Positions 1 to 64,000 of a stretch of DNA of 64,000 bases are shown here, one piece after another. Both the position numbers and the translations under genes were made by a program. Source of the stretch: Alicyclobacillus tolerans (GTDB lineage Bacteria > Bacillota > Bacilli > Alicyclobacillales > Alicyclobacillaceae). Every line of letters starts with the position of its first letter. Positions within the stretch are counted from its first letter, which is position 1. The stretch is taken from assembly GCF_001447355.1 (NCBI RefSeq), contig NZ_JXBW01000001.1:124001-188000 (forward strand), given 5' to 3'. Under the pieces are notes generated by a model. The model did no database searches and was not told the DNA's origin. It worked only from the letters and a program-made list of their open reading frames with translations.

Positions 1-1096
1 CGATGGCATGCCGAATCGCCAGCGTTCGCATTTTGCCAATATGGACGTTCGCCAGCGCGTAAGCCGCCGCCTCGGCCTCGCCGTCCTGCTCGAGAAGCAG
101 ATTGTATCGGATCAGCGCCATCTCCGCGCTCACATAGTCTCTATCCCACGCAGACTCCTCGGCCTCGCGTACGACGCCATCCACACAATCTTCCCACTTG
201 CGCAGCCGCTCCGGCGTAGTCGCCAGCTTGCCCGCAGCAGCAATCAGCTTCAATTGCCACGACTTCCAGCCCTGAAGCTTGCGATGCCGCGATTCCTTCA
301 CCAGCAACGCAAACACCGTGTCGATCACGCCCGCCTCACTCCACTTCACCGCATCCGCGACGGCCATGACACAACCCAGCGCAAAGTCGATCATCAATCC
401 GACGTCCCCGCCGGAGTCATCCACCGACGCCATCAAATGAATCATTTCCTCGATCACGCAGAATGAAAGCTTGAGCGCACGCACATATTCGCGTTGCTCA
501 AGTGCCTTCTTCGCCCGTTCAACCACTTCATTCGCGCCACCCATAGCCTTGCTAGCTTTCCGATACGAAATAAACCCCTGTCTGTCCGTGAATGATTTCG
601 CGTAGTCCCGAATGAATTTGCGGCATTCTTTCACTTCCGCATCGGCATCCGGCGTCGAGACGTGGAAACGAATTTGCCGCTCCACCAAGGAAGACGTCTC
701 CGCCAGCGAGAGAAGCAAATCGATGAGGTCATCTTTACGCTTTGCATCGAGGAGAGCCCGCAGATCCGTCGACGAATCCGGTTCCAAGGCAGCAGCGGCC
801 ATGTTCATTCCATCGGGATTGACCAGTTCACGCTGTCCGGCAATTCGAAGAAGAACCGCAGCCTCGTGCTTGCATACCGGGCCGAGGTCATACGGGCAAT
901 TGCAATCAAGTTTGATAAGTTCGCCATCGCCGCCAATCTCGATGTCAACTCGATACGATTCCGAGCCTTGCACGATAGCATGATAGACGCCGTCGGTATC
1001 CTGTTCCAGCAAGCGGATTCGCCCTTCGTCAAGGTAATCCCGTCCGCGCATCAGAATATCCGCATCGACTTCGTCCAGAAAGGCAGATAGGTTCAT
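1..1096 (-). CDS. SWIM zinc-finger domain protein (3' end outside window)
   Basis: Reading the minus strand from the ATG at 1096 gives 365 uninterrupted codons that run off the left edge, so the C-terminus is missing. Residues around 55-75 hold CNCPYDLGPVCKH, the CxCx(n)CxH pattern of SWIM zinc fingers, which bind nucleic acid or protein partners. The rest is mostly helical and charged with no catalytic motif I recognise. An SD (AGGGAG) lies 11 bases before the ATG. Such proteins are often encoded next to SNF2-type helicases, but the neighbour on that side is not in view. The function beyond zinc binding is unknown. Confidence 0.8.
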   Translation of the reverse strand, partial: MNLSAFLDEVDADILMRGRDYLDEGRIRLLEQDTDGVYHAIVQGSESYRVDIEIGGDGELIKLDCNCPYDLGPVCKHEAAVLLRIAGQRELVNPDGMNMAAAALEPDSSTDLRALLDAKRKDDLIDLLLSLAETSSLVERQIRFHVSTPDADAEVKECRKFIRDYAKSFTDRQGFISYRKASKAMGGANEVVERAKKALEQREYVRALKLSFCVIEEMIHLMASVDDSGGDVGLMIDFALGCVMAVADAVKWSEAGVIDTVFALLVKESRHRKLQGWKSWQLKLIAAAGKLATTPERLRKWEDCVDGVVREAEESAWDRDYVSAEMALIRYNLLLEQDGEAEAAAYALANVHIGKMRTLAIRHAI

Positions 1097-1256
1097 GGAT
1101 GTTCAAACTCCCTTTTGAGTGAATGCGCATCGAAACACACAAAGACTGAGTACCAAATCCGATAACCGAATAGGGAAATTCTCAGGGCGCTGGAGCTTCG
1201 CAAGAGAATTCCCGCAGTTTGAATTGTGAAAGCTCTCCGCAAGAATTGTAACGAAA

Positions 1257-1370
1257 ACGTTACAGGGAGTGCACCCAAGGGTGGTTAGTGAACGGCTTGG
1301 ACATGCCAATATCGGAATTACGCTGGATACATACAGCCATGTGATTCCAGGACTCCGGAAGCCGCAGTAA
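1257..1370 (+). pseudogene. Tyrosine recombinase (phage integrase) C-terminal remnant
   Basis: A short plus-strand frame ending in TAA at 1368-1370 encodes the end of a phage-type integrase: GVHPRVVSERLGHANI followed by TLDTYSHV. It carries the LGH histidine and the nucleophile-type tyrosine of the family, but nothing upstream in frame matches the rest of the enzyme. Only about 35 residues remain, so it is a decayed fragment. It sits about 140 bp from a tRNA-like 3' fragment, the usual arrangement of an integrase beside its attachment site. Confidence 0.75.
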
Positions 1371-1510
1371 CACAATTCGGAGAGATGCTCTTCGCGCAAA
1401 AATCGGAGGAAAAAATAGGAATACAAATACTGGATGTGACCAAATGTGACCACGGCATACGAGTGGCGCAACTTCGCATTCCCAAAAAGCCGCGCCACTG
1501 CTAGATTTTC
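1371..1510. other. Non-coding stretch between the integrase remnant and the tRNA-like fragment
   Basis: I see no gene here. The stretch is A-rich just after the integrase stop and contains the short direct repeat TGTGACCA/TGTGACCAC near 1436-1452. It belongs to the decayed junction of a lost mobile element. Confidence 0.4.
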
Positions 1511-1573
1511 TGGCGCACCCGGAGGGACTCGACCCCCCGCAAGACGCGGTTTAGGAATTCCTCTCCGGGTGTG
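1511..1573 (-). pseudogene. tRNA-Arg(CCT)-like 3' fragment, probable attachment-site remnant
   Basis: On the minus strand the sequence ends GGGTGCGCCA. Before this is a T-arm (GGGGG stem, GTCGAGT loop, CCCTC stem), and further upstream an anticodon-loop-like TTCCTAA followed by ACCGC, which would give anticodon CCT. The D-arm and the 5' half of the anticodon stem are absent. The T-loop begins with G instead of T, so the fragment is unlikely to work as a tRNA. The 3' end of tRNA-Arg(CCT) is a common integration site, and the adjacent integrase remnant supports reading this as an att copy. The isoacceptor assignment is tentative. Confidence 0.5.
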
Positions 1574-1741
1574 TCGTGGGGTGACGGACGGTGCCGTTTC
1601 TCCTTATTTGGCGCGGTATTTTAAGTGCTGGTGTGTTACCTGGTACCGGCGACTATCAACATGAGTTATGCAGTTGATGTATAAATTCGGTTTTCATGCA
1701 CGATGAAAATTTTATAAAAACACCGACAAGCACTTGACTTT

Positions 1742-2251
1742 TTGAAAGCACCCCAACAATCGCCGAGAAGGCACCTAACTGCCTATCTCTTAGCGATGTG
1801 GGTGGGAATCATGGCTCGTTTATGTAAACCGGAGTTTAAGGAACTCTTTACTTTCAGTAATGTCGGTGGTACGCCTGTACTGCGTGCGCTGTGGGATCGT
1901 TTTGACTTCTCTCTTTTGTTGTCTCAGTCAGGCATATTTAAGGTTCGGGGCATAGCCACCTGGGTTCTCGCTTTTGTATATGTGGTTGGACTGATTCAAC
2001 GCTGCCAGTCAGTCAACTCACTGGCTTCATTCTTCAACAAAGACAGCTTGCTGCAACGTATGACAGGTATCCAGACGGTGACTCAATCAGCCTTGAGCCG
2101 GTTCCTGACAGGGTTTTCCCAGTGGTACATGTTCAACCAGAAGCGCACTGCTCGTCTTCAAGAAGACTCAGACACAGCTCTGGTAGACGGGGATGTACTT
2201 GCACTGGACGATACCCATGCGGCACACCCGTATGCTGTCAATGGCCAGTTT
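1742..2251 (+). pseudogene. IS4/IS701-like DDE transposase, N-terminal part interrupted by the IS21 element
   Basis: From a TTG at 1742 about 170 residues read as the start of a DDE transposase, ending near LALDDTHAAH, which holds the first catalytic Asp in this type of enzyme. The open frame continues to 2302 only by running into the end of the IS21-like element. No convincing continuation of the protein was found beyond 4399, so the gene is truncated or rearranged as well as interrupted. Its own terminal repeats were not identified. Confidence 0.65.
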
Positions 2252-2298
2252 TGTTTCGACACAAATGGCCACTTAAATCCGTCAGAATCAGCCAACTG

Positions 2299-3033
2299 CT
2301 AGAGACTCGCGTTCACCCCTTTCATGCGGTAGCTTTCGCCGCTAAATGTAAACACAGACACATGGTGCAATAGGCGGTCAAGCGTTGCGCTGGCCAGAGA
2401 CGGGTTCGGGAAGGGCGCTCCCCATTCTTCAAACGGCCTGTTACTGGTTACAATGAGGCTCTGGCGCTCGTAGGCGTTGGACACCAGTTGGAACAGGTGA
2501 TTCCCCGCTGTATCGTCCATCGGCAAATAGCCGAGTTCGTCGATTGCGATCAGGTCCAACTTGCCCAGAGATCGCAGTTTCTGCTTCACCGTACCGTCCG
2601 CCATCGCCGCGTAGAGATTGTCAATAAGGTCTTGTGCCGTCGTGAACAGGACATCCTTGCCCTGCACCGCAGCCTCATAAGCAAGCGCCATTGCAATGTG
2701 CGTTTTCCCCAAGCCCGGCGGACCCAGCAGCACAACATTCTCGTGGTTCTCAATGAACCGTAACGTCTCCAGCTCCAGAATCTCGCGCTTTGGAATACTG
2801 GGCTGAAAAGCAAAGTCGAACTCGGACAACGTCTTGTGCCCTGGAATCCTGGCGTTTCGGATACGTTTGACCCGCTGTGTCTCCTCGCGTGCGGCGATTT
2901 CTTCTGCGACGACCATCTTAAGAAAATCGTAAAAACTCATGTCTCGTGTGGCCGCAACCCGGCAGTACTCATCTACACAATCCCGTGTGTGTCGCAATTT
3001 CAGCCGCTTCAGCCCGTCGAGGAGGTCTTCCAC
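2299..3033 (-). CDS. istB: IS21-family helper ATPase IstB
   Basis: The 244-residue AAA+ ATPase assists the IS21 transposase in target selection. A Walker A loop (GPPGLGKTH) lies near residue 105 and a Walker B (LIAIDELGYLP) near 165, followed by a sensor-1 segment (IVTSNRPFEEW). Length and order match IstB/DnaC-like proteins. It starts at GTG 3033, with GGGGG before it, and lies 123 bp downstream of istA. That gap is wider than usual, because istA and istB normally abut or overlap. Confidence 0.9.
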   Translation of the reverse strand: MEDLLDGLKRLKLRHTRDCVDEYCRVAATRDMSFYDFLKMVVAEEIAAREETQRVKRIRNARIPGHKTLSEFDFAFQPSIPKREILELETLRFIENHENVVLLGPPGLGKTHIAMALAYEAAVQGKDVLFTTAQDLIDNLYAAMADGTVKQKLRSLGKLDLIAIDELGYLPMDDTAGNHLFQLVSNAYERQSLIVTSNRPFEEWGAPFPNPSLASATLDRLLHHVSVFTFSGESYRMKGVNASL

Positions 3034-3156
3034 GGTGCACCCCCTACTCGTGCGGCGTAGTAGCTGGGGTCCCGTGTCTCCACGCCAACATGAGGAACGC
3101 GGGGTGCTTGGGCTTCAGGGGACCGCTCCACAGCCTGTGGCAAGCACCCGGGCACG

Positions 3157-4263
3157 TCACGCTGCTTCCTTAGGATGCGCTGCAGCGCATCGTAGCCAAA
3201 GCTTCGGTACTGCAACCCGGAACTCATGCTCATAGATTTCGAGTCGGACGTATTGGCGCGCGTATTCCTTTGGCACCGAGTATTGGTTCCTGGCGAAAGA
3301 GAACAGGCAAGCCTTGTTTACCTTTGCACGCTGGACCCGAAACAAGATGGGCTTCTTCTGCGGTAACGGTGTCAGACACGCCCGCTCAGCTGCCCAACGC
3401 TCTACCGGCACCTCCTGCGTCGTCGTGTGGATTTCGCGGTTGACCTCATCGCACCACGCCCGCGCCTGTCGGTTCATAGTGTCCAGGTCCGTGAAAGTGC
3501 GCCCGTAGTAAAAATCCCGGTGCACATATCCCACGGTCGACTCCACTTTGCCCTTCGTTTCCGGGTCCTCCACCCAGCAGGCGTCTGGCCGAAACCGCAT
3601 GAGCGCTGCAAACTGCAGTAGATCGGCCTGGAAGCGGACAACGCTCCCGCCACGCTCACTGACCACTACCTTCGCATTGTCAAACAGAATCTTCTTGGGT
3701 ACGCCGCCCATGTACTCAAACCCGCGGTACAGGCAATTCAGAAACACGACACTGTCCAGGGACGTCACGTACTCGACGTATCTCATCCTGGAGTGAGAGA
3801 GCACATACACAAACGAGTACACCTTGTGCTTTGCGCCGTCACAGATCCATTCCTCATGGCCCCAGTCCACTTGGGCTTGTTCGCCGGCGGCCGTCTCATA
3901 GGGCATATACACGCGGGCAGGAAGTTGCCGTCTTAACCGGGCCACATATCTTCGCACGGTGCGGTAGGAGCCCGGATAGCCCTGATCACGTATCTCCCGA
4001 AACAATCGCTTCGCGGTCAACCGCGGGTAATCACTCAGCCGTTCGCGGATATGGTAGAGAAAGGGCTCAATCACGTTTCTACGAGAGCGTGTGATGACGA
4101 TATCGTCGAGTGGACGCCCCTCGTCCCGCGCCTGCTGCATCTTCGTCAGGTAGGTAGCAACGGTCTCACGGTGAATACCCAATTTTTCAGCAATCGCGAC
4201 ATTCGTTAATCCCTCGTCTTTTAACGTCTGAACATGTATCATAGTCTTGAGAGTCTCTCGCAA
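3157..4263 (-). CDS. istA: IS21-family transposase IstA
   Basis: The 368-residue DDE transposase has an N-terminal helix-turn-helix region (EGLTNVAIAEKLGIHRETVA). The catalytic core carries Asp in AQVDWG, Asp in ILFDNAK and Glu in ETKGKVEST. It starts at TTG 4263; an internal ATG at 4242 is also possible. The protein is somewhat short and stops soon after the YSVPKEY segment. Another frame just downstream (3009-3233) stays open, so a frameshift near the 3' end may have removed the normal C-terminus. Whether the copy is still active cannot be told from sequence. Confidence 0.85.
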   Translation of the reverse strand: MRETLKTMIHVQTLKDEGLTNVAIAEKLGIHRETVATYLTKMQQARDEGRPLDDIVITRSRRNVIEPFLYHIRERLSDYPRLTAKRLFREIRDQGYPGSYRTVRRYVARLRRQLPARVYMPYETAAGEQAQVDWGHEEWICDGAKHKVYSFVYVLSHSRMRYVEYVTSLDSVVFLNCLYRGFEYMGGVPKKILFDNAKVVVSERGGSVVRFQADLLQFAALMRFRPDACWVEDPETKGKVESTVGYVHRDFYYGRTFTDLDTMNRQARAWCDEVNREIHTTTQEVPVERWAAERACLTPLPQKKPILFRVQRAKVNKACLFSFARNQYSVPKEYARQYVRLEIYEHEFRVAVPKLWLRCAAAHPKEAA

Positions 4264-4576
4264 AGGTCCGCACTCCTCACTGTCTTGTTGTTTGATCGCA
4301 CTTACAACATTCGACAGAGGTGGTGCGGATCTTTTTTATCGCCTCCCTGACGGAATTTCGTGGCCACTAATGTCGATTCTATCGTGGCCATCTACAACAG
4401 GCTCGTCTTTTACCTCATATGCGTGTCATTTCCTTTTACACAGTATACTGGCTGTAACTCTACGTTTCCTCGGGCGGCTGTATTCATTTACTGGTATGGT
4501 TATCCATATCGCATGGAATAAGTATCATCAACTCCTCTCCGATACCGTGTGCCAAGTTTCCTCTTGGCCGCCACCA

Positions 4577-4609
4577 GCCGCCCCTACTTCGCGCAAAATC
4601 CGGGGCGGC
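4577..4609 (-). terminator. Possible terminator hairpin after cotJC
   Basis: GCCGCCCC at 4577-4584 and GGGGCGGC at 4602-4609 form a perfect 8-bp stem just past the cotJC stop. There is no U-tract, so intrinsic termination is uncertain. The rest of 4400-4617 contains no gene that I can see. Confidence 0.35.
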
Positions 4610-4617
4610 CCACTCGC

Positions 4618-5196
4618 TCAAAACATCTTCTTCGTGCTGTTGTACTCCTTCAAAATTTCGACTGCTTCGCGAAATCTGAGTGAGTGCACCACCTCTCGTT
4701 CCCGTAAAAACCGTAAACTGTCCACAATATCCGGATCGTCCGTGTTATCGATAATCCATTGATATGTGGCGCGCGCCTTTTCTTCAGCAGCGATATCCTC
4801 ATACAGATCCGCAATAGGATCGCCCTTGGCTTGGATGTAGGTCGCCGTCCAAGGATTTCCTGCGGCATCATGGTAAAACAGTGCGTGGCCATGATTGACA
4901 TAGTGATCAGCCAAACCCGCTGCCCGCAATTGCTCTGGTGTTGCATCTTTGGTCAACTTATAGACCATCGTTGCAATCATTTCGAGATGAGCAAATTCCT
5001 CTGTCCCGATGTCCGTTAGCAGCCCGATGACCTTATCCGGAATCGAGTAGCGCTGATTCAGATACCGTAGTGCCGCGGACAATTCACCGTCCGCGCCACC
5101 GTATTGCTCAATCAGCATTTTGGCGAGCTTCGGATCGCACTTACTCACACGAACGGGATACTGAAGCTTTTTTTCATAAATCCAGATAGCCTTCAC
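4618..5196 (-). CDS. cotJC: Spore coat protein CotJC (manganese-catalase family)
   Basis: This is the last gene of a cotJA-cotJB-cotJC operon. CotJC belongs to the Mn-catalase/ferritin-like superfamily and is part of the spore coat. The 192-residue protein has the characteristic N-terminus (MKAIWIYEKKLQYPVRV), a ferritin-like EEFAHLEM segment near residue 68 and a second AAEEKARATYQW segment, which supply the acidic and His ligands of a di-metal site. Full length for the family. A role in peroxide protection is inferred from homology. Expression during sporulation in the mother cell is known for the Bacillus operon, but I did not identify a convincing sigma-E promoter here. Confidence 0.93.
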   Translation of the reverse strand: MKAIWIYEKKLQYPVRVSKCDPKLAKMLIEQYGGADGELSAALRYLNQRYSIPDKVIGLLTDIGTEEFAHLEMIATMVYKLTKDATPEQLRAAGLADHYVNHGHALFYHDAAGNPWTATYIQAKGDPIADLYEDIAAEEKARATYQWIIDNTDDPDIVDSLRFLREREVVHSLRFREAVEILKEYNSTKKMF

Positions 5197-5232
5197 CCCC
5201 TATGGTTGTGGCCGGTGTAAACCGAGTTTTGC

Positions 5233-5508
5233 TTAGACCTGCCATGGCCAAGGAGTCTGCGACCACGTCCATTTGCCGCCGCTGATGGGGCTGACGCCAA
5301 ACTCATACAAGGGTCCGAATGCAGCTTCAAACTGCGTCATCAAATTGTGCTTCCGCTTCTGGAACTGAGTGAATTGCGCAAGTGCTTGCTCGTCTTCTGG
5401 GTGTGTATCGAGATACAACGTCAACTCACAGAGGACAAAATCAATAGACTGCAATTCGTGAAGGTATTGGTAATAGGCCTTTGGCATTTGCGGCGGTGTC
5501 TCGCTCAT
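5233..5508 (-). CDS. cotJB: Spore coat protein CotJB
   Basis: A 91-residue protein matching CotJB: YYQYLHELQSIDFVLCE and LYLDTHPEDEQAL are family signatures, and the C-terminus is rich in Trp/Pro (TPWPWQV). The ATG at 5508 is preceded by GGGAGG and overlaps the cotJA stop (ATGA). A longer reading from 5562 is possible but lacks its own SD. CotJB is required with CotJA and CotJC for coat assembly in Bacillus; its biochemical role is unknown. Confidence 0.92.
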   Translation of the reverse strand: MSETPPQMPKAYYQYLHELQSIDFVLCELTLYLDTHPEDEQALAQFTQFQKRKHNLMTQFEAAFGPLYEFGVSPISGGKWTWSQTPWPWQV

Positions 5509-5756
5509 TCTGCTTCGCCTCCCCGCGTCTCTGGTGGATACGGGCTGTAGTATTCGGGCCACAACGTTCCCTTGCGAAGCGCCTCGTGTGGAGCAAACTG
5601 TTTGCGAGCACTGGTTTGAAAAGGCTGTAACACATTAGGAGGAACATTGAAGTATCTTGTACGGGGTGAACATGGGTCAAACGGACTGTGATAAGATCGA
5701 TAGACGCGCCATTGTGACGGCGTTTTTTCCACGGTGGACAAATCCCCTCCTGTCAT
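5505..5756 (-). CDS. cotJA: Spore coat-associated protein CotJA
   Basis: A short CotJA protein recognisable by HSPFDPCSP, RYFNVPPNVLQPFQ and HEALRKGTLWP. It is the first gene of the operon and overlaps cotJB by four bases. The start is uncertain: the ATG at 5756 is followed immediately by AGGAGGGG inside the frame. That sequence could be the real SD for a TTG at 5741 or a GTG at 5732, so the mature N-terminus may be 5-8 residues shorter. The conserved part is unaffected. Confidence 0.88.
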   Translation of the reverse strand: MTGGDLSTVEKTPSQWRVYRSYHSPFDPCSPRTRYFNVPPNVLQPFQTSARKQFAPHEALRKGTLWPEYYSPYPPETRGGEAE

Positions 5757-5842
5757 GGCGGTTTCAGCCAATCTATATGCAGATGGGATTACAAAAAGTC
5801 CACCGTTTCGACACACCTGTTACGCCATCGACAACGCTTCTC

Positions 5843-6397
5843 TTATCCATGCAACGCGATCGCGACGATCACGCCGACCACGATGCCGCCTAGGATCTCA
5901 ATTGGCTTATGACCTACCTGTTCGTTTAGCACGGGCCAATCGATTAACCACCAAGGCATCCTCACCACAGACAAAGGTCGGATACCGGCCACCGGCTCGC
6001 CAGGGCTTGGCTTAGGCACCACATCGCGTGGCCGCTGTTCTCCGTCTTCACCACTGTGTTCGAGCAGGTGTTGACCGCGAAGATCGCGCAATAGGCGATT
6101 GAGCACGGCTGCTTGCCGCCCTGTTTGCCAACGCACGCCGGCCGCATCGTACATCACGACGGCAGCGACAAAGAAGCCAATGCCCAAAACGGGATCAGAT
6201 CCCCCCGAATGCATCCAAAGTTCAGCAGCGAGCGCGATCACGGCGGCTGTATGGGAGCTCGGCATGCCACCGGAATTTCGCACCTGTCGCCAATCCCAAG
6301 TCCGCATCTGGATCATCACAAACACAGGCTTCAACAACTGGGCGACAATCATCGCCACGAGCGGCGCGGCCCACATGTCTGACCACACGTGCAGCAA
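5843..6397 (-). CDS. Divergent PAP2-family (DUF212) membrane protein
   Basis: A 184-residue integral membrane protein with several hydrophobic segments and the phosphatase-like motifs SGGMPSSHTA (near residue 45) and MYDAAGVRWQTGRQA, the pattern of divergent PAP2/acid-phosphatase-related proteins such as Bacillus YuiD. The start is taken at TTG 6397 because AAAGGAG lies nine bases before it. The frame is open upstream into the preceding methyltransferase gene. Substrate unknown; lipid-phosphate phosphatase activity is only suggested by the fold. Confidence 0.8.
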   Translation of the reverse strand: MLHVWSDMWAAPLVAMIVAQLLKPVFVMIQMRTWDWRQVRNSGGMPSSHTAAVIALAAELWMHSGGSDPVLGIGFFVAAVVMYDAAGVRWQTGRQAAVLNRLLRDLRGQHLLEHSGEDGEQRPRDVVPKPSPGEPVAGIRPLSVVRMPWWLIDWPVLNEQVGHKPIEILGGIVVGVIVAIALHG

Positions 6398-6413
6398 GCC
6401 AAAACGCTCCTTT

Positions 6414-7202
6414 CTACAAGCGATTGCCGTCGAGGCTTTGCCGAAACGACTCGTACAAAAGGACGCTACCGGCAACGGCGGCGTTCAAACTTTCTGCACC
6501 TCCAGCCATCGGGATGGCAATCGTCATATCCGCGAGATCGCGAACCGTGGCGCTGACTCCCTGTGCCTCACTGCCGATCACCACCAGTCGGTCTCCGCAC
6601 AGATTCGCCTCGTAGCATGGGTCCGATCCCTCAGCCGCCGCGACGGCCACGCGACCTGCCGGGTGCAAACGGCGCCAGCGTTCGATGAAGCTGACGCTGT
6701 CTTCTATGTACAAAGCAAGTCGAAACATGCCCCCCATCGAGGCGCGAACCACCTTGGGCGCGAATGGATCTACCGTTTGACTGCCGCAACAAACAGCCGT
6801 GTATCCAAATGCTTCTGCAGTCCGCAACAGCGTCCCAACGTTGCCCGGATCCTGGATGCCGTCCAACAGCACGCAACGAGCCCCGATGGTCGGCGTTGGC
6901 TGCGGAATATGAGCGACGGCAATCACTCCTTGCGGCGTCGTCGTGTCGGCAACCGCAGCAAACGCATTGGGAGATAGCTCAAACCACTTATTTTGCGCTT
7001 TTGGATGTTCCCTCAACACCAAAGGAAGTTCGTCCGATCCGGTATCCCACAGTAAGGCATCCACTTCGTACGAACTATCGAGCAGTTCGGCAACCAATCG
7101 CTTTCCTTCGGCGAGAAACTGCCCGTGTTTTACACGGCCCTTCTTCGTTTTCAACTGACTCCACAGTCGGACACGCTCATTATGTACCGATTCGATATAC
7201 AC
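6414..7202 (-). CDS. TrmH/SpoU-family RNA 2'-O-methyltransferase
   Basis: The 262-residue SPOUT enzyme has an N-terminal substrate-binding region (residues 1-100, with HGQFLAEGKRLV) and a C-terminal knot. Motif 1 is LDGIQDPGNVGTLLRTAEAFG, and the SAM-binding knot carries VVIGSEAQGVS and IPMAGGAESLNAAVAGSVLL. It probably methylates ribose in rRNA or tRNA with S-adenosylmethionine; the closest Bacillus type is YsgA, whose gene also lies near rplT. The exact target nucleotide is unknown. Confidence 0.9.
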   Translation of the reverse strand: MYIESVHNERVRLWSQLKTKKGRVKHGQFLAEGKRLVAELLDSSYEVDALLWDTGSDELPLVLREHPKAQNKWFELSPNAFAAVADTTTPQGVIAVAHIPQPTPTIGARCVLLDGIQDPGNVGTLLRTAEAFGYTAVCCGSQTVDPFAPKVVRASMGGMFRLALYIEDSVSFIERWRRLHPAGRVAVAAAEGSDPCYEANLCGDRLVVIGSEAQGVSATVRDLADMTIAIPMAGGAESLNAAVAGSVLLYESFRQSLDGNRL

Positions 7203-7228
7203 GCCGCCACCGCCTCCCGTCCGGGTCG

Positions 7229-7262
7229 CTCATGAGAAAAAGACCCGGTCGCCAGCGACCGG
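7229..7262 (-). terminator. Rho-independent terminator after rplT
   Basis: On the minus strand CCCGGTCGC-TGGC-GACCGGG is followed by TCTTTTTCTC, a strong stem with a U-rich tail directly after the rplT stop codon. It separates the ribosomal operon from the methyltransferase gene. Confidence 0.85.
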
Positions 7263-7272
7263 GACTCTGCCA

Positions 7273-7632
7273 TCAGGCGTTCAGCTTTTCGCGTGCTACG
7301 TTGACCAGTTGCGTGAATGCCGCGCCGTCCGTCACAGCGAGATCAGCGAGCATCTTGCGGTTCACCTCGATGCCGGCAAGCTTCAGACCATACATGAACT
7401 TGTTGTAAGACAATCCATTTGATCTCGCTGCGGCATTGATGCGCTGAATCCAGAGGCGACGGAAGTCGCGTTTGCGAACCCGACGGTCGCGGTACGCGTA
7501 CATCAACGACTTCATAACTTGCTGTTTCGCCGTGCGGAACAGCGTATGTTTCGATCCGCGGTAACCGCGGGCGAGCTTTAAAATCTTCTTATGGCGACGA
7601 CGCGTCACCTTACCACTTTTTACACGTGCCAT
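7273..7632 (-). CDS. rplT: 50S ribosomal protein L20
   Basis: A 119-residue, very basic protein beginning [18 protein letters not shown], the canonical L20 N-terminus. It binds 23S rRNA early in 50S assembly. L20 also feeds back on its own operon in Bacilli and E. coli. It is the last gene of infC-rpmI-rplT and is followed by a terminator. Confidence 0.98.
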
Positions 7633-7704
7633 GGTTGCAAATCCTCCTCAGATGGATCGCCCGCTCGTAAGAGCCGGGCGCTGGTACGTTCAATGCTCCA
7701 GCAA

Positions 7705-7908
7705 TTATTTATAAGCGACCAACTGTTTAATGCGCTTGACGTCGCTCGGCGAAACCAAAGTCGTCCCCCGCAGGCGGCGCTTGCGGCTCGGCGACTTATG
7801 TTCAGCCTTGTGGTACGCGAACGCATGCGGGCGCTTCAGCTTGCCAGACGCCGTCCGCTTGACGCGCTTTTTGAGACCGCTGTGCGACTTCATCTTCATC
7901 TTCGCCAT
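7705..7908 (-). CDS. rpmI: 50S ribosomal protein L35
   Basis: A 67-residue basic protein beginning MAKMKMKSHSGLKKR, as in L35 of other Bacilli. The ATG at 7908 follows an SD-like GGAGGAC; a six-codon upstream extension to 7926 is not needed. It is the middle gene of infC-rpmI-rplT. Confidence 0.97.
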   Translation of the reverse strand: MAKMKMKSHSGLKKRVKRTASGKLKRPHAFAYHKAEHKSPSRKRRLRGTTLVSPSDVKRIKQLVAYK

Positions 7909-7979
7909 ATCGTTTCTGTCCTCCAATATTGATTAGCCAGCATCCCGGCGGATCATTCTCGTAGATGGTTGTGCAAAGG

Positions 7980-8501
7980 TCAAGCACTCGGCTGTCGCGG
8001 CGCGAGAATCATGACCATATGACGGCCTTCCAGCTTCGGCATGCGTTCGACAATCGCTTGTTCCTCTGCTGATTTAGCCAACCGCAACAACAATTCCTGA
8101 CCGAGGTTTTGGTGCGTGATTTCCCGTCCGCGAAACCGAACAGAAACCTTGACCTTCGAACCTTCTTTCAAAAACTTGATGACGTTCTTGAGCTTGACGT
8201 TCAAGTCGTGTTCGTCAATATTGGGCGTCATCCGGACTTCTTTGAGCAGAACAACTCTTTGATTCTTACGAGATTCCTTTTCCTTCTTGCTCTGCTCGTA
8301 CTTGAACTTGCCGTAGTCCATAATGCGGCAAACAGGTGGTTTCGCGTTGGGCGCGACGTTGACAAGATCCAAATTGCGCTCTTCAGCCAGTCGCAGTGCA
8401 TCGCGCAAAGGCATAATGCCAAGCTGCTGGTTTTCGGCGTCAACGACGCGCACTTCGCGAGCGCGAATACCTTCGTTTACCTGATACCCTTCTTTGCTAA
8501 T
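7980..8501 (-). CDS. infC: Translation initiation factor IF-3, with ATT start codon
   Basis: IF-3 binds the 30S subunit and checks start-codon and initiator-tRNA pairing. The conserved N-terminus ISKEGYQVNEGIRAREVRVV is only obtained by starting at ATT, 8501-8499, which lies six bases after a full SD (GGAGGTGA). A GTG start at 8453 would remove the conserved first 16 residues. The rare AUU start of infC is known from E. coli, where IF-3 uses it to repress its own translation. The 173-residue product has both IF-3 domains (the C-domain begins near KKEKESRKNQ). Confidence 0.95.
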   Translation of the reverse strand: MSKEGYQVNEGIRAREVRVVDAENQQLGIMPLRDALRLAEERNLDLVNVAPNAKPPVCRIMDYGKFKYEQSKKEKESRKNQRVVLLKEVRMTPNIDEHDLNVKLKNVIKFLKEGSKVKVSVRFRGREITHQNLGQELLLRLAKSAEEQAIVERMPKLEGRHMVMILAPRQPSA

Positions 8502-8504
8502 CTG

Positions 8505-8711
8505 GTGTCACCTCCATGAAATCCGACCCGGACCGCAACACAAAAGCGCAGGCACACATATGCCTGCGCTCCCTAGATGACCGCGTAAAACGCGCCCAGT
8601 CATCGATTCACGTGCAATCGATAAGACTCGCATTGTCTAGGAACCCGTCAGCATATGCCGATCAGGTGAGAAGCGGCAGGCTTCTGCTTACTCAATCTCG
8701 TACTATAACAT
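8505..8711 (-). promoter_or_regulatory. infC leader with attenuator (L20-leader type)
   Basis: About 210 bases separate the promoter from infC. The leader contains a terminator hairpin at 8546-8569 (GCGCAGGCA...TGCCTGCGC, then UUUUGUGU). It also holds other paired elements, such as CGATTCACGTGCAATCG near 8603-8619. In Bacilli the infC-rpmI-rplT leader binds L20, which favours premature termination. The position, length and terminator match that arrangement. The L20-binding fold itself was not modelled. Confidence 0.7.
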
Positions 8712-8715
8712 GCGT

Positions 8716-8744
8716 ATTTTAACCAAAGGACTCTACAACGTCAA
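8716..8744 (-). promoter_or_regulatory. Sigma-A promoter for infC-rpmI-rplT
   Basis: TTGACG (8744-8739) and TAAAAT (8721-8716) on the minus strand are separated by exactly 17 bases. They lie just past the thrS stop codon, so transcription would enter the infC leader. Confidence 0.8.
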
Positions 8745-8749
8745 GGCTC

Positions 8750-10696
8750 TTACGGCTCCACCAACAATTCCTTGGCATCAATTTCAGCACAGAGCCGCGC
8801 TGCAAACGCGTCAACGGCCATCTGCCCCTGATCCCCAGCCTGATACTTGCGCACGGAAACAGTGCCTTCTTGTAGTTCGCGTTGACCGACGACAAGCGTG
8901 TATGGGATCTTGTGGATTTGGGCCTGACGGATCTTGTAGCCAATCTTGTCAGGACGAACGTCGGCTTCCACACGCAAGCCCATCTGGCGCAATTTGTCCG
9001 CCACCTCTTGAGCATATGCGGCAAAGTCATCTGCCACAGATGCCACAACAGCTTGCGTTGGAGCCAGCCAAGCCGGGAAAGCACCCTTATACTGCTCAAT
9101 CAAGAACGCCGTAAAGCGCTCCATCGTGCCGACAACCCCGCGGTGAATGACGACCGGGCGATGGCGTTCACCGTCCTCGCCGACATACTCCAAGTTAAAT
9201 CGATTGGGCAGATGAAAGTCGAGCTGAACCGTGGACAGCGTCTCGTCTTTACCCAACGCGGTGCGCACCTGCACATCCAACTTTGGACCATAGAATGCGG
9301 CTTCGCCGGGCGCTTCTACAAATTCAAGCCCCAACTCCTCCATCGCCTGCCGCAACATGCCCTGCGCTAATTCCCACATCTCGTCGTTCTGCACATATTT
9401 TTCGGTATTGGCGGGATCGCGATAACTCAACCGATGATAGTAATCGCGGATGCCAAAATCCTTGTACACGCGCTCGATCAACCTGACAACGCGGACGAAC
9501 TCGCTCTGAATTTGATCGGGTCGGCAGAAAATATGCGCGTCGTTTAGGGTCATCGCACGCACGCGTTGCAATCCGGCCAGTGCACCTGACATTTCGTATC
9601 GGTGCATGGTACCGAGCTCCGCTATGCGAATCGGTAGCTCGCGGTAGCTATGCAGATGGTTTTTATACACCATCATGTGATGTGGACAGTTCATCGGCCG
9701 CAACACGAGTTCTTCGTTATCCATCTCCATAGGTGGATACATGTCCTCATGATAATGTTCCCAGTGGCCGGAAATCTTGTACAGTTCCACGCTTGCCAAG
9801 TGCGGCGTGTAGACGTGCTGATACCCGAGCGACTCTTCGAGATCGACAATGTAGCGCTCAATCGTGCGCCGAATCTTCGCGCCGTTAGGCAACCAAAGCG
9901 GCAACCCCTGTCCGACCTCTGGCGACAGCATGAAGATGTCGAGTTCCTTGCCTAGACGGCGATGATCGCGCTCGCGCGCCTCTTGTTGAAGCCGATTATA
10001 CTCATCGAGATCCGACTTCTTCGCAAACGCCACGGCATACAGCCGCGTGAGCATTTCGCGATCCGAATCCCCCCGCCAGTATGCGCCTGCCAGGTTGCCC
10101 AACTGAAATACCTTAATCCGGCCGGTTGACGGCAAATGCGGGCCACGACAAAGATCGACAAACTCGGCCTGGCGATAGATAGTTAACGTCGTTTCCTCAG
10201 GTAAGTCACGAATAATCTCGACCTTAAACCGGTCTTCTCGCGCCTCGAACATCTGCAGGGCATCTTCCCGGGAAATGACCTCGCGGACGACCGGATAGTC
10301 CGCATCGATAATCTTCTGCATCTCTTCCGCAATGAGCGGCAGGTCTTCCGGCGTAAAGTCGTGATCGGCAAAGTCGTAATAAAAACCGTTTTCGATCACG
10401 GGGCCTATGGCAAACTTGGTGCCTGGAAACAAGCGGGCAACCGCCTGCGCCATAACGTGCGCACAGGTGTGCCGCATGACGTCGACACCCTCTGGATCTT
10501 TGAGCGTCAACAGTTCCACTTGTGCGCCATCGGCGATCTCGCGAGCGAGATCGACAACTTTCCCATCCGCCTTCGCCGCCACTGCCTCCTTGGCCAGGCG
10601 CGGGCTGATGGCAGCAGCTAGATCTGCGTACGTGCTGCCAACGGGCATGGCCCTTTCCGAACCATCTTTCAACCGAACAACAATGTCCTGTGCCAC
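8750..10696 (-). CDS. thrS: Threonyl-tRNA synthetase
   Basis: The 648-residue class II synthetase charges tRNA-Thr. Domain order: TGS domain (1-65), the editing/second additional domain with the [11 protein letters not shown] motif, the catalytic core with MNCPHHMM (a zinc ligand region) and motif 2 [11 protein letters not shown], and a C-terminal anticodon-binding domain ([14 protein letters not shown]). The GTG at 10696 is chosen because AAGGGAG precedes it. The frame is open further upstream only through the leader. Expression is controlled by the T-box leader directly upstream. The ytxC-thrS-infC order is conserved in Bacilli. Confidence 0.97.
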
Positions 10697-10734
10697 GATT
10701 CGTTCTCCCTTCTGGTATGCAATGGGGAAACGAC

Positions 10735-10985
10735 AAAAAACGCCGTCACCCCTATGGGACGACGACGTCAGTCTCGTGTTTCCACCCAACTTCCCTCTGC
10801 TCGGCTTGTAGGAACAGAGGCTCAAAGCCATAACGCGGCTGAACGGTTCACGTTGCGACCCGTGAACTGCTTGGAAAGTGGTGTCTTTGCGCAACCATGG
10901 AGGACATTTGCAGCCTGGATATCCTCTCTCTGTACATGGGTTCCCGCGTCAAAGCGCGTCTTTCCGCATCGCATGTTCTTCATGG
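10735..10985 (-). promoter_or_regulatory. T-box riboswitch of thrS
   Basis: The conserved T-box (GGGTGGAAACACG) lies at 10787-10775. It is followed by a terminator, CGTCGTCGTCCC-ATA-GGGGTGACGGCG with six U residues, at 10767-10735. Stem I features are visible upstream: an AGAGAG-type S-turn near 10930 and the GCTGCAAA distal loop near 10910. An ACC triplet at 10882-10880 is a plausible threonine specifier. Uncharged tRNA-Thr would pair with the specifier and the T-box bulge and favour the antiterminator. The specifier position is inferred by eye. Confidence 0.88.
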
Positions 10986-11039
10986 CAAAGGGTCACTTGC
11001 GACCCTTTGTTCTATAATGGACAGTACGACACGAAGCAG

Positions 11040-12011
11040 CTAGATGTCAAGGCCCTGCCCATCGACTGCCCCATCGCTCCAAGGTAAATCCAACAGCTCG
11101 TCACCGCGAATCTGATGCCCTTGGTGTGACCAACAAGTGGTACAACCCCGACATGGCATCACGCGCTCGCGGAACACGCGGCGGATCGTCTCGGAAAAGC
11201 AAGGCCACGGTGCGTCGGGATCGAGATCGTGCAAAACGATGCGGCACGGTGAACGGGTAATTAAAATGCTCATCGCCAAATCCTCGCTGTCGACATCCGT
11301 TTCACCCGCCAATGCGGCGGCCAACACTTCCTCGTCGCGAATTAATTCGCCTTCCGCATCGGTCATCCAGATTCGTTCCGGAGCACAAAACACGTGTAAC
11401 TCGCGTTGCACAACAGGTTGTTCGTTGAGCATATAGCGCAACATCCGAAGAGATTCTTCGTACTCATCCTCAAGCCGCATTTGATGCATACGCCGCTCGA
11501 CTTCGGCCGTTAAGGCTGTCAGTAGCGGTCGCATGCGAAAGCGGGCAAATGCGGGCAAAGACAACCGGTTCTCCTGCTCCATCCAAGCGCGCAAATCAGC
11601 GGCCAGTTTGGCCTCCCAAGCATCCAGATCATGCCCTGCAAAGCGCGCCTTGGTCGCCCGCAAATCGTGCAACTGGCTAAGCACACCGTACTCTATCTCG
11701 TCGCTCATGAGCGCAGGTTCGCGTTGCTGAACGTGAGCGACAAGTTGGCGATAGAGCCAATCGCGCACCAGCGCCCCCGCCAAGATAGATGCGACGCGCC
11801 TTTTTCGATCCGGCGGGCATTCACATCCGATGTAAACCATCTCACCGCTCCACCAGCGGACGGTACCGACACAAGTTGCGAGCTTTTCACACAATGATTC
11901 GACGTCCATGCCTGGAGCCCATTCAAAGACGTACAACGCTGTCGCCCCCAATGCACTTCCATACAAATCCAGATGGTTCCAGTATGGAGCTTGAGGCGTC
12001 CAGCTATACAC
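11040..12011 (-). CDS. ytxC: YtxC-like sporulation-associated protein
   Basis: Its position directly upstream of thrS is that of ytxC in Bacillus. The 323-residue protein is largely helical and acidic, with LARFRMRPLL-like and VERRMHQMRLEDEYEESLRML segments, a SEDLAMSILITRSP motif, HDLDPDAPWPCFSETIRRVF, and a C-terminal CRGCTTCWSH cysteine motif. The same motifs recur in the paralogue at 21899-22789. The GTG start at 12011 has a poor SD. By comparison with the paralogue, the real start is more likely a TTG at 11966 or 11936. YtxC function is not known. Confidence 0.78.
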   Translation of the reverse strand: MYSWTPQAPYWNHLDLYGSALGATALYVFEWAPGMDVESLCEKLATCVGTVRWWSGEMVYIGCECPPDRKRRVASILAGALVRDWLYRQLVAHVQQREPALMSDEIEYGVLSQLHDLRATKARFAGHDLDAWEAKLAADLRAWMEQENRLSLPAFARFRMRPLLTALTAEVERRMHQMRLEDEYEESLRMLRYMLNEQPVVQRELHVFCAPERIWMTDAEGELIRDEEVLAAALAGETDVDSEDLAMSILITRSPCRIVLHDLDPDAPWPCFSETIRRVFRERVMPCRGCTTCWSHQGHQIRGDELLDLPWSDGAVDGQGLDI

Positions 12012-12031
12012 AGGCTGCTGACCCGTACGGC

Positions 12032-13858
12032 TTAGCCGGCCGTAAAGACTGTCTCAAGTTCATCGATGATCGCGCCCACGTGGCGGATCGCCCGGCGGTA
12101 AGGTTCGGGCGTGTCCATGTCGAGCCCGACTGCGCGGAACAGTTCGAGCGGCGATTTACCTGCGCCCTCAGACAGAACCCGGATCCAATCCTCGATCAGC
12201 GCTGTCTCTCCTGCTGCGAAGCGCTCGGCCAAAATTGTCGATGCGGTTAAGCCGACAGCATAGGTATACGGATAGAGTCCCATATAATAATGCGGTTGGC
12301 GCATCCAATATAAATCTGCGCCTTCGTCGAGTTCGATCTCGTCTCCCCAAAATTCGGACAGTACCTGCCGCGAGGTTTGCCGGAACACCTCAGTCGACAA
12401 AGGCCGACCCTTGTCAGCCAAGCTGTACAACCGACGTAAAATCTCCGCCTCAGTCTGATGCGTGACAAAATCGTGGTGAAATGTGAACATCTGCATCATT
12501 CGCACCTGGGCGCGACTGGCGGCATCGGCTGCGGTGGCAATAAGCCTGTTGGCGATCATGTGCTCCATCAATGTCGATGGCGTCTCGATGAATAGACACG
12601 AAAAGGCGAGATTGGTCGGCAGTTCAGAGGCACACGCCAATGATAGGTGCACCGCATGCCCAAGTTCGTGCCCCAGCACGAACACGTCGTACATGCCGCC
12701 GCCAAATGGCGAAAACACGTACGGGTGAACCGAGCTCTCCCCGCAAAACGCTCCATTCCAATTGCCGGCATTCCGCCCCCAGTAAATCCACCGCTCGTCA
12801 AATGCCCGTTCAAGAATGTCTGTGTAGACGGAGCCAAGGGGTTCGGCTGCCTCGAGAATGAGCGATCTCGCTTGCGCAAACGACATCTGCGCATCGGAGA
12901 GGGGCACAAGCGGTGCTTTCGCATCGCATAAAAGCGGCCGACCGAGGTTCAGCACGCGCTTGCGCAACCGCATGTAGCGTCGCATATGCGGTGCCAGTTC
13001 CTTCAACATCACGTCCTGGACCATGAAATAATGTTCGGGGTCGACCTGGTTCGCCGAAATCGTTCCTCCCATATCGGCCATCTGCAGCATGTGAAAGACA
13101 CTGTCATACTTGCGCAAACGCGCGGTCGCGACGTCGACCTGGATTTTACCGGAAAGTGCGCGAGCCAGCGTATGTTGATACGGCCGCAAACCATCGATCA
13201 CGCTTTGATAGGCATCATGGCGCAACTTCGTATCTGCTGATGTCTCAATGTTCATTAATAGAGCAAACGGCGTAACGGCAACTTCATTGCCTGAACCGTC
13301 GTGAGCATTGCGAAAACGCATATCGGCACCTGTTGCTGCCTCGTACACGCCACTTGGAACACCGATATTCCCTGCCAAGGCAGCAAGCGCACGCTCTGCC
13401 TCGTCGTGCAATGTGTGCGCACGCTCTTGCTCCACGCGATCTAAATATGTGGCATACGCGGCAATTTCGGCATCCTGGCGCCAGGCAGCAAGCGTGTTCG
13501 TCGGCAAGCGGCGAATCGCCGCCCGCAGATGTTCCGAAGCTTCTCCACATCGTTGCAATGCCAACTGGGCCTTACCCATGAGCGTTTGCGCTTCATTGCT
13601 CGTCGCGTCTTCGGCAAACCGAGACATGGCGTAACGGTCCGTATTGATGCACAACCTTTGCAACTCGTCGTGCAATTGCAAGCAGCTGATGAGGTCCTTT
13701 GGAGTGCGCCACTTTTGGGAATCGGCCTGTTTTATTAGTTCTTCCGCAAGCGCGGGGATGCGCTCAACCGCAGTTTCCCACTCCTCCACGCTCGGGAACA
13801 ACGGGCGCAAATCCCAAGTTTCTTGCTCCGGCACATCGCTTCGTGCGCGCAAAGGCAT
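12032..13858 (-). CDS. pepF: M3-family oligoendopeptidase F
   Basis: A 608-residue zinc metallopeptidase that cleaves short peptides in the cytoplasm. The active-site HELGH is in LGHELGHAVHLSLA, followed by the third-ligand region (ETPSTLMEHMI). The N-terminal helical domain matches PepF proteins. The ATG at 13858 is used because AAGGGG precedes it; the longer frame from 13930 lacks an SD. The gene lies between galM-like and ytxC on the same strand, with no clear functional link. Confidence 0.93.
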   Translation of the reverse strand: MPLRARSDVPEQETWDLRPLFPSVEEWETAVERIPALAEELIKQADSQKWRTPKDLISCLQLHDELQRLCINTDRYAMSRFAEDATSNEAQTLMGKAQLALQRCGEASEHLRAAIRRLPTNTLAAWRQDAEIAAYATYLDRVEQERAHTLHDEAERALAALAGNIGVPSGVYEAATGADMRFRNAHDGSGNEVAVTPFALLMNIETSADTKLRHDAYQSVIDGLRPYQHTLARALSGKIQVDVATARLRKYDSVFHMLQMADMGGTISANQVDPEHYFMVQDVMLKELAPHMRRYMRLRKRVLNLGRPLLCDAKAPLVPLSDAQMSFAQARSLILEAAEPLGSVYTDILERAFDERWIYWGRNAGNWNGAFCGESSVHPYVFSPFGGGMYDVFVLGHELGHAVHLSLACASELPTNLAFSCLFIETPSTLMEHMIANRLIATAADAASRAQVRMMQMFTFHHDFVTHQTEAEILRRLYSLADKGRPLSTEVFRQTSRQVLSEFWGDEIELDEGADLYWMRQPHYYMGLYPYTYAVGLTASTILAERFAAGETALIEDWIRVLSEGAGKSPLELFRAVGLDMDTPEPYRRAIRHVGAIIDELETVFTAG

Positions 13859-13890
13859 GTTCTTTCGCCCCTTCCCGTTACCCTTTTTGT

Positions 13891-14880
13891 TTAGACCGAT
13901 TCCGCGTACATCCGGCTCGTACCCCTCCACGACTCCCCTGGTTGCAAAATCACGAGTCCTGTAACGTCGGCTGGCAGATCGACGTTTGGCGCATTGACCA
14001 TGTTGATTTGTGGCTCAGGGCAAAAGAAGGTGCCACCTGCATTGTTGTTCCATACCATCCAGTGACGGTATCCGAGATCGACATCGTAAATAAACCGCAC
14101 CCCCGCCTTGCTGTCGGTCAAGACCATCTGGTTGTGACCATCGACGGGCTTTGCCGAGTAATGATTGTCCATGGCCTCAAAGAATGGGCTAACACCGCCA
14201 GATTTCATACTTTGCTCACCGACGTTTAGGGTTTGGAATTGGCCTGTTGGAAGTTTGCGCTCGTCGAGTTGCCACCGCTCGCCGATGGTCAAAGTAAATG
14301 TACAATCCGCCGCGCTACTGCTTGGCGCAAACGGAACCAGCACGGCCGTGTGAAAACCCAGCATACACGGCATTGGCGTGTCGCCCGTGTTCTCGATGTG
14401 TACGGTTTGCACCAAGGACGATGTGGTTAACGTATAGCGAATCGAAATGGAAAAGCGGTGCGGCCAGTGTTCATAAACCGGATGATGCTCGTCGACGTCG
14501 TGGCGAATCTCGACAAACGCGCCTTCGGCATTGTCACCGCTTGCGACAACGGGCCATGCGAGGCGGGAAAAGAAGCCATGGAGGTGATTGTGCGTCGACT
14601 CCTCGTTCACCGGCAAATGATACGTTCTTCCTGCAGCTGTAAATACGCCGTCCCGATAACGATTCGGTGGAAAGAGAACGGGAATACCAAAGCGGATGGG
14701 CGACTTTTCAAATTGGTCCATCTCCTGCTCTGGCTCGCGCAAAAAGCGGTATCCACGCTTCACATCTCGAAACGCAACGAGATTGCCGCCGCGTTTGGGC
14801 AGTAAAATTGCCTCGTAGTCTCCATTTTGCAAGAAGATTGCAGATTCCCCTGCATACGTCGCCTCTTTGACTGACATCAC
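13891..14880 (-). CDS. Aldose 1-epimerase family protein
   Basis: The 329-residue protein has the galactose-mutarotase beta-sandwich pattern, with conserved stretches FGIPVLFPPNRY, NHLHGFF, the catalytic-His region GFHTAVLVPF and a C-terminal Glu segment near FFCPEPQINMVNAPN. It interconverts sugar anomers. It ends the xylose gene block on the same strand as the sugar transporter, xylB and xylA, suggesting it supplies the right anomer to the isomerase. Start GTG 14880 or ATG 14877, both after AAAGGA. Confidence 0.88.
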   Translation of the reverse strand: MMSVKEATYAGESAIFLQNGDYEAILLPKRGGNLVAFRDVKRGYRFLREPEQEMDQFEKSPIRFGIPVLFPPNRYRDGVFTAAGRTYHLPVNEESTHNHLHGFFSRLAWPVVASGDNAEGAFVEIRHDVDEHHPVYEHWPHRFSISIRYTLTTSSLVQTVHIENTGDTPMPCMLGFHTAVLVPFAPSSSAADCTFTLTIGERWQLDERKLPTGQFQTLNVGEQSMKSGGVSPFFEAMDNHYSAKPVDGHNQMVLTDSKAGVRFIYDVDLGYRHWMVWNNNAGGTFFCPEPQINMVNAPNVDLPADVTGLVILQPGESWRGTSRMYAESV

Positions 14881-14944
14881 GATTCAATCCTTTCTTGCTA
14901 GGATGTTAAGGAATGTACCTTTGCCCCAGAAAAATGCGACAGGA

Positions 14945-14985
14945 CCAGCCCGCGAGCGCGAGCCAGTCCCATCCCTATGATCCCT
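14945..14985 (-). terminator. Probable terminator after the sugar transporter
   Basis: On the minus strand GGACTGGCTCGCG-CTCG-CGGGCTGGTCC forms an imperfect hairpin, followed a few bases later by CATTTTT. It lies between the transporter stop (15043) and the epimerase gene. Confidence 0.45.
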
Positions 14986-15042
14986 GCAAATGCGGCATCA
15001 AAGTCGCGGTGAGGCTGCTATAGAATGATTACGCAGCCGATG

Positions 15043-16380
15043 TCACGATATCCTGCTTCGCAAATCAAACTCGATTTGTTCGAGACTGCGTCCCTTCGTC
15101 TCTTTCACATTCGCAATCACGAAAACGATCGACAGAACGCCAAAGATGCCATAGATGATGAATGCCCAGCTGATACCCACAGCCTTCAGCAATGGTGGGA
15201 ACGTCAACGAAACGACCAAGTTCGACGCCCAGTTGGCGACCGCACCGACAGCCATGCCCGCACCGCGAATGCCTAGCGGGAAGATTTCCGAAAGCATGAC
15301 CCAAACGACAGGTCCCCAACTGATGGAGAAGAAGAAGATATAAATGGCCAAGAAAATCAAGGTTGTCCAGCCAGCGGCCGCCGAATTGCCAAATGCCATG
15401 TGAATGAAACCGAGTAACAACAGCGACAAAGCCATTCCGATGCTACCGCTTACCAACAAAGGCTTGCGCCCAACGCGATCGATCAAACGGACTGCGATCA
15501 CGGTCATAATCACCTGCACGCTACCGATACCGACCGTACCGAGGATAGCAGCCGAAGACCCGAGTCCGACGTCCGTGAACGTCGTAGGTGCATAATAGAT
15601 GACGGTGTTGCAGCCAATAAACTGTTGGAAGACAGCAAGCCCGATACCTGTCCAGAGCGCCGGGCGCACCCACTTTTCCTTCAACTGCGACCAACCGCCA
15701 GTTTCAAGTTCATTCGCACGCCGAATGTCGCTCAACTCTTCTTCGACTCCGCGCCCTTTGCGCAGGTGGTTCAAAATCTCGCGCGCTTGATCTTCACGCC
15801 CATGCTTCAACAACCAGCGCGGACTCTCGGGCAGGAACAGCATACCAATGAAAAGAATAGCTCCCGGTACAAACGCCAATCCCAACATCCAGCGCCATTG
15901 TCCGCTCGGTGCAAACACGTAGTTAATGATATACGCAAGCAAAATGCCAATGACAATCATTAACTGGTTCAAACTGGAGAGTGCGCCGCGAATTCCAGTT
16001 GGCGCCATCTCGGCAAGGTACATCGGAACCATGGTCGACGCAGTGCCGACGGCAAGCCCCAGCACAATGCGGAACAAAATTAAAACGCCTGTGCTCGGCG
16101 ACAAGGCTGACCCAATCGCGCCGATACAGAAAATCAAGGCGGCAATCAGGACGACCTTTTTGCGCCCCATCTTATCCGTCAGTGGACCACTGATAGCCGA
16201 ACCGATGATTGCGCCAATCAGGATAGCGCTCACAACAAAACCTTGATCAAACGAGCTTAGATGAAGCGTCTGCCGAATGAACAAAATGGCGCCCGAAATG
16301 ACACCCGTATCATAGCCAAAGAGCAATCCACCAAGAGCCCCGAAAAAGTAAATCAGGGTGTTACTAATTCTGATCTTCAT
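15043..16380 (-). CDS. MFS sugar porter (xylose/arabinose:H+ symporter type)
   Basis: The 445-residue transporter has 12 predicted membrane helices and the sugar-porter signatures: GLLFGYDTGVISG in helix 1, DKMGRKKV in loop 2-3, LPESPRWLL after helix 6, FQQFIGCNTVIYYAPT in helix 7, DRVGRKP in loop 8-9 and KETKGRSLEQIE at the C-terminus. It lies downstream of xylA-xylB on the same strand, so xylose is the likely substrate. The ATG at 16380 follows AAGGAG; an upstream frame to 16458 has no support. Confidence 0.92.
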   Translation of the reverse strand: MKIRISNTLIYFFGALGGLLFGYDTGVISGAILFIRQTLHLSSFDQGFVVSAILIGAIIGSAISGPLTDKMGRKKVVLIAALIFCIGAIGSALSPSTGVLILFRIVLGLAVGTASTMVPMYLAEMAPTGIRGALSSLNQLMIVIGILLAYIINYVFAPSGQWRWMLGLAFVPGAILFIGMLFLPESPRWLLKHGREDQAREILNHLRKGRGVEEELSDIRRANELETGGWSQLKEKWVRPALWTGIGLAVFQQFIGCNTVIYYAPTTFTDVGLGSSAAILGTVGIGSVQVIMTVIAVRLIDRVGRKPLLVSGSIGMALSLLLLGFIHMAFGNSAAAGWTTLIFLAIYIFFFSISWGPVVWVMLSEIFPLGIRGAGMAVGAVANWASNLVVSLTFPPLLKAVGISWAFIIYGIFGVLSIVFVIANVKETKGRSLEQIEFDLRSRIS

Positions 16381-16499
16381 GTCTCCATACTCCTTCTTTA
16401 TCAATGAAGCAACTTCTCTTTCTGTTGAAGGGTCGCCCGAACACCTGGATTTTCGCATCGCACCATGCGATAAGCGGAATGCGCTTACCTAGCATCCCC

Positions 16500-16530
16500 A
16501 GCATGTTGCGGCACCATAGTGCCGCACCTT
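16500..16530 (-). other. Palindromic hairpin in the xylB-transporter gap
   Basis: TGCGGCAC-CATA-GTGCCGCA is a perfect 8-bp inverted repeat near 16508-16527, with no U-tract. It could partially terminate or stabilise the transcript between xylB and the transporter. The rest of this 175-base gap holds nothing else that I recognise. Confidence 0.4.
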
Positions 16531-16555
16531 CAGTTACTCAACCAGGTTCGACGTG

Positions 16556-18088
16556 TCACTGCTGCGCGAAATGTGGTTGCAAAGACGTGTACAGTGCTCG
16601 GTACACATCATAGGTCTTTGCATAGACAGGGACATGTGATGGGTTCGGCGCATCGCCTGCATGCACGCGAATGCGAGCATCGCACGCAGAGACGATGTCC
16701 TCGAAACAGCCACTACCCACGCCCGCCAACAGTGCAGCACCAAAGGCTGGACCCTCGTTGGCCTCAACGGTGCACACGTCTTGTCCGAAAACGCCGGCCT
16801 GGATGGATCTCCATACCTCACTGCGAGCACCGCCGCCCGAAACGCGAATCTGTTCGACGGAAAGCCCAAGACTTTTGATCAGCTCGAGACAATCCCGTAA
16901 ACTAAACGCCACGCCTTCCATGATGGAACGCACAAAATGCGCTCGCCGATGGCGACCTGTGATGCCAAAGAACACGCCACGCGCGAGAGGGTTGAGATGT
17001 GGTGTGCGTTCGCCCATCAAATAAGGCAGGAATACAAGCCCTTCGCTTCCTGGCGGCACCGACGCAGCCTCGTCGCTCAGCAACTCATACACATCGCGAC
17101 CAATCAACTCCGCCGTACTGCGCTCCAATTGCGCAAACTCGTTCCGATACCACTGCAACGAACCACCGGCTGCCTGCGTGACGCCCATGACGTGCCATGC
17201 CCCCGGCACCGCGTGACAAAATGTATGCAAACGCCCTTTCGGATCGCGCACGATCCCTTCGGCATAGGCGAACACGACGCCAGAGGTGCCAATGGTACTC
17301 GATACGACGCCCGGACGCACAATGCCATTGCCAATCGCACCAGCAGCTTGATCGCCGGCCCCAGCGACAACAGGTGTTCCCGCTACCAAACCCGTTGCTT
17401 CCGCGGCCTTCTCGTGCACACGGCCAGTCACCTCGACTGATTCATGCACAGTAGGCAACCATGAAAGCGGGATAGACAGGCGTTCGCACATCTCCTCCGA
17501 CCACTTGCGGCCGGCGACATCCAACAGCAGGGTTCCAGAAGCGTCGGACACATCCGATGCAAATAAGCCCGTCAGACGATACCGGATATAATCCTTGGGC
17601 AAAAGCACGCGGCGAATACGACGATAATTCTCGGGCTCATGCTGACGTACCCAAAGCAACTTCGTTGCCGTAAAATTCGTCAACGCCGGATTCGCCACCA
17701 AATCGATGGTCTTCTCAAGGCCAATTTCGCTATGAATCCAATCGCACTGTTCCTGTGTGCGCTGATCGCTCCAAAGGATGGCTGGCCGAATGACCGCCCC
17801 ATTCTCATCGAGTAGCACGAGGCTGTGCATTTGACCCGTCAGTCCAATACCACGCACATTACCTGGGTTTGCACCCGATTTCACAAACACGTCTTGTAGC
17901 GCCCGACACGTCTGTTCCCACCAAATCTCCGGATCCTGTTCGGCAAATAGGGGTTGCGGCTGCGACACGTCGTAAGTGCGAGCCGACTGTGCAACCGTTC
18001 TGCCGTCGAGATCGGCCAGAACGACCTTGACACCCGACGTACCTACGTCGATCCCAATGAGCAAGGATTGCGTTGCCATCGCTATCAT
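16556..18088 (-). CDS. xylB: Xylulokinase
   Basis: The 510-residue FGGY-family kinase phosphorylates D-xylulose to xylulose 5-phosphate. The N-terminal phosphate loop is [14 protein letters not shown], with a [13 protein letters not shown] segment, the catalytic region [14 protein letters not shown] and the FGGY C-terminal motif [14 protein letters not shown]. The ATG at 18088 overlaps the xylA stop (ATGA), so translation is probably coupled. A second ATG at 18079 is an alternative start. Confidence 0.96.
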
Positions 18089-19404
18089 TCCACTTCGAGT
18101 AGGTACTGATTCAGTTTCGCAAGCAATACTTCCTGGCGTCCAGAACGCTCTGCCACAACGCGCTTGTCGATCACGTAGTCTTCCAGCGACTTAAGCGTCG
18201 CTTTACCTTCCACGATGTCCTTGCCAATGCCCTTCGTGTAGCTCTCGTAGCGGTTGGCGATCTCGTTTTCGAACACGCCATCTTCGAGCAACTTGGCTGC
18301 TACCTTCAGGCCTCGAGCAAAGCTATCCATGCCCGCAATGTGCGCATAGAACAGATCGACAGGCGTCATGGAAGCCCTGCGCACCTTGGCGTCAAAGTTC
18401 AAGCCACCCGGTTGCAGGCCTCCATTTTTGAGAATCTCGTACATCGCAAGGGTCGTATCATACAAGTTGGTTGGAAACTCGTCGGTATCCCAACCGAGCA
18501 AAGGATCGCCTTGGTTGGCATCAACGGAACCCAGCATGCCGTGCAAACGGCTCACCCGCAGTTCATGCTGGAACGTGTGCCCTGCTAACGTCGCATGGTT
18601 GGCCTCAATATTCAACTTAAACCGATCTGCGAGTCCATACTTGAGCAAGAACGCGATGGTGGATTGAGCGTCAAAGTCGTATTGATGCTTCGTCGGCTCT
18701 TTCGGCTTTGGCTCAATCAAGAACTGACCGCGAAAACCGATTTCGTCTGCATAGTCAGCCGCCATCTGTAATAGACGCGCTTGATTGTCGAGTTCGAGCT
18801 GCATGTCGGTATTCAACAGCGTCTCATAACCTTCGCGACCGCCCCAGAAGACATAGTTCTCAGCACCAAGCTCGCGAGCGATTTCCAGACTCTTTTTCAC
18901 TTGGGCAGCAGCGTAAGCGAATACATCTGCATCCGGTGAAGTCGCAGCGCCATGCGCAAACCGGGGGTTAGAAAACATGTTCTGGGTATTCCACAGCAAC
19001 TTGACTCCGGTCGACTTCATATACTCTTTGATCATGCCGACAATCTCGTCCAAATTGCGGTTGCTTTCGCGCAAAGTGTCGCCTTCTGGCGCAATATCGC
19101 GATCATGGAAGCAAAAATATTCGACTCCGAGCTTTTCAAAAAACTCAAATGCCGCTTCGACGCGCTTTTTCGCCAAATCCATGCCAGTGTAGCCGTCCCA
19201 CGGGCGAATCATGTTGGCAAGGCCAAACGGATCGCTCCCTGGCAAGGTAAATGTGTGCCAGTAACTCACCGCAAAGCGAAGATGCTCGGCCATCGGCTTA
19301 CCAAGCACAATTTCTTGAGGATTGTAGTACTTGAATGCGAGCAGATTGTCTGACTTTCTGCCTTCATAGGCAATACGGCTGACTTCCGGGAAGTACGTCG
19401 CCAC
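18085..19404 (-). CDS. xylA: Xylose isomerase
   Basis: The 439-residue TIM-barrel enzyme converts D-xylose to D-xylulose with two divalent metals. Signatures include [13 protein letters not shown] (catalytic His and Asp), [11 protein letters not shown] and the metal-binding [17 protein letters not shown]. It starts at GTG 19404 behind AAAGGTGAT. First gene of xylA-xylB, preceded by a promoter and a XylR-type operator. Confidence 0.97.
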
Positions 19405-19428
19405 GGGCCATCACCTTTCTTGACAAAT

Positions 19429-19445
19429 AGTTTGTGCAACAAACT
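19429..19445 (-). promoter_or_regulatory. XylR-type operator
   Basis: AGTTTGT-GCA-ACAAACT is a perfect 7-3-7 palindrome 24 bases before the xylA start. It resembles the Bacillus XylR operator core (GTTTGTTTGGGCAACAAAC). It sits just downstream of the promoter, where a repressor would block transcription in the absence of xylose. No xylR gene is in this window. Confidence 0.78.
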
Positions 19446-19451
19446 TATTTC

Positions 19452-19480
19452 ATGCTAACAAAACGAGGGCCAGAATTCAA
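19452..19480 (-). promoter_or_regulatory. Probable xylA promoter
   Basis: TTGAAT (19480-19475) and TAGCAT (19457-19452) are spaced by 17 bases on the minus strand, immediately upstream of the operator. Confidence 0.6.
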
Positions 19481-19559
19481 TCAGAACTTCCGAAATCGCT
19501 TTTTACCCAATGTATTGGCTTTCACCTGACGTATCGACAGCCGACGACATGAGGGGCTG

Positions 19560-19640
19560 AACACGCAAAAGGCACTTTTCGCGGGCTCTATGGCAATGCG
19601 CCATAGACTGGTTGCAAAAAGTGCCCAATCGTAAGTACGC
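19560..19640 (-). terminator. Long hairpin downstream of the MFS transporter gene
   Basis: GGCACTTTTcgcgggctCTATGGC and GCCATAGactggttgcAAAAAGTGCC pair into a long interrupted stem at about 19571-19629. On the minus strand it is followed by TTTTGCG. It is a plausible terminator between the MFS gene and the xylose promoter. No credible gene lies in 19481-19674. Confidence 0.5.
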
Positions 19641-19674
19641 TGAACTATCCAAACAACGCTAGCTACATCCGTCG

Positions 19675-21087
19675 TCACTTATGCGAGAATTTGCGTTCCG
19701 GCGAGTTGCCTGGCACGATGGCACTCGCATATTCCAACTGAACGCGAGCGGTTTCGCGCCCAAAGACCAGAAACGGAATACTGAGTACCACAAGCACCAC
19801 GGCAATGCCGAGAAAAATAACGAGATCGCCCCCCGCTTTGAGTACGAATGGGATGAAATAGGTGGTTACAATGCCACTTAGTCCGCGCGCAGCCATTTCA
19901 ACAATGTAGACGCCGCGGCCACGCACGTCTGTCGGATACTGTTCTGCCACACAGAGCTTCGATACCGGAAAGATGCCAAGACCGAAGAAAGCCGTCAGAA
20001 ACCCGGCGGCAAACGCAATTGGCGCACTACCTGCAAATGCGAACAAAAGACAACCTATTGTCGCAAGGCCAACGTATACCGCCAAGATTGCCTTGCGGCC
20101 AAACCTGTCAGATAGATACCCCTGGCATACCGAGCCAAAGCCGGCGAGCAACATCATGATCCCCGTGTACAAAATCGAATTTGAAATGGCAACTCCGCGC
20201 GTTGCCAACAGTGTAGGACCAAACACCTGCAAGATATAAAACAGGATGAGAGCCGCAGTCAGATGCATAATCACCATGGCCGTACGCCCAAAAAGCGGTC
20301 TACGCACCAGCGCCTTCAGCGTATTCAACATATCATGCGGGGTCGCATCCAGCATTTCGGCGATCACGTCGTCGTGAAGTTTCTCATCGTGGGGTAAACT
20401 CGCCTCGTGTTCCAGCGATTCCACAAGCTTTTGCACACGGCCAGCTTGCCCACGTTCCAACAGGTAACGCGGCGACTCTGGAAGCCACAAGTAAATCGGA
20501 ATTAACATAATCAGGGGAATTCCGCCGAGTAAAAACGGGACGCGCCACGCATAGTCGGCCGGGTAGTTGTGCAAAGCCCAAAGTGAAACGACGCTCGGCA
20601 CAATATAAGCAGCGGTGAGGATACCATTCGCATACCCGACGCTAACCGCTCGCCGCCGATGGCCGGTAAACTCTGACAAAATCAAATATGGCATCGGCAG
20701 CAACGCCCCCTCGCCGACACCTGCGAGAAGGCGAATCGCAAACAGCGACTCCACATTCGAGACGAGCGCGCCGAGCAACGTTAATACCGAGAACCACAGG
20801 ATACCGAACAGAATCACCTTGCGTCGGCCAAACTTGTCCGCAATCATACCAGACGGCAACATCCCAAGCACGATGCCAACGGTCGAGGCAATCGCCAAGA
20901 GTCCGACCTGCCAGGACGCCAAGTGCCAAGACTTCTCCAAAGTGGTCAACACCGGCCCGACGATCCCGATATCAAACGCCTCCGCTAACCAGACGAGCGA
21001 AAGTAAAAAGATGATGCCAACGACACGGGGCGTAAGCGGTATCCTATCCAACCGCGTTAAAAGATTCACTTCTGAACGGTTTGCCAA
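19675..21087 (-). CDS. MFS transporter, metabolite:H+ symporter type
   Basis: A 470-residue, 12-helix major facilitator. Helix 1 reads SLVWLAEAFDIGIVGPVL and loop 2-3 has DKFGRRKVILFG; PESPRYLLERG follows helix 6 and DRFGRKAILAVYV lies in loop 8-9. The acidic residue in helix 1 resembles aromatic-acid/niacin symporters, but the substrate cannot be read from sequence. Start TTG 21087 is set by GGAGGAGG seven bases upstream. It is not in the xylose operon; a hairpin separates them. Confidence 0.85.
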   Translation of the reverse strand: MANRSEVNLLTRLDRIPLTPRVVGIIFLLSLVWLAEAFDIGIVGPVLTTLEKSWHLASWQVGLLAIASTVGIVLGMLPSGMIADKFGRRKVILFGILWFSVLTLLGALVSNVESLFAIRLLAGVGEGALLPMPYLILSEFTGHRRRAVSVGYANGILTAAYIVPSVVSLWALHNYPADYAWRVPFLLGGIPLIMLIPIYLWLPESPRYLLERGQAGRVQKLVESLEHEASLPHDEKLHDDVIAEMLDATPHDMLNTLKALVRRPLFGRTAMVIMHLTAALILFYILQVFGPTLLATRGVAISNSILYTGIMMLLAGFGSVCQGYLSDRFGRKAILAVYVGLATIGCLLFAFAGSAPIAFAAGFLTAFFGLGIFPVSKLCVAEQYPTDVRGRGVYIVEMAARGLSGIVTTYFIPFVLKAGGDLVIFLGIAVVLVVLSIPFLVFGRETARVQLEYASAIVPGNSPERKFSHK

Positions 21088-21117
21088 TGCTTGTCCTCCT
21101 CCAATGCACAACGGCAA

Positions 21118-21891
21118 TCACAGTTCGTGGACCGTGATTTCACTGCGCACCAAAAATCGCAAGTTGATGCCAGATTGTCCAATGCCTTTCGATATGTAAA
21201 ACGGCCCCTGTGAACAGCGATGGCGACCCTTGTAGACACCTGAAGCAGCGAGGGGGCCCATCGGATTGAGTTGAAACAGGAACGGTACGTTAAACTGCTT
21301 CCCGTGCAAGTGACCAGCAAACAAGCAGTCAAATCTGCGTGTGGCGACGACCGTATACGTGGGGTCATGCGTCATCACAATGACTGGAAGAGCGTCGTCA
21401 ATCTGGTCGAACGCCCGCTCGTCACTATGCCGCGTACAATAATCGTCGAGGCCCACCAGGTTCATTCTGTCTAGAACAACAGTTTGATTGATAAGAACGG
21501 TCACGTCAAACGATTCCATCAATTCAATTAGGCGCTGCACGCTTTGCAACCTGTAGTCGTGATTGCCGAGCACCGCATAGATAGGAACCCCAACTTCCCG
21601 CAGCGCGCGCAAAAACGGTACGAGCAACAATAGCGACTGATCTCTATCGACAAAATCACCTGTCAAGCAAACGAGATCAGGCTGTTCTGCCCTAAGAACA
21701 GACTTCAGGCGGGAGGGTGAAATTCGGTTGCGCTCGATGTGGATGTCGCTGATTTGGACAATCTTCTTTTCGATTCCCAGGTTCCAATGCACACGCTCCA
21801 CCTTAAGCCACTGTGTTGGGAGAACACTCGTCGCGTAGAACAGCACTCCAACGCCCGCCACAGCCGCCGCGCACCCGAATAGCACCGCCAT
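21118..21891 (-). CDS. Calcineurin-like metallophosphoesterase (YkuE/YaeI type)
   Basis: About 257 residues with an N-terminal hydrophobic anchor and the complete metallophosphoesterase motif set: QISDIHI, LTGDFVDRD, LGNHDYRL, VMTHDP and FAGHLHGKQF. The order and the membrane anchor match the YkuE/YaeI group, which hydrolyses phosphoesters at the membrane. Its 5' end abuts the second YtxC-like gene, so the two are probably co-transcribed. The start (ATG 21891) has a GGGGGG directly before it, and a GTG two codons later is possible. Confidence 0.85.
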   Translation of the reverse strand: MAVLFGCAAAVAGVGVLFYATSVLPTQWLKVERVHWNLGIEKKIVQISDIHIERNRISPSRLKSVLRAEQPDLVCLTGDFVDRDQSLLLLVPFLRALREVGVPIYAVLGNHDYRLQSVQRLIELMESFDVTVLINQTVVLDRMNLVGLDDYCTRHSDERAFDQIDDALPVIVMTHDPTYTVVATRRFDCLFAGHLHGKQFNVPFLFQLNPMGPLAASGVYKGRHRCSQGPFYISKGIGQSGINLRFLVRSEITVHEL

Positions 21892-21898
21892 CCCCCCG

Positions 21899-22789
21899 TC
21901 ATCGCTGCTGTCGTCTGTGATTCTGAGTCCATTGTATACGGAAACGCTGCTCCATGTGTGCCAACTGTCGGCAAACGTCACAACCATCGCATCTCTGCAA
22001 GCGCTGTTGAAAAAGGCGGCTTAGGGTTTCCGCAAAACTCGGCCAAAGCGCACCCGGGTCCAAGTCGTGCAGGACGACGCGGCGCGGGGAATGTGCAATT
22101 AAGGTTGCGATCGCGAGGTCCTCACTGTCAATGCCGTCCACATCGGATACAACCGCATCCATCGCTTCCCCGATTTCTCCTTCGCAAAGACCAAACCCAT
22201 CCGCGTCCGCAATCCAGACAAAATCGGGAGTCGTGAACACATGCAATTCTTCGTCTTGTATCACCTGTTCACTTAGCACTTCGCGTAGTCCTTCCACCAA
22301 TCGCTCAAAATCCCTTTCACGACCGCCACTTTGCCACACGCGTTCGGTTTCGGCACGAAGCGCAAGGACTACTTCGCGCAGACGAAAACGAGCAAAGCCG
22401 TCGAGGGAGACGATCGCATCTCCTGTACAGAACGGTAGCAACTCCACCTTAACGCGCGAAAGCCATGCCGCAAAGCTGGCATTGGCAAGTGACATCCTCC
22501 CCGCTGCAAATTTGACGACAGCCTGGTCCGCACAAAGCGCCAGCTCGCTGTCAAAGTCACCTGCGCGCCGGATCCATTCGCGCGCAATTTCCGTGCGCAA
22601 CCAGTCAGTTAGTAGATGATGTGCAATTGTTTCTGCCACCTGTGGTGCAAGCGGTGGCGGAAATATGCAAGTCAGAGATTCCATGGCCATATCGCCAAGC
22701 AGCACTTTCGCTCCTTCGAGTTGCTGCAGCGAGCTGGCCAAGCCTGGGAACGCATGCGTAGCAGTCACGGTCACCCTGTGCACGTTCAC
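21899..22789 (-). CDS. Second YtxC-like protein
   Basis: A 296-residue paralogue of the protein encoded at 11040-12011. Shared features are SEDLAIATLIAHSPRRVVLHDLDPGALWPSF, RFRLREVVLALRAETERV, QVIQDEELHVFTTPDFVWIADADG and a C-terminal CDGCDVC motif. The GTG at 22789 follows GGAGG by five bases, and the upstream codons are not supported. It is not next to thrS. It overlaps nothing but lies a few bases from the phosphoesterase gene. Function unknown; a role in sporulation is inferred only from YtxC. Confidence 0.78.
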   Translation of the reverse strand: MNVHRVTVTATHAFPGLASSLQQLEGAKVLLGDMAMESLTCIFPPPLAPQVAETIAHHLLTDWLRTEIAREWIRRAGDFDSELALCADQAVVKFAAGRMSLANASFAAWLSRVKVELLPFCTGDAIVSLDGFARFRLREVVLALRAETERVWQSGGRERDFERLVEGLREVLSEQVIQDEELHVFTTPDFVWIADADGFGLCEGEIGEAMDAVVSDVDGIDSEDLAIATLIAHSPRRVVLHDLDPGALWPSFAETLSRLFQQRLQRCDGCDVCRQLAHMEQRFRIQWTQNHRRQQR

Positions 22790-22875
22790 CAGTCCCTCCA
22801 TCGCGAATCCCGATCGCGAATTGACGGTGTCTGCGACGCACCGCGCCAATATTCATTGCCAATCCGTATTACGGA

Positions 22876-22912
22876 TGCAAAAAAGCCGTCAACGTATGTA
22901 CGTCGACGGCTT
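22876..22912 (-). terminator. Terminator after tRNA-Val
   Basis: AGCCGTCGACGTACATACGTTGACGGCT followed by TTTTTT on the minus strand forms a strong hairpin with a U-tract, directly downstream of the tRNA. Confidence 0.85.
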
Positions 22913-22916
22913 CGTT

Positions 22917-22991
22917 TGGTGCGGCTGACAGGAATCGAACCTGTGACCCCCACCGTGTCAAGGTGGTGCTCTCCCTCTGAGCTACAGCCGC
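22917..22991 (-). tRNA. tRNA-Val (anticodon GAC)
   Basis: 75 bases including CCA. Acceptor stem GCGGCTG/CAGCCGC, D-arm GCTCAGAGGGAGAGC, anticodon loop TTGACAC (GAC), T-arm with GGTTCGATTCC. A single tRNA flanked by its own promoter and terminator. Confidence 0.97.
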
Positions 22992-23010
22992 AAATCGCGG
23001 ACAAGCACAT

Positions 23011-23039
23011 ATGTTAGCAACAGAGAGTCCAAATGTCAA
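23011..23039 (-). promoter_or_regulatory. Promoter of tRNA-Val
   Basis: TTGACA (23039-23034) and TAACAT (23016-23011), 17-base spacing, about 20 bases upstream of the tRNA. Confidence 0.75.
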
Positions 23040-23143
23040 CAGGCGCTCCACAACCTCGTCTTCCCGCGTTCGCGACGACCGTCTGTTGTAACCTACACGC
23101 CTGGTACCAAAATCGTATAGGCTACAGCTTGCACGGCCGTAAT

Positions 23144-23584
23144 TCAGGCATCTGCCACAGCGGATGTGGGTAACTGGGCCAGGCGGTTCCACAGCTGTGG
23201 CGCCACGCGCGCTAGATTGACTGGTCGCATCGATCCGTTTGCCACGAATGCATGCTTAGTTTGCCCCGCCGCGCTCAACTCTCCATCCGCTGTCAAAACT
23301 TCGTAAGCAAAACATAAGCGCGTCCGCGACAGTTCCAACAGCCGAGCTGAAACTTCGATTTGATCCTCGGCTCGCAGAGCGCGCGCGTAATGACAAGAGA
23401 CGTCCGTCACCACGACCGTGATGCCCGCATCGTGGAAATCTGTCATATAGCGAATTCCGTTTGCTGAAAGAAAGTGCATGCGCGCGATGGAAAACCAGTC
23501 GATAAACGATGGATGATACACAATACCAGCGGGATCGCATTCCCCCCAGCGAACTTCCAAAGCCGTTGTCACGCGTTCAGGCAT
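23144..23584 (-). CDS. Acyl-CoA thioesterase, 4-hydroxybenzoyl-CoA thioesterase family
   Basis: A 146-residue hotdog-fold protein. The VRWGECDPAGIVYHPSFIDWF segment near residue 10 carries the active-site Asp pattern (GxxDxxGxVYxxxY/F) of this family. It would hydrolyse an acyl-CoA or acyl-ACP. The ATG at 23584 has GGAGG seven bases upstream. No pathway partner lies beside it, so the physiological thioester is unknown. Confidence 0.88.
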   Translation of the reverse strand: MPERVTTALEVRWGECDPAGIVYHPSFIDWFSIARMHFLSANGIRYMTDFHDAGITVVVTDVSCHYARALRAEDQIEVSARLLELSRTRLCFAYEVLTADGELSAAGQTKHAFVANGSMRPVNLARVAPQLWNRLAQLPTSAVADA

Positions 23585-23682
23585 GTCGATTCCTCCATTG
23601 CGCGCCAGGTAAGCCTGGCCATGTCCCCTCATTGTAGCAAACTTGAGAGGACACCTCACCACGCGATCACGACCTTAGACCT

Positions 23683-24078
23683 CTAGTTGCTGGGCCGTGC
23701 ATACCCATCAGAAGCCATCTGTGGTGAATCGGAGACGGGCACATTCGCACCATTCGAAGCCTCTCCGTCGCTCACAGGCTCGCTGCCCACCTCGACAGTG
23801 GTGCCAGACGTAGCCGTTTCGCCACCCGGTTGCACCGTACTGCTCGCTTGGCCCGACGGCAGAGCGCTCGTTTTCGCATGCGACATAAATACGGAGATGA
23901 CCGTAACGATAGATGCAACGGCATTGGCAATCGCATTGATCTCTGGATTTGTGATGACGTGTAAGCCAAGCGCGTCTGTGATCAATTTCGCAGCGCCGAG
24001 CAAACCGATGACCAGGGTTGTCAATCGCTTGGTTTGCGCCAGCTGTACCAGTGCTTGCAATACTTTCGAAATCCCCAT
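23683..24078 (-). CDS. Holin-like small membrane protein
   Basis: The 131-residue protein has one or two hydrophobic segments (LTTLVIGLLGAAKLITDALG and NAIANAVASIVTVISVFM) linked by HVITNPEI. This layout resembles SPP1/phiLC3-type phage holins. The C-terminal 60 residues are a low-complexity Gly/Ser/Glu tail not expected in a holin. The ATG at 24078 is used. No other phage genes surround it, and it is divergent from the secreted transglutaminase-like gene. It may instead be a structural membrane protein. Confidence 0.55.
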   Translation of the reverse strand: MGISKVLQALVQLAQTKRLTTLVIGLLGAAKLITDALGLHVITNPEINAIANAVASIVTVISVFMSHAKTSALPSGQASSTVQPGGETATSGTTVEVGSEPVSDGEASNGANVPVSDSPQMASDGYARPSN

Positions 24079-24234
24079 GTTTCATCACCTCACTGTCGAT
24101 GTTCATATATTCCAGATGCAGACAACCTGTCGCGGCGGCGACAAGAAGTTGGTGAAACCCACCAAGACAACCGTTCAAGAAAATAGGTTAGACTGGGATC
24201 TAACAATGTTCTTGACTTGGAAGGAGCTCTCTTC

Positions 24235-25278
24235 ATGCGCGTGCCACATCACGCCGTCGGGATCGCGCTGACGGCGGGCGTTTTCGTCCAGCCTATTGCC
24301 ACCTTATTCCCAACCACAGTCTTCGGTGCCACGGCGCCAGCGCAAGTCGTGGCAGAGGCTATTGCGACACAAAAGACCTCATTTTCCGTAAACTTGCCGA
24401 TGCAGCAGACGGAAGCACTCGTCAAGACGAGCTTGCAACAGCAACCGTATTTCGCGCAGCTGTATTCCAACATGAACTACGAATCGGATGGAACCACCAC
24501 GCGCGTCACCATCGCGTGGCTACAATCAGCAGCACAGACCAGAGCGTTGGATCAATTGATCCGCAGCACGGAACGCACGCTGCTGCGCCCTGGGATGAGC
24601 GACTTCGACAAAGAGTGGGTCATTCATAACTGGATTGTGGAACATGTCAGATACGACACGTCGCTTAAGCGGTACACACCGTACGATGCCTTTCAAGGTT
24701 CGGCCGTGTGTCAAGGTATAGCTACGCTCACCTACAGGATGATGTCGTTCGCCGGCATCCCCGTGCGCTTCGTCGATGGCACGGCGGGCGGCGGATCGCA
24801 CCTGTGGAACGAGGTCAAAATTGGAGGGCATTGGTATCAACTCGATGTCACGTGGGACGATCCAATTGGTGGTGGTAATCGCCCCAGCTACCTGTACTAC
24901 AACCTGACAAACGCACAGATGGCCGCCACCCACTCGTGGGATGAATCCGGCTTGCCCCAAGCAACGACAGATTTTGCTCAAGTCGTCAAATCGCTAAGTC
25001 GAGGCTCCTCGGATCCGGTTCTGCGCACCATTGCAAACAACCCAACCGTCATGGCGGAATTTCAGGAGAAAGTGAACAGTCAGACCATCGGCGATGCGAT
25101 AGCGCGTCACATTGCCCACGGCGACACGCAGTTTACTGTGGAGTTTGCGGGATCGGCGGAGGCGCTGGCGAAAGCCATGTCAGGGTTGCGGTTAAGTGGC
25201 TTTCAGTCGATGTCATACACGTATTCACAAAGCCGCCTTCCTGGCTATCAAGCGGTACAAGTGACGCTCCAATACTGA
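24235..25278 (+). CDS. Secreted transglutaminase-like cysteine protein
   Basis: A 347-residue protein with an N-terminal signal-like segment (about residues 1-32) and a transglutaminase/protease core. The catalytic triad is visible as Cys159 (SAVCQG), His189 (GGSHLWNEV) and Asp204 (QLDVTWDD), in correct order and spacing. It would form or break amide bonds in exported proteins or the cell wall. The C-terminal third matches nothing I recognise. ATG 24235 follows AAGGAG. The gene stands alone and is divergent from the holin-like gene. Confidence 0.85.
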   Translation: MRVPHHAVGIALTAGVFVQPIATLFPTTVFGATAPAQVVAEAIATQKTSFSVNLPMQQTEALVKTSLQQQPYFAQLYSNMNYESDGTTTRVTIAWLQSAAQTRALDQLIRSTERTLLRPGMSDFDKEWVIHNWIVEHVRYDTSLKRYTPYDAFQGSAVCQGIATLTYRMMSFAGIPVRFVDGTAGGGSHLWNEVKIGGHWYQLDVTWDDPIGGGNRPSYLYYNLTNAQMAATHSWDESGLPQATTDFAQVVKSLSRGSSDPVLRTIANNPTVMAEFQEKVNSQTIGDAIARHIAHGDTQFTVEFAGSAEALAKAMSGLRLSGFQSMSYTYSQSRLPGYQAVQVTLQY

Positions 25279-25360
25279 CGTTCTACTTGGGGGATTTTGC
25301 AAGGCGCAACCGTCGCGATTTATAATTGTCCTGTTAGATACAGATATGGAGGGACAGCAC

Positions 25361-26086
25361 ATGGCACAATCACTACAAGGCATGCATGCCATCATTACCG
25401 GTGCGGGCAAAGGCATTGGCCGCAGCATCGCGGAACACCTGGCGAAAGCCGGAGTCAACTTGGGCCTGATTGCACGTACGCAATCGGATCTCGACGATCT
25501 CGCCAAGACGTTGCAGTCTCTTTCCAACGTTCAAGTATTTACCGCCCAGGCGGACGTCGGCGAACGTGAACAAATTGAAAAGGCCATCGCCACACTCACG
25601 GAACAACTTGGAGCAGTCGACATTCTCATCAACAATGCAGGGACTGCCACGTTTGGCACCGTGATCGATATGCCTGTCGAAGAATGGGAACGTATGATTC
25701 GCGTCAATCTGCTTGGCACCTATTATGCAACGCGAGCCGTCCTGCCACACATGATTGAGCGCAACGGTGGCAATATCCTGAACATCAGCTCGACGGCTGG
25801 TGAGCGCGGTTCGGCTACCACCTCTGCCTACTCGGCGTCGAAATTCGGGGTGATGGGCTTTACAGAGTCTCTCATGTACGAAGTGCGTAAACACAATATC
25901 CGCGTCATGGCACTTACACCTAGCACCGTCAATACGGAACTGGCTCGGGCGGCGGGACTCAAAATCGGCGATGAAAGCCATCAGATGCAGCCGGAGGACA
26001 TCGCGGAGCTCGTTACGTCGATTCTGCAACTGCCACCCCGCGTGGTTGTAAAAACCGCAAGTATCATCATGACCAACCCGCAATAA
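25361..26086 (+). CDS. Short-chain dehydrogenase/reductase (FabG-like)
   Basis: The 241-residue Rossmann enzyme has the cofactor loop TGAGKGIG near residue 12, NNAG near 86, the catalytic Ser in NISSTAG and the YSASK pair near 151-155. IARTQSDL after strand 2 is compatible with NADP(H). It resembles FabG/YkvO-type 3-ketoacyl reductases, but the substrate is open. ATG 25361 follows GGAGG. A terminator hairpin lies just after the stop. Confidence 0.9.
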   Translation: MAQSLQGMHAIITGAGKGIGRSIAEHLAKAGVNLGLIARTQSDLDDLAKTLQSLSNVQVFTAQADVGEREQIEKAIATLTEQLGAVDILINNAGTATFGTVIDMPVEEWERMIRVNLLGTYYATRAVLPHMIERNGGNILNISSTAGERGSATTSAYSASKFGVMGFTESLMYEVRKHNIRVMALTPSTVNTELARAAGLKIGDESHQMQPEDIAELVTSILQLPPRVVVKTASIIMTNPQ

Positions 26087-26091
26087 TGAAC

Positions 26092-26130
26092 AGGGCTGGC
26101 GCGTGAAGCAGCGGCCAGCCCTCTTCTTTT
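26092..26130 (+). terminator. Terminator after the SDR gene
   Basis: AGGGCTGGC and GCCAGCCCT form a 9-bp stem followed by CTTCTTTT, immediately downstream of the stop codon. Confidence 0.85.
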
Positions 26131-26146
26131 ATATGTATGTCTCATG

Positions 26147-26368
26147 TCATGAGGAAGTATTGTTGCCGAAAATGCGGTTATTCACAGAGCTGTTGCCCAT
26201 TGAACTGTTGCCCATTGAACTGTTGCCCATCGAGCTATTGCCCATCGAACTGTTGAGCGTTTGATTTGCACTCTCACCAATAAAATTTTGGCTTTCCTGC
26301 CCCATTGGTCCACAGCCTGCCAATCCTATCACCGTTACTCCCAGTAGAATGATCATGCGCTTTCTCAA
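26147..26368 (-). CDS. Small lipoprotein with tandem SSMGN repeats
   Basis: A 73-residue exported lipoprotein. The signal peptide ends in the lipobox VIGLAGC, so Cys19 would be lipidated. The mature part contains four or five copies of the pentapeptide SSMGN ending in SSVNN, encoded by a 15-bp tandem repeat. It starts at TTG 26368 behind AAGGGGGA. The repeat makes length variation by slippage likely. Function unknown; a surface or envelope role is inferred only from the lipobox. Confidence 0.75.
   Translation of the reverse strand: MRKRMIILLGVTVIGLAGCGPMGQESQNFIGESANQTLNSSMGNSSMGNSSMGNSSMGNSSVNNRIFGNNTSS
26191..26250. repeat. 15-bp tandem repeat, four units, inside the lipoprotein gene
   Basis: Units of TGTTGCCCATTGAAC at 26191, 26206, 26221 and 26236; the last two differ by one or two bases. 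The unit is a multiple of three, so copy changes keep the reading frame. Confidence 0.95.
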
Positions 26369-26502
26369 CAGTAAAAAATCCCCCTTTGTGCTTTCATACG
26401 ATTGTGGTTATACTTTCCATGCATGTACAAACGCATGTATAAGTTGTCGAATTTGGTTTGATTGCGTTGAAAAACGCCGAACCACATTTGGGAGGTATAC
26501 CG

Positions 26503-27699
26503 TTGCACACTGCTGTTAGACGCTTTCCACTTTCTGTACAGCACGTCTTTGCTATGTTTGGCGCTACCGTGCTGGTGCCAATCCTGACCGGGTTGAATCC
26601 AGGCGCCACGCTCATCGCCAGCGGTGTGGGCACACTGCTGTTCCACCTGATCACACGCGGTAAAGTTCCGGCGTACTTAGGCTCATCGTTTGCGTTCATC
26701 GCACCACTGACACTCTACGTGACGAAACACCATACACCGAATCAAGCAGTCACCGGACTTATCAGCGTCTCCATCGTGTATCTCGTTTTTTCCGCACTCA
26801 TTGCGGCAATTGGCTTCAACCGCGTCAAGCGCCTTATTCCCTCGGTCGTCGTCGGCCCCGTGGTCGCCATCATCGGCTTGTCCCTGGCAGGCACGGCCGT
26901 ATCGACCGATGCATCGACCCACTGGGACGTGGCCATCGTCAGCCTTGCGGCCGCCATCATAAGTGCCGTCGCTGGCCCGAAGCAACTGCGTATCATTCCA
27001 ATCCTTGTCGGCATTGTAGTCGGCTACGTTTACGCCATCGCCCGCGGCCTCGTGCATTTCGGTAACGCCAGTGCCTCACCATGGATACAGTTCCCGTCGT
27101 TTCACGCACCAGCGTTCAGCTGGCAAGTCGTTCTCGCCATGGCCCCCATCGCACTCGTAACGATGGTTGAGGATTTGGGTCACATGTTTGTATTGAATGA
27201 AATTATCGATCGCGACGTCACACAAGACCCTGGCTTCTCGTCCATCCTGCTTGGCAATGGCGTGGCAACCCTCATCTCCGCACTGATCGGTGGTCCAGCC
27301 GAAACGACCTATGCAGAAAACCTAGGCGTCTTGGCGATGACTCGCCAATTTTCAAGCCGCATCATTCAAGGTGCGGCCGTGATCGCAATTCTGCTTGGCT
27401 TGTTCGGCAAGTTCAACGCTGTCATTCAGTCCATTCCAGCGGCTGTTGTCGGCGGCATCGGCATTTTGCTTTACGGCATGATCGCGGCGATGGGCATCCG
27501 TCACATGATTGAGGCAAAAGTCGACCTCACAAACACGAAAAACCTTATTGTCGTCGCCGTCATTTTCATCATCGGTATCGGGGCCAAGAACAATGGCATT
27601 GCCATCGCGACCGTTGTAGGTCTCGCCATCTATTGGTTGTTGCCGGACCGAACACAGACCAGGGCCGAAGATGGTGGACAAGCAGCGCACCGTAGCTAA
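26503..27699 (+). CDS. NCS2-family nucleobase permease (uracil/xanthine type)
   Basis: The roughly 398-residue transporter has the NCS2 layout of about 14 hydrophobic segments. Recognisable are QHVFAMFGATVLVP in segment 1, YLGSSFAFIAP in segment 3, the acidic helix-8 motif MVEDLGHMF and GGPAETTYAENLGVLAMT in helix 10, which closely follows UraA/PyrP proteins. Uracil is the likeliest substrate. Start TTG 26503 is set by GGGAGGT six bases before. A hairpin at 27721-27744 follows the stop. Confidence 0.88.
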   Translation: MHTAVRRFPLSVQHVFAMFGATVLVPILTGLNPGATLIASGVGTLLFHLITRGKVPAYLGSSFAFIAPLTLYVTKHHTPNQAVTGLISVSIVYLVFSALIAAIGFNRVKRLIPSVVVGPVVAIIGLSLAGTAVSTDASTHWDVAIVSLAAAIISAVAGPKQLRIIPILVGIVVGYVYAIARGLVHFGNASASPWIQFPSFHAPAFSWQVVLAMAPIALVTMVEDLGHMFVLNEIIDRDVTQDPGFSSILLGNGVATLISALIGGPAETTYAENLGVLAMTRQFSSRIIQGAAVIAILLGLFGKFNAVIQSIPAAVVGGIGILLYGMIAAMGIRHMIEAKVDLTNTKNLIVVAVIFIIGIGAKNNGIAIATVVGLAIYWLLPDRTQTRAEDGGQAAHRS

Positions 27700-27714
27700 C
27701 TGCGCTATCGCGAT

Positions 27715-27744
27715 AAAAAAGCCGCTGCCAACTTGGGCAGCGGC
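27715..27744. terminator. GC-rich hairpin between the nucleobase permease and NRAMP genes
   Basis: GCCGCTGCC-aactt-GGGCAGCGGC at 27721-27744 with an A-run before it. On the minus strand this is a perfect intrinsic terminator (six U). On the plus strand it has no U-tract but may still end permease transcription. Confidence 0.6.
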
Positions 27745-27833
27745 AAGTATGGAAACCCAGGGGGAATGGAAGGGTTTGCGCTCATAGTACACATTTAAGA
27801 TTGAATTGCCCTTGAATATCTTAGCCTCATCCC

Positions 27834-27864
27834 AAAAAAAGGACCACCGCTTACCGCAGTGGCC
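27834..27864 (-). terminator. Terminator after the NRAMP-related gene
   Basis: On the minus strand GGCCACTGCGGTAAGCGGTGGTCC is followed by seven U residues. It lies about 100 bases past the stop at 27964. The A/T-rich stretch in between has no gene. Confidence 0.75.
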
Positions 27865-27963
27865 AAAGGATGTATTCTAGGGGGTTCAGGGGGGTTCCGC
27901 AAGAAGAATGATATCAGCCGCAAATTGAAACAACCTCGAAATCAGCCAAGAACGTCCGCTTTC

Positions 27964-29589
27964 TTAACTGTGCAAGGCCAACTCCACGATTTTAATAACC
28001 AGCATAACGACAGCAATCAGAAGATATCCGCGCAACGTCATCATGGCCAGCTTTTTCATGGGTGACCAAGATGCCTTTGGCAGTTCATGTACCGGCGGCA
28101 TTTGCCATGCGTGGCGATCCGCTTTGTCGACAAACGTCGCCTGCGCAAACCCCTTTCGCCGCTTGCCCAGCATGACAATGGCGGCAACGAACAACCCCAC
28201 CAGGAGCCCCCCTGCGGCCACAACACTGAGGAAGCGGACATCGACATTCGGAAAAAATGTCGTGACGGCGAGAATCAGTGACAACATCACAAGCACACCG
28301 ACGATCAGGATGCTGATGGCGTTTAGCCACGGGCGGTTGACCCACGGCCCCAAAACATCGCGATCGTTACATAACAGCAACAAAAAGACGGTCGCGCGCG
28401 GCAACAAAATGCCCGCGAGGGCCTGCGCGCCAGTCGTGATTAGCCCCAACGGTGCGTGCGGAATCACGACGATTCCTGCCGCTAGCGCGATAATTGCGGC
28501 ATAGATCAAGTAGAACGAAAGCCCTTCTTTCACGCTCCTGTGAAGAGAGTGGTCCGTCCCAAACACATCGCCAAACGCATATGACGTCGACAATGTAACA
28601 GCGGCAGCGCCAATCAGCGATGCATTAAGCAGGATAATCGCGAACAAATCACCTGCCGCGCGGCCAACATGCTGCGAAAGCCCCTGGATCACACCGCCGG
28701 CATCAACGAAGTGACCCGCCAGGGTGGTACCGTGAAACGCAAACGCCGTGCAAGCCATGATGGCAGCAGCACCTATGACAACGACTACCGATCCGATGAC
28801 CGTATCAGCTCGCTCATAGGCCATCCAACGCGACGTCAATCGCTTATCGATCACGTTCGACTGCTGGAAGAAGAGCTGCCAGGGCGCTACCGTGGTCCCC
28901 ACAATACCGATGATGAGTAGCATCGCATTTGACGTAAAGCCACCTGCAACGCCCGGTACGACGAATCCCTTGAAAACGGAGCCAGCTTCCGGGTGACTCA
29001 TGAAAGCAAGCGGAATCACCAAAAAATTGGCTACCACCATTACATACATAAACCGTTCCCAACGCCGAAAGCTTCCGGTAACCGTCATCGCGACGAGCAA
29101 AACACCCGCCAAAACGACGGAAATGAGTGGCGAAACACCGAAGTGCGCCATCGCCTCGCGAACGCCGATGAACTCTGTGACAATCGTCAGGATGTTGAGA
29201 ATGAATAAATCGATGACCGAAAAAGCACCCCAAAACTTGCCGAAGCGCTCGAAAATCAGTTTCGCATGCCCAACGCGCGTGACAAGCCCAAGGCGCACCA
29301 CCATTTCTTGATTGACGATGAGAACGGGCACGAGCAACAACAATACCCACAGCAAACTGGTTCCATAATTTTGCCCGGCTTGTGCATATGTCGATACGCC
29401 GCCGGCATCGTTGTCGCCGACCATGACAATTAACCCGGGTCCCATAATGGCCAACAAGGTCAATAGCCGCGTCTTCCAACCTTTGCGCAATTCCGTATCA
29501 TGAACGCGCACAGTGCCGAATGCACCATGGATATCACCCGGACCATTCTGCGCGACATCGTGTTCTTGCCATGCTAAATTTTTGCTCAC
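27964..29589 (-). CDS. NRAMP-related divalent metal transporter, probable Mg2+ type (NRMT)
   Basis: The 541-residue membrane protein has the NRAMP/SLC11 fold with about 11-12 hydrophobic helices. The helix-1 metal motif, DPGN in NRAMP, is here DNDAGG (residues 59-64). The helix-6 MPH motif is APW (GTTVAPW, 231-237), so the sulfur ligand for Mn/Fe is missing. NRAMP-related Mg transporters (NRMTs) differ at these positions and some are known to lie behind Mg riboswitches. Here an M-box riboswitch lies directly upstream, supporting Mg2+ uptake rather than Mn2+. Start GTG 29589 follows AAGGGG. Confidence 0.88.
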   Translation of the reverse strand: MSKNLAWQEHDVAQNGPGDIHGAFGTVRVHDTELRKGWKTRLLTLLAIMGPGLIVMVGDNDAGGVSTYAQAGQNYGTSLLWVLLLLVPVLIVNQEMVVRLGLVTRVGHAKLIFERFGKFWGAFSVIDLFILNILTIVTEFIGVREAMAHFGVSPLISVVLAGVLLVAMTVTGSFRRWERFMYVMVVANFLVIPLAFMSHPEAGSVFKGFVVPGVAGGFTSNAMLLIIGIVGTTVAPWQLFFQQSNVIDKRLTSRWMAYERADTVIGSVVVVIGAAAIMACTAFAFHGTTLAGHFVDAGGVIQGLSQHVGRAAGDLFAIILLNASLIGAAAVTLSTSYAFGDVFGTDHSLHRSVKEGLSFYLIYAAIIALAAGIVVIPHAPLGLITTGAQALAGILLPRATVFLLLLCNDRDVLGPWVNRPWLNAISILIVGVLVMLSLILAVTTFFPNVDVRFLSVVAAGGLLVGLFVAAIVMLGKRRKGFAQATFVDKADRHAWQMPPVHELPKASWSPMKKLAMMTLRGYLLIAVVMLVIKIVELALHS

Positions 29590-29698
29590 GACAATCGACC
29601 CCTTTCAGACGGTGGTAGAAGGGACAATACACCCCCATATGCGATTCGACATACGCCGTTCCTTTGCTTAAACATCTGGGACTAGGGCCTATATCCAC
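29534..29698 (-). CDS. Possible short ORF between the M-box terminator and the transporter gene
   Basis: A GTG at 29698 with a very strong SD (AGGAGGTGG, five bases upstream) opens a 54-codon frame that ends 56 bases inside the transporter gene in another frame. The predicted peptide starts MDIGPSPRCLSKG and has no known motif. It lies after the riboswitch terminator, so it is read only when the transporter is transcribed. It may couple or tune translation of the transporter. Coding is not proven. Confidence 0.4.
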   Translation of the reverse strand: MDIGPSPRCLSKGTAYVESHMGVYCPFYHRLKGVDCREQKFSMARTRCRAEWSG

Positions 29699-29720
29699 AA
29701 CTACCACCTCCTCCGGGATC

Positions 29721-29755
29721 AAAAATTCCCCCTCAGCATGAGCCCAGGGGGAATT
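29721..29755 (-). terminator. Intrinsic terminator of the M-box expression platform
   Basis: AATTCCCCCTgggctcatgctgAGGGGGAATTTTTG on the minus strand. Its CCCCC arm can alternatively pair with the AGGGGG at the 3' end of the aptamer (29791-29796), a typical antiterminator arrangement. Confidence 0.85.
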
Positions 29756-29789
29756 ACCATTGCACATCAAAATCTTGCAACTTATAAAT

Positions 29790-29950
29790 CCCCCTAGTTG
29801 AGCTTTAGCACTATGCGACGTAGAGTTGTCCACTCAGCCACGTTGAGTAAAGCCTTAAGCCGGCCATACCTGTTCTACCCATTGGCGTCTTTCGACGTTT
29901 CCGGGCAGTGGCTTATGTTCACATAGACGCCTCGCCTAACGAGGACGTAT
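29790..29950 (-). promoter_or_regulatory. M-box (ykoK-type) magnesium riboswitch
   Basis: The minus-strand RNA contains the M-box core elements in order: CGTTAGGCGAGGC, a short hairpin, GCCACTGCCCGGAAACGTC, GAAAGACGCCAATGGGT, and after a variable arm AACTCTACGTCGC and AGTGCTAAAGCTC. These match the conserved bases of the ykoK leader. With high Mg2+ the aptamer would fold and leave the terminator at 29721-29755 free, switching the transporter off. A weak promoter (TTGCCA-17-TACGCT) lies upstream near 29960-29990. Confidence 0.9.
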
Positions 29951-30117
29951 GCACTTGTAAAGCGTATGAATCGACTGCTGTATTGGCAACGGGCCATTGA
30001 CCCGTATGTCAATCCAAAATGCAATCCCCACCTGTTGTACCACCTGTCGTGCCAGGTGTCAACGCAAAAAATTGTGATTGCTTGAACGACTAGATTTCAC
30101 CTTGAAGGCCACCCTAG

Positions 30118-31035
30118 ATGTTCGATCGCACTTTAAACTGGGATGTGAGAATGATGCGCAACGATTTCGAACACAAGTGGATTCCTTTAACTTCCCTTGT
30201 CAGCGGACACCCCATGCAGGTGGTGAATGATGTCCTTTTTTTAACCACCCGAATCGTCAACGTAATCTACGTCGATAGCGGGCGCTATACAGGAGAATTC
30301 ACTCTCATTGATGCTGGCGTTCCCAACGCCGCCCAGGAGATTATCGACTTGGCCGAACGCCACTTCGGATCCCATGCGCAGCCAAATGCGCTCATCTTAA
30401 CACATGGCCATTTCGATCACGTGGGATCTATTCTCGAACTCATTGACCATTGGGGTATGCCTGTATACGCCCACCAGGACGAACTGCCCTTTCTACAGGG
30501 TAGGGCCGATTATCCCCCTGCTGATCCGGGAGCGGCAAGTGGCCTGATTGCCAAACTTTCGCCTACATTCCCCAACCAGGGCATTGATCTCGACGACCAC
30601 GTGCAGGTGCTTCCCGAAGACGGTTCGGTTCCGGGTATGCCTGAATGGCGTTGGATCCATACCCCCGGGCATACACCAGGACACATTTCCCTGTTTCGCG
30701 AGCGGGATCGGACACTGATTGCCGGAGACGCCATCACAACTGTACAGCAAGAATCACTGTATGATGTGTTCACGCAAAAACGGGAGCTTCACGGGCCACC
30801 GGCCTATTTCACAACAGATTGGGAACGTGCGCGGCAATCTGTACAAACCATTGCAGCATTAGAGCCACAAGCGCTCATCACGGGCCATGGACTGCCCGTG
30901 TATGGGGCCGAACTAGTAGACGGTTTGCGGGAGTTGGCGGAGCATTTTCAGGATTGGGAAGTTCCCAAACATAGCCGGAACGTACATTGTGCCGTGAACG
31001 GCCGAAACAATAAGACCAGTTTCAAAGAACCATGA
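30118..31035 (+). CDS. MBL-fold metallohydrolase
   Basis: The 305-residue enzyme has the metallo-beta-lactamase motifs THGHFDHVG, HTPGHTPGHISLF, AGDAITT and TGHGLPVYG, all zinc ligands present, and FTLIDAGVP before the first. It may be a general hydrolase of the glyoxalase-II/lactonase branch; no substrate can be named. Start ATG 30118 has GAAGG before it, and ATGs at 30151/30154 are alternatives. Confidence 0.88.
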   Translation: MFDRTLNWDVRMMRNDFEHKWIPLTSLVSGHPMQVVNDVLFLTTRIVNVIYVDSGRYTGEFTLIDAGVPNAAQEIIDLAERHFGSHAQPNALILTHGHFDHVGSILELIDHWGMPVYAHQDELPFLQGRADYPPADPGAASGLIAKLSPTFPNQGIDLDDHVQVLPEDGSVPGMPEWRWIHTPGHTPGHISLFRERDRTLIAGDAITTVQQESLYDVFTQKRELHGPPAYFTTDWERARQSVQTIAALEPQALITGHGLPVYGAELVDGLRELAEHFQDWEVPKHSRNVHCAVNGRNNKTSFKEP

Positions 31036-31054
31036 CTGAAAGACTGATGAAAAT

Positions 31055-31106
31055 GAAAGAGCGCGGTATTCCCATCGCCATGAGAACCCGCGCCCTTCCT
31101 GTCTTT
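31055..31106 (-). terminator. Possible terminator between the MBL gene and tRNA-Leu
   Basis: GCGCGG and CCGCGC pair across a 25-base loop. On the minus strand the stem is followed by TCTTTCATTTT, suitable for ending the tRNA-Leu transcript. Convergent with the MBL gene. Confidence 0.45.
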
Positions 31107-31111
31107 TCATT

Positions 31112-31198
31112 TGGTGCCGAGAACCGGACTCGAACCGGTACGGGGATACCCCCGGCAGATTTTAAGTCTGCTGCGTCTGCCAATTCCGCCACCCCGGC
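31112..31198 (-). tRNA. tRNA-Leu (anticodon TAA)
   Basis: 87 bases with CCA. Acceptor stem GCCGGGG/TCTCGGC, anticodon loop CTTAAAA (TAA), long variable arm CGGGGGTATCCCCG typical of Leu, T-arm GGTTCGAGTCC. Confidence 0.97.
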
Positions 31199-31246
31199 GC
31201 ATCATGCATCTACTATACTACGAACTTAACAATTGTTCAAACCCTG

Positions 31247-31774
31247 TTACGCATCACATCCCCCCGTTTCCACCGCCCGCTGCAACCTCTCCAGTGCGGC
31301 TGACACCTCACTTAACCTCTCCTTCCCTGCTGACACCTGCTCATGTACTTCATGGGCGCCCCGTTCCAAACCACGTACAATCTGTTGGACTTTCGCAGCA
31401 GTTCCCACAAATGATTTCGACGCCCCCGCCATCCGCTCCGACCATTTCCACAAGTCCCCCACAATCGCCTCAACGCCGTGTAGCTCTGACTGAGTGCGTG
31501 TCGCCTCGACGCTGAGCGTCAACGCAATCCGCCGCATCGCCAAAGATGCATCGGCAATAGAATTAAATGCGTCTCGCAAACTTGTGCATAAATGCCCTAA
31601 GCGCAGAATATCGGTCGTAAGCGCGTCCACAGCATCTGGCCATTGTTCAAAGTCCTCCATGAGCGGATCGAGAATCGTCATGGCGTCATGGAGTTCCAAC
31701 TGGATAGAATTCAGCCATCCTGGCTCGGGATTTTGAACCAACAGAAACCACCCGCCCTCGATACAAATGATCAA
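31247..31774 (-). CDS. Hypothetical helical protein
   Basis: About 175 residues (a TTG at 31741 may be the true start), almost entirely alpha-helical and heptad-rich, with SLRDAFNSIADASLAMRRIA and TAAKVQQIVRGLERG. It has no membrane segment and no motif I recognise. The pattern is reminiscent of a cytoplasmic chemotaxis-type or septation-type coiled coil. It is followed on the other side by tRNA-Leu. Coding is supported by the long open frame and composition, not by a known family. Confidence 0.5.
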   Translation of the reverse strand: MIICIEGGWFLLVQNPEPGWLNSIQLELHDAMTILDPLMEDFEQWPDAVDALTTDILRLGHLCTSLRDAFNSIADASLAMRRIALTLSVEATRTQSELHGVEAIVGDLWKWSERMAGASKSFVGTAAKVQQIVRGLERGAHEVHEQVSAGKERLSEVSAALERLQRAVETGGCDA

Positions 31775-31815
31775 CCGACAACGGAATTGTTCGATAATTC
31801 GGGTGGATTTCCTTT

Positions 31816-32406
31816 TTATTCGCGCGTTTTTCCGTCCTGAAAATCATCATGGCGAAGACGTTCGAGCTGTTCCAAGCTGCGTAAAAGCCGTTCCAATTGA
31901 TTCAGTTTTCCCTCTATGCGATGAAGATGACTTTGCATGTCGTCGATTTCTTGCTCGGCTTTGTAGTTGATGGCAAAGTCGATAATCGATTCATGCTTGT
32001 CCCTCGCAGCTTGCCGGTTTTGGCTCATCATGATGATGGGCGCTTGAAATGCAGCAATAAACGAAAGACAAAGGTTCAGCAAAATGAAAGGCGGCTTATC
32101 AAAATGATACCGTGCCGTATACGGAATGGTGTTCCACACCATCCACGCCGCCAGGATGCCACCAAAAATCATAAGAAATGTCCAACTACCGCCAAACGAT
32201 GCAATGCGATCCGCCAGCTTGTCCGCCCATCGGGTCTTGCTGACATACTCTTCATCGATCTGCGAGAGGATGTTCTCTTCATACATGTTGACGAGGCGAG
32301 CGATACGCCGGGCATCTCCCTCGTTGATCGGAATGTCGAAGCCTTCAAGGTTCATGTTGTCCTGGCGCGAGTCGGAAGAGTGGACGTAATAGTAGCGTTT
32401 GCCCAT
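31816..32406 (-). CDS. DUF1003 family membrane protein
   Basis: A 196-residue protein with the DUF1003 signature: RWADKLADRIASFGGSWTFL, then two adjoining hydrophobic helices (GGILAAWMVWNTI and LLNLCLSFIAAFQAPIIMMSQNRQ) and a coiled-coil tail. These are inner-membrane proteins of unknown activity. ATG 32406 follows AGGAGG. It is divergent from the DUF421 gene; both are poorly characterised membrane proteins. Confidence 0.88.
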   Translation of the reverse strand: MGKRYYYVHSSDSRQDNMNLEGFDIPINEGDARRIARLVNMYEENILSQIDEEYVSKTRWADKLADRIASFGGSWTFLMIFGGILAAWMVWNTIPYTARYHFDKPPFILLNLCLSFIAAFQAPIIMMSQNRQAARDKHESIIDFAINYKAEQEIDDMQSHLHRIEGKLNQLERLLRSLEQLERLRHDDFQDGKTRE

Positions 32407-32543
32407 ATTCACGCCTCCTCCTGCGCAATCTGCAACTCCATACTATTCTGTCGAGCCAACATGGGCAAGGGGACCCGGATAATTTTATCACCGATGGAAC
32501 AAGATCGTGATATGTGCAGGCGAGGTTGGGTGTTGACATTCTG

Positions 32544-33077
32544 ATGAACGTACATTGGCTGATGACCATTGCAGCAACGACATTCACATTTGTAATCTTA
32601 CTCATGCTCGTACGGTGGATCGGTGAAACGCAGATCAGTCAAGCTACATACTTCAATTGGGTCGCCGGAGCGTGTATGGGCAACATCGCAGCAAACATGA
32701 TCACGGCTGGTGGCTGGCAACCTTTGATCACGGGTGCCGTTCAACTTTTTTTCTTCTCAGCGGTCACCATAGCTGCGGCGTATTTGTCGCTGAAAAGTAG
32801 ACGCTTTCGCAAGATCGCGACTGGGGAACCGATCATACTTGTGCACCGCGGGCAGTACATCCTTAAACACATGAAGAGAAGCAAAATTGATCTTGATCTC
32901 CTGCAGCAGATGTTGCGAGAACAAGGCTATTTTGACTACCGCAAGGTGGAATACGCCATCCTGGAGCCCACGGGGAGCCTCAGTGTCTTACCGAAGTCTG
33001 ATCGCGAAGACAAAGTCGACGTGACTCCGCCAAATCCCGAGGCCGAGCAGCGGCAGCAAACCAATCATATAAAATAG
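32544..33077 (+). CDS. DUF421 (YetF-type) membrane protein
   Basis: A 177-residue protein with three hydrophobic helices (ending about residue 85) followed by the DUF421 cytoplasmic domain: RKIATGEPIILVHRGQYI and LDLLQQMLREQGYFDYRKVEYAILEPTGSLSVLPK. It has the layout of the Bacillus YetF/YdfR/YrbG proteins (germination- or stress-linked, function unclear). The ATG at 32544 fits the family N-terminus; a GTG at 32514 has no better SD. Confidence 0.85.
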   Translation: MNVHWLMTIAATTFTFVILLMLVRWIGETQISQATYFNWVAGACMGNIAANMITAGGWQPLITGAVQLFFFSAVTIAAAYLSLKSRRFRKIATGEPIILVHRGQYILKHMKRSKIDLDLLQQMLREQGYFDYRKVEYAILEPTGSLSVLPKSDREDKVDVTPPNPEAEQRQQTNHIK

Positions 33078-33168
33078 CCACGAATGTACCATTTCACCGA
33101 TTGCCCATGTGCTACAGTTTCCTACAAGTTCCTTGAAAACCATACCTCTGCGCTGGGAGACGATGCAC

Positions 33169-34125
33169 ATGCCAATGATTGACCTTCCGTATGAAGAATT
33201 GCTGAACTATCGAGGGCGCAATCCACGACCAAGCGACTTCGACGCGTATTGGGAACGGGGACTTGCGGAAATGAAGGAGGTCGATGCCAAGCTTGAGATT
33301 GTACCCAATTCATTCTCGACATCGCAGGTCGAGTGTTTTGACCTTTACTTTACTGGCGTCAAGGGCGCCCGCATTCATTCCCTGTATGCCCGCCCGCGCC
33401 ACGCAACAGCACCGCACCCGGCCATTCTGCAATTTCACGGCTACAAAGGGCACGCAGGCGATTGGTTGGACAAGATGGCCTATGCGGCACACGGTTTCAC
33501 GGTCGTTGCCATGAATTGTCGCGGGCAAGGCGGGCATTCGCAAGACACGCACCCTGTCCGCGGCATGACCAGCAGTGGCCACGTCGTTCGCGGCCTGGAC
33601 GACCATCCCGACAATCTGTACTTTCGCCAAGTCTTCCTCGACACAGCACAACTGGCCAACATCGTGATGAACCTGCCCGAGGTCGACCCGGATTTAGTCG
33701 CCGTCACTGGCTGGTCACAAGGCGGCGCTTTAACCGTAGCCTGTGCTGCATTGGAACCGCGGATCCGGCGTGCCGCCCCCGTCTATCCATTCCTAAGCGA
33801 TTATCTTCGCGTATGGGAGATGGACTTTGGCGGCGTACACGAAGAGCTCATCCAATACTTTCGCAACCGCGATCCGCTACACGCCAATCGCGATCTCATA
33901 TTTGAAAAGTTGGGTTATATCGATATTCAGCATCTAGCGGACCGCATTAATGCTGAGGTACTGTGGGGTATCGGCTTGATGGACAAAGTTTGCCCACCCT
34001 CGACACAGTTTGCCGCGTATAACCGCATTCGCAGCCCCAAACGAATGGTGGTGTACCCGGACTTTCAGCACGAGTGGCTGCCAGGCATGAACGACGCTAT
34101 CTTCGAGTGGATGCTGACGATGTAA
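33169..34125 (+). CDS. Acetyl xylan esterase / cephalosporin-C deacetylase
   Basis: A 318-residue alpha/beta hydrolase of the AXE1 family (carbohydrate esterase 7). FHGYKGHAGDW forms the oxyanion-loop region and VTGWSQGGAL holds the nucleophile Ser. The catalytic Asp lies in GIGLMDKVCPPS and the His in DFQHEWLPG. It removes acetyl groups from xylo-oligosaccharides and fits the xylose genes elsewhere in the window. The ATG at 33169 gives the usual family length; SD GGGAG. Confidence 0.93.
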   Translation: MPMIDLPYEELLNYRGRNPRPSDFDAYWERGLAEMKEVDAKLEIVPNSFSTSQVECFDLYFTGVKGARIHSLYARPRHATAPHPAILQFHGYKGHAGDWLDKMAYAAHGFTVVAMNCRGQGGHSQDTHPVRGMTSSGHVVRGLDDHPDNLYFRQVFLDTAQLANIVMNLPEVDPDLVAVTGWSQGGALTVACAALEPRIRRAAPVYPFLSDYLRVWEMDFGGVHEELIQYFRNRDPLHANRDLIFEKLGYIDIQHLADRINAEVLWGIGLMDKVCPPSTQFAAYNRIRSPKRMVVYPDFQHEWLPGMNDAIFEWMLTM

Positions 34126-34150
34126 CTTCACGACAAGCCGTCTTCGTTCG

Positions 34151-35494
34151 TCAATTCGTGTGACGATAGCGAAGACGGCGCAGCAAGTCTTCCATAGCTG
34201 GACGTTTGGCCTCGGTATAGGAGGCCCAATCAGCGAATCCTTGTGCGACCAACTGTCGCTTGACGAAGCTGTATTCCTGTAGCAAGTCATCGCGGCTCCT
34301 AAGCAAGTTTGTGAAGTCCACCGCAGCTTTTGCCAACCGGCCGCCCGCTTTCACAATCTGCAAGTGGCATCTGACTTCGTCATCCTTGATCCAATACAGT
34401 CGACCTTTGATCCCTGCATTCCCGCAAAACTGATACCCCAAACGCTCCAATTGTGCATGTTCTTCCGGGGTTACACGTGGGCGAGACAGTTCAACCAAGA
34501 TGTCGATCACGCCGTTTGCTGTGCCAAAGGGCAACGCGGTCGCACCGATATGCCGGATATGAACCATCGCCCGGTTGGCAAACACCCGATTTAAGGCTTG
34601 CCGTTCAATCGCAAACAGCTCGGACCAATCAGCCGGTAAGTCGGATAGAACGACCGATTCTAAGGCCTGTGCAGGCGGTCGAAAACCGAAATGCCGCCGT
34701 GTTGCCACAACGGCAATCCATAGGACGAGCACCCCGTACATCAGCAGTGCCCACAGCTCAGTCGGAGCCGAAGTCGAGGACACCCATGTAATCCAAAGAT
34801 CATATCCACTATGTACGGCGATGACTAACAGGATGCGTCCGGTGACGACTGCCATCAACGCCAAAAGCAGGCCAAGCCCACTAAACAAATACCAAGCCTG
34901 CAACCGACTGTGCGAAAATTCGAGGATGTGCCCGGCGCCAAATGCCAAAGAACTTAAGATGACGGCAATCGTAAACGCGGCGGCGCGCACACGGCCATGC
35001 CGCCAGCTATCTCCTGTTAGCCAACGACAGACGATGACGACCGTGCCAATCATACTCCAACGCCACAGTTCTTCTAACCCAGCCAAGAGGGCAATGACGT
35101 AGTCCATGACACCAGCTTTTGTTGAGACGTTGGTCTGCGTAAACTGTAAAAACAGGCTCTCTATGATGCTGAACAGTTCTAACAACGCGATCAAAGCGAT
35201 AGGCGTCAATATGTAAAGATAAAGCCGCCATTTCAATAAAGCGACAGGCTTGCCCACGTACATGCGCGATCGCAACGGATCCCATGTGCGAAACAACGCA
35301 CGGCGAATGTGTGGTAAGACGACGATCAAAGCAAAGACACTTAGCAGGATATACCCCCAGGCCACCCATGCGGCGTTTGGGCTCGTATCCAGATTGGCAA
35401 TCGTCGCATAAACGGCAAAGCACATCATGTATCCGATGCGCCAAGCGCCAATATTGCGAACAAGGCGATCCGGCAGTTGCCTCCATCGATTCAC
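34151..35494 (-). CDS. CPBP-type membrane protease domain fused to a GrpB (UPF0157) domain
   Basis: A 447-residue fusion. Residues 1-270 hold about 7 hydrophobic segments with the CPBP/CAAX-protease pattern: EELWR (141-145), FGAGH (185-189) and AVHSGYD (226-232). Residues 288-447 match GrpB/UPF0157: HIGATALPFGTANGVIDILVE, YQFCGNAGIKGRLYW, then DFTNLLRSRDDLLQEYSFVKRQL. The GrpB part belongs to the nucleotidyltransferase fold; its canonical GSTSVPGL is degenerate (GATALP). Start GTG 35494 has GGAGG six bases before; the open frame to 35593 is unsupported. I know of no studied protein with this architecture. Confidence 0.8.
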   Translation of the reverse strand: MNRWRQLPDRLVRNIGAWRIGYMMCFAVYATIANLDTSPNAAWVAWGYILLSVFALIVVLPHIRRALFRTWDPLRSRMYVGKPVALLKWRLYLYILTPIALIALLELFSIIESLFLQFTQTNVSTKAGVMDYVIALLAGLEELWRWSMIGTVVIVCRWLTGDSWRHGRVRAAAFTIAVILSSLAFGAGHILEFSHSRLQAWYLFSGLGLLLALMAVVTGRILLVIAVHSGYDLWITWVSSTSAPTELWALLMYGVLVLWIAVVATRRHFGFRPPAQALESVVLSDLPADWSELFAIERQALNRVFANRAMVHIRHIGATALPFGTANGVIDILVELSRPRVTPEEHAQLERLGYQFCGNAGIKGRLYWIKDDEVRCHLQIVKAGGRLAKAAVDFTNLLRSRDDLLQEYSFVKRQLVAQGFADWASYTEAKRPAMEDLLRRLRYRHTN

Positions 35495-35589
35495 CGAAAC
35501 CCTCCAAACAGACAATCCCCCCGCCAGTGCGAGGGGTGCCGTGACATATTTCTCATTATAGCGAAAGAAGATCACTCGGGCAGATTGCA

Positions 35590-36009
35590 TCACATTTGCT
35601 TATGTGCCAGCAAGCGACGGTGTTCCACGTCAAAGCGCTTGTTCGAAACAACTTTGAGGCCGGCCTGCTCGGCTTGCGCAATGGCGGCTGGATCGTATGC
35701 ACCCTTATCTAGCCAGAGGACCTTGGCATTGGCTCGTATGGCGTCTTGGACGACGTCTGCCACGTGGCGCGAGTTGCCCGCGACCTCGACGATGTCGACA
35801 GGCTCTTGAATGTCATGCACATGTTGTACCGAAGGGTGTCCGAGCACCGTTTCGCCTTCTCGATTGACCGCAATGACGCGATACCCTTGCGACTGTTGAT
35901 AAGACGCAACACGGTACGGATCGGTTTGCGGATTGGAGGTCAGCCCGACCGCGGCGATCACCTGTGCATTCGCCATGAGCTGCGTCAGTTCGCTATCCGA
36001 CACGTCCAT
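35590..36009 (-). CDS. CoA-binding protein (YccU-like)
   Basis: A 139-residue Rossmann-fold protein with VIAAVGLTSNPQTDPYRVASYQQ and VDIVEVAGNSRHVADVVQDAI, matching the CoA-binding/YccU group of succinyl-CoA-synthetase-like domains. Ligand binding is known for the fold; the cellular role is not. ATG 36009 follows GAGGAGG. It is separated from DUF1540 by 11 bases and is probably co-transcribed with it. Confidence 0.88.
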   Translation of the reverse strand: MDVSDSELTQLMANAQVIAAVGLTSNPQTDPYRVASYQQSQGYRVIAVNREGETVLGHPSVQHVHDIQEPVDIVEVAGNSRHVADVVQDAIRANAKVLWLDKGAYDPAAIAQAEQAGLKVVSNKRFDVEHRRLLAHKQM

Positions 36010-36020
36010 AAGCTGCCTCC

Positions 36021-36254
36021 TCACTTCGACGCATTGTTTTGCGATTTCGGCCGGAACGTATGACAGCACGTCTGCATAGAAGATTGAGCCCAGTCTGTGC
36101 GCTTGGTGTCGACGGCGATTTCGCTCGCAATTTCCTCGCGGAAGTTTGCGCGGCTTTGATTGTCCACCGTCACCATAATGCCAGGTGCAGCACAATCATT
36201 GTTGGCTTTCCAAAAGTAACAATTCGAGACGCTGCATTTCACATCTACCATCAT
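36021..36254 (-). CDS. DUF1540 cysteine-rich protein
   Basis: A 77-residue small protein with the DUF1540 cysteine pattern: VKCSVSNCYFWKANNDCAAPGI, and CCHTF near the C-terminus. It probably binds a metal ion through these cysteines. Common in spore-formers; function unknown. The ATG at 36254 follows GGGGGAG. Confidence 0.85.
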   Translation of the reverse strand: MMVDVKCSVSNCYFWKANNDCAAPGIMVTVDNQSRANFREEIASEIAVDTKRTDWAQSSMQTCCHTFRPKSQNNASK

Positions 36255-36406
36255 CGCGCTCTCCCCCCTGCCTGTAGGCTGCGGGCATCATGTCCGCTCC
36301 CATATTGTCGACCGCGGACCAAGCTTCATCCCGGCAATCGTTCACCGTTTGGGCAATGCCATCCAGACATACACACGATCACTGCAAGACACAGGCGCAT
36401 TGACGA
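36255..36406. other. Non-coding gap before the csp promoter
   Basis: I see no gene or recognisable element in this stretch. It separates the divergent DUF1540 and cold-shock genes. Confidence 0.5.
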
Positions 36407-36434
36407 TTGACATCTGTGCGATCACGTGTATAAT
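36407..36434 (+). promoter_or_regulatory. Promoter of the cold-shock gene
   Basis: TTGACA (36407-36412) and TATAAT (36429-36434), 16-base spacing. Both hexamers match consensus exactly. The resulting 5' UTR of about 130 bases is typical of cold-shock mRNAs, whose leaders act as temperature-sensitive RNA structures. Confidence 0.9.
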
Positions 36435-36570
36435 ACTGATCAATACCCATTTGCATACGATATGAGAGATGCATGAGCCGTTCATTCTGGCCTCAATGGG
36501 TCGGAAGAACGGCTTTCTCAATGCAAATGAATTTGGTAAGTGCTGATGGAAGCACCATGGAGGAATTAGG

Positions 36571-36771
36571 ATGCAAGAAGGTATTGTTAAGTGGTTCAAC
36601 TCGGAAAAAGGCTTTGGATTTATTCAAGTTGAAGGCGGCGACGATGTGTTTGTTCACTTCAGCGCCATCCAAGGTTCCGGGTTTAAGACGCTGGACGAAG
36701 GACAACGTGTTACGTTTGACATTGTGGAAGGTCCGAAGGGCCCACAAGCGGCAAACGTTGTGAAATATTAA
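36571..36771 (+). CDS. Cold-shock protein (CspB-like)
   Basis: A 66-residue OB-fold RNA chaperone with RNP1 KGFGFIQV and RNP2 DVFVHFSAI. It binds single-stranded RNA/DNA and unwinds mRNA in the cold. ATG with the GAGGAATTAGG SD eight bases before. Monocistronic, with its own promoter and terminator. Confidence 0.97.
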
Positions 36772-36783
36772 TCACAGATTTCG

Positions 36784-36811
36784 AGCCCATGTTGCGACAT
36801 GGGCTTTTTTT
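36784..36811 (+). terminator. Terminator of the cold-shock gene
   Basis: AGCCCATG-ttgcga-CATGGGCT with a seven-U tail. Confidence 0.92.
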
Positions 36812-36896
36812 GTGTCATGATTTCGATGAGAACCATGACATGCAGTGTGCGACAGGGATCTCACTGAGTTGACATTGCGGAAAAGAGGAATCTGCG

Positions 36897-37214
36897 TTGG
36901 TCACGTTCATGCTCGGATTGATTGCAGGTCTCATTGGCGTCATTGAGACATTGCTCGACATGCTGTCGAAACAAGGATATACGCCCGATTTTGGCTGGCG
37001 CGGTTACGGTGCTATAGCCATCTCCATCATCGCGATGGTGCTTTCGGTTCTGTCGAAAACGCGCCCAAAAGCTGCAGGAATCGGCATGTATGCATGCGCT
37101 GTGATCGGCTTTATATTCGCCAGTTTTTCCTACATTCCGTCCGGCATCGTACTCATCATCGCCGGCACCATCGCAACCTTCTTTGACATGAATGGAAGGC
37201 AAACGGCGGATTGA
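36897..37214 (+). CDS. Small DUF4064-like membrane protein
   Basis: 105 residues with four hydrophobic segments: MLGLIAGLIGVIETLL, YGAIAISIIAMVLSVL, GMYACAVIGFIFASF and GIVLIIAGTIATFF. It has the pattern of small DUF4064 proteins. Start TTG 36897 with GAGGAA eight bases before. Function unknown. Confidence 0.65.
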   Translation: MVTFMLGLIAGLIGVIETLLDMLSKQGYTPDFGWRGYGAIAISIIAMVLSVLSKTRPKAAGIGMYACAVIGFIFASFSYIPSGIVLIIAGTIATFFDMNGRQTAD

Positions 37215-37229
37215 CAAACGTTACATTCT

Positions 37230-37266
37230 AAAAAAGCTACCCAGAGCACAGTTGGGTAGCTTTTTA
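37230..37266. terminator. Bidirectional terminator between convergent genes
   Basis: AAAAAGCTACCCA-gagcacagt-TGGGTAGCTTTTTA, with U-tracts on both strands, between the DUF4064-like gene and the eqolisin gene. Confidence 0.9.
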
Positions 37267-37290
37267 TCGTTCATGATGATGGTTGGAGTA

Positions 37291-38349
37291 TTATTGCCAT
37301 CCCCAGGAAAACTGAATGGTGTAGCCGCTACCGTTACCTGCGCTTGTCGGGATGCTAATTGACCAACTGCCGCCAGGCATCCATCCGCTCCAACTGGATA
37401 CATCTCGGTGATGACCACCGCCGTATGAAGATACAGGCCAGTGGCTCCATCCTTGCGACCACCCGTCGCCAAAGCCACCACCATCACCCGGCAGTCCATC
37501 GCCTGCACCACTTGATGTCGTACCCAAAGTGGTCGTCGAGAAGGACTCTCCATCCGTGCCAAGACTGGAGGGGCTGATGAGAATGTCGCCTGCATTGTCA
37601 ACCATGGCCACAGACTGGACGGTGTTTCCGGAACCTGTAATAGGTTGCCCATCGACCGTCGCATTCGTGAATTGAACGGTTCCCGCATTGGCCAGCGGAT
37701 ACAGATCACCTTGTTCAGAGGACGGGTCTTCGCTAATCCATTCCGCAGACGTACCGATATTCGCCGCATACCGGTTGCTGAGGGAGACGGTTATACTTTT
37801 ACTCTCCGTTTGCCCAGATGGTGTAGTCACATGGATGGACAAGTTCCAAGTCGAGCCGTTACCCTTATCAATGGTCGCGGCAACGGAGGAGCCGACAGGA
37901 ATGGTCATGACGGAATTAGCAGAGGCGGGTAATTTCTCCCAGAACACATCTACCGCTTGTTGTCCATTGACCATTTGTTCCGTTGTACCAATTTGTAGTA
38001 AATCCTGGTTTTCCACACCCCCCAAACCAATCCACTGAGCCGCCATGGAATTGTCCGCACCGGAAATGGTTGGCACGACCCAATTGCCGGTTACGCTTGT
38101 ATAACCGTTCGCTCCGCTTGGGGTCGCGATATATCCACTCCAATTTGCCGAGCCTTGTGTATTCGCTGGTAATGACATGTTACCGACAGAACTGTTCTGA
38201 CCGGTGCGAGTAGAATACCGCGTATTGTCATACGTGAGCTTGGTTTGTGTCTGCATAGAGCGCTGGACGTGATCCACACCCAATAAGCATGCAGCCGCCG
38301 CGCCGACTGCCAGCCCTGACTGTACAATAATTCGACGTTTCGAGTGCAT
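37291..38349 (-). CDS. Secreted G1-family (eqolisin) glutamic endopeptidase
   Basis: A 352-residue exported protein with a signal-like N-terminus (about 1-30). The beta-sandwich core begins NWSGYIATPSGANGYTSVTGNWVVPT. The catalytic dyad of the family is visible: Gln105 in MAAQWIGLGG and Glu203 in SAEWISEDP. Eqolisins are acid-active endopeptidases, mostly fungal, with bacterial members including Alicyclobacillus. A Gly/Ser/Trp-rich C-terminal tail (290-352, with GGGHHRD) is additional. Start ATG 38349. Confidence 0.88.
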   Translation of the reverse strand: MHSKRRIIVQSGLAVGAAAACLLGVDHVQRSMQTQTKLTYDNTRYSTRTGQNSSVGNMSLPANTQGSANWSGYIATPSGANGYTSVTGNWVVPTISGADNSMAAQWIGLGGVENQDLLQIGTTEQMVNGQQAVDVFWEKLPASANSVMTIPVGSSVAATIDKGNGSTWNLSIHVTTPSGQTESKSITVSLSNRYAANIGTSAEWISEDPSSEQGDLYPLANAGTVQFTNATVDGQPITGSGNTVQSVAMVDNAGDILISPSSLGTDGESFSTTTLGTTSSGAGDGLPGDGGGFGDGWSQGWSHWPVSSYGGGHHRDVSSWSGWMPGGSWSISIPTSAGNGSGYTIQFSWGWQ

Positions 38350-38556
38350 GGCCTAAAATCTCCTTTTCCTAATCTGATGAATACGTAGACATCATAGAAA
38401 AGCTTTCTTGAAAATCGCTATAAACCTAAAGTCTGCAATCGCCTGCCTACCATACATCATGCGAAATGTTCTCTATGGATATGGGGGTAAACACGTCGAC
38501 GCAAAAACGTGTATCATACTTTACATACATATCTTCTTCTGAAAGGATGTTGGAAT
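38350..38556. other. Divergent intergenic region, eqolisin and aldo/keto reductase
   Basis: A/T-rich gap that must hold both promoters. I see no clear consensus hexamers, riboswitch or gene. Confidence 0.4.
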
Positions 38557-39492
38557 GTGAAATACAGTGCGCTACAAAATGGTGTAAGCGTTTCCCAAAT
38601 CACGTTTGGCTGCTGGGAGCTTGGTGGCGGACAGTGGGAAAAAGAAAGTGATGAAGTGAATATCCAAGCTATTCAGACGGCTTTCGAGCTCGGCATTAGT
38701 TCATTCGATACAGCGGAAGGATACGGGCAAGGCCATTCGGAGGAAATCGTTGGTTTTGCGCTCGAAGGCAAGCGCCAAGATTGCGTGATCGCGACCAAAG
38801 TCTCGCCCAATCACCTGAAGCGCGACGATATTCTGCGCTCGATCGAACAAAGTTTGAAACGCCTCCGAACAGATTACGTGGACATTTACTATGTGCACTG
38901 GCCTAACCCTGAAATCCCTCTCACAGAGACCATGGAGACATTCCGCCAGTTGCGCGAGGAGGGGGTAATTAAGTCCGTTGCCGTCTCGAACTTCTGGAAG
39001 GAACAGTTGGAGCAAGCGATGACCGTCGTTCAGGTCGATGCAATTCAACCGGAATACAGCTTGTTAGACAGGCGAATCGAACAAGAGGTGTTGCCGTATT
39101 GCCGCGATCACGGTATCGGTATCCTCACGTACAGTTCGGTTGCCAAAGGTATTCTCACCGGTGCCTACCATATTGGCGGCGTGACATTGAAGGAGACGGA
39201 CTTCCGGCAAGGACGTCGCCTGTTCAAACCCGAACATATGGAAAAAGAACAGGAATTGGTCCTTCTTGTAAAGGAGATTGCCGACGCGCACGGTGTTAGT
39301 CCGGCTGAAATCGCCATCGCTTGGTTATTACATCAATCGGGCGTGACATCGGCTATCGTTGGCACGCAAAATATACGGCACTTGAAGGAGAACGTGCGTG
39401 CTGTTGATATTCAACTGAACCAAGAAGAACTGCATCGTCTCGACGAAGTGAGCCGCCGCACAATCGAAGCCATCGATGCCACAGAAGCATAA
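38557..39492 (+). CDS. Aldo/keto reductase
   Basis: The 311-residue (alpha/beta)8-barrel NADPH enzyme has the catalytic tetrad in place: Asp in SSFDTAEGYG, Tyr in the same motif, Lys in IATKVSPN and His in YVHWPNP. A C-terminal cofactor motif (AIVGTQNIRHLKENV) is present. It reduces aldehydes or ketones, substrate unknown. GTG 38557 has AAAGGA before it; an open frame from 38509 is unsupported. A second, more distant AKR is encoded at 48542-49459. Confidence 0.92.
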   Translation: MKYSALQNGVSVSQITFGCWELGGGQWEKESDEVNIQAIQTAFELGISSFDTAEGYGQGHSEEIVGFALEGKRQDCVIATKVSPNHLKRDDILRSIEQSLKRLRTDYVDIYYVHWPNPEIPLTETMETFRQLREEGVIKSVAVSNFWKEQLEQAMTVVQVDAIQPEYSLLDRRIEQEVLPYCRDHGIGILTYSSVAKGILTGAYHIGGVTLKETDFRQGRRLFKPEHMEKEQELVLLVKEIADAHGVSPAEIAIAWLLHQSGVTSAIVGTQNIRHLKENVRAVDIQLNQEELHRLDEVSRRTIEAIDATEA

Positions 39493-39623
39493 CCCCAGGC
39501 GAGGGGCGGCAGATGCCGCCCCGTAACCTTCCGTATGTAGGCGTTTAACCGACTGGATAGCAGGATTGCAAAAATGCCATCTTTACATGTAGAACACAAC
39601 CTACATCCCAGGGTCCAAACATG

Positions 39624-40346
39624 TCACGCCTGCTCCAGACTTGGCGCATGCCCGTAAGTGGGCCGTGGCCCCGCTGCTGGACGGGCCCATAAGACGGCGT
39701 TTTGAATGACACGAACAACGTTCGGATCGTGATATGTCGGATAGGTTTCATGCCCCGGTCGGAAATAAAAAATTTTGCCTAGTCCTCGACGAAATGTGCA
39801 GCCACTGCGGAACACGTCTCCGCCAGAGAACCAGGAGACGAATACCACCTCGTCTGGTACCGGAATATCAAAGTGCTCGCCATAGGTCTCCTCTTGCGGA
39901 AGCTCGAAGTATGGTGACAATCCTGCTGCAATTGGATGCGTTGGATCGACAACCCACAAACGCTCCTTCTCGTCCTCTTCGCGCCAGCGCAAGTTGCAAG
40001 ACGTGCCCATCAATTTTTGAAACACCTTCGAGAAGTGGCCGGAATGGAGGACAATGAGCCCCATGCCCGCATGTACTCTTGACACGACGCGGTTCACCAC
40101 TTCGTCGGCCACCTCGTGGTGCGCCATATGTCCCCACCAGACGAGAACATCGGTGCTATTGAGCACCGTTTCTGTGAGACCATGCTCGGGCTCGTCCAGA
40201 GTAGCCGTGTGCACGTCGTGCCCGGCCTCTGTAAGGGCTTTCGCAATAGCGCCATGAATGCCATCCGGGTAGATTTCTGCGATTTTGGGTTCCTGTTTTT
40301 CATGGCGGAACTCGTTCCATACTGTAACGCGCAGGTTTGTTGACAT
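39624..40346 (-). CDS. ThuA-like protein (trehalose-utilisation family)
   Basis: 240 residues with the ThuA pattern of a glutamine-amidotransferase-like fold: [12 protein letters not shown], a [14 protein letters not shown] segment, [14 protein letters not shown] and [20 protein letters not shown]. In rhizobia ThuA acts in trehalose catabolism; the function in Firmicutes is unsettled. ATG 40346 follows TAGGAG. No partner sugar dehydrogenase gene is adjacent. Confidence 0.88.
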
Positions 40347-40417
40347 GTGACCACTCCTATCGTGAATAACTCGCGCTTCCCCTCCATCATAAACGAAATG
40401 AGGAACAGATTCAGTGC

Positions 40418-40446
40418 AAAAAAACAAATCCGCCCTCACGGGCGGA
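40418..40446 (-). terminator. Terminator of the glycosidase gene
   Basis: TCCGCCC-gtga-GGGCGGA followed by TTTGTTTTTTT on the minus strand, just past the glycosidase stop. Confidence 0.88.
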
Positions 40447-40468
40447 GAAGGATGGACGTTGACCAGTC

Positions 40469-42592
40469 TTAGTTTGTCACAGTCAAGGTCACGTTCTGAT
40501 TGATCCACTGCAATTGTGTCCATCCACTGGTAAAAATGCCTTCAGGGAACGTGTAGGTTCCGGCCTGCTCTGGCGTAAACGTCCAGGTCTCGGTCACCGA
40601 TTGCCCAGGAGTCAATGTCGCAGTTGGATTGGACTGTTGCGATGATGTCCAGTTATTGTACACGGCATACTGTACAAGCAACCCGTTGTTCAGGTACCCT
40701 GTGGGCGCCGTTTCCGTGTAAGTCGTCGTGATGGTCACAGGGGTGCCCACTTTGACAGTAGTTGCGGACAGCTGAACGGTGGCCGAAATGGTGGGCGGAT
40801 CCGGCTGTGTGACCGTGAACGTGGCTGCACTCGGGTCTGCCGCATACACGCTTGTTCCGTCTTGGCTGAAGACGAACGCCTTCACGGTATACGTCCCAGG
40901 AGAATCGGGCGCCGTCCAGTTCCAGGTGAGCGGTTGAGACGATTGCCCGGGCGTAAACGTCACGCCAGACTGCACTTGTTGCCCAACCAATTGCCCTGCT
41001 GGATTGTAGATTTCCACGTCGAGTGTACCATCTTTGACCGCACCACGCGTGTCGGTAAACGTCGTGGTCAAAGTCTCGTTGGCACTAGGCTTCACCTGAG
41101 GGGTGGATACCGTCGTCTTATCAGTAAACTGTGGCCCTTGTGGCTGATGCCCGGGCACCGACGGTATGATGATATCCGTCACCGAATAGGGGGGTAGCGT
41201 TACATTCTGCAGGTTATCCAATTTGCCCGGCGTCACCGCGTTACTGCCTTGCCCATAGAATAACGTGAACGCAGGACCCTTAGCTGCAAATCCTTCAGCT
41301 TGCAAATCGATGGTATACGCTTGCTTCGGATCTTTGTTGATCAACATGACGTCGACAGCACCATTGGGCAACTTGGTCGCATGCACGGCCACCAGATCAT
41401 TGTTCGAGCCGGCACCGATCATCGTCGCTCCTGGCACCATGACGGCTGCAAGCATTTGGTATCCATAATACGTTGGGAACGGTGTATTGGCAGCCGGCTC
41501 TGAAATGCCATTGTCACTCGAGCCATTGGACAAAAGTCCATAGTCTCCGTAGTTATACTGCCCATACAGATTTGGATCGACATTTGCACCGGCCTGTTGT
41601 GTAACAATGCCATTATGCAAATCCCACCAGTCGACGTTTTGCGCTCCGGACTCAAGCCAGTCTGCCATGTCATCATCGAGGAACAGCGCATTGACCAGAC
41701 TTGTACTCTGGCGCCCAGGGTTATACGAAACCGAATTCGTTTCGGTGACAAAAACCGGGATGGTTCCATAGGAGCTCAATTGCTGCTTCAAGGTATCCAT
41801 CATCGTCGAAATTTGATTCGTCGAACTGAGCAACCCAGCGTCAGTCTCGCCTCCCGGGTTTTGCGCATACCAGTGCACAATGGCGAAGTCCGGAAGCACC
41901 CCAAGGCTGTGCATGGTGCTAAGCACGGTTGCATTCCAGTCAGCTTCTCCAGTACCAGGTGCGATGAGGTCCACGCCGATTTTAATAGAAGGATCAACCG
42001 CCTTCATAGCCTGAATGAAGGATACAGCTTCTTTTGCGTAACCAGCTGGGTTATTCGCAAAATTCCCTGCTTCCCAGCTGCCATACATCTCATTTCCAAT
42101 TTCCCAATACTTCACGTCGTAGTGGTGCGTGACATTGGCATCTTGAACCCATGCGGCAGCTTCACTCGGTGTGCCCGTACCGGCGTTGACCGTAATAATG
42201 GGTTGCGCGCCAGCCTTTTGGGCCACTCCCATGAAGTTGTCAAAGGTGTTGTTGGGATCTGCATACCCCCCAGTTACGGTATTCGTTTGCCAATTGTACT
42301 CATCTGAAGTCGATCCTCCCGGATATCGCAACATGGTTACCCCAATGCCACGAAGCAGTGATGGAATGGCTGCATCGAGTAAATGCCCGTCCCAAACGGC
42401 CGTATTTACACCAAGTGCAGTATTTGGCACGGTTCCAAGTTCAGCAGCGGCATTGACTGTGACATGAACTGTCGATGACGCACTGGCCGTCGTCGTATCC
42501 GCACTGACGACCGCAGGCGTGGCCACGGCTGAGAGTGCCACAATCGTTGCCGTGAGCGTTCCCAGCTTTAACGTACGCTGTTTTCGGTTCAC
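40469..42592 (-). CDS. Secreted alpha-L-arabinofuranosidase-like glycoside hydrolase with C-terminal beta modules
   Basis: A 707-residue exported protein. The signal peptide runs to about residue 35 (PAVVSA). A clan-A (beta/alpha)8 barrel follows, with the acid/base in [13 protein letters not shown] and a nucleophile candidate in [13 protein letters not shown], as in GH51 and related families. [15 protein letters not shown] is a GH51/GH39-like start. Two beta-sandwich modules of about 100 residues follow ([18 protein letters not shown] and [16 protein letters not shown]), probably Ig-like. Arabinoxylan is a likely substrate given the xylose genes, not proven. Start GTG 42592 with GGGGGAG. Confidence 0.8.
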
Positions 42593-42656
42593 ACGGACTC
42601 CCCCTGAAAGTGACGTAAAGTCACAAAACCATCGAACTCCAGTATCCAGGACAAAA

Positions 42657-42670
42657 CGAAAGCGCTTTCC
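42657..42670. promoter_or_regulatory. Catabolite-responsive element (cre)-like site
   Basis: CGAAAGCGCTTTCC contains the palindrome GAAAGCGCTTTC, close to the CcpA consensus TGWAANCGNTNWCA, 65 bases upstream of the glycosidase start. Glucose repression through CcpA is inferred. Confidence 0.65.
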
Positions 42671-42674
42671 TAAA

Positions 42675-42690
42675 GTTCTACACCTCCTTT
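42675..42690 (-). other. Strong SD-like sequence without a start codon
   Basis: AAAGGAGGTG on the minus strand near 42690-42680 is followed by GTAGAACTTTAGG, with no usable start. It may be incidental, or the SD of a lost or very short leader. Confidence 0.3.
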
Positions 42691-42811
42691 TATCCGAAAA
42701 GATAGCACAATAAGATGGAACCGTCCAAATCCGACAGGTGACGACAACTTGGCACCAGGGAACACTGATATACACTTACGTAGAGTTCCTTATGAGAATC
42801 AATTCCGTGAC

Positions 42812-42853
42812 GAAGAAAGCTGCCTTTCCTCTTTAAGAAAGACAGCTTTCTTC
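42812..42853. terminator. Hairpin downstream of the small membrane protein gene
   Basis: GAAGAAAGCTG and CAGCTTTCTTC form an 11-bp perfect stem with a 20-base loop. It probably ends the SSS-transporter operon. Confidence 0.6.
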
Positions 42854-42859
42854 TTGATA

Positions 42860-43069
42860 TTAAGTTTCGTCGTTCGGGCGGCGAGCAATCGAAACGATTA
42901 AGAACAATAGCCCGAACACCAGACTGACGAGCCCCCACCACAAGTCGATATTCCAGTGTAAGCTCGGCGTCCGAGGATCAGACACCGCGCCGTAGATGGC
43001 AAGGACGATTCCGTAAACCGTAAACAAGATCCCTATGAGAAAGCGCAGGTCAAGCCAACGACTTTGCAT
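42860..43069 (-). CDS. Small two-helix membrane protein
   Basis: 69 residues: RFLIGILFTVYGIVLAIYG and LWWGLVSLVFGLLFLIVSI are two membrane helices separated by a short loop with DPRTPS and HWNIDLWWG. It follows the SSS symporter by 20 bases. The conserved-looking pairing suggests a subunit or a chaperone of the symporter, which is inference. Start ATG 43069. Confidence 0.72.
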   Translation of the reverse strand: MQSRWLDLRFLIGILFTVYGIVLAIYGAVSDPRTPSLHWNIDLWWGLVSLVFGLLFLIVSIARRPNDET

Positions 43070-43088
43070 AGCATCATCTCCAATCCAA

Positions 43089-44702
43089 TCACCAGAAGGC
43101 GATGTTCAAGCCAACCAAGATGACAAAGACGATCCCGGCTAGATATCCAGGCCGCTTATACCAAGGATAGCCGCTGTAGTCCGGTCGTTTGCTCAGACCA
43201 TACACAAGCCCTTGAAGTTCTTCGAGCGGACGGCGTTTCGTGAACAAACTGACCAATACCGTGACAGCAACCGTAATAAACCAGGCCCACCAAGCGCGCC
43301 AGAAGTTCCCGGCATCTGGGCTCGTGAACATATTGGCTGGAAGTAAAAAGTACATTAAAAACGCGCTGGCAATACCACAAATGAGCCCCCAAAAGCCACC
43401 CCAAGGCGTCGTCCGCTTCCAGAACATACCGAGCAGGAATGTACCAAAAAGCGGAGCATTGAAAAACGAAAACAACGTTTGCATATAGTCCATGACGCTT
43501 GGGAAACCGGCTGCGAAATACGCGGTACCAATGCTGATGATAACACCGACGACGACCGCCCAGCGACCCATATTGACGTAATGCTTGTCACTTGCGTCCT
43601 TTCGAATATACGCCTGATAAATGTCATAGGTCCAGACGGTTGTAAACGCTGTGACGTTACCGGCCATACCGCTCATAAAGCTTGCGAGCATCGCCGTAAG
43701 CCCTAGGCCGAGCATACCTGGCGGATAATACTTGGCAATGAGTAAAGGCAGTGCCAGGTTATAACTCATGTTCGGCGAATGCCCGATTTTCGGGAAAATG
43801 GCCAATGCGATGAGGCCTGGAATAATCACCAAAATCGGTACAATCATCTTGAAAAATGCCGCATAGATAGGCGTATTTTGCGCCGCCCGCAAATCCTTGG
43901 CCGCCAGTGTTCGTTGCACGACTAAGAAGTCTGTCGTCCAATAACCGAACGAAAGCACGAAGCCAAGGCCAAGCACCACCCCGAGCCAGCCAATGCCCAT
44001 TGGGTTGTGTGACGGGTTGCCAAGATTTTGCCAAAGGTGGCCGAACCCTTGTGGCAGACGAGCCATCATTCCGTTCCAGCCGCCGAGACTGTGCATACCG
44101 ATCAGCGGGATCGGTAGAAGGCCAGCCCAAATTAAGAAAAACTGAACGACTTCGTTAAAGATCGAAGACGTGAGACCGCCGAGGCCTACGTAGACCAAGA
44201 CGACGACAGCCGAGATCAAAATACTCGTTGTGAATGACCAGCCGATGAGGATTTGGAAAATCAGCGCCATCGAGTACAAGCTGATACCCGATGTGAGAAC
44301 CGTCATGACCGCAAACGCGATGGCATTGACCGCTCTCGTTGCTTCGTTATAGCGCAACTTCAAGTACTCAGGTACAGAACGAACCTTGGAAACGTAGTAG
44401 AACGGCATCATGTAAATGCCGAGAAACAGCATCGCTGGAATTGCACCAATCCAGTAAAAATGCGTCGTGAGCATACCGTACTCGGCACCACTCGCAGTCA
44501 TGCCCATGATCTCAAGGGCGCCAAGGTTCGCGGAGAGAAATGCCAAACCGGTGATCCAAGCCGGAATGGATCGACCTGAAAGGAAGAAGTCCTCGCCGGT
44601 CCGAACACGGCTGCGCAACACGAAGCCCACACCAATCACGAAAACGAAGTACAGGGCAATAATGATATAGTCTACAGCGTTTGCATGGAATAGCGCATGC
44701 AA
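43089..44702 (-). CDS. Sodium:solute symporter (SSS family), sugar-type
   Basis: A 537-residue membrane protein with about 14 hydrophobic helices and SSS motifs: YFVFVIGVGF, GEDFFLSGRSIPAWITGLAFLSAN, LGALEIMGM, and YWTTDFLVVQRTLAAKDLRAAQNTP near helix 8. The sequence resembles SGLT-type sugar or inositol symporters. Substrate not determinable; sugars fit the neighbouring glycosidase. Start TTG 44702 behind AGGAGGTG. Confidence 0.9.
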   Translation of the reverse strand: MHALFHANAVDYIIIALYFVFVIGVGFVLRSRVRTGEDFFLSGRSIPAWITGLAFLSANLGALEIMGMTASGAEYGMLTTHFYWIGAIPAMLFLGIYMMPFYYVSKVRSVPEYLKLRYNEATRAVNAIAFAVMTVLTSGISLYSMALIFQILIGWSFTTSILISAVVVLVYVGLGGLTSSIFNEVVQFFLIWAGLLPIPLIGMHSLGGWNGMMARLPQGFGHLWQNLGNPSHNPMGIGWLGVVLGLGFVLSFGYWTTDFLVVQRTLAAKDLRAAQNTPIYAAFFKMIVPILVIIPGLIALAIFPKIGHSPNMSYNLALPLLIAKYYPPGMLGLGLTAMLASFMSGMAGNVTAFTTVWTYDIYQAYIRKDASDKHYVNMGRWAVVVGVIISIGTAYFAAGFPSVMDYMQTLFSFFNAPLFGTFLLGMFWKRTTPWGGFWGLICGIASAFLMYFLLPANMFTSPDAGNFWRAWWAWFITVAVTVLVSLFTKRRPLEELQGLVYGLSKRPDYSGYPWYKRPGYLAGIVFVILVGLNIAFW

Positions 44703-44823
44703 CGAACGTACACCTCCTCAAATATGTATTCCCGTATGCGCTGTCACGGGATTTTCACCTTATGCATAGCCAAAAGCGTGACCATGAAACCTAACGTCAC
44801 CGTTTTGTCTGCATTCCCCCTCG

Positions 44824-45690
44824 CTACATACCTTTTCCGGTTACCATTTGCATTGCTCGCCACATCGATACCCCTCCGACTCCGCCGACAACAGCGACAA
44901 CCAGTACCAGACCCAAATTGATGGCATCTAAATTGTGTACATGTACACCTGTATTGATGCTCCATTCAGCTAGGGAAGGAACGATAAGAGCCAAGCCCCC
45001 TGCGACAACAAACAGAAGTCCGCCATAAAAGAGCGTATTGCCAGACACGTAACGACCAACGAACGCTTTGCCGGCCGCTGAAATCTGTCGGCGCTGGAGC
45101 CACCATCCAAAAAGAGCACCAATGGTCATTTGCATGAGCAACGTACCAATGCCAAACAATACACCTGGCACGAAGCCTAGCCACGCAGAAGGCATGGTCG
45201 GCGCGATCACCGTGTACAAAATGGTCGCAAATGCCCCTGTTCCCCATCCTGCGATCACGCCATGAACAAACGCTAATCGCAATGGGACAGGTGCATCCAT
45301 CCCCCCGGCATGCGACGCATGTGGTAGCCATTTGTCGACCCATGGTATCAAGTGGATCGAGTGACCGCGCATCAGAATATACCAACCAGAACACGCCATG
45401 ACAAGTCCTACGATGATATAGACAACATTTTCGACATATCCATGCATAAGGAACCCAGCTAATGCAAAATATGATAGTTCAGAACCGATAGCCCTTTGCA
45501 GCGTAAAGCCAAGAGAAAAGAATAAACCTGCCAACATGCCGCCTTTACTGCTATAGCTACCGATGGAATAGCTGAACGTAATGGGCCAGGTATGCTCATC
45601 TGGAGTGATTCCGTGGATGACGCCAAGTAAGCAGGCCGTGATCAGTCCAATTGCGAGCGACAGATGTTGCGGATTCCATAAGTCTATCAA
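44824..45690 (-). CDS. NicO/UreH-like membrane transporter, Fur-operon partner
   Basis: A 288-residue protein with about 7 hydrophobic helices. HGITPDEHTWP near residue 28 resembles the HX4DH metal-binding motif of NicO-type Ni/Co transporters. The start (TTG 45690, SD GAGGAGG) overlaps the stop of the Fur-family gene, so both are co-translated. Transition-metal transport (Ni, Co, Zn or Fe) is inferred from the motif and the operon. A TauE-like exporter is an alternative. Confidence 0.68.
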   Translation of the reverse strand: MIDLWNPQHLSLAIGLITACLLGVIHGITPDEHTWPITFSYSIGSYSSKGGMLAGLFFSLGFTLQRAIGSELSYFALAGFLMHGYVENVVYIIVGLVMACSGWYILMRGHSIHLIPWVDKWLPHASHAGGMDAPVPLRLAFVHGVIAGWGTGAFATILYTVIAPTMPSAWLGFVPGVLFGIGTLLMQMTIGALFGWWLQRRQISAAGKAFVGRYVSGNTLFYGGLLFVVAGGLALIVPSLAEWSINTGVHVHNLDAINLGLVLVVAVVGGVGGVSMWRAMQMVTGKGM

Positions 45691-46106
45691 TGTCTCTCCT
45701 CCTCGCATGAACGACAGCGGCCAAAGAAATCGAGTTTGTGATACGCCACCGTTCCGATCTTTTGATCCACATCCATCGCCTGTTGCGCGTTACACTGAAA
45801 CAACTCCTTTACTTGATGGCATTGCAGACAGACAAAATGATGATGATGTTGGTTGGGACAAAACGTATAATAGATCTCTCCGTCAATAAGGAACGGAGTT
45901 GCCAGGCCCACCTTCGTCAGCGCCTCCAACAAACGATAGACAGTGGTGAGCCCAACCCGCTCGTAGCGTTCTTTAACGTAATCGTGCAGTTGTGCAGGAG
46001 TAAACATGCGCCTTGCGTCGACAAAAGCCATCAAAACGGCCTCTCGTTCCTTAGTTAGCCGAAACTTATGCTCATGAAGCAACTGTTGGATATCCTTCAA
46101 ATCCAC
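45687..46106 (-). CDS. Fur-family metal-responsive repressor
   Basis: The 139-residue protein has the Fur winged-helix domain (FRLTKEREAVL, GLTTVYRLLEAL) and a C-terminal metal-binding domain with HHHHFVCLQCHQV and CRSCEEE, so both structural zinc pairs are kept. Fur, Zur and PerR cannot be told apart by eye; the HHHH and Cys pairs suit a Zn or Fe sensor. The start is GTG 46106 (AAGGTG 8 bases upstream), or 46115. A 7-1-7 box overlaps its promoter region, so it is probably autoregulated. Confidence 0.88.
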   Translation of the reverse strand: MDLKDIQQLLHEHKFRLTKEREAVLMAFVDARRMFTPAQLHDYVKERYERVGLTTVYRLLEALTKVGLATPFLIDGEIYYTFCPNQHHHHFVCLQCHQVKELFQCNAQQAMDVDQKIGTVAYHKLDFFGRCRSCEEERH

Positions 46107-46122
46107 CAAAATCACACCTTAT

Positions 46123-46137
46123 AGAAAATCATTTTCT
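46123..46137. promoter_or_regulatory. Fur-family 7-1-7 operator
   Basis: AGAAAAT-C-ATTTTCT is a perfect 7-1-7 palindrome 17 bases before the Fur-family start, the spacing of Fur, Zur and PerR boxes of Bacillus. The half-site differs from all three (TGATAAT, TCGTAAT, TTATAAT). Confidence 0.78.
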
Positions 46138-46199
46138 ACAACGGATTATGCTCCGCCTCTGACGAAAATGTCAACAGTCCAGTCTAGTATTGGATCTCA

Positions 46200-46228
46200 T
46201 TGACTCCTGTCGAATCTTGTTGGATAAT
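46200..46228 (+). promoter_or_regulatory. Promoter of the chemoreceptor transcript
   Basis: TTGACT (46200-46205) and GATAAT (46223-46228), 17-base spacing, about 35 bases before the riboswitch. Confidence 0.8.
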
Positions 46229-46263
46229 GTGCCAGGCTATGAAATTCGGGCTCCAAGATGTGC

Positions 46264-46360
46264 CCGATTGCAAGGCAAACCAGCGGAAACACTGGGGCGC
46301 AAAGCCACGGGTCTACGGATTCTATCTTGGGATCTAAGATGGCCGGGCTGCCAAGCCGTC
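46264..46360 (+). promoter_or_regulatory. Cyclic-di-GMP-I (GEMM) riboswitch
   Basis: The conserved GEMM-I core is visible: GGCAAACCAGCGGAAACACTGG (with the GAAA tetraloop), GGGCGCAAAGCCACGGGTCTACGG, and the receptor-side arm GATGGCCGGGCTGCC at 46338-46352. It binds cyclic di-GMP and here precedes a terminator and the chemoreceptor gene. Whether ligand turns the gene on or off depends on the fold of the expression platform. Confidence 0.93.
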
Positions 46361-46393
46361 AGCTGAGCACTGAAATCGGCAGGTATCACACCA

Positions 46394-46436
46394 AGGCAGC
46401 CTTCTGTGAAGACCCAGAAGGCTGCCTGTTTGTGTC
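46394..46436 (+). terminator. Terminator in the c-di-GMP riboswitch expression platform
   Basis: AGGCAGCCTTCT and AGAAGGCTGCCT pair into a 12-bp stem, followed by GTTTGTGT. It ends about 65 bases before the chemoreceptor start. Confidence 0.85.
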
Positions 46437-46499
46437 TACCATTCTGCACAGTGCCAAATGTCTTAATGAAACAGACTTTCGCAACAGGAGGTCACACCA

Positions 46500-48488
46500 A
46501 TGGAGAACCAAATGGTGGCATCGGCACAAGTAGCTAAACGAGGGTGGACGATTGGACTAAAGCTACTCACAATTAGCCTGGCCCTATTGATCGTTCCGTC
46601 CCTCGTCATCGGGTTCACGTCGTTTGCCACTGCCAAAAGCAACTTTTCATCTCAGTTGGACAACCACGATATGACGAGTGTGAAGGTGTTCAATCAGGAT
46701 GTAAACACGTTCATCTCACAGCGTGAGCAAACCTTGACCTATCTCGCTAAGTTATTAAACAGCACCACCTTGGACGAGTCTTCCACACTCCCTGCATTAG
46801 AGGGTGCAGCCCAATCGTATGCTGACTTTCTTCACGTCTACGTGGGAACGAACACAGGCGCGTTCTACGTGAGTCCGGCCGCCAAGATGCCGGCTGGCTA
46901 TGATCCCCGGAAACGCTCCTGGTACCAAGCGGCCATGACAAGCCCGACACCGATTGTCACGCCACCTTACGTCGACGCCATAACAAAACAGTTGACGGTG
47001 ACCATTGCTGAACGCTTGGCCAACGGGCGTGGCGTTGTCGGTGCAGATATTTCCTTGAAGACGTTTGATCATCTTGTCAATCAAGTTCCACTTGGCAGCA
47101 GCGGTTATTTGGGGCTGATGGACGGACAATCAAACGTCATCGCGATGCACGGCCTGGCCCCAGGCTCAAGCCTCCATCTCGCGACGCTAAAGCAGATGTA
47201 CCAACACGACAGTGGTATTTTTAGCGTGGCTGTAAAAGGTGCGAGTTACCGATTCACATATGTGACCAACGCAGCGACTGGTTGGAAAGTCATTGGCATT
47301 TTGCCAACGTCGTCCTACATGCGTGCCGTACATCCCATCTTGGTCATTACGCTGATTGTGCTTGGTATCTCACTCATCTTAGGTTTTCTCACGATTTGGT
47401 ATTTGGTGCGGTCGATCACGCGACCTCTGCACGCACTGGTCGAGTTCGCAGAACGTGTGGGTCGCGGAGATTTAACTACAGATGTGGTCATCAAGACGCG
47501 GGATGAACTGGGTGTCCTAGGAGGCGCATGTAATCACATGCTACACTCCCTACGCGACATCATCCGCCGTGTCGAGATGAATGCGGAGCAAGTTGCAGCA
47601 TCGTCCGAACAACTGACGGCAAGTGCAGAAGAAAATACCCGCGCAACTGAACAAATTACAAATGTGGTCGGCGAACTTGCGGCAAGCGTTACGGAACAAT
47701 CGGAGCGTGCCAAGCGCGATCGCGAACGAGTGGATTCCCTGGCGAGTAACATTGAAGAGGTTGCGACCAGTGCCAGTGTCGTCGCCCAGGTGGCAGAAGC
47801 AACGGCTGCAGAAGCCGACCGCGGATCCAGCAGTGCGGAAAGCGCCGTGCATCAGATGGAAGTGCTGGGCCACTCGTTTACAGGATTATCGACGTCGATT
47901 CAGGAACTCACAGGCTACTCGGGACAAATTCACAGCATCATTGCGGTCATTCAATCGATCGCGACGCAAACCAATTTGCTTGCCTTGAATGCTGCAATTG
48001 AGGCGGCTCGAGCCGGTCAGAGCGGACGTGGATTTGCGGTCGTGGCGGAGGAAATTCGCAAATTGGCGGATCAGTCCTCATCGTCGGCCAATGAAATTCA
48101 AGAGTTGATTGAGTCGATGCAGGTGCGGATGGAAGAAGCCTCCGCCTCGATGGAAGCGAGCCAGCAAGATGTGCAGCATGGTATTGAAGCCGTGAATCAT
48201 GCAGGTGAACTGTTTGCCAACATTCGAGCGGGTGTCGTCGCCCTGGCGGAAGAGATTCGCAGCGTCACGTCCGCATAACAGGCGATGGCGGCAAGTGCCA
48301 ACTCTCTGCGAGAATTTATCGCACAAGTCGAATCCGCAACAGTGGAAACGTCGGCTGGGATGCAAACCGTCTCTGCATCGACCGAGGAACAGCTCGCATC
48401 CATGGAGGAGATTTCGGCTTCGGCCGCTTCCCTCGCGGAATTGGCGGAACAGATGCAAGCCGCCTTACAACAATTCTCGCTTCGCTAG
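46500..48488 (+). pseudogene. Methyl-accepting chemotaxis protein interrupted by an in-frame TAA
   Basis: From ATG 46500 (AGGAGG 7 bases upstream) 592 codons encode a chemoreceptor: helix 1 (about 15-38), an extracellular dCache-like sensor (40-280), helix 2 (282-305), HAMP (306-358) and a signalling domain. The hairpin tip ([21 protein letters not shown]) is intact. At 48276-48278 TAA stops the frame, yet translation continues in the same frame to 48488 with typical MCP sequence (SANSLREFIAQ, EEQLASMEEIS). The stop is probably a CAA-to-TAA change. The short product ends in the C-terminal signalling helix and is likely impaired, unless the stop is read through. Confidence 0.85.
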
Positions 48489-48506
48489 TCATGCCATTTG
48501 TGCACC

Positions 48507-48541
48507 GAGCCAGCCGACATGCCCGGCTGGCTCGTTTGTAT
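48507..48541. terminator. Bidirectional hairpin between the chemoreceptor and the AKR gene
   Basis: GAGCCAGCC and GGCTGGCTC form a 9-bp stem at 48507-48533, followed by GTTTGTATTT on the plus strand. Confidence 0.8.
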
Positions 48542-49459
48542 TTACGGAAGGATATTCCCCGCCGCGCGATAAATCTCGTACCACTCTTCGCGGGTAAGCC
48601 GAATCTCGCTCGCTTTGCACGAGTCGCGCAGGCGGCCAACATTCATGGTACCGATGACTGGTTGCATATTTGCAGGGTGTCGCAATAACCATGCGATGGC
48701 AATGGTTGTATTCGATACATCGTAACGATCCGCAATTTCGTCTATTTTCTGATTGAGCTCCTTGAATTTGTCGTTGTTCAGAAAGACACCTTCAAAAAAT
48801 CCATATTGGAACGGCGACCAAGGTTGAATGGTGATGTCGTGTAAACGGCAGTAGTCGAGCACACTACCGTCGCGATCGATGGCCGATTCGTTTTCCATAT
48901 TCACATTGATACCGTTCGAAATCATGGTCGCGTTGGTAATGCTCAGTTGAAGCTGATTGGCCACGAGCGGTTGACGAACATAACGCTTGAGCAACTCGAT
49001 TTGCATCGGTTTTTGATTCGATACACCAAAGTGGCGTACCTTTCCGGACGATTCGAGAATGTCGAACGCCTCTGCGACTTCCTCCGGCTCGACCAGTGCG
49101 TCCGGCCTATGTAAAAGTAACACGTCTAGGTAGTCCGTTTTCAACCGCCGCAAGCTGCCGTCAACGGCCTCTAAAATGTGTTCTTTGGAGAAGTCAAACA
49201 TACCTTTGCGAATGCCACATTTGGACTGTAAGATAACGCTTTCACGAACATCGTCAGTCATGTGCACGGCTTCCGCAAAAATGGATTCGCACTCACCGCC
49301 TCCGTAAATGTCAGCGTGATCGAAAAAGTTTGCACCCTCTTCTAATGCGGCCTGCACAAACTTTTCAGCCTCCAACTTGCTCAGCGAATGAATTCGCATA
49401 CACCCAACGGCGACGACAGGCACTTCAAGCGCGCTGGTACCCAGTTTGATGGTTCTCAC
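48542..49459 (-). CDS. Aldo/keto reductase (YdhF-type)
   Basis: A 305-residue AKR barrel with Asp/Tyr in NFFDHADIYGGG, Lys in LQSKCGIR and His in LLLHRPD, and the C-terminal VIGTMNVGRLRDS cofactor motif. It belongs to the YdhF/YcsN-like group. GTG 49459 with GAGGAGGAGAG before it. Divergent from a small hypothetical gene. Confidence 0.92.
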   Translation of the reverse strand: MRTIKLGTSALEVPVVAVGCMRIHSLSKLEAEKFVQAALEEGANFFDHADIYGGGECESIFAEAVHMTDDVRESVILQSKCGIRKGMFDFSKEHILEAVDGSLRRLKTDYLDVLLLHRPDALVEPEEVAEAFDILESSGKVRHFGVSNQKPMQIELLKRYVRQPLVANQLQLSITNATMISNGINVNMENESAIDRDGSVLDYCRLHDITIQPWSPFQYGFFEGVFLNNDKFKELNQKIDEIADRYDVSNTTIAIAWLLRHPANMQPVIGTMNVGRLRDSCKASEIRLTREEWYEIYRAAGNILP

Positions 49460-49649
49460 GGACTCTCCTCCTCATATCAACACAGCCTCTGCAAAGAAAG
49501 CGCACGAATTGCGCTAGGATGACGGCTTCTAATCCATTGTGACACAGATCCCAAAGCTGCTCAACCAGGCGCTTCCCGTTTCTCATTTTCGACTTGACAG
49601 GATACAATGGAGCGTGTGAACGTTCGGAAGTTTGGAAGGAGCAACGGAC

Positions 49650-49844
49650 ATGAGCGACATACAATATGTGATCAGCGTGATCGTCTATGAAGATGGACAC
49701 TGCGACGTCATGTGGGACTCGTCGGTACCGATGGAGCACTGTTATGAGGCTTTAAAGCAAGTCACCGACGACATGGCGGGATCGATCGCCCCAAAACCGC
49801 CTACGCCGCCAAAGCAATCCCCGAAAATCACACGCCTGAAATAA
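49650..49844 (+). CDS. Small acidic hypothetical protein
   Basis: 64 residues from ATG 49650 (AAGGAG 8 bases before). The N-terminal half (YVISVIVYEDGHCDVMWDS) is beta-like; the C-terminus is Pro/Lys-rich (KPPTPPKQSPK). No family recognised. Coding support is the SD and composition. Confidence 0.55.
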   Translation: MSDIQYVISVIVYEDGHCDVMWDSSVPMEHCYEALKQVTDDMAGSIAPKPPTPPKQSPKITRLK

Positions 49845-49898
49845 CAAGAGCGGACGCCGAGCTGCTGCTGACGTAATTAGCACGGGCACGGCGTTCGT

Positions 49899-50984
49899 TT
49901 ATGGAGAGGCGATACAGACCCGATTTCTCCCTCGCTTTTTGGCCGTGTAGAGTGCGTCGTCGGCAAGTTGTAAAAACGCGGATGTGTCGACTGTGGATTC
50001 CGGTAGGCACGCCACGCCAAGCGAAACCGTGATGTGAATCGACTCCCCATTGGGAAGCAGGAAGTCTCTGCGTTCAACAGTAGCGCGAATGCGTTCAGCC
50101 ATCTCTTGCGCCGCAATCAGGGTGCAACCAGGCATAAGCACGGTGAACTCTTCCCCGCCATTTCGCGAAACAACATCGCGCGAGCCCGTACACGTTTGCA
50201 ATACCGTCGCAAGTTGTTGCAGGACAGCATCCCCAGCAGGATGGCCGTATGTGTCATTCACGTTTTTAAAATGGTCAATGTCAATCGCAAGGATGGACAA
50301 GGACTCCGTGCTAGTGGCCGCTCGCGCCGCAAGTTCGTTAATGACCAAATCAAAGTGACGAGTATTGTTAAGCCCGGTCAGGAAATCGACGGATGACATT
50401 TGCTCTAGTTCATGTTGGCGCCCGAAATGAGCGAATAGCTGCGTCACCAACCAAGCACTTCCGTACCCTGCGACCAACGAAACGATCCCATACGTGAGAA
50501 GAACCCATTCGAATCGCGCATTGGTGGGCATTAACCAGACGACCAAAGCCGAAATCTGCGCAAGTGCATACACATTGACAACAAGCACCCGGATAGCCAG
50601 TCTGCGTTTGATACGTGCCAGTATGGGTGCAATGGCACTAACCAACAACATATTGAGTGCGGCGAGGAGTGACGTCTGATTCACGCCAAAGATGGCGACG
50701 CGCCCTATCCCTTCCACCAATCCTGCCACCACAGACGCCGAGGGTCCTAGGAACAAAGCACAAGTCACCACAGGCAAATGTCGTAGATCCAAAATCAGCT
50801 TAGAATTCGGAACCGGTAGGGCGTACAGCATGAGCAGAATTCCCATGACTCCAGCAGCCAGACCTGTGAGAAGGCGATCCAACGTGGTGGGCAAGCGGCG
50901 AGCACGTAGCCGACTATACGGCAAAAAGACAATTACAATCAATGTAAATACGATACATGCGTTACTAAAAAATGTACCGACCAT
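49899..50984 (-). CDS. Membrane diguanylate cyclase (5TM-5TMR_LYT-GGDEF)
   Basis: A 361-residue protein: five to six hydrophobic helices form an N-terminal 5TM-5TMR_LYT-type domain (LRHLPVVTCALFLGPSASVV), followed by a GGDEF domain from about residue 200. The active-site motif is NGGEEF (GGEEF variant, active in known cyclases), with DHFKNVNDTYGH before it. The upstream inhibitory RxxD site is not preserved (GSRD). It makes c-di-GMP, the ligand of the riboswitch 3.5 kb away. Start ATG 50984. Confidence 0.93.
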   Translation of the reverse strand: MVGTFFSNACIVFTLIVIVFLPYSRLRARRLPTTLDRLLTGLAAGVMGILLMLYALPVPNSKLILDLRHLPVVTCALFLGPSASVVAGLVEGIGRVAIFGVNQTSLLAALNMLLVSAIAPILARIKRRLAIRVLVVNVYALAQISALVVWLMPTNARFEWVLLTYGIVSLVAGYGSAWLVTQLFAHFGRQHELEQMSSVDFLTGLNNTRHFDLVINELAARAATSTESLSILAIDIDHFKNVNDTYGHPAGDAVLQQLATVLQTCTGSRDVVSRNGGEEFTVLMPGCTLIAAQEMAERIRATVERRDFLLPNGESIHITVSLGVACLPESTVDTSAFLQLADDALYTAKKRGRNRVCIASP

Positions 50985-51482
50985 ACCGTCTCTCCAAACG
51001 CGAACAATGTGAACTGAGGCAGATCATATTCGACACTTTTCGACTGAAGCCCTGCCAAGATGGGAGATGCGTCTACTAACCGGGCTGTACCTGGTACTAA
51101 GGCCAATACCACCACTTTGGGGTTAATAAAGCCTGCCGCCATGGGTAAGAAGTTTGCGTTTCTTGCTGGTCCGTGATCACGGAGCGATGCTGCAAAAGAA
51201 GGTTCGAGCCGATGTCAATGCGATTGTCAGACAAAAAAATGACCTTCATGAAGTGCCTATTCACACTCATCAGGCCATCGAAGCCCGCTATTGATAACAA
51301 GGTTTCGCCACTTTAGTAGAACTCTGCTTTACCCAATCACCAAACTCCAAAAGGCCGCGACATACGATGTTTTTTGAGGGCCAAAATATGCTTCTGTACA
51401 CGAAGGTTTGCACGACGTTTTTGAAATAGCAGAACGCGGCTCCGAAAATCCTTCGGTAGCCGCGTTCTGATGAGTTTTCACT
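50985..51482. other. Intergenic region without a recognisable gene
   Basis: About 500 bases. Short open frames exist on the minus strand (e.g. 51097-51300) but show no motif, SD or family resemblance. A hairpin GAACGCGGCT...AGCCGCGTTC (about 51433-51468) lies just after tRNA-Cys and may end the tRNA transcript. Confidence 0.5.
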
Positions 51483-51556
<74 letters not shown>

Positions 51557-51614
51557 AAAATCGCCATCAGTCGTCCTCGGTTCTCGCCCGCAGTCGGGCT
51601 GATGGCGTTTGCCC

Positions 51615-51689
51615 TGGAGCGGAAGACGGGATTCGAACCCGCGACCCTCGCCTTGGCAAGGCGATGCTCTACCCCTGAGCCACTTCCGC
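51615..51689 (-). tRNA. tRNA-Gly (anticodon GCC)
   Basis: 75 bases with CCA. Acceptor GCGGAAG/CTTCCGC, anticodon loop TTGCCAA (GCC), T-arm GGTTCGAATCC. Confidence 0.97.
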
Positions 51690-51701
51690 ATATTCGGTTG
51701 C

Positions 51702-51777
<76 letters not shown>

Positions 51778-51838
51778 GCAAACAGCTATGTAATTCTACA
51801 AAACTGTTCAATCTGTGTCAAGTTAGACACAACAAGCT

Positions 51839-51913
51839 TGGTGGAGCCGATGGGATTCGAACCCACAACCCCTACGCTGCCAGCGTAGTGCTCTCCCATT
51901 GAGCTACGGCCCC
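51839..51913 (-). tRNA. tRNA-Ala (anticodon GGC)
   Basis: 75 bases with CCA. Acceptor GGGGCCG/CGGCTCC (one G-U), anticodon loop CTGGCAG (GGC), T-arm GGTTCGAATCC. First tRNA of the cluster, closest to the promoter. Confidence 0.96.
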
Positions 51914-51928
51914 TGACGAACGCTATTT

Positions 51929-51957
51929 ATTATACATGAACTCTGCCTATTGCGCAA
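51929..51957 (-). promoter_or_regulatory. Promoter of the Ala-Phe-Gly-Cys tRNA cluster
   Basis: TTGCGC (51957-51952) and TATAAT (51934-51929), 17-base spacing on the minus strand, 16 bases upstream of tRNA-Ala. Confidence 0.8.
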
Positions 51958-52047
51958 CTGTCACATCGATCAACTAAAGCTCCAACCACTAAACATAATT
52001 TCCAATTTACTGGGCAACCTAAAATTAGTTCGTCCACAAAGGAGTGT

Positions 52048-52548
52048 ATGGCTTCCATGAAACACTGGATTACAGCGATTTCAACACTTTGCACGCTTGC
52101 GTGTGCATATCCGTCCGCATTCGCGGCACAAACGTCCGGGTCTGGCGTTTTGACAACTCCTCAGCAAACAGAGTCGGCAGTACCTTCGTCGAGTCCCAGC
52201 CACCAGTTTGAGGTAAAATCGAGCGTACAAGTCTCGCGCGAAACGCTACGCGAAGCATACCAGGCAAGCCATGATGCATACACGAAGAAGCTTCAAAAAT
52301 ACGCAAAGTGTTCAGAGTCCGACGCACGCAAGGCCGTTCTCGGTGAACATCCAGGCGCAAAAATTGAGGAGATTCAGTTGCGCAACATCCGCACCAATCT
52401 CGTGTACATGGCAATCGCACGGGATGATGAAGACAAATATCTTGTCATCGTCGACGCTGGCAACGCAAATATCCTGATGGATCGCCGTATTCCGACACAC
52501 CATGAACGCGTGTTTGCAAACGGCCCCGACGGTGGCAAGGCCGAATAA
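52048..52548 (+). CDS. Secreted PepSY-like hypothetical protein
   Basis: 166 residues with a signal peptide (MKHWITAISTLCTLACAYPSAFA), then a Ser/Pro/Thr-rich linker and a PepSY-like domain: SESDARKAVLGEHPGAKIEEIQLRN, IRTNLVYMAIA, DDEDKYLVIVDAGNANIL. PepSY domains often inhibit proteases or bind peptidoglycan. Start ATG 52048 or 52057; AAAGGAG lies just upstream of both. Confidence 0.65.
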   Translation: MASMKHWITAISTLCTLACAYPSAFAAQTSGSGVLTTPQQTESAVPSSSPSHQFEVKSSVQVSRETLREAYQASHDAYTKKLQKYAKCSESDARKAVLGEHPGAKIEEIQLRNIRTNLVYMAIARDDEDKYLVIVDAGNANILMDRRIPTHHERVFANGPDGGKAE

Positions 52549-52577
52549 TCGCCAGCAATCGACTCCGCGAGAACGCG

Positions 52578-52605
52578 AAAAAGGCGCCGGTTTTCGTCCG
52601 GCGCC
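52578..52605 (-). terminator. Terminator after speD
   Basis: GGCGCCGG-acgaaaa-CCGGCGCC followed by TTTTT on the minus strand, 22 bases past the speD stop. Confidence 0.9.
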
Positions 52606-52626
52606 CTCCACGTGGATCTCGTCCGA

Positions 52627-53010
52627 TTAAAACGCGCGCACTTTTACGTCTTGAACTTGAATTGGACCGACACCGCGTGGCACTTCTATAGACTCCAAGC
52701 GCTGCGCGCCGAGATGCTTCGTAATTAAATCGCATGCCACATTCGGATCAATTCGATCACCGCAGGCATACACATCAATGCTTGCATACCCGTGCTCAGG
52801 AAAACTGTGAATCGTCAGGTGTGACTCCGAAATGATGACCACACCGCTCACACCCTGCGGAGCGAACTTGTGAAACGCCACTTCGCGAACCTCGGCGCCC
52901 GCCTCCAAGGCCGCATTTACCATAGCTCGTTCGATTCCATGGACATCGTTCAACTTTTCCGGGTTGCAGCCCCACAGTTCTGCAATCACGTGACGTCCCA
53001 TCGTATCCAT
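52627..53010 (-). CDS. speD: S-adenosylmethionine decarboxylase proenzyme
   Basis: A 127-residue class-1B-type proenzyme. It self-cleaves between Glu62 and Ser63 in [21 protein letters not shown]; Ser63 becomes the pyruvoyl cofactor. It makes decarboxylated SAM for spermidine synthesis. [12 protein letters not shown] with the active-site Cys is conserved. Start ATG 53010 (AAAGGGGGA). In Bacilli speD often lies elsewhere; no speE is in view. Confidence 0.96.
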
Positions 53011-53144
53011 GACAAAAATCCCCCTTTAAGCCAAATCGGCCATGCCGTTGCAAAGGCATGTGGAATCGTCCCTACACCACGGGGGAAAGTTAGTCCGTCG
53101 AGGTCCTAACCCTTTAAGTGTAAGTCCAAATCCGTCTTTTCATT

Positions 53145-53174
53145 ACGCAGTCCAACTTGACGCAGTCCAACTTG
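53145..53174. repeat. 15-bp direct repeat in the speD leader
   Basis: ACGCAGTCCAACTTG occurs twice without a gap at 53145-53159 and 53160-53174. It is inside the presumed 5' UTR of speD, about 135-165 bases before the ATG. Confidence 0.9.
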
Positions 53175-53191
53175 CAAACATTACGATGTGT

Positions 53192-53220
53192 AGTATACGT
53201 TGTGGACCTGCAATTTGCAA
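53192..53220 (-). promoter_or_regulatory. Probable speD promoter
   Basis: TTGCAA (53220-53215) and TATACT (53197-53192), 17-base spacing. The untranslated leader of about 175 bases contains the direct repeat and no recognised riboswitch. Confidence 0.6.
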
Positions 53221-53237
53221 TAAGGAATTATGTGGGC

Positions 53238-53921
53238 TCATAACCCAAACGGCAACGGCGTCACCAACGCATAGATCAAACTTACTGCCGTGGCAATACA
53301 GCAAACCACGGAAACCCCAATCCAAAAGCGCCGGTTGCGCACGTATCGTACAAATATCAGGGTGAGCAAAGCACCCGAAATCATGCCCCCCAAATGCGCG
53401 ATCCAGCCAATGGTCCCTAAGTTTGAGATGTCGATCACGACGTTCACCGCAAGTACAATGAGGAGTTGATTGCGCACGAATGGCGGGAACTGACCCATCA
53501 ACGCCAGAGCCAGCATGGCACCAAAAAGTCCAAAAATAGCGCCCGACGCCCCTCCTGACACCGCATTCGGAAGGAACGGCATACTTAGTAGATTGCCAAT
53601 TGCTCCGGAAATAACGTAGAGGACAATGAAGAACGGTGTCGTCAACAGTCGTTCAACGATAAAAAGCGTCCATAGGGATATCATGTTGACCAAGATATGT
53701 AGAGGGCTAACATGGACAAACATTGCGGACAAGATCCGGAACCACTGCCCTTGCTGTACAAGCGGTGGGAGCATTGCACCTGCCCGCAATAGTCCTGTCG
53801 CAGATCTGCCAGTTGCCGATTCGACCAGTACGTACCAAGCGACGTTTAGTACGAGGAAGGTCCAACCCGCCGGGACTGGATCTCCACCCGCCAACCGAAA
53901 CTGCATTCGAAAGCGCCTCAT
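53238..53921 (-). CDS. Rhomboid-family intramembrane serine protease
   Basis: A 227-residue membrane protein with about six to seven helices. Ser126 in GGASGAIFGLFG and His176 in GWIAHLGGM form the catalytic dyad; HILVNMISLW supplies the conserved His/Asn of helix 2. It cleaves membrane proteins within the bilayer. The ATG at 53921 overlaps the stop of the glycosyltransferase gene (ATGA), so they are translationally coupled. No substrate is obvious. Confidence 0.9.
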   Translation of the reverse strand: MRRFRMQFRLAGGDPVPAGWTFLVLNVAWYVLVESATGRSATGLLRAGAMLPPLVQQGQWFRILSAMFVHVSPLHILVNMISLWTLFIVERLLTTPFFIVLYVISGAIGNLLSMPFLPNAVSGGASGAIFGLFGAMLALALMGQFPPFVRNQLLIVLAVNVVIDISNLGTIGWIAHLGGMISGALLTLIFVRYVRNRRFWIGVSVVCCIATAVSLIYALVTPLPFGL

Positions 53922-55075
53922 TCGCGCAACCACTCCGTTCGATTTTCCAACGGCACAATCTTGCCTGTTCGTACCGCATCCTCTTCCAACACGGTGTATC
54001 CACGCTCATATGCCGCAATCATGCGATCTCGCGAGTACAACGGCAACACTTGCTCACGAAACACCTGCACGTAATGATCCCTTAGTACATCGTCATGAAA
54101 TAGCCGATGTACGGCGCTTGCCAGTGCCTGCACATCGCCAACAGGGACCATTTCACCTGCCTCGCCGTTCAGCAGCATGCGACGCAGGGCCGGAATATCC
54201 GATCCAACATTCGCAGCGCCGTAAAATCCAGCCTCCAAAACGGACGTCGGAGCACCTTCACTCTTCGAGGGCAAGACATGTACATCGAGAGCCCCGTAAA
54301 ATTCATCGATGGATGCGAGAAACCCCAAAAAGTGGACGCGATCTCGAACGCCAAGCCGGTCCGCCAGAGCCTCAAGCGTAGCTCGTTCTCTTCCATCACC
54401 AGCAATGCAAAGATGCACATATGGGTCTGGTATCTTCGCTACGGATTGGATCAAGACGTCTATATTTTTCACCGGATCGAGGCGCGCTGCCACGCCCATA
54501 AACCGTGTCGACGTCGGTAACCTGAGTTGCTTGTGCCAAAAAGCTCGATATTCATGGCGCGATCGCGCAGGCGGCGCAAGAAAAATAGCATTTGGAACTT
54601 CTAGGATGGTCTTGCAGGGCAGGATATCGCCGAGCGTCGGTTGTACGACAAATAAGCCCGACGCCTGGCGAAGATGCCATAGATGCAACTTTGGAAATAA
54701 AAACGACTTGAGCGGATGCCCTAGAAAATCGTATAGCGGGTTGCTATGAATCGTGGCTGTCCAGGGTATTTGTTGACGCTTTGCGGCATACGCTGCAAGT
54801 ATGTTCATGCGAGGTCCATGTGAATGCAATAACCACGCTCGCTCCTGACGGATGATCCGAGCGAGCGCATCGATGACCGATCGAAATCCACCCGTGATCT
54901 TGGTCAAGGAACCTCCAGTGCGTTCCACTACAGACGCTAGCGGCCCATCCCCCAAGCTGACAAATCGATATTGGTATTGCGTGCGGGCTTCAGCAAGGCC
55001 CTCGGCCCACGTGCGCAGGTGGGACGCCGCGCCCCCCACCTCGTTTCCAGCAAAAAAGACTATGACAGTGCGCAA
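53918..55075 (-). CDS. Glycosyltransferase family 4 (GT-B)
   Basis: A 385-residue GT-B enzyme with GNEVGGAASHLRTWAEGL at the N-terminus (acceptor side) and GVAARLDPVKNID plus VLPSKSEGAPTSVLEAGFYG at the donor-binding C-terminal domain (E-x7-E motif). It transfers a sugar from a nucleotide sugar to an envelope polymer or lipid. TTG 55075 with GGGGGA before it. It is coupled to the rhomboid gene, which is an unusual partner. Confidence 0.9.
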   Translation of the reverse strand: MRTVIVFFAGNEVGGAASHLRTWAEGLAEARTQYQYRFVSLGDGPLASVVERTGGSLTKITGGFRSVIDALARIIRQERAWLLHSHGPRMNILAAYAAKRQQIPWTATIHSNPLYDFLGHPLKSFLFPKLHLWHLRQASGLFVVQPTLGDILPCKTILEVPNAIFLAPPARSRHEYRAFWHKQLRLPTSTRFMGVAARLDPVKNIDVLIQSVAKIPDPYVHLCIAGDGRERATLEALADRLGVRDRVHFLGFLASIDEFYGALDVHVLPSKSEGAPTSVLEAGFYGAANVGSDIPALRRMLLNGEAGEMVPVGDVQALASAVHRLFHDDVLRDHYVQVFREQVLPLYSRDRMIAAYERGYTVLEEDAVRTGKIVPLENRTEWLRE

Positions 55076-55095
55076 TCCATTTCCCCCGCAGCCAC

Positions 55096-55401
55096 TTACG
55101 ACGGACGATGTCCCTGCTTCGTATGTGTGTGAATATAGCGATCAAGATCTTCGTCATCAAACCAAAATGATCCTCGGTATAAAAACAAAAAGTCTATCGA
55201 TGTATGCACTCGATCCGCTGTGAACGCCAGCATGTGATTGCGGCGGGCGGTCGGATCCGGCCAGACTTCTTGAAATCGACGATTCATACGATTGAATTGT
55301 TCTTTGCTCATGCACGGAATCATGCATACAAACGCTTCGTTCGGCAGTTCCAGAATATCATAATTCCTGCCATCGTATTCGATATTGAATCCCAGGCGCA
55401 T
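55096..55401 (-). CDS. Hypothetical protein
   Basis: 101 residues from ATG 55401 (AAGGA upstream). Two features stand out, an N-terminal MRLGFNIEYDGRNYDILELP and a charged C-terminus with RGSFWFDDEDLDRYIHTHTK. No family recognised. It lies 20 bases before the glycosyltransferase gene and could be in the same operon. Confidence 0.6.
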   Translation of the reverse strand: MRLGFNIEYDGRNYDILELPNEAFVCMIPCMSKEQFNRMNRRFQEVWPDPTARRNHMLAFTADRVHTSIDFLFLYRGSFWFDDEDLDRYIHTHTKQGHRPS

Positions 55402-55508
55402 GACAACCATCCTTATCGCGCAACACGAAATCTGAGATTGAACGGTGGCAAAGAACCACTGATTTCAGTATAGCGGACGACGGATCGCCAAACAAACGAA
55501 GGTAGCGC

Positions 55509-56717
55509 CTATTCGTAACGCAACGCCTCGATGGGATTCAAGCGAGCCGCCTTGTTTGCCGGATAAAGTCCACAAACGACACCAATCACAGCCGAAAACA
55601 AAAAGCTTAATACCGCAATCGGCCATGGAACTGATGCAGGAATTCCTGTTGCCATACGAATGCCAAGCCCGATTAAACTTCCGATTACGACGCCTGCCAG
55701 GCCGCCGATCGCCGTGATCGTCGCCGATTCGACGAGAAACTGGAACAAAATCGCGGTCCTTGTGGCACCCAGCGAAATGCGAATACCAATTTCCTGGGTC
55801 CGCTCCGTCACAGAGACCAACATGATGTTCATGACACCGACGCCGCCCACCAAGAGTGCGATACCCGCAATGGCGCCAATCACCAAGGTCAATATCGTCG
55901 TCACCTTGGACAACAGGGCCCCAACACTTGAGGCGAGTCCCGATGAATCCGCAAAGGCAGTTGCATCGCCTGCGTGAATATTGAGGGCTGTAACGATACG
56001 CTGTGCAAGATTTTGCAAGTTGGTGCCTGGCGCCGCCTGCACATCCATCTCGCTGATGCTCCAATTCGGGAACAAGTCCTGACAAGTCGTTGCAGGCATG
56101 TACAGCGCGTCACTGCCCATAAATAACGAGAACAAACTTGCCTGCTGAGAGACTGCAACCCCAATCACTTGAAGTGGCACACCGGACACAGTAACCAGAC
56201 CACCGATGGGATTGCCGCTGCCAAACAGTTTATTTGCAAGCGACTGACTTAGAACTGCGACATCGCGATGGCCAATCACATCCGCTTGGCTGAACATGTG
56301 GCCGCGCGTGATCTGCAATCGCGTCAATTCATTCAAGTTCGCTGGCCCCGCCTCAATCGACGCATTGTCGGAGCGATTGCCGGAACCGACCACAGCCGTG
56401 CCATACAAGGTGTAGTTGACCTGTTGCACACCAGAGAACGAGGCTGCAATGGCCAAGTCAGACTCGTCGATGGCCAGCACTTGCCCAGGCTGTGGCAACC
56501 CCGGCGCAACCAACTCGCGCGGGACAATCTGAATGGTGTTCTGCGCACTACCACTTGCAATCGCACCTAATACGGCTGCCTTGCCACCGTTGCCGATGGC
56601 GACGATGGCAATAATCGACGCGACGCCAATTAAGATGCCAAGCATCGTCAGAAAGGAGCGCAGCTTGTTTGTGCGCAAAGAAATCAACGCCATGCTGACC
56701 ATTTCCCAGGCGTTCAC
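55509..56717 (-). CDS. MacB-type ABC transporter permease
   Basis: A 402-residue permease with the MacB/LolE layout: one N-terminal helix (LRSFLTMLGILIGVASIIAIVAIG), a large extracellular domain (about 50-270) and three C-terminal helices. The GVMNIMLVSVTERTQEIGIR coupling segment is conserved, and the protein ends with the family's LNPIEALRYE. It exports peptides, antibiotics or lipoproteins with the two following genes of the cluster. It overlaps the ATPase stop by four bases. Confidence 0.92.
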   Translation of the reverse strand: MNAWEMVSMALISLRTNKLRSFLTMLGILIGVASIIAIVAIGNGGKAAVLGAIASGSAQNTIQIVPRELVAPGLPQPGQVLAIDESDLAIAASFSGVQQVNYTLYGTAVVGSGNRSDNASIEAGPANLNELTRLQITRGHMFSQADVIGHRDVAVLSQSLANKLFGSGNPIGGLVTVSGVPLQVIGVAVSQQASLFSLFMGSDALYMPATTCQDLFPNWSISEMDVQAAPGTNLQNLAQRIVTALNIHAGDATAFADSSGLASSVGALLSKVTTILTLVIGAIAGIALLVGGVGVMNIMLVSVTERTQEIGIRISLGATRTAILFQFLVESATITAIGGLAGVVIGSLIGLGIRMATGIPASVPWPIAVLSFLFSAVIGVVCGLYPANKAARLNPIEALRYE

Positions 56718-57394
56718 CCTCTGCGCACCTCCTCGCGCTGAATATGGCCATCCACTATGTAAATCGTTCGATCCGCCGCGGCGGCAACGGTCGGGTCATG
56801 CGTGATCACCACAATTGTGCGTCCCGCACTATGTAACTCGCGCAACAATTCGATAATTTCAAGACCCGTGCGCTGATCTAATGCACCGGTCGGTTCATCC
56901 GCCAAGATCAATGCCGGATCGTTGGCCAGGGCGCGGGCGATGGCTACGCGTTGCTTCTGCCCACCCGAGAGAGCCGTCGGCAGATGCTGCGCGCGGTCCG
57001 CCATACCGACGCGCGCCAACAACTCGAGCGCGCGCGAACGCCGCTGTGCACGGCTTACACCCGCATAGAGCAGCGGTAACTCGACGTTGCGCACGGCTGT
57101 GATGCGCGGAAGCAGATGAAAGTTCTGAAATACAAAACCAATGGTGCGGTTGCGTAAGACGGCGAGATCGCGCGCGGAGAGGCCTCCAACAGACGTACCG
57201 CGCAGCCGGTATTCGCCCGCTGACGGCGTATCCAAACAGCCGATGATATGCATCAACGTCGATTTACCGCTCCCTGATGGACCCATGATCGAGACAAACT
57301 CCCCTTCTTCGATCCGAAGATCGATGCCATGGAGAACCATTAACAGCTCGTCACCGACCTTGTACGCCTTGCGCACGCCATTAAGTTCGATCAC
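56714..57394 (-). CDS. MacB/LolD-type ABC transporter ATPase
   Basis: A 226-residue ATPase with Walker [11 protein letters not shown]-loop VFQNFHLLP, signature [15 protein letters not shown], Walker [13 protein letters not shown] and the H-loop in VVITHDP. Powers the export complex with the permease and the membrane-fusion protein. Overlaps its neighbours at both ends (TGA/ATG), so the three are one translational unit. Confidence 0.95.
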
Positions 57395-58455
57395 GTCGGT
57401 TTCACAACCTCTCCATTCGTCAGCGTATCAGGTGGATTCACGACCACGGTTTGGCCAGGGCGAAGCCCGGAGATGACCTGAACAGCCGTGTCGCTCGTCA
57501 TACCAAGCTTGACCGGAACCAACGACACGCGGTTGCCCCGCAACACATATACCGCATAGCTCGTGCCTTCTTGAACGAGTGCACCATAAGGTACGGTTGG
57601 GACCTTGTCAGGCGTGACGCTGCTGATTCGACAATTGACCTGGTATCCGTAGGGAACGGGTAGGGTTCCCTGTGGTGCGACAAGCACTTGTACCTGCGGT
57701 GTCCCGCTCGCGGAGACGCTGGCAAACGGAGCGACCTGTTTCACAACACCTCGAAACACCTGATTTGGAAAGGCGTCGGTCGTCATACTCACCGCCATTC
57801 CGGTTTGAATTTGCGCAGCATCCACTTCCGACAGTTCCAAGACCACCTGTTTGCTTGGGCTAACCACTTCCACGACCGGCGTTTGATTGCCTTCGGCATC
57901 TAATCCGTTCGCGCTGGCGATAAGCACAATTCCAGTCACACTCGCCGTAATGGTCAGCTGGTTCAACTGTGCTTTCGCCTCTGCCAATTGATTTTGGGCT
58001 TGTACCAAAGTCGACTGGGCTGCATCGACCTGTGGCAACCATAGACCTTTTAAGGCAGCGGGTGCCTGCTGATACTGAGTAAGTACACGTTGATAGGCCA
58101 ACTGCGCCTGTGTCACAGCCGTCTGTGCCTGGTTGACAGCGAGCGTGGCTGCGCTCGTATTCAACTGTAATAAAGGTTGTCCCACATGCACGTGCTGACC
58201 GACCGCTACGTACAGGTGGGCGACAGGTTGTGGCAGACTCGTTGCATCGACGATTTGTCGGTTGACCGGTCGGACGTCCCCGGTACTAATGGTCACTCGC
58301 TGCATATGTTGAAGTTGTACGCTTGCCGTTTGAACTTGCACAAGGGCGTGCCGCGATCGCCAAAAGACAGCGGATACAAGGCCAGCAATGACGATCACGC
58401 AGAGAATTACCATGAAGACCAGTTTGCGCCTTTTGCTATAACCTTCGCGCACCAC
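57391..58455 (-). CDS. HlyD/MacA-type membrane-fusion protein
   Basis: A 354-residue adaptor: one N-terminal membrane helix (RKLVFMVILCVIVIAGLVSAVFW), then the biotinyl-lipoyl-like VHVGQPLLQL and a coiled-coil hairpin (about 95-165, with AVNQAQTAVTQAQLAYQRV). Beta-barrel domains follow, ending PYGALVQEGTSYAVYVL. It spans the envelope side of the MacB-like pump. The GTG at 58455 follows GGGAGGGG; a longer frame to 58482 lacks an SD. Confidence 0.9.
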   Translation of the reverse strand: MVREGYSKRRKLVFMVILCVIVIAGLVSAVFWRSRHALVQVQTASVQLQHMQRVTISTGDVRPVNRQIVDATSLPQPVAHLYVAVGQHVHVGQPLLQLNTSAATLAVNQAQTAVTQAQLAYQRVLTQYQQAPAALKGLWLPQVDAAQSTLVQAQNQLAEAKAQLNQLTITASVTGIVLIASANGLDAEGNQTPVVEVVSPSKQVVLELSEVDAAQIQTGMAVSMTTDAFPNQVFRGVVKQVAPFASVSASGTPQVQVLVAPQGTLPVPYGYQVNCRISSVTPDKVPTVPYGALVQEGTSYAVYVLRGNRVSLVPVKLGMTSDTAVQVISGLRPGQTVVVNPPDTLTNGEVVKPT

Positions 58456-58581
58456 CCGACCCCTCCCACGATTCATCACCATCTAACATACCATAGCAAC
58501 GCCCGTTTACTCACTGCATAATTGGCCATCTGGCGCGTACACATGGGACATACCCAGTGTGTGAAGACGAGGGATGGGAGC

Positions 58582-58968
58582 ATGACCAATAGTAAAATGG
58601 TATGCCGATTGATTGGCTGGACATGTACCACATTAGGGGCACTTGGTATCGCATACGGGCAGCTCGGGTCTTACCTGCGCTTTTCGGACTTAGAATCCTA
58701 TACCTACCTAGTGTTTGGGTTGATTTCGATATGGGCAGCCAGGCGGCGACAACGCACGACCGTAGCCGTGTTGTTTGCGGTCGGAATGGCGTGTTTTCTT
58801 TGGGCCGCACTCGGACTGGCTGCCCCGGCAAACGAATGGGCTCGCTACTTCGGCGAGCAACAGCCGCTTGATGTATTGATTCGGGAGATGATTGCACTAT
58901 GGGGTGGCGGTACCGCGATTCGTGAAATTCTGGATTGGCGGCGACAACAAACATCTTCCGCTTCTTAA
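58582..58968 (+). CDS. Small hypothetical membrane protein
   Basis: 128 residues with three hydrophobic segments: LIGWTCTTLGALGIAYGQLG, YLVFGLISIWA and TVAVLFAVGMACFLWAALGLAA. The ATG at 58582 follows GAGGGATGGGAG. Divergent from the ABC exporter. No known family; a stress or envelope role is a guess. Confidence 0.6.
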   Translation: MTNSKMVCRLIGWTCTTLGALGIAYGQLGSYLRFSDLESYTYLVFGLISIWAARRRQRTTVAVLFAVGMACFLWAALGLAAPANEWARYFGEQQPLDVLIREMIALWGGGTAIREILDWRRQQTSSAS

Positions 58969-59025
58969 ACCGCACCGCCTGGACATACTACCCTGTGAAC
59001 GTTCAGTCCACAGGAGGGATATTGC

Positions 59026-59463
59026 ATGAAGCTGCAACAGATTATGACGACCGACGTTACCTGCTGCTGTGGAACCGACTCGATTCAGAAAGCGGCACAG
59101 GCAATGAAGAATCAAAACTGTGGTTCGATCCCGGTTTGTGACAACAAACGCGTGATCGGCATGATTACGGACCGCGACATCGTGTTAAAAGCAGTTGCGC
59201 GTGGCAAAATCGACACCCGTGTCGAGGATTGCATGACGAATACGGTTGTAACAGCAACACCTGACATGGATGCCCATGAGGCAGCTGATCTAATGGCTCA
59301 ACATCAGATTCGCCGCCTGCCAATCGTCAATGCGCAAGGCGAGTTATGTGGTATTGTTTCCATCGGCGACTTGGCTACGGTGGACATTCACATCAACGAG
59401 GCAGGCGATGCCCTCAGCAAAATCTCGGCTCGAACAGAAACACAAAATAGCGTTTTACATTGA
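59026..59463 (+). CDS. CBS-domain protein
   Basis: 145 residues consisting of two CBS domains (MKLQQIMTTDVTCC... and DCMTNTVVTATPDMDAHEAADLMAQHQIRRLPIV). They bind adenine nucleotides or S-adenosyl compounds. ATG 59026 has AGGAGGGATATTGC before it. Stand-alone CBS proteins often sense energy state. Confidence 0.92.
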   Translation: MKLQQIMTTDVTCCCGTDSIQKAAQAMKNQNCGSIPVCDNKRVIGMITDRDIVLKAVARGKIDTRVEDCMTNTVVTATPDMDAHEAADLMAQHQIRRLPIVNAQGELCGIVSIGDLATVDIHINEAGDALSKISARTETQNSVLH

Positions 59464-59526
59464 CAAAAATAGACGTTTGTTTTTTGGGGCTGGGGGATCT
59501 CAGCCCCTCCTTGGCATAATCAGCAC

Positions 59527-59575
59527 AAAAAAATACACAGAAGGGCTGTCCGAAAACGGTACAGCCCTTCTGTGT
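59527..59575 (-). terminator. Terminator after the SASP gene
   Basis: ACACAGAAGGGCTGT-accgttttcgg-ACAGCCCTTCTGTGT, then TATTTTTTT on the minus strand. A weaker GC-rich hairpin (GGGGCTG...CAGCCCC) lies at 59487-59509 downstream of the CBS gene. Confidence 0.9.
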
Positions 59576-59579
59576 ATGA

Positions 59580-59798
59580 TTACTCGACTTCAGTGGAGCC
59601 CTCAGCCAGTTTTTGCTGAGCATACGCAACCAGCTTACGGGTAATGCTACCACCGATGGAACCGTTCTCGAACGACGAGACAAATCCCCAATAGCCGTCA
59701 GCAGGCGGCGTGATGCCGAGTTCTCCAGCAATTTCGTACTTGAGATCCTGCAACGCCTTGGAAGCTTGCGAAAGCAATAACCGATTGTTGTTGGCCAT
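59580..59798 (-). CDS. Alpha/beta-type small acid-soluble spore protein
   Basis: A 72-residue DNA-binding protein that saturates spore DNA. The conserved segments are DLKYEIAGELGI (containing the GPR protease site region) and GYWGFVSSFENGSIGGSITRKLVAYAQQKL. ATG 59798 follows AAGGAGG. Monocistronic, with its own terminator; expected sigma-G control in the forespore, though I saw no clear -10/-35. Confidence 0.96.
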   Translation of the reverse strand: MANNNRLLLSQASKALQDLKYEIAGELGITPPADGYWGFVSSFENGSIGGSITRKLVAYAQQKLAEGSTEVE

Positions 59799-59883
59799 GC
59801 CCCATCCCTCCTTGAACACATTGTTCCCGAACGGGATGCCGTCACGCCAAGACAATCAAGGATCATGTGGCAATTCGTAGAGC

Positions 59884-61017
59884 TTAGCGCTCTGCGATGG
59901 GAACGTACTTGCGGCCGACCTTGCCAACATACTCGGCACGCGGACGAATCAAGCGATTGTTGCGGTACTGTTCCAGAACATGAGCCGTCCATCCGGAAAT
60001 CCGGCTGCACGCGAAAATGGGCGTGTACAAGTGGGTTGGAATGCCCATCGAGTAATACGTGGACGCGGAATAAAAGTCGACGTTTGCGTTAAGCCCCTTC
60101 TTTTCCTTCACAAACTGCTCGATGATTTGGGACATCTCAAACCACTTCGTCTCGCCAGCCAGTTCGCCAGCCTGTTTGCTCAATTGGCGCAAGTGAGTAG
60201 CACGTGGATCTTCTGTGCGATAGACGCGATGGCCGAAGCCCATGATTTTCTTTTTGTTGGCAAGAGCCTCTTCAATCCAGGACAACGCCTGATCCTTTTC
60301 GCCAATTTCCAGGAGCATCCGCATGACCTGTTCATTTGCCCCACCGTGCAATGGGCCTTTGAGTGTGCCAATCGCCGACGTGATTGCCGAGTACATATCA
60401 GACAAAGTGCCTGCCGTGACACGAGCCGAGAACGTGGACGCGTTCAATTCGTGATCGGCATGCAAAATCAAAGCTGTATTGAACGCCTTTTCCTCAAATG
60501 CAGTCGGACGTTCACCACGCAACTGATGGAAAAAGCTTGCTGCTGCGCTGAGTTCGGGAATGGGAGCAACTGGCTCAAGCCCCTGACGAATGCGCTCAAA
60601 AGAAGTGACAATGGTGGGGATTTTTGCGACCAGCCGAGCCGCTTTGCGAAGGTTGGCTTCTATACTCTCATCGCCGTCATCGGGATCGTACAAACCGAGA
60701 TGGGAAACGGCTGTGCGAAGAACTGCCATCGCGTTCGCGTCTTTCGGGAGTCGTTTCAACATCTCCAAAACTGGCTCTGGCAAGCTGCGCTCGCTGGCCA
60801 ATTTCTCAGTGAACGCTTTCAGTTCCGTCTTGGACGGGAGTTCACCGTGCCATAGTAGGTAGACGACTTCCTCAAAGGTGGCTCCACCATTGACGAGATC
60901 GTGAATATCATATCCTTGAAATATCAAGCGCCCTTCTTTTCCATCTAGAAAACAAATTTCCGATGTATTGGCTACTACATCTTCCAACCCGGCTTTAAAA
61001 CCTGTATCCGCTGCCAT
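59884..61017 (-). CDS. Citrate synthase (type II)
   Basis: The 377-residue enzyme condenses acetyl-CoA and oxaloacetate (or propionyl-CoA in the methylcitrate variants). Catalytic residues lie in LILHADHELNAST, PLHGGANEQ, GFGHRVYRTEDPRA and DFYSASTYYSMGIP. Start ATG 61017 (GAGGAGGTTC upstream). The Bacillus counterpart is citZ; a methylcitrate synthase (mmgD/prpC) cannot be excluded. Confidence 0.93.
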   Translation of the reverse strand: MAADTGFKAGLEDVVANTSEICFLDGKEGRLIFQGYDIHDLVNGGATFEEVVYLLWHGELPSKTELKAFTEKLASERSLPEPVLEMLKRLPKDANAMAVLRTAVSHLGLYDPDDGDESIEANLRKAARLVAKIPTIVTSFERIRQGLEPVAPIPELSAAASFFHQLRGERPTAFEEKAFNTALILHADHELNASTFSARVTAGTLSDMYSAITSAIGTLKGPLHGGANEQVMRMLLEIGEKDQALSWIEEALANKKKIMGFGHRVYRTEDPRATHLRQLSKQAGELAGETKWFEMSQIIEQFVKEKKGLNANVDFYSASTYYSMGIPTHLYTPIFACSRISGWTAHVLEQYRNNRLIRPRAEYVGKVGRKYVPIAER

Positions 61018-61099
61018 AAAAGCAGAACCTCCTCTTCCCTGTTGCCGAAGGCTCGCATGGGCGAGCCATCGACAAAATGCCGCTTGCTGTACTCGGCCA

Positions 61100-61127
61100 T
61101 TATACTACAATCACAGCCAGCCTCAAA
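61100..61127 (-). promoter_or_regulatory. Promoter of the citrate synthase gene
   Basis: TTGAGG (61127-61122) and TATAAT (61105-61100), 16-base spacing, about 80 bases upstream of the start. Confidence 0.75.
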
Positions 61128-61165
61128 AAGTGTAAACTCTGACCAGCAGCGGTAGATGCCTTGGT

Positions 61166-61801
61166 TTAAACCAGCGCCATGACACCCGCGACGATGAGCA
61201 GTACCGCGCCAGACAGTTTGTCTGGCGAAAGTGACACTCGCCTGCCGAGATGTCGTCCCACTTCAAGGCCTAAGAGTGTGAGACAGAGACTGATCACACC
61301 AAAAATCACAGCCGCAATACCGAGTGGTGCATTGAACATCCCGATGCCAAAGCCAACAGTGAGGTTGTCCAATGAAAGCGCGATCGCCAGAAATAAGATT
61401 TTCATTCCTCGCGCTTTCGCCGCCCGCTCCGCCTCGTCATCGCCGCCCTCGCGCCGTAGCAAGCTATAGACGCCCATGACGACCAAAACTGCGATGCCGA
61501 CCAGCTTCGCCCGGCGGCCGATGTCGCCTGCCACCGACTCGCCAATGACCATGCCAATAACCGGCATAATCGCCTCAAACACCGCAAAAATCAGCGCCGT
61601 CCGCCATTGTTGGGCCCGCGTCAACTGTGAAGTACCAAGGCCAACTGAGGCAAGCGCATTGTTCGATCCCATCGCAAGCCCGAAAAGAATCAGTTGCCAA
61701 ATCAGTGTGATCCATCCCCCATCCTGGTTCGCCAGATCGATCCGGTCGCCACATGAAAAAAGCGCAACGCATCGCCTACAAAGGACTGTGTACCGACACA
61801 A
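61166..61801 (-). CDS. MntP-like membrane protein (DUF204 type)
   Basis: A membrane protein with six hydrophobic segments in two halves: LILFGLAMGSNNALASVGLG and LAIALSLDNLTVGFGIGM, the inverted-repeat pattern of MntP/LysE-like efflux pumps, with a cytoplasmic loop rich in Glu and Lys. Manganese or other cation export is inferred. The start is unclear. The frame is open from a TTG at 61801, but the first 32 codons overlap the preceding ligase gene and look non-coding. GGGGGA and a CTG (61705) or ATT (61702, overlapping the ligase stop) fit better. Confidence 0.68.
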   Translation of the reverse strand: MCRYTVLCRRCVALFSCGDRIDLANQDGGWITLIWQLILFGLAMGSNNALASVGLGTSQLTRAQQWRTALIFAVFEAIMPVIGMVIGESVAGDIGRRAKLVGIAVLVVMGVYSLLRREGGDDEAERAAKARGMKILFLAIALSLDNLTVGFGIGMFNAPLGIAAVIFGVISLCLTLLGLEVGRHLGRRVSLSPDKLSGAVLLIVAGVMALV

Positions 61802-63105
61802 AGAACGAGATCGTTTGCGGCCGCAGATGTCACTGCGTCTGCAATCGCGCGTTCGACCTCGGGGACGGATTTCGCGGCGATGCCGTGATTGGCGGCAAGC
61901 TGAGCGAGGTCGCGACTGTATTGCAAATGCGGATTGCTCGCCGTCGTAAAGATGAACTCGTCGACAACCGACGCGAGCGTTCCCACAACACCTTCCGCAT
62001 CTTTATCATCGGGCAAGGATAAGACTGCACACACCCGCCCTGTTTGCCCTGCCTGGCGACGTTCGACGAACCTGCGCACAAACGCCGCGTTCACGGCATG
62101 AATCGCGCCATCCACGACGACGGTCGGCGATTCCTGCACGATATGCAAACGCCCCGGAAGAATTAAATCGCTGAGATCGACAGCAATAGGCATATGGGTA
62201 TGTCGATCACCTTGATGACTCGCTCGATGTGAAATGGCTTTGGCCGCCGCAACAAGTGAGAGACCGACGTTGTCCGGGTAGGATAGCAAACGCTCGTCAA
62301 TTCGAGCCGAGTGCACATGGCCTTGATACGACGCCCGAACTAGATATGTACCCGAATGTTCGGCAGGCATCACATCTACCTGAAACGTATCATTCATGTA
62401 CGCAAAATCCCCAACGCGCCCAATGTAAGGCCGCATCACCGCCATTGCGCGGGGCGCTTGCTGACTGCTCACCGCCCATGACACATCTTCTGTAAGAATG
62501 CCCATTTTCGCGATCACGACGTCTTCCCATGTCGGCCCCAGTCGATCCAAATGTTCTGGAAAGATAGGCGTGATCACAACCCCTTGATGGACAATTCGAT
62601 TGACATCGTCGTGGCGTGCACCGCGCCCAAGTTCGAACAGATTAAAGTCGGTTTGTTGCTCCTTAAACCAAAGAGCTGCCATGGCGGCGACGATACCAAC
62701 AGGCCCTATGTATTGATCCGGCGGAACCGGAAGCCTATCGACCACATGCCGTACCCTGTCCGCCATACGGACGAAGTCCGGCTCCGGAATCATCTCACCA
62801 TTTACGCGGATTCGTTCCAGAAAGTCAACCAGGTGGGGACTCGTAAAAAGCCCAACTCGATATCCTAAACGCTCCAGTATCGCAGCCGTAAGAATGGCAT
62901 GTGATCCCTTTCCTTTACTTCCGGTCACCGCAATATTGTATCCGTATCGGTCCGGCCGGCCTAACGCATCCAAGATCCGGCCTGTCCATTCCGGATGCCG
63001 AACATCGCGATCCAAGCCAATGTGCCTTTCCTTTGGAAGGCGGCCATACGACGCAAACACAAAACGAATTGCATTTGTCACCTGTGCTGCCCATGACGAC
63101 GCCAA
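61702..63105 (-). CDS. FolC/Mur-ligase family protein
   Basis: A 467-residue Mur-ligase-fold enzyme with the ATP loop VTGSKGKGSHA near residue 52, TSPHLVDFLERI (FolC-type loop), and the C-terminal domain with VDGAIHAVNAA. It resembles folylpolyglutamate synthase/dihydrofolate synthase, which adds glutamate to folates, although the sequence diverges from the canonical FolC. TTG 63105 follows GAGAGGGG. The MntP-like gene follows at its stop. Confidence 0.82.
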   Translation of the reverse strand: MASSWAAQVTNAIRFVFASYGRLPKERHIGLDRDVRHPEWTGRILDALGRPDRYGYNIAVTGSKGKGSHAILTAAILERLGYRVGLFTSPHLVDFLERIRVNGEMIPEPDFVRMADRVRHVVDRLPVPPDQYIGPVGIVAAMAALWFKEQQTDFNLFELGRGARHDDVNRIVHQGVVITPIFPEHLDRLGPTWEDVVIAKMGILTEDVSWAVSSQQAPRAMAVMRPYIGRVGDFAYMNDTFQVDVMPAEHSGTYLVRASYQGHVHSARIDERLLSYPDNVGLSLVAAAKAISHRASHQGDRHTHMPIAVDLSDLILPGRLHIVQESPTVVVDGAIHAVNAAFVRRFVERRQAGQTGRVCAVLSLPDDKDAEGVVGTLASVVDEFIFTTASNPHLQYSRDLAQLAANHGIAAKSVPEVERAIADAVTSAAANDLVLCVGTQSFVGDALRFFHVATGSIWRTRMGDGSH

Positions 63106-63153
63106 GACAATGCCCCTCTCTCTTGTCGCTAGTGTATCACGGGGATCTACACG

Positions 63154-63188
63154 CGAAAATACCACCCTCGTCTCGCGAAGGTGGTATT
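63154..63188 (-). terminator. Terminator after leuD
   Basis: AATACCACC-ttcgcgagacgag-GGTGGTATT followed by TTCG on the minus strand. The stem is good, the U-tract is short. Confidence 0.65.
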
Positions 63189-63214
63189 CCGTCTCGGCCC
63201 TGCTCGCCGGTTTC

Positions 63215-63820
63215 TCAGTACACAAATTGATACGCCTTGCGGTTCGCTTCATACGCACGAATGTCGGCCTCATACTGCAGCGTCAGACCGATGTCGTCCA
63301 AACCGTTCAACAACATGTAGCGCTTGTGTGCATCCACTTCGAACACAATTCTGTGCCCACAGTCCGTTTCAATGACCTGCGCTTCCAGATCAACTGTCGC
63401 CCGTTCCCACTGTCCTTTGGCATGCGTCTCCGCCAATTCCTTGCGGACGTCAGTGGGAATGACAATCGGCAAAACCCCGTTTTTAAAGCAGTTGTTAAAA
63501 AAGATATCCGCAAACGACGGTGCAATCACGACACGAAACCCATAGTCGGCGAGTGCCCAAACGGCATGCTCACGTGATGAACCACAGCCAAAGTTCTCAT
63601 CAGCTAACAAGATGGTGGCTCCTTGGGCACGAGCTGTGTTCAACTCGAAGTTCGCGTTCGGCGTTCCATCCGCTTGATAACGCCAGTCATAAAACAAAAA
63701 TTCGCCAAAACCATCGCGTTCGATCCGCTTTAAAAACTGCTTAGGAATGATTTGATCTGTATCGACGTTCAGTCGATTCATACAAACCACTTTACCTTCG
63801 TGCTTAACCAAAGGCTCCAT
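63215..63820 (-). CDS. leuD: 3-isopropylmalate dehydratase small subunit
   Basis: The 201-residue swivel subunit of isopropylmalate isomerase (leucine synthesis). [12 protein letters not shown] at the N-terminus and [15 protein letters not shown] near residue 77 are family signatures. ATG 63820 overlaps the leuC stop (TGATG), the usual coupling of leuC and leuD. Last gene of the leu operon here, followed by a terminator. Confidence 0.97.
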
Positions 63821-64000
63821 CAGGCCGTAACCCCTTCCGATTGAAACGTGCGCACATCGACGAAATGACCAGCAATCGCAGCGGCGGCAGCCATGGCGGG
63901 ACTAACCAAATGCGTTCTCGCTCCTCGCCCTTGTCGGCCTTCAAAGTTGCGGTTTGACGTGGAGGCAGAACGCTCGCCAGCCGGGATGATGTCCGGATTC
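63820..64000 (-). CDS. leuC: 3-isopropylmalate dehydratase large subunit, C-terminal part
   Basis: The last 59 codons of leu[23 protein letters not shown] is the diagnostic C-terminal sequence of LeuC/aconitase-like enzymes, ending QSEGVTA. The rest of the gene, with the iron-sulfur-cluster cysteines, lies beyond the right edge. Confidence 0.96.

Follow-up and report, generated by a model that had tools for sequence, protein, structure and literature searches.

To our knowledge, the GrpB family (UPF0157; PF04229) has no settled role, and we know of no member for which nucleotidyl transfer has been found. SpdC, a protein of CPBP fold, is thought to act as a scaffold and, as far as we know, lacks a GrpB domain. 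Prokaryotic CPBP proteins are called largely unexplored in a passage of PMC11980579, and their first motif is given as EExxxR in excerpts of PMC6588880 and PMC11980579; for the remote relatives PrsW and APH-1, EExxR or QExxR is reported in an excerpt of PMC6588880 to align to EEXXXR. The C-terminal UPF0157/GrpB domain of M. tuberculosis CoaE is described in parts of PMC2765170 as needed for folding and for a soluble, active kinase; cis-regulation by substrates, methyl transfer and phosphopantetheinyl transfer are given in the same parts as ruled out for this domain.

The gene analysed here lies in a stretch of 64 000 nucleotides from Alicyclobacillus tolerans (the window) and joins relatives of both families in line. 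With the CPBP/Rce1-like proteases (PF02517; MmRce1 4cad, myxosortase) its product shares a helical fold at modest Z values, the two glutamates and the FxxxH and HxxxD/N motifs, and it differs from them in having EExxR instead of EExxxR, in carrying a C-terminal GrpB-derived domain and, in the window protein, in scoring under the Pfam cut-off. The membrane half and SpdC (6u0o) are alike in membrane fold, again at modest Z, whereas all motif residues are kept in the fusion. Common to the fusion and to GrpB/UPF0157 (PF04229; 2nrk) are the fold, G-x-T, Asp331, His377, Lys412 and Lys430; in the fusion, Lys-Pro is gone, the Ser, His and Arg residues are mostly gone, and a membrane domain is attached. 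GrpB/UPF0157 is a C-terminal extension both here and in mycobacterial CoaE (6n39), whose partner, unlike that of the fusion, is a soluble kinase.

Reading frame and leader

The CPBP/Rce1-like plus GrpB fusion gene occupies 34151..35494 on the minus strand and consists of 447 codons plus TGA, with a GTG start at 35494. The minus frame from 35494 to 34151 is open throughout, and the plus strand of the same interval contains many stops. A preliminary description of the locus, which had reported a single 447-codon frame with a Shine–Dalgarno sequence and no stop at the junction, was thus correct, the frame being on the minus strand. The Shine–Dalgarno sequence GGAGG (35501..35505, minus) is located six bases ahead of the GTG. 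In an alternative, longer reading the open frame can be extended to a GTG at 35593, where it overlaps the end of the upstream gene. Position 35494 is the likely start, and it is preferred over 35593 because the extension contains a TATAAT and a leader hairpin, both also found in related loci.

The TATAAT (35555..35560, minus), a −10-like box recognised by its sequence, precedes nine of the ten fused genes, including that of the window; it was not seen ahead of the fused gene of G001 (G000 denotes the window's own genome, other G numbers the genomes of relatives). The leader hairpin CCCCUCGC/GCGGGGGG (35517..35536, minus) precedes the Shine–Dalgarno sequence. In the window it is a perfect 8 bp hairpin between TATAAT and Shine–Dalgarno sequence, and it was also found in G003 and G011. 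Hairpins of 10–11 bp are present in the same place in the four fused genes of the second clade that were folded, and in the other two genes of that clade the same inverted repeat is visible. The stand-alone membrane-half gene of A. acidiphilus is preceded by a hairpin of different sequence. The fold z-scores of the leader hairpins ranged from −1.2 to −4.4; by eye, no hairpin was evident ahead of the gene of G001 or ahead of the other four stand-alone genes. An Rfam search gave one chance-level match, far under its gathering score. The hairpin is possibly an operator or a translation control element.

Internal starts were sought between residues 236 and 330 as start codons with a Shine–Dalgarno-like site of at least four letters. 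Five fused genes contain 1 to 4 such starts each, and none is present in this range in G000 (the window), G003, G011, G013 and G014.

The two halves of the protein

The CPBP/Rce1-like membrane half (residues 1–270; 34685..35494, minus) was assigned from profiles, motifs and a structural model. The motifs EExxR, FxxxH and HxxxD named in the preliminary description are all present, at E141–R145, F185–H189 and H228–D232. Motif 1 (E141 E142 x W R145; 35060..35074, minus) is invariant in the 18 members of the membrane-half alignment, as are F185 and H189 of motif 2 (F185 G x G H189; 34928..34942, minus), motif 3 (H228 x x Y D232; 34799..34813, minus) and, among further residues, E192 and Y231. The spacing in motif 1 is one residue shorter than in the usual EExxxR. 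In the Pfam search (Rce1-like, PF02517) the window protein scored 18.7–19.9 bits, below the cut-off of 22.4 (E about 1e-3 to 2e-3); the cut-off was passed by eight of nine relatives scanned singly, and at E up to 1 all 18 alignment members, the window's included, match the profile.

Modelled alone, the membrane half reached pLDDT 87 and pTM 0.86. Foldseek returned zero matches for this model at E 0.001, and a structural aligner was run on the best 1000 chains by Foldseek rank. The best matches were MmRce1 (4cad; Z 7.7, rmsd 4.6, 171 aligned) and SpdC (6u0o; Z 7.3, rmsd 5.1, 170 aligned), both of them CPBP relatives, followed by a next row at Z 5.4; Z values under 8 fall in a range that can reflect merely a common arrangement and are weak if taken alone, so the N-terminal half is called CPBP-like from the modest Z values together with the motifs and profiles. 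The helices of the model can be read as about eight transmembrane spans, and a plain hydropathy scan gave five peaks. Lysine/arginine (positive-inside) loop counts point to an N-in/C-in topology of the membrane half. The GrpB half comes after an inside-type, arginine-bearing loop; since loop charge puts both ends inside, this part should be cytosolic. A search for the CPBP subfamily in 299 genomes of the phylum, with at most eight candidates scored per genome, found one weak partial match beyond the window's genome.

The GrpB-derived domain (residues 281–439; 34178..34654, minus), identified by Pfam and by fold and predicted to be cytosolic, follows a junction linker (residues 271–280; 34655..34684, minus) of low confidence in the model (pLDDT under 50 for residues 267–278). 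Its match to Pfam GrpB (PF04229) scored 97 bits, where the cut-off is 25.5 (E 2e-27), and all ten fused proteins match this profile. The whole-protein model has a mean pLDDT of 76 and a pTM of 0.61. Residues 282–446 superimpose on the E. faecalis GrpB structure 2nrk with Z 19.5 (rmsd 2.5, 161 aligned), and residues 279–447 on the UPF0157 part of mycobacterial CoaE 6n39 with Z 17.4 (rmsd 2.7, 167 aligned). The assignment of the C-terminal half to GrpB is secure. Of the two families proposed, GrpB was matched by profile and by predicted fold (2nrk, Z 19.5); for CPBP, the profile score of the window protein stayed below the cut-off passed by eight of nine relatives, and the best fold match had a modest Z (4cad, 7.7).

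For the comparison of signature residues, 47 GrpB sequences were extracted and six duplicates or near-duplicates removed, to leave 41; two of these are identical, one (L070) is a GNAT fusion, and 25 are best-scoring class-level matches, a choice that favours canonical sequences. The signature G-S-T...K-P-x-x-D of the comparison set is absent from the fused domain. Lys and Pro ahead of the conserved Asp are found in 41/41 comparison sequences, and neither is kept in any of the ten fused proteins; in the window, N327-G328 (34511..34516, minus) stand in their place in the alignment. Ser318 is present in 40/41 comparison GrpBs versus 3/10 fused proteins, Arg395 in 40/41 versus 1/10, and His379 in 37/41 versus 2/10. 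In G001, the deepest fused branch of the GrpB tree, the Ser, His and Arg are present and Lys-Pro is absent. Kept in all ten fused proteins are H315, G317, T319, D331, Y354, R365, H377, K412, Y426 and K430. Lys-Pro is present in the GrpBs of the genus and of the order in the comparison set, some of them low-scoring, and in 25/25 GrpBs of other long frames (one of these, L070, being also among the 41); neither sampling nor fusion as such therefore explains the loss. Rather than a canonical family member, the fused GrpB domain is a derived offshoot, and from this pattern of conservation we infer that it is probably inactive.

Both halves are under purifying selection. For the pair G000–G011, dN/dS was 0.09 in the CPBP half and 0.13 in the GrpB half; the corresponding values were 0.05 and 0.29 for the closest pair (G000–G003), and in the second clade (G008–G002) the GrpB half (0.14) and the CPBP half (0.17) were about equal. 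Values for the GrpB half reached at most 0.45, many distant pairs being saturated. Among the fused members the GrpB halves are 27–92% identical, and identity in the membrane half goes down to 43%.

The statement that GrpB proteins are normally stand-alone did not hold: a CoaE fusion is known (6n39; PMC2765170, in part), and GrpB partners in the sampled genomes include GNAT, APH, kinase-like AAA_18/33, Beta-lactamase2 and His_Phos/NUDIX domains. GrpB appears as a promiscuous partner, with a His_Phos-GrpB-NUDIX triple fusion among its forms (L149, L150, L154, L155, L157, L159, L161, L162, L165; L070, L117, L119–L122). Several of these partners act on small molecules, which may be a clue to what GrpB itself handles. 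In the window's class, 242 of 398 genomes have GrpB; the class-wide matches listed omit the genus's own fused copies and are thus blind to degenerate GrpBs. Five of the six frames of at least 300 amino acids among these matches were scanned (G067 being left out), and all are GNAT-GrpB; one 506-amino-acid frame of the order is GrpB-APH. In a second class (154 genomes, 46 with GrpB), 19 of the 20 listed frames of at least 331 amino acids were examined (G772 being left out): in none does the partner domain contain at least two hydrophobic stretches, and in one it contains a single stretch. Pfam was run on ten of these 19 frames, with AAA matches near the cut-offs and one below. Among the long frames examined in the two classes, GrpB fused to a membrane domain was seen nowhere else. 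The GNAT-GrpB, GrpB-APH, GrpB-AAA_18/33, GrpB-Beta-lactamase2 and His_Phos-GrpB-NUDIX proteins resemble the fusion in using GrpB as a partner; unlike CPBP-GrpB, they have soluble-type partners and retain Lys-Pro. The architecture itself had been regarded as undescribed, and no CPBP-GrpB fusion was found in the literature available as open-licence full texts. GrpB as a fusion partner being already known, what is new to us is its membrane partner and the loss of its signature.

Distribution, neighbourhood and origin

The in-line fusion is genuine. When the window's genome and 60 relatives were searched (61 in all), 10 of the 15 Alicyclobacillus genomes proved to carry it at full length, and no genome outside the genus did. 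The other five genomes of the genus contain the membrane half alone (270–283 codons). A family-alignment search of 59 genomes of the order gave ten fused genes, all within the genus, and stand-alone membrane halves in five genomes of the genus and in four other genomes of the family. A chance pairing is excluded, because each of the ten fused proteins matches both families at E 0.01 and 10 of the 15 Alicyclobacillus genomes share the full-length fusion. The nearest named relatives found were Alicyclobacillus hesperidum (96% identity over the best segment) and A. sacchari (79%). No GrpB besides the fused copy was found in eight of the ten genomes that carry the fusion. None of 65 matching plasmid records covers 80% of the full-length fusion query.

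Directly upstream of the fusion lies a CoA_binding_2 gene (35590..36195, minus; Pfam), and a member of its cluster is directly upstream in 9 of the 15 loci of the genus. A DUF1003 gene (31816..32412, minus; Pfam) is found downstream on the same strand as the fusion, an arrangement present in nine of the ten fused loci (the call resting on Pfam in the window, on cluster membership in six further loci and on the first codons only in G009 and G014) and not seen downstream of the fused gene of G001. In the second fused clade (L005–L010) DUF1003 starts 5 bases past the fusion stop in six of six loci, in an operon-like arrangement; in the window it is 1.7 kb from the fusion, past two opposite-strand genes. 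A Peptidase A4 family gene, which we take to encode an acid glutamic peptidase, is located at 37291–38349 (−) of the window, and in 10 of the 15 loci its cluster lies close to the CPBP gene. A DUF421/YetF-type membrane gene (window 32514–33077, +) adjoins an AXE1 esterase; its cluster is near the CPBP gene in 4 of the 15 loci and adjoins the stand-alone gene in A. acidiphilus. A link to defence systems was also considered and was rejected, since neither the fusion nor DUF1003 nor the CoA_binding_2 gene upstream matched any PADLOC family at E 0.01.

In the membrane-half tree, the fused protein of G001 is placed among stand-alone ones, and a single fused clade is disfavoured (p-AU 0.015). A clade of the fusion-bearing species is rejected by the rpoB DNA tree (p-AU 0.0015) and is not rejected by the rpoB protein tree (0.127). 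The GrpB halves of all ten fused proteins form one clade against the 41 comparison GrpBs (100/98), and the grouping of G001's GrpB half with all but one of the comparison GrpBs is disfavoured (p-AU 0.017). Two residues of the fused domain are likewise distinctive: L336 is present in 10/10 fused proteins (V in 40/41 and I in 1/41 comparison GrpBs), and V416 in 10/10 (A or S in 41/41). Because the fused GrpB parts form one clade, a single fusion within the genus with at least two later losses is the likeliest and best supported history, though not a proven one; long branches flagged in both family trees leave room for two fusions of similar GrpBs. The 700 bases downstream of each of the five stand-alone genes contained no recognisable GrpB remnant (best score −0.2 bits). 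A match in G012 that runs past the stop to model position 315 via two stops was not upheld by this search.

Proposed function and alternative readings

The reading favoured here, to which we would give an even chance, is that of an intramembrane protease and a non-catalytic cytosolic GrpB-derived domain combined in one membrane protein. The N-terminal half would be a CPBP domain with about eight helices and would probably act as an intramembrane glutamic protease; it looks like a working protease because all motif residues are fixed even though the half diverges to 43% identity. The C-terminal half would face the cytosol and help to fold the membrane half, bind a partner or ligand for it, or regulate it, probably without catalysis of its own. 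The loss of the GrpB signature, together with the lack of this half in sister species, makes a role in regulating, stabilising or positioning the membrane half the most likely one; that 5 of the 15 genomes of the genus do without it suggests that it would tune rather than enable CPBP function. M. tuberculosis CoaE is the nearest described precedent for a fused GrpB that aids the folding of its partner. Retention of D331, H377 and both lysines speaks against a non-catalytic domain and leaves room for some catalysis. The EExxR spacing, the low Z values of the CPBP fold match and the survival of a lone membrane half in 5 of the 15 genomes also count against the favoured reading. On the same sequence grounds, a rather unlikely and more specific proposal is that the cytosolic half acts as a pseudo-nucleotidyltransferase, which still binds a nucleotide, a CoA-like ligand or a partner through its retained Asp, His and Lys residues and sets the activity of the membrane protease from the cytosolic side. 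The preliminary suggestion of a protease controlled by the GrpB half comes close to the favoured reading and may hold.

It is possible, though clearly less probable than a working protease, that the CPBP half is a non-proteolytic membrane scaffold of the SpdC/Abx1 type, to which the former GrpB half would dock a cytosolic partner. SpdC (6u0o) is among the two best structural matches, the Abi-domain protein Abx1 is reported in part of PMC3578759 to bind the kinase CovS, and EExxR departs from the usual motif; motif residues invariant in 18/18 members would, however, be needless in a pure scaffold, and the shorter spacing has a counterpart in the EExxR/QExxR of PrsW and APH-1, reported to align to EEXXXR (PMC6588880, in part). 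That the GrpB half is a mere passenger, left by a single tolerated fusion and decaying slowly, is distinctly unlikely. Its absence from five of 15 genomes with no recognisable remnant within 700 bases downstream, its faster evolution than the CPBP half in the closest pair (G000–G003, 0.29 vs 0.05) and the many signature residues gone would all suit such a course; against it, the GrpB half never exceeds a dN/dS of 0.45 where this could be computed and is about level with the CPBP half in the second clade, and the frame is open and the residue core kept in all ten fused members.

The suggested nucleotide-transfer chemistry at the membrane, by an active GrpB nucleotidyltransferase tethered there, is very unlikely given the loss of residues invariant in 41/41 comparison GrpBs: the fold and D331, G317 and T319 are retained, but Lys-Pro is lost in 10/10 fused proteins, Ser318 in 7/10, Arg395 in 9/10 and His379 in 8/10. 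Extremely improbable are a sequencing or assembly artefact and the production of two proteins from one mRNA. Shine–Dalgarno-like internal sites do occur near the junction in five of the ten fused genes, but the window's gene is without one, and an artefact is countered by the same architecture in ten genomes with GrpB halves 27–92% identical. The joining of two separate genes by a sequencing error was rejected, the fusion being full length in ten genomes.

Across most of the genus, the fusion amounts to a natural experiment in which the membrane protease residues are fixed and the GrpB signature residues are lost. It raises the question of what use a GrpB domain has without its signature residues, and it offers a handle on the regulation of a bacterial CPBP domain, for which the sister species with a lone membrane half are ready-made controls. 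Should the proposal of a ligand-binding pseudo-nucleotidyltransferase be true, the protein would combine an intramembrane glutamic protease and a sensor of metabolites in one chain.
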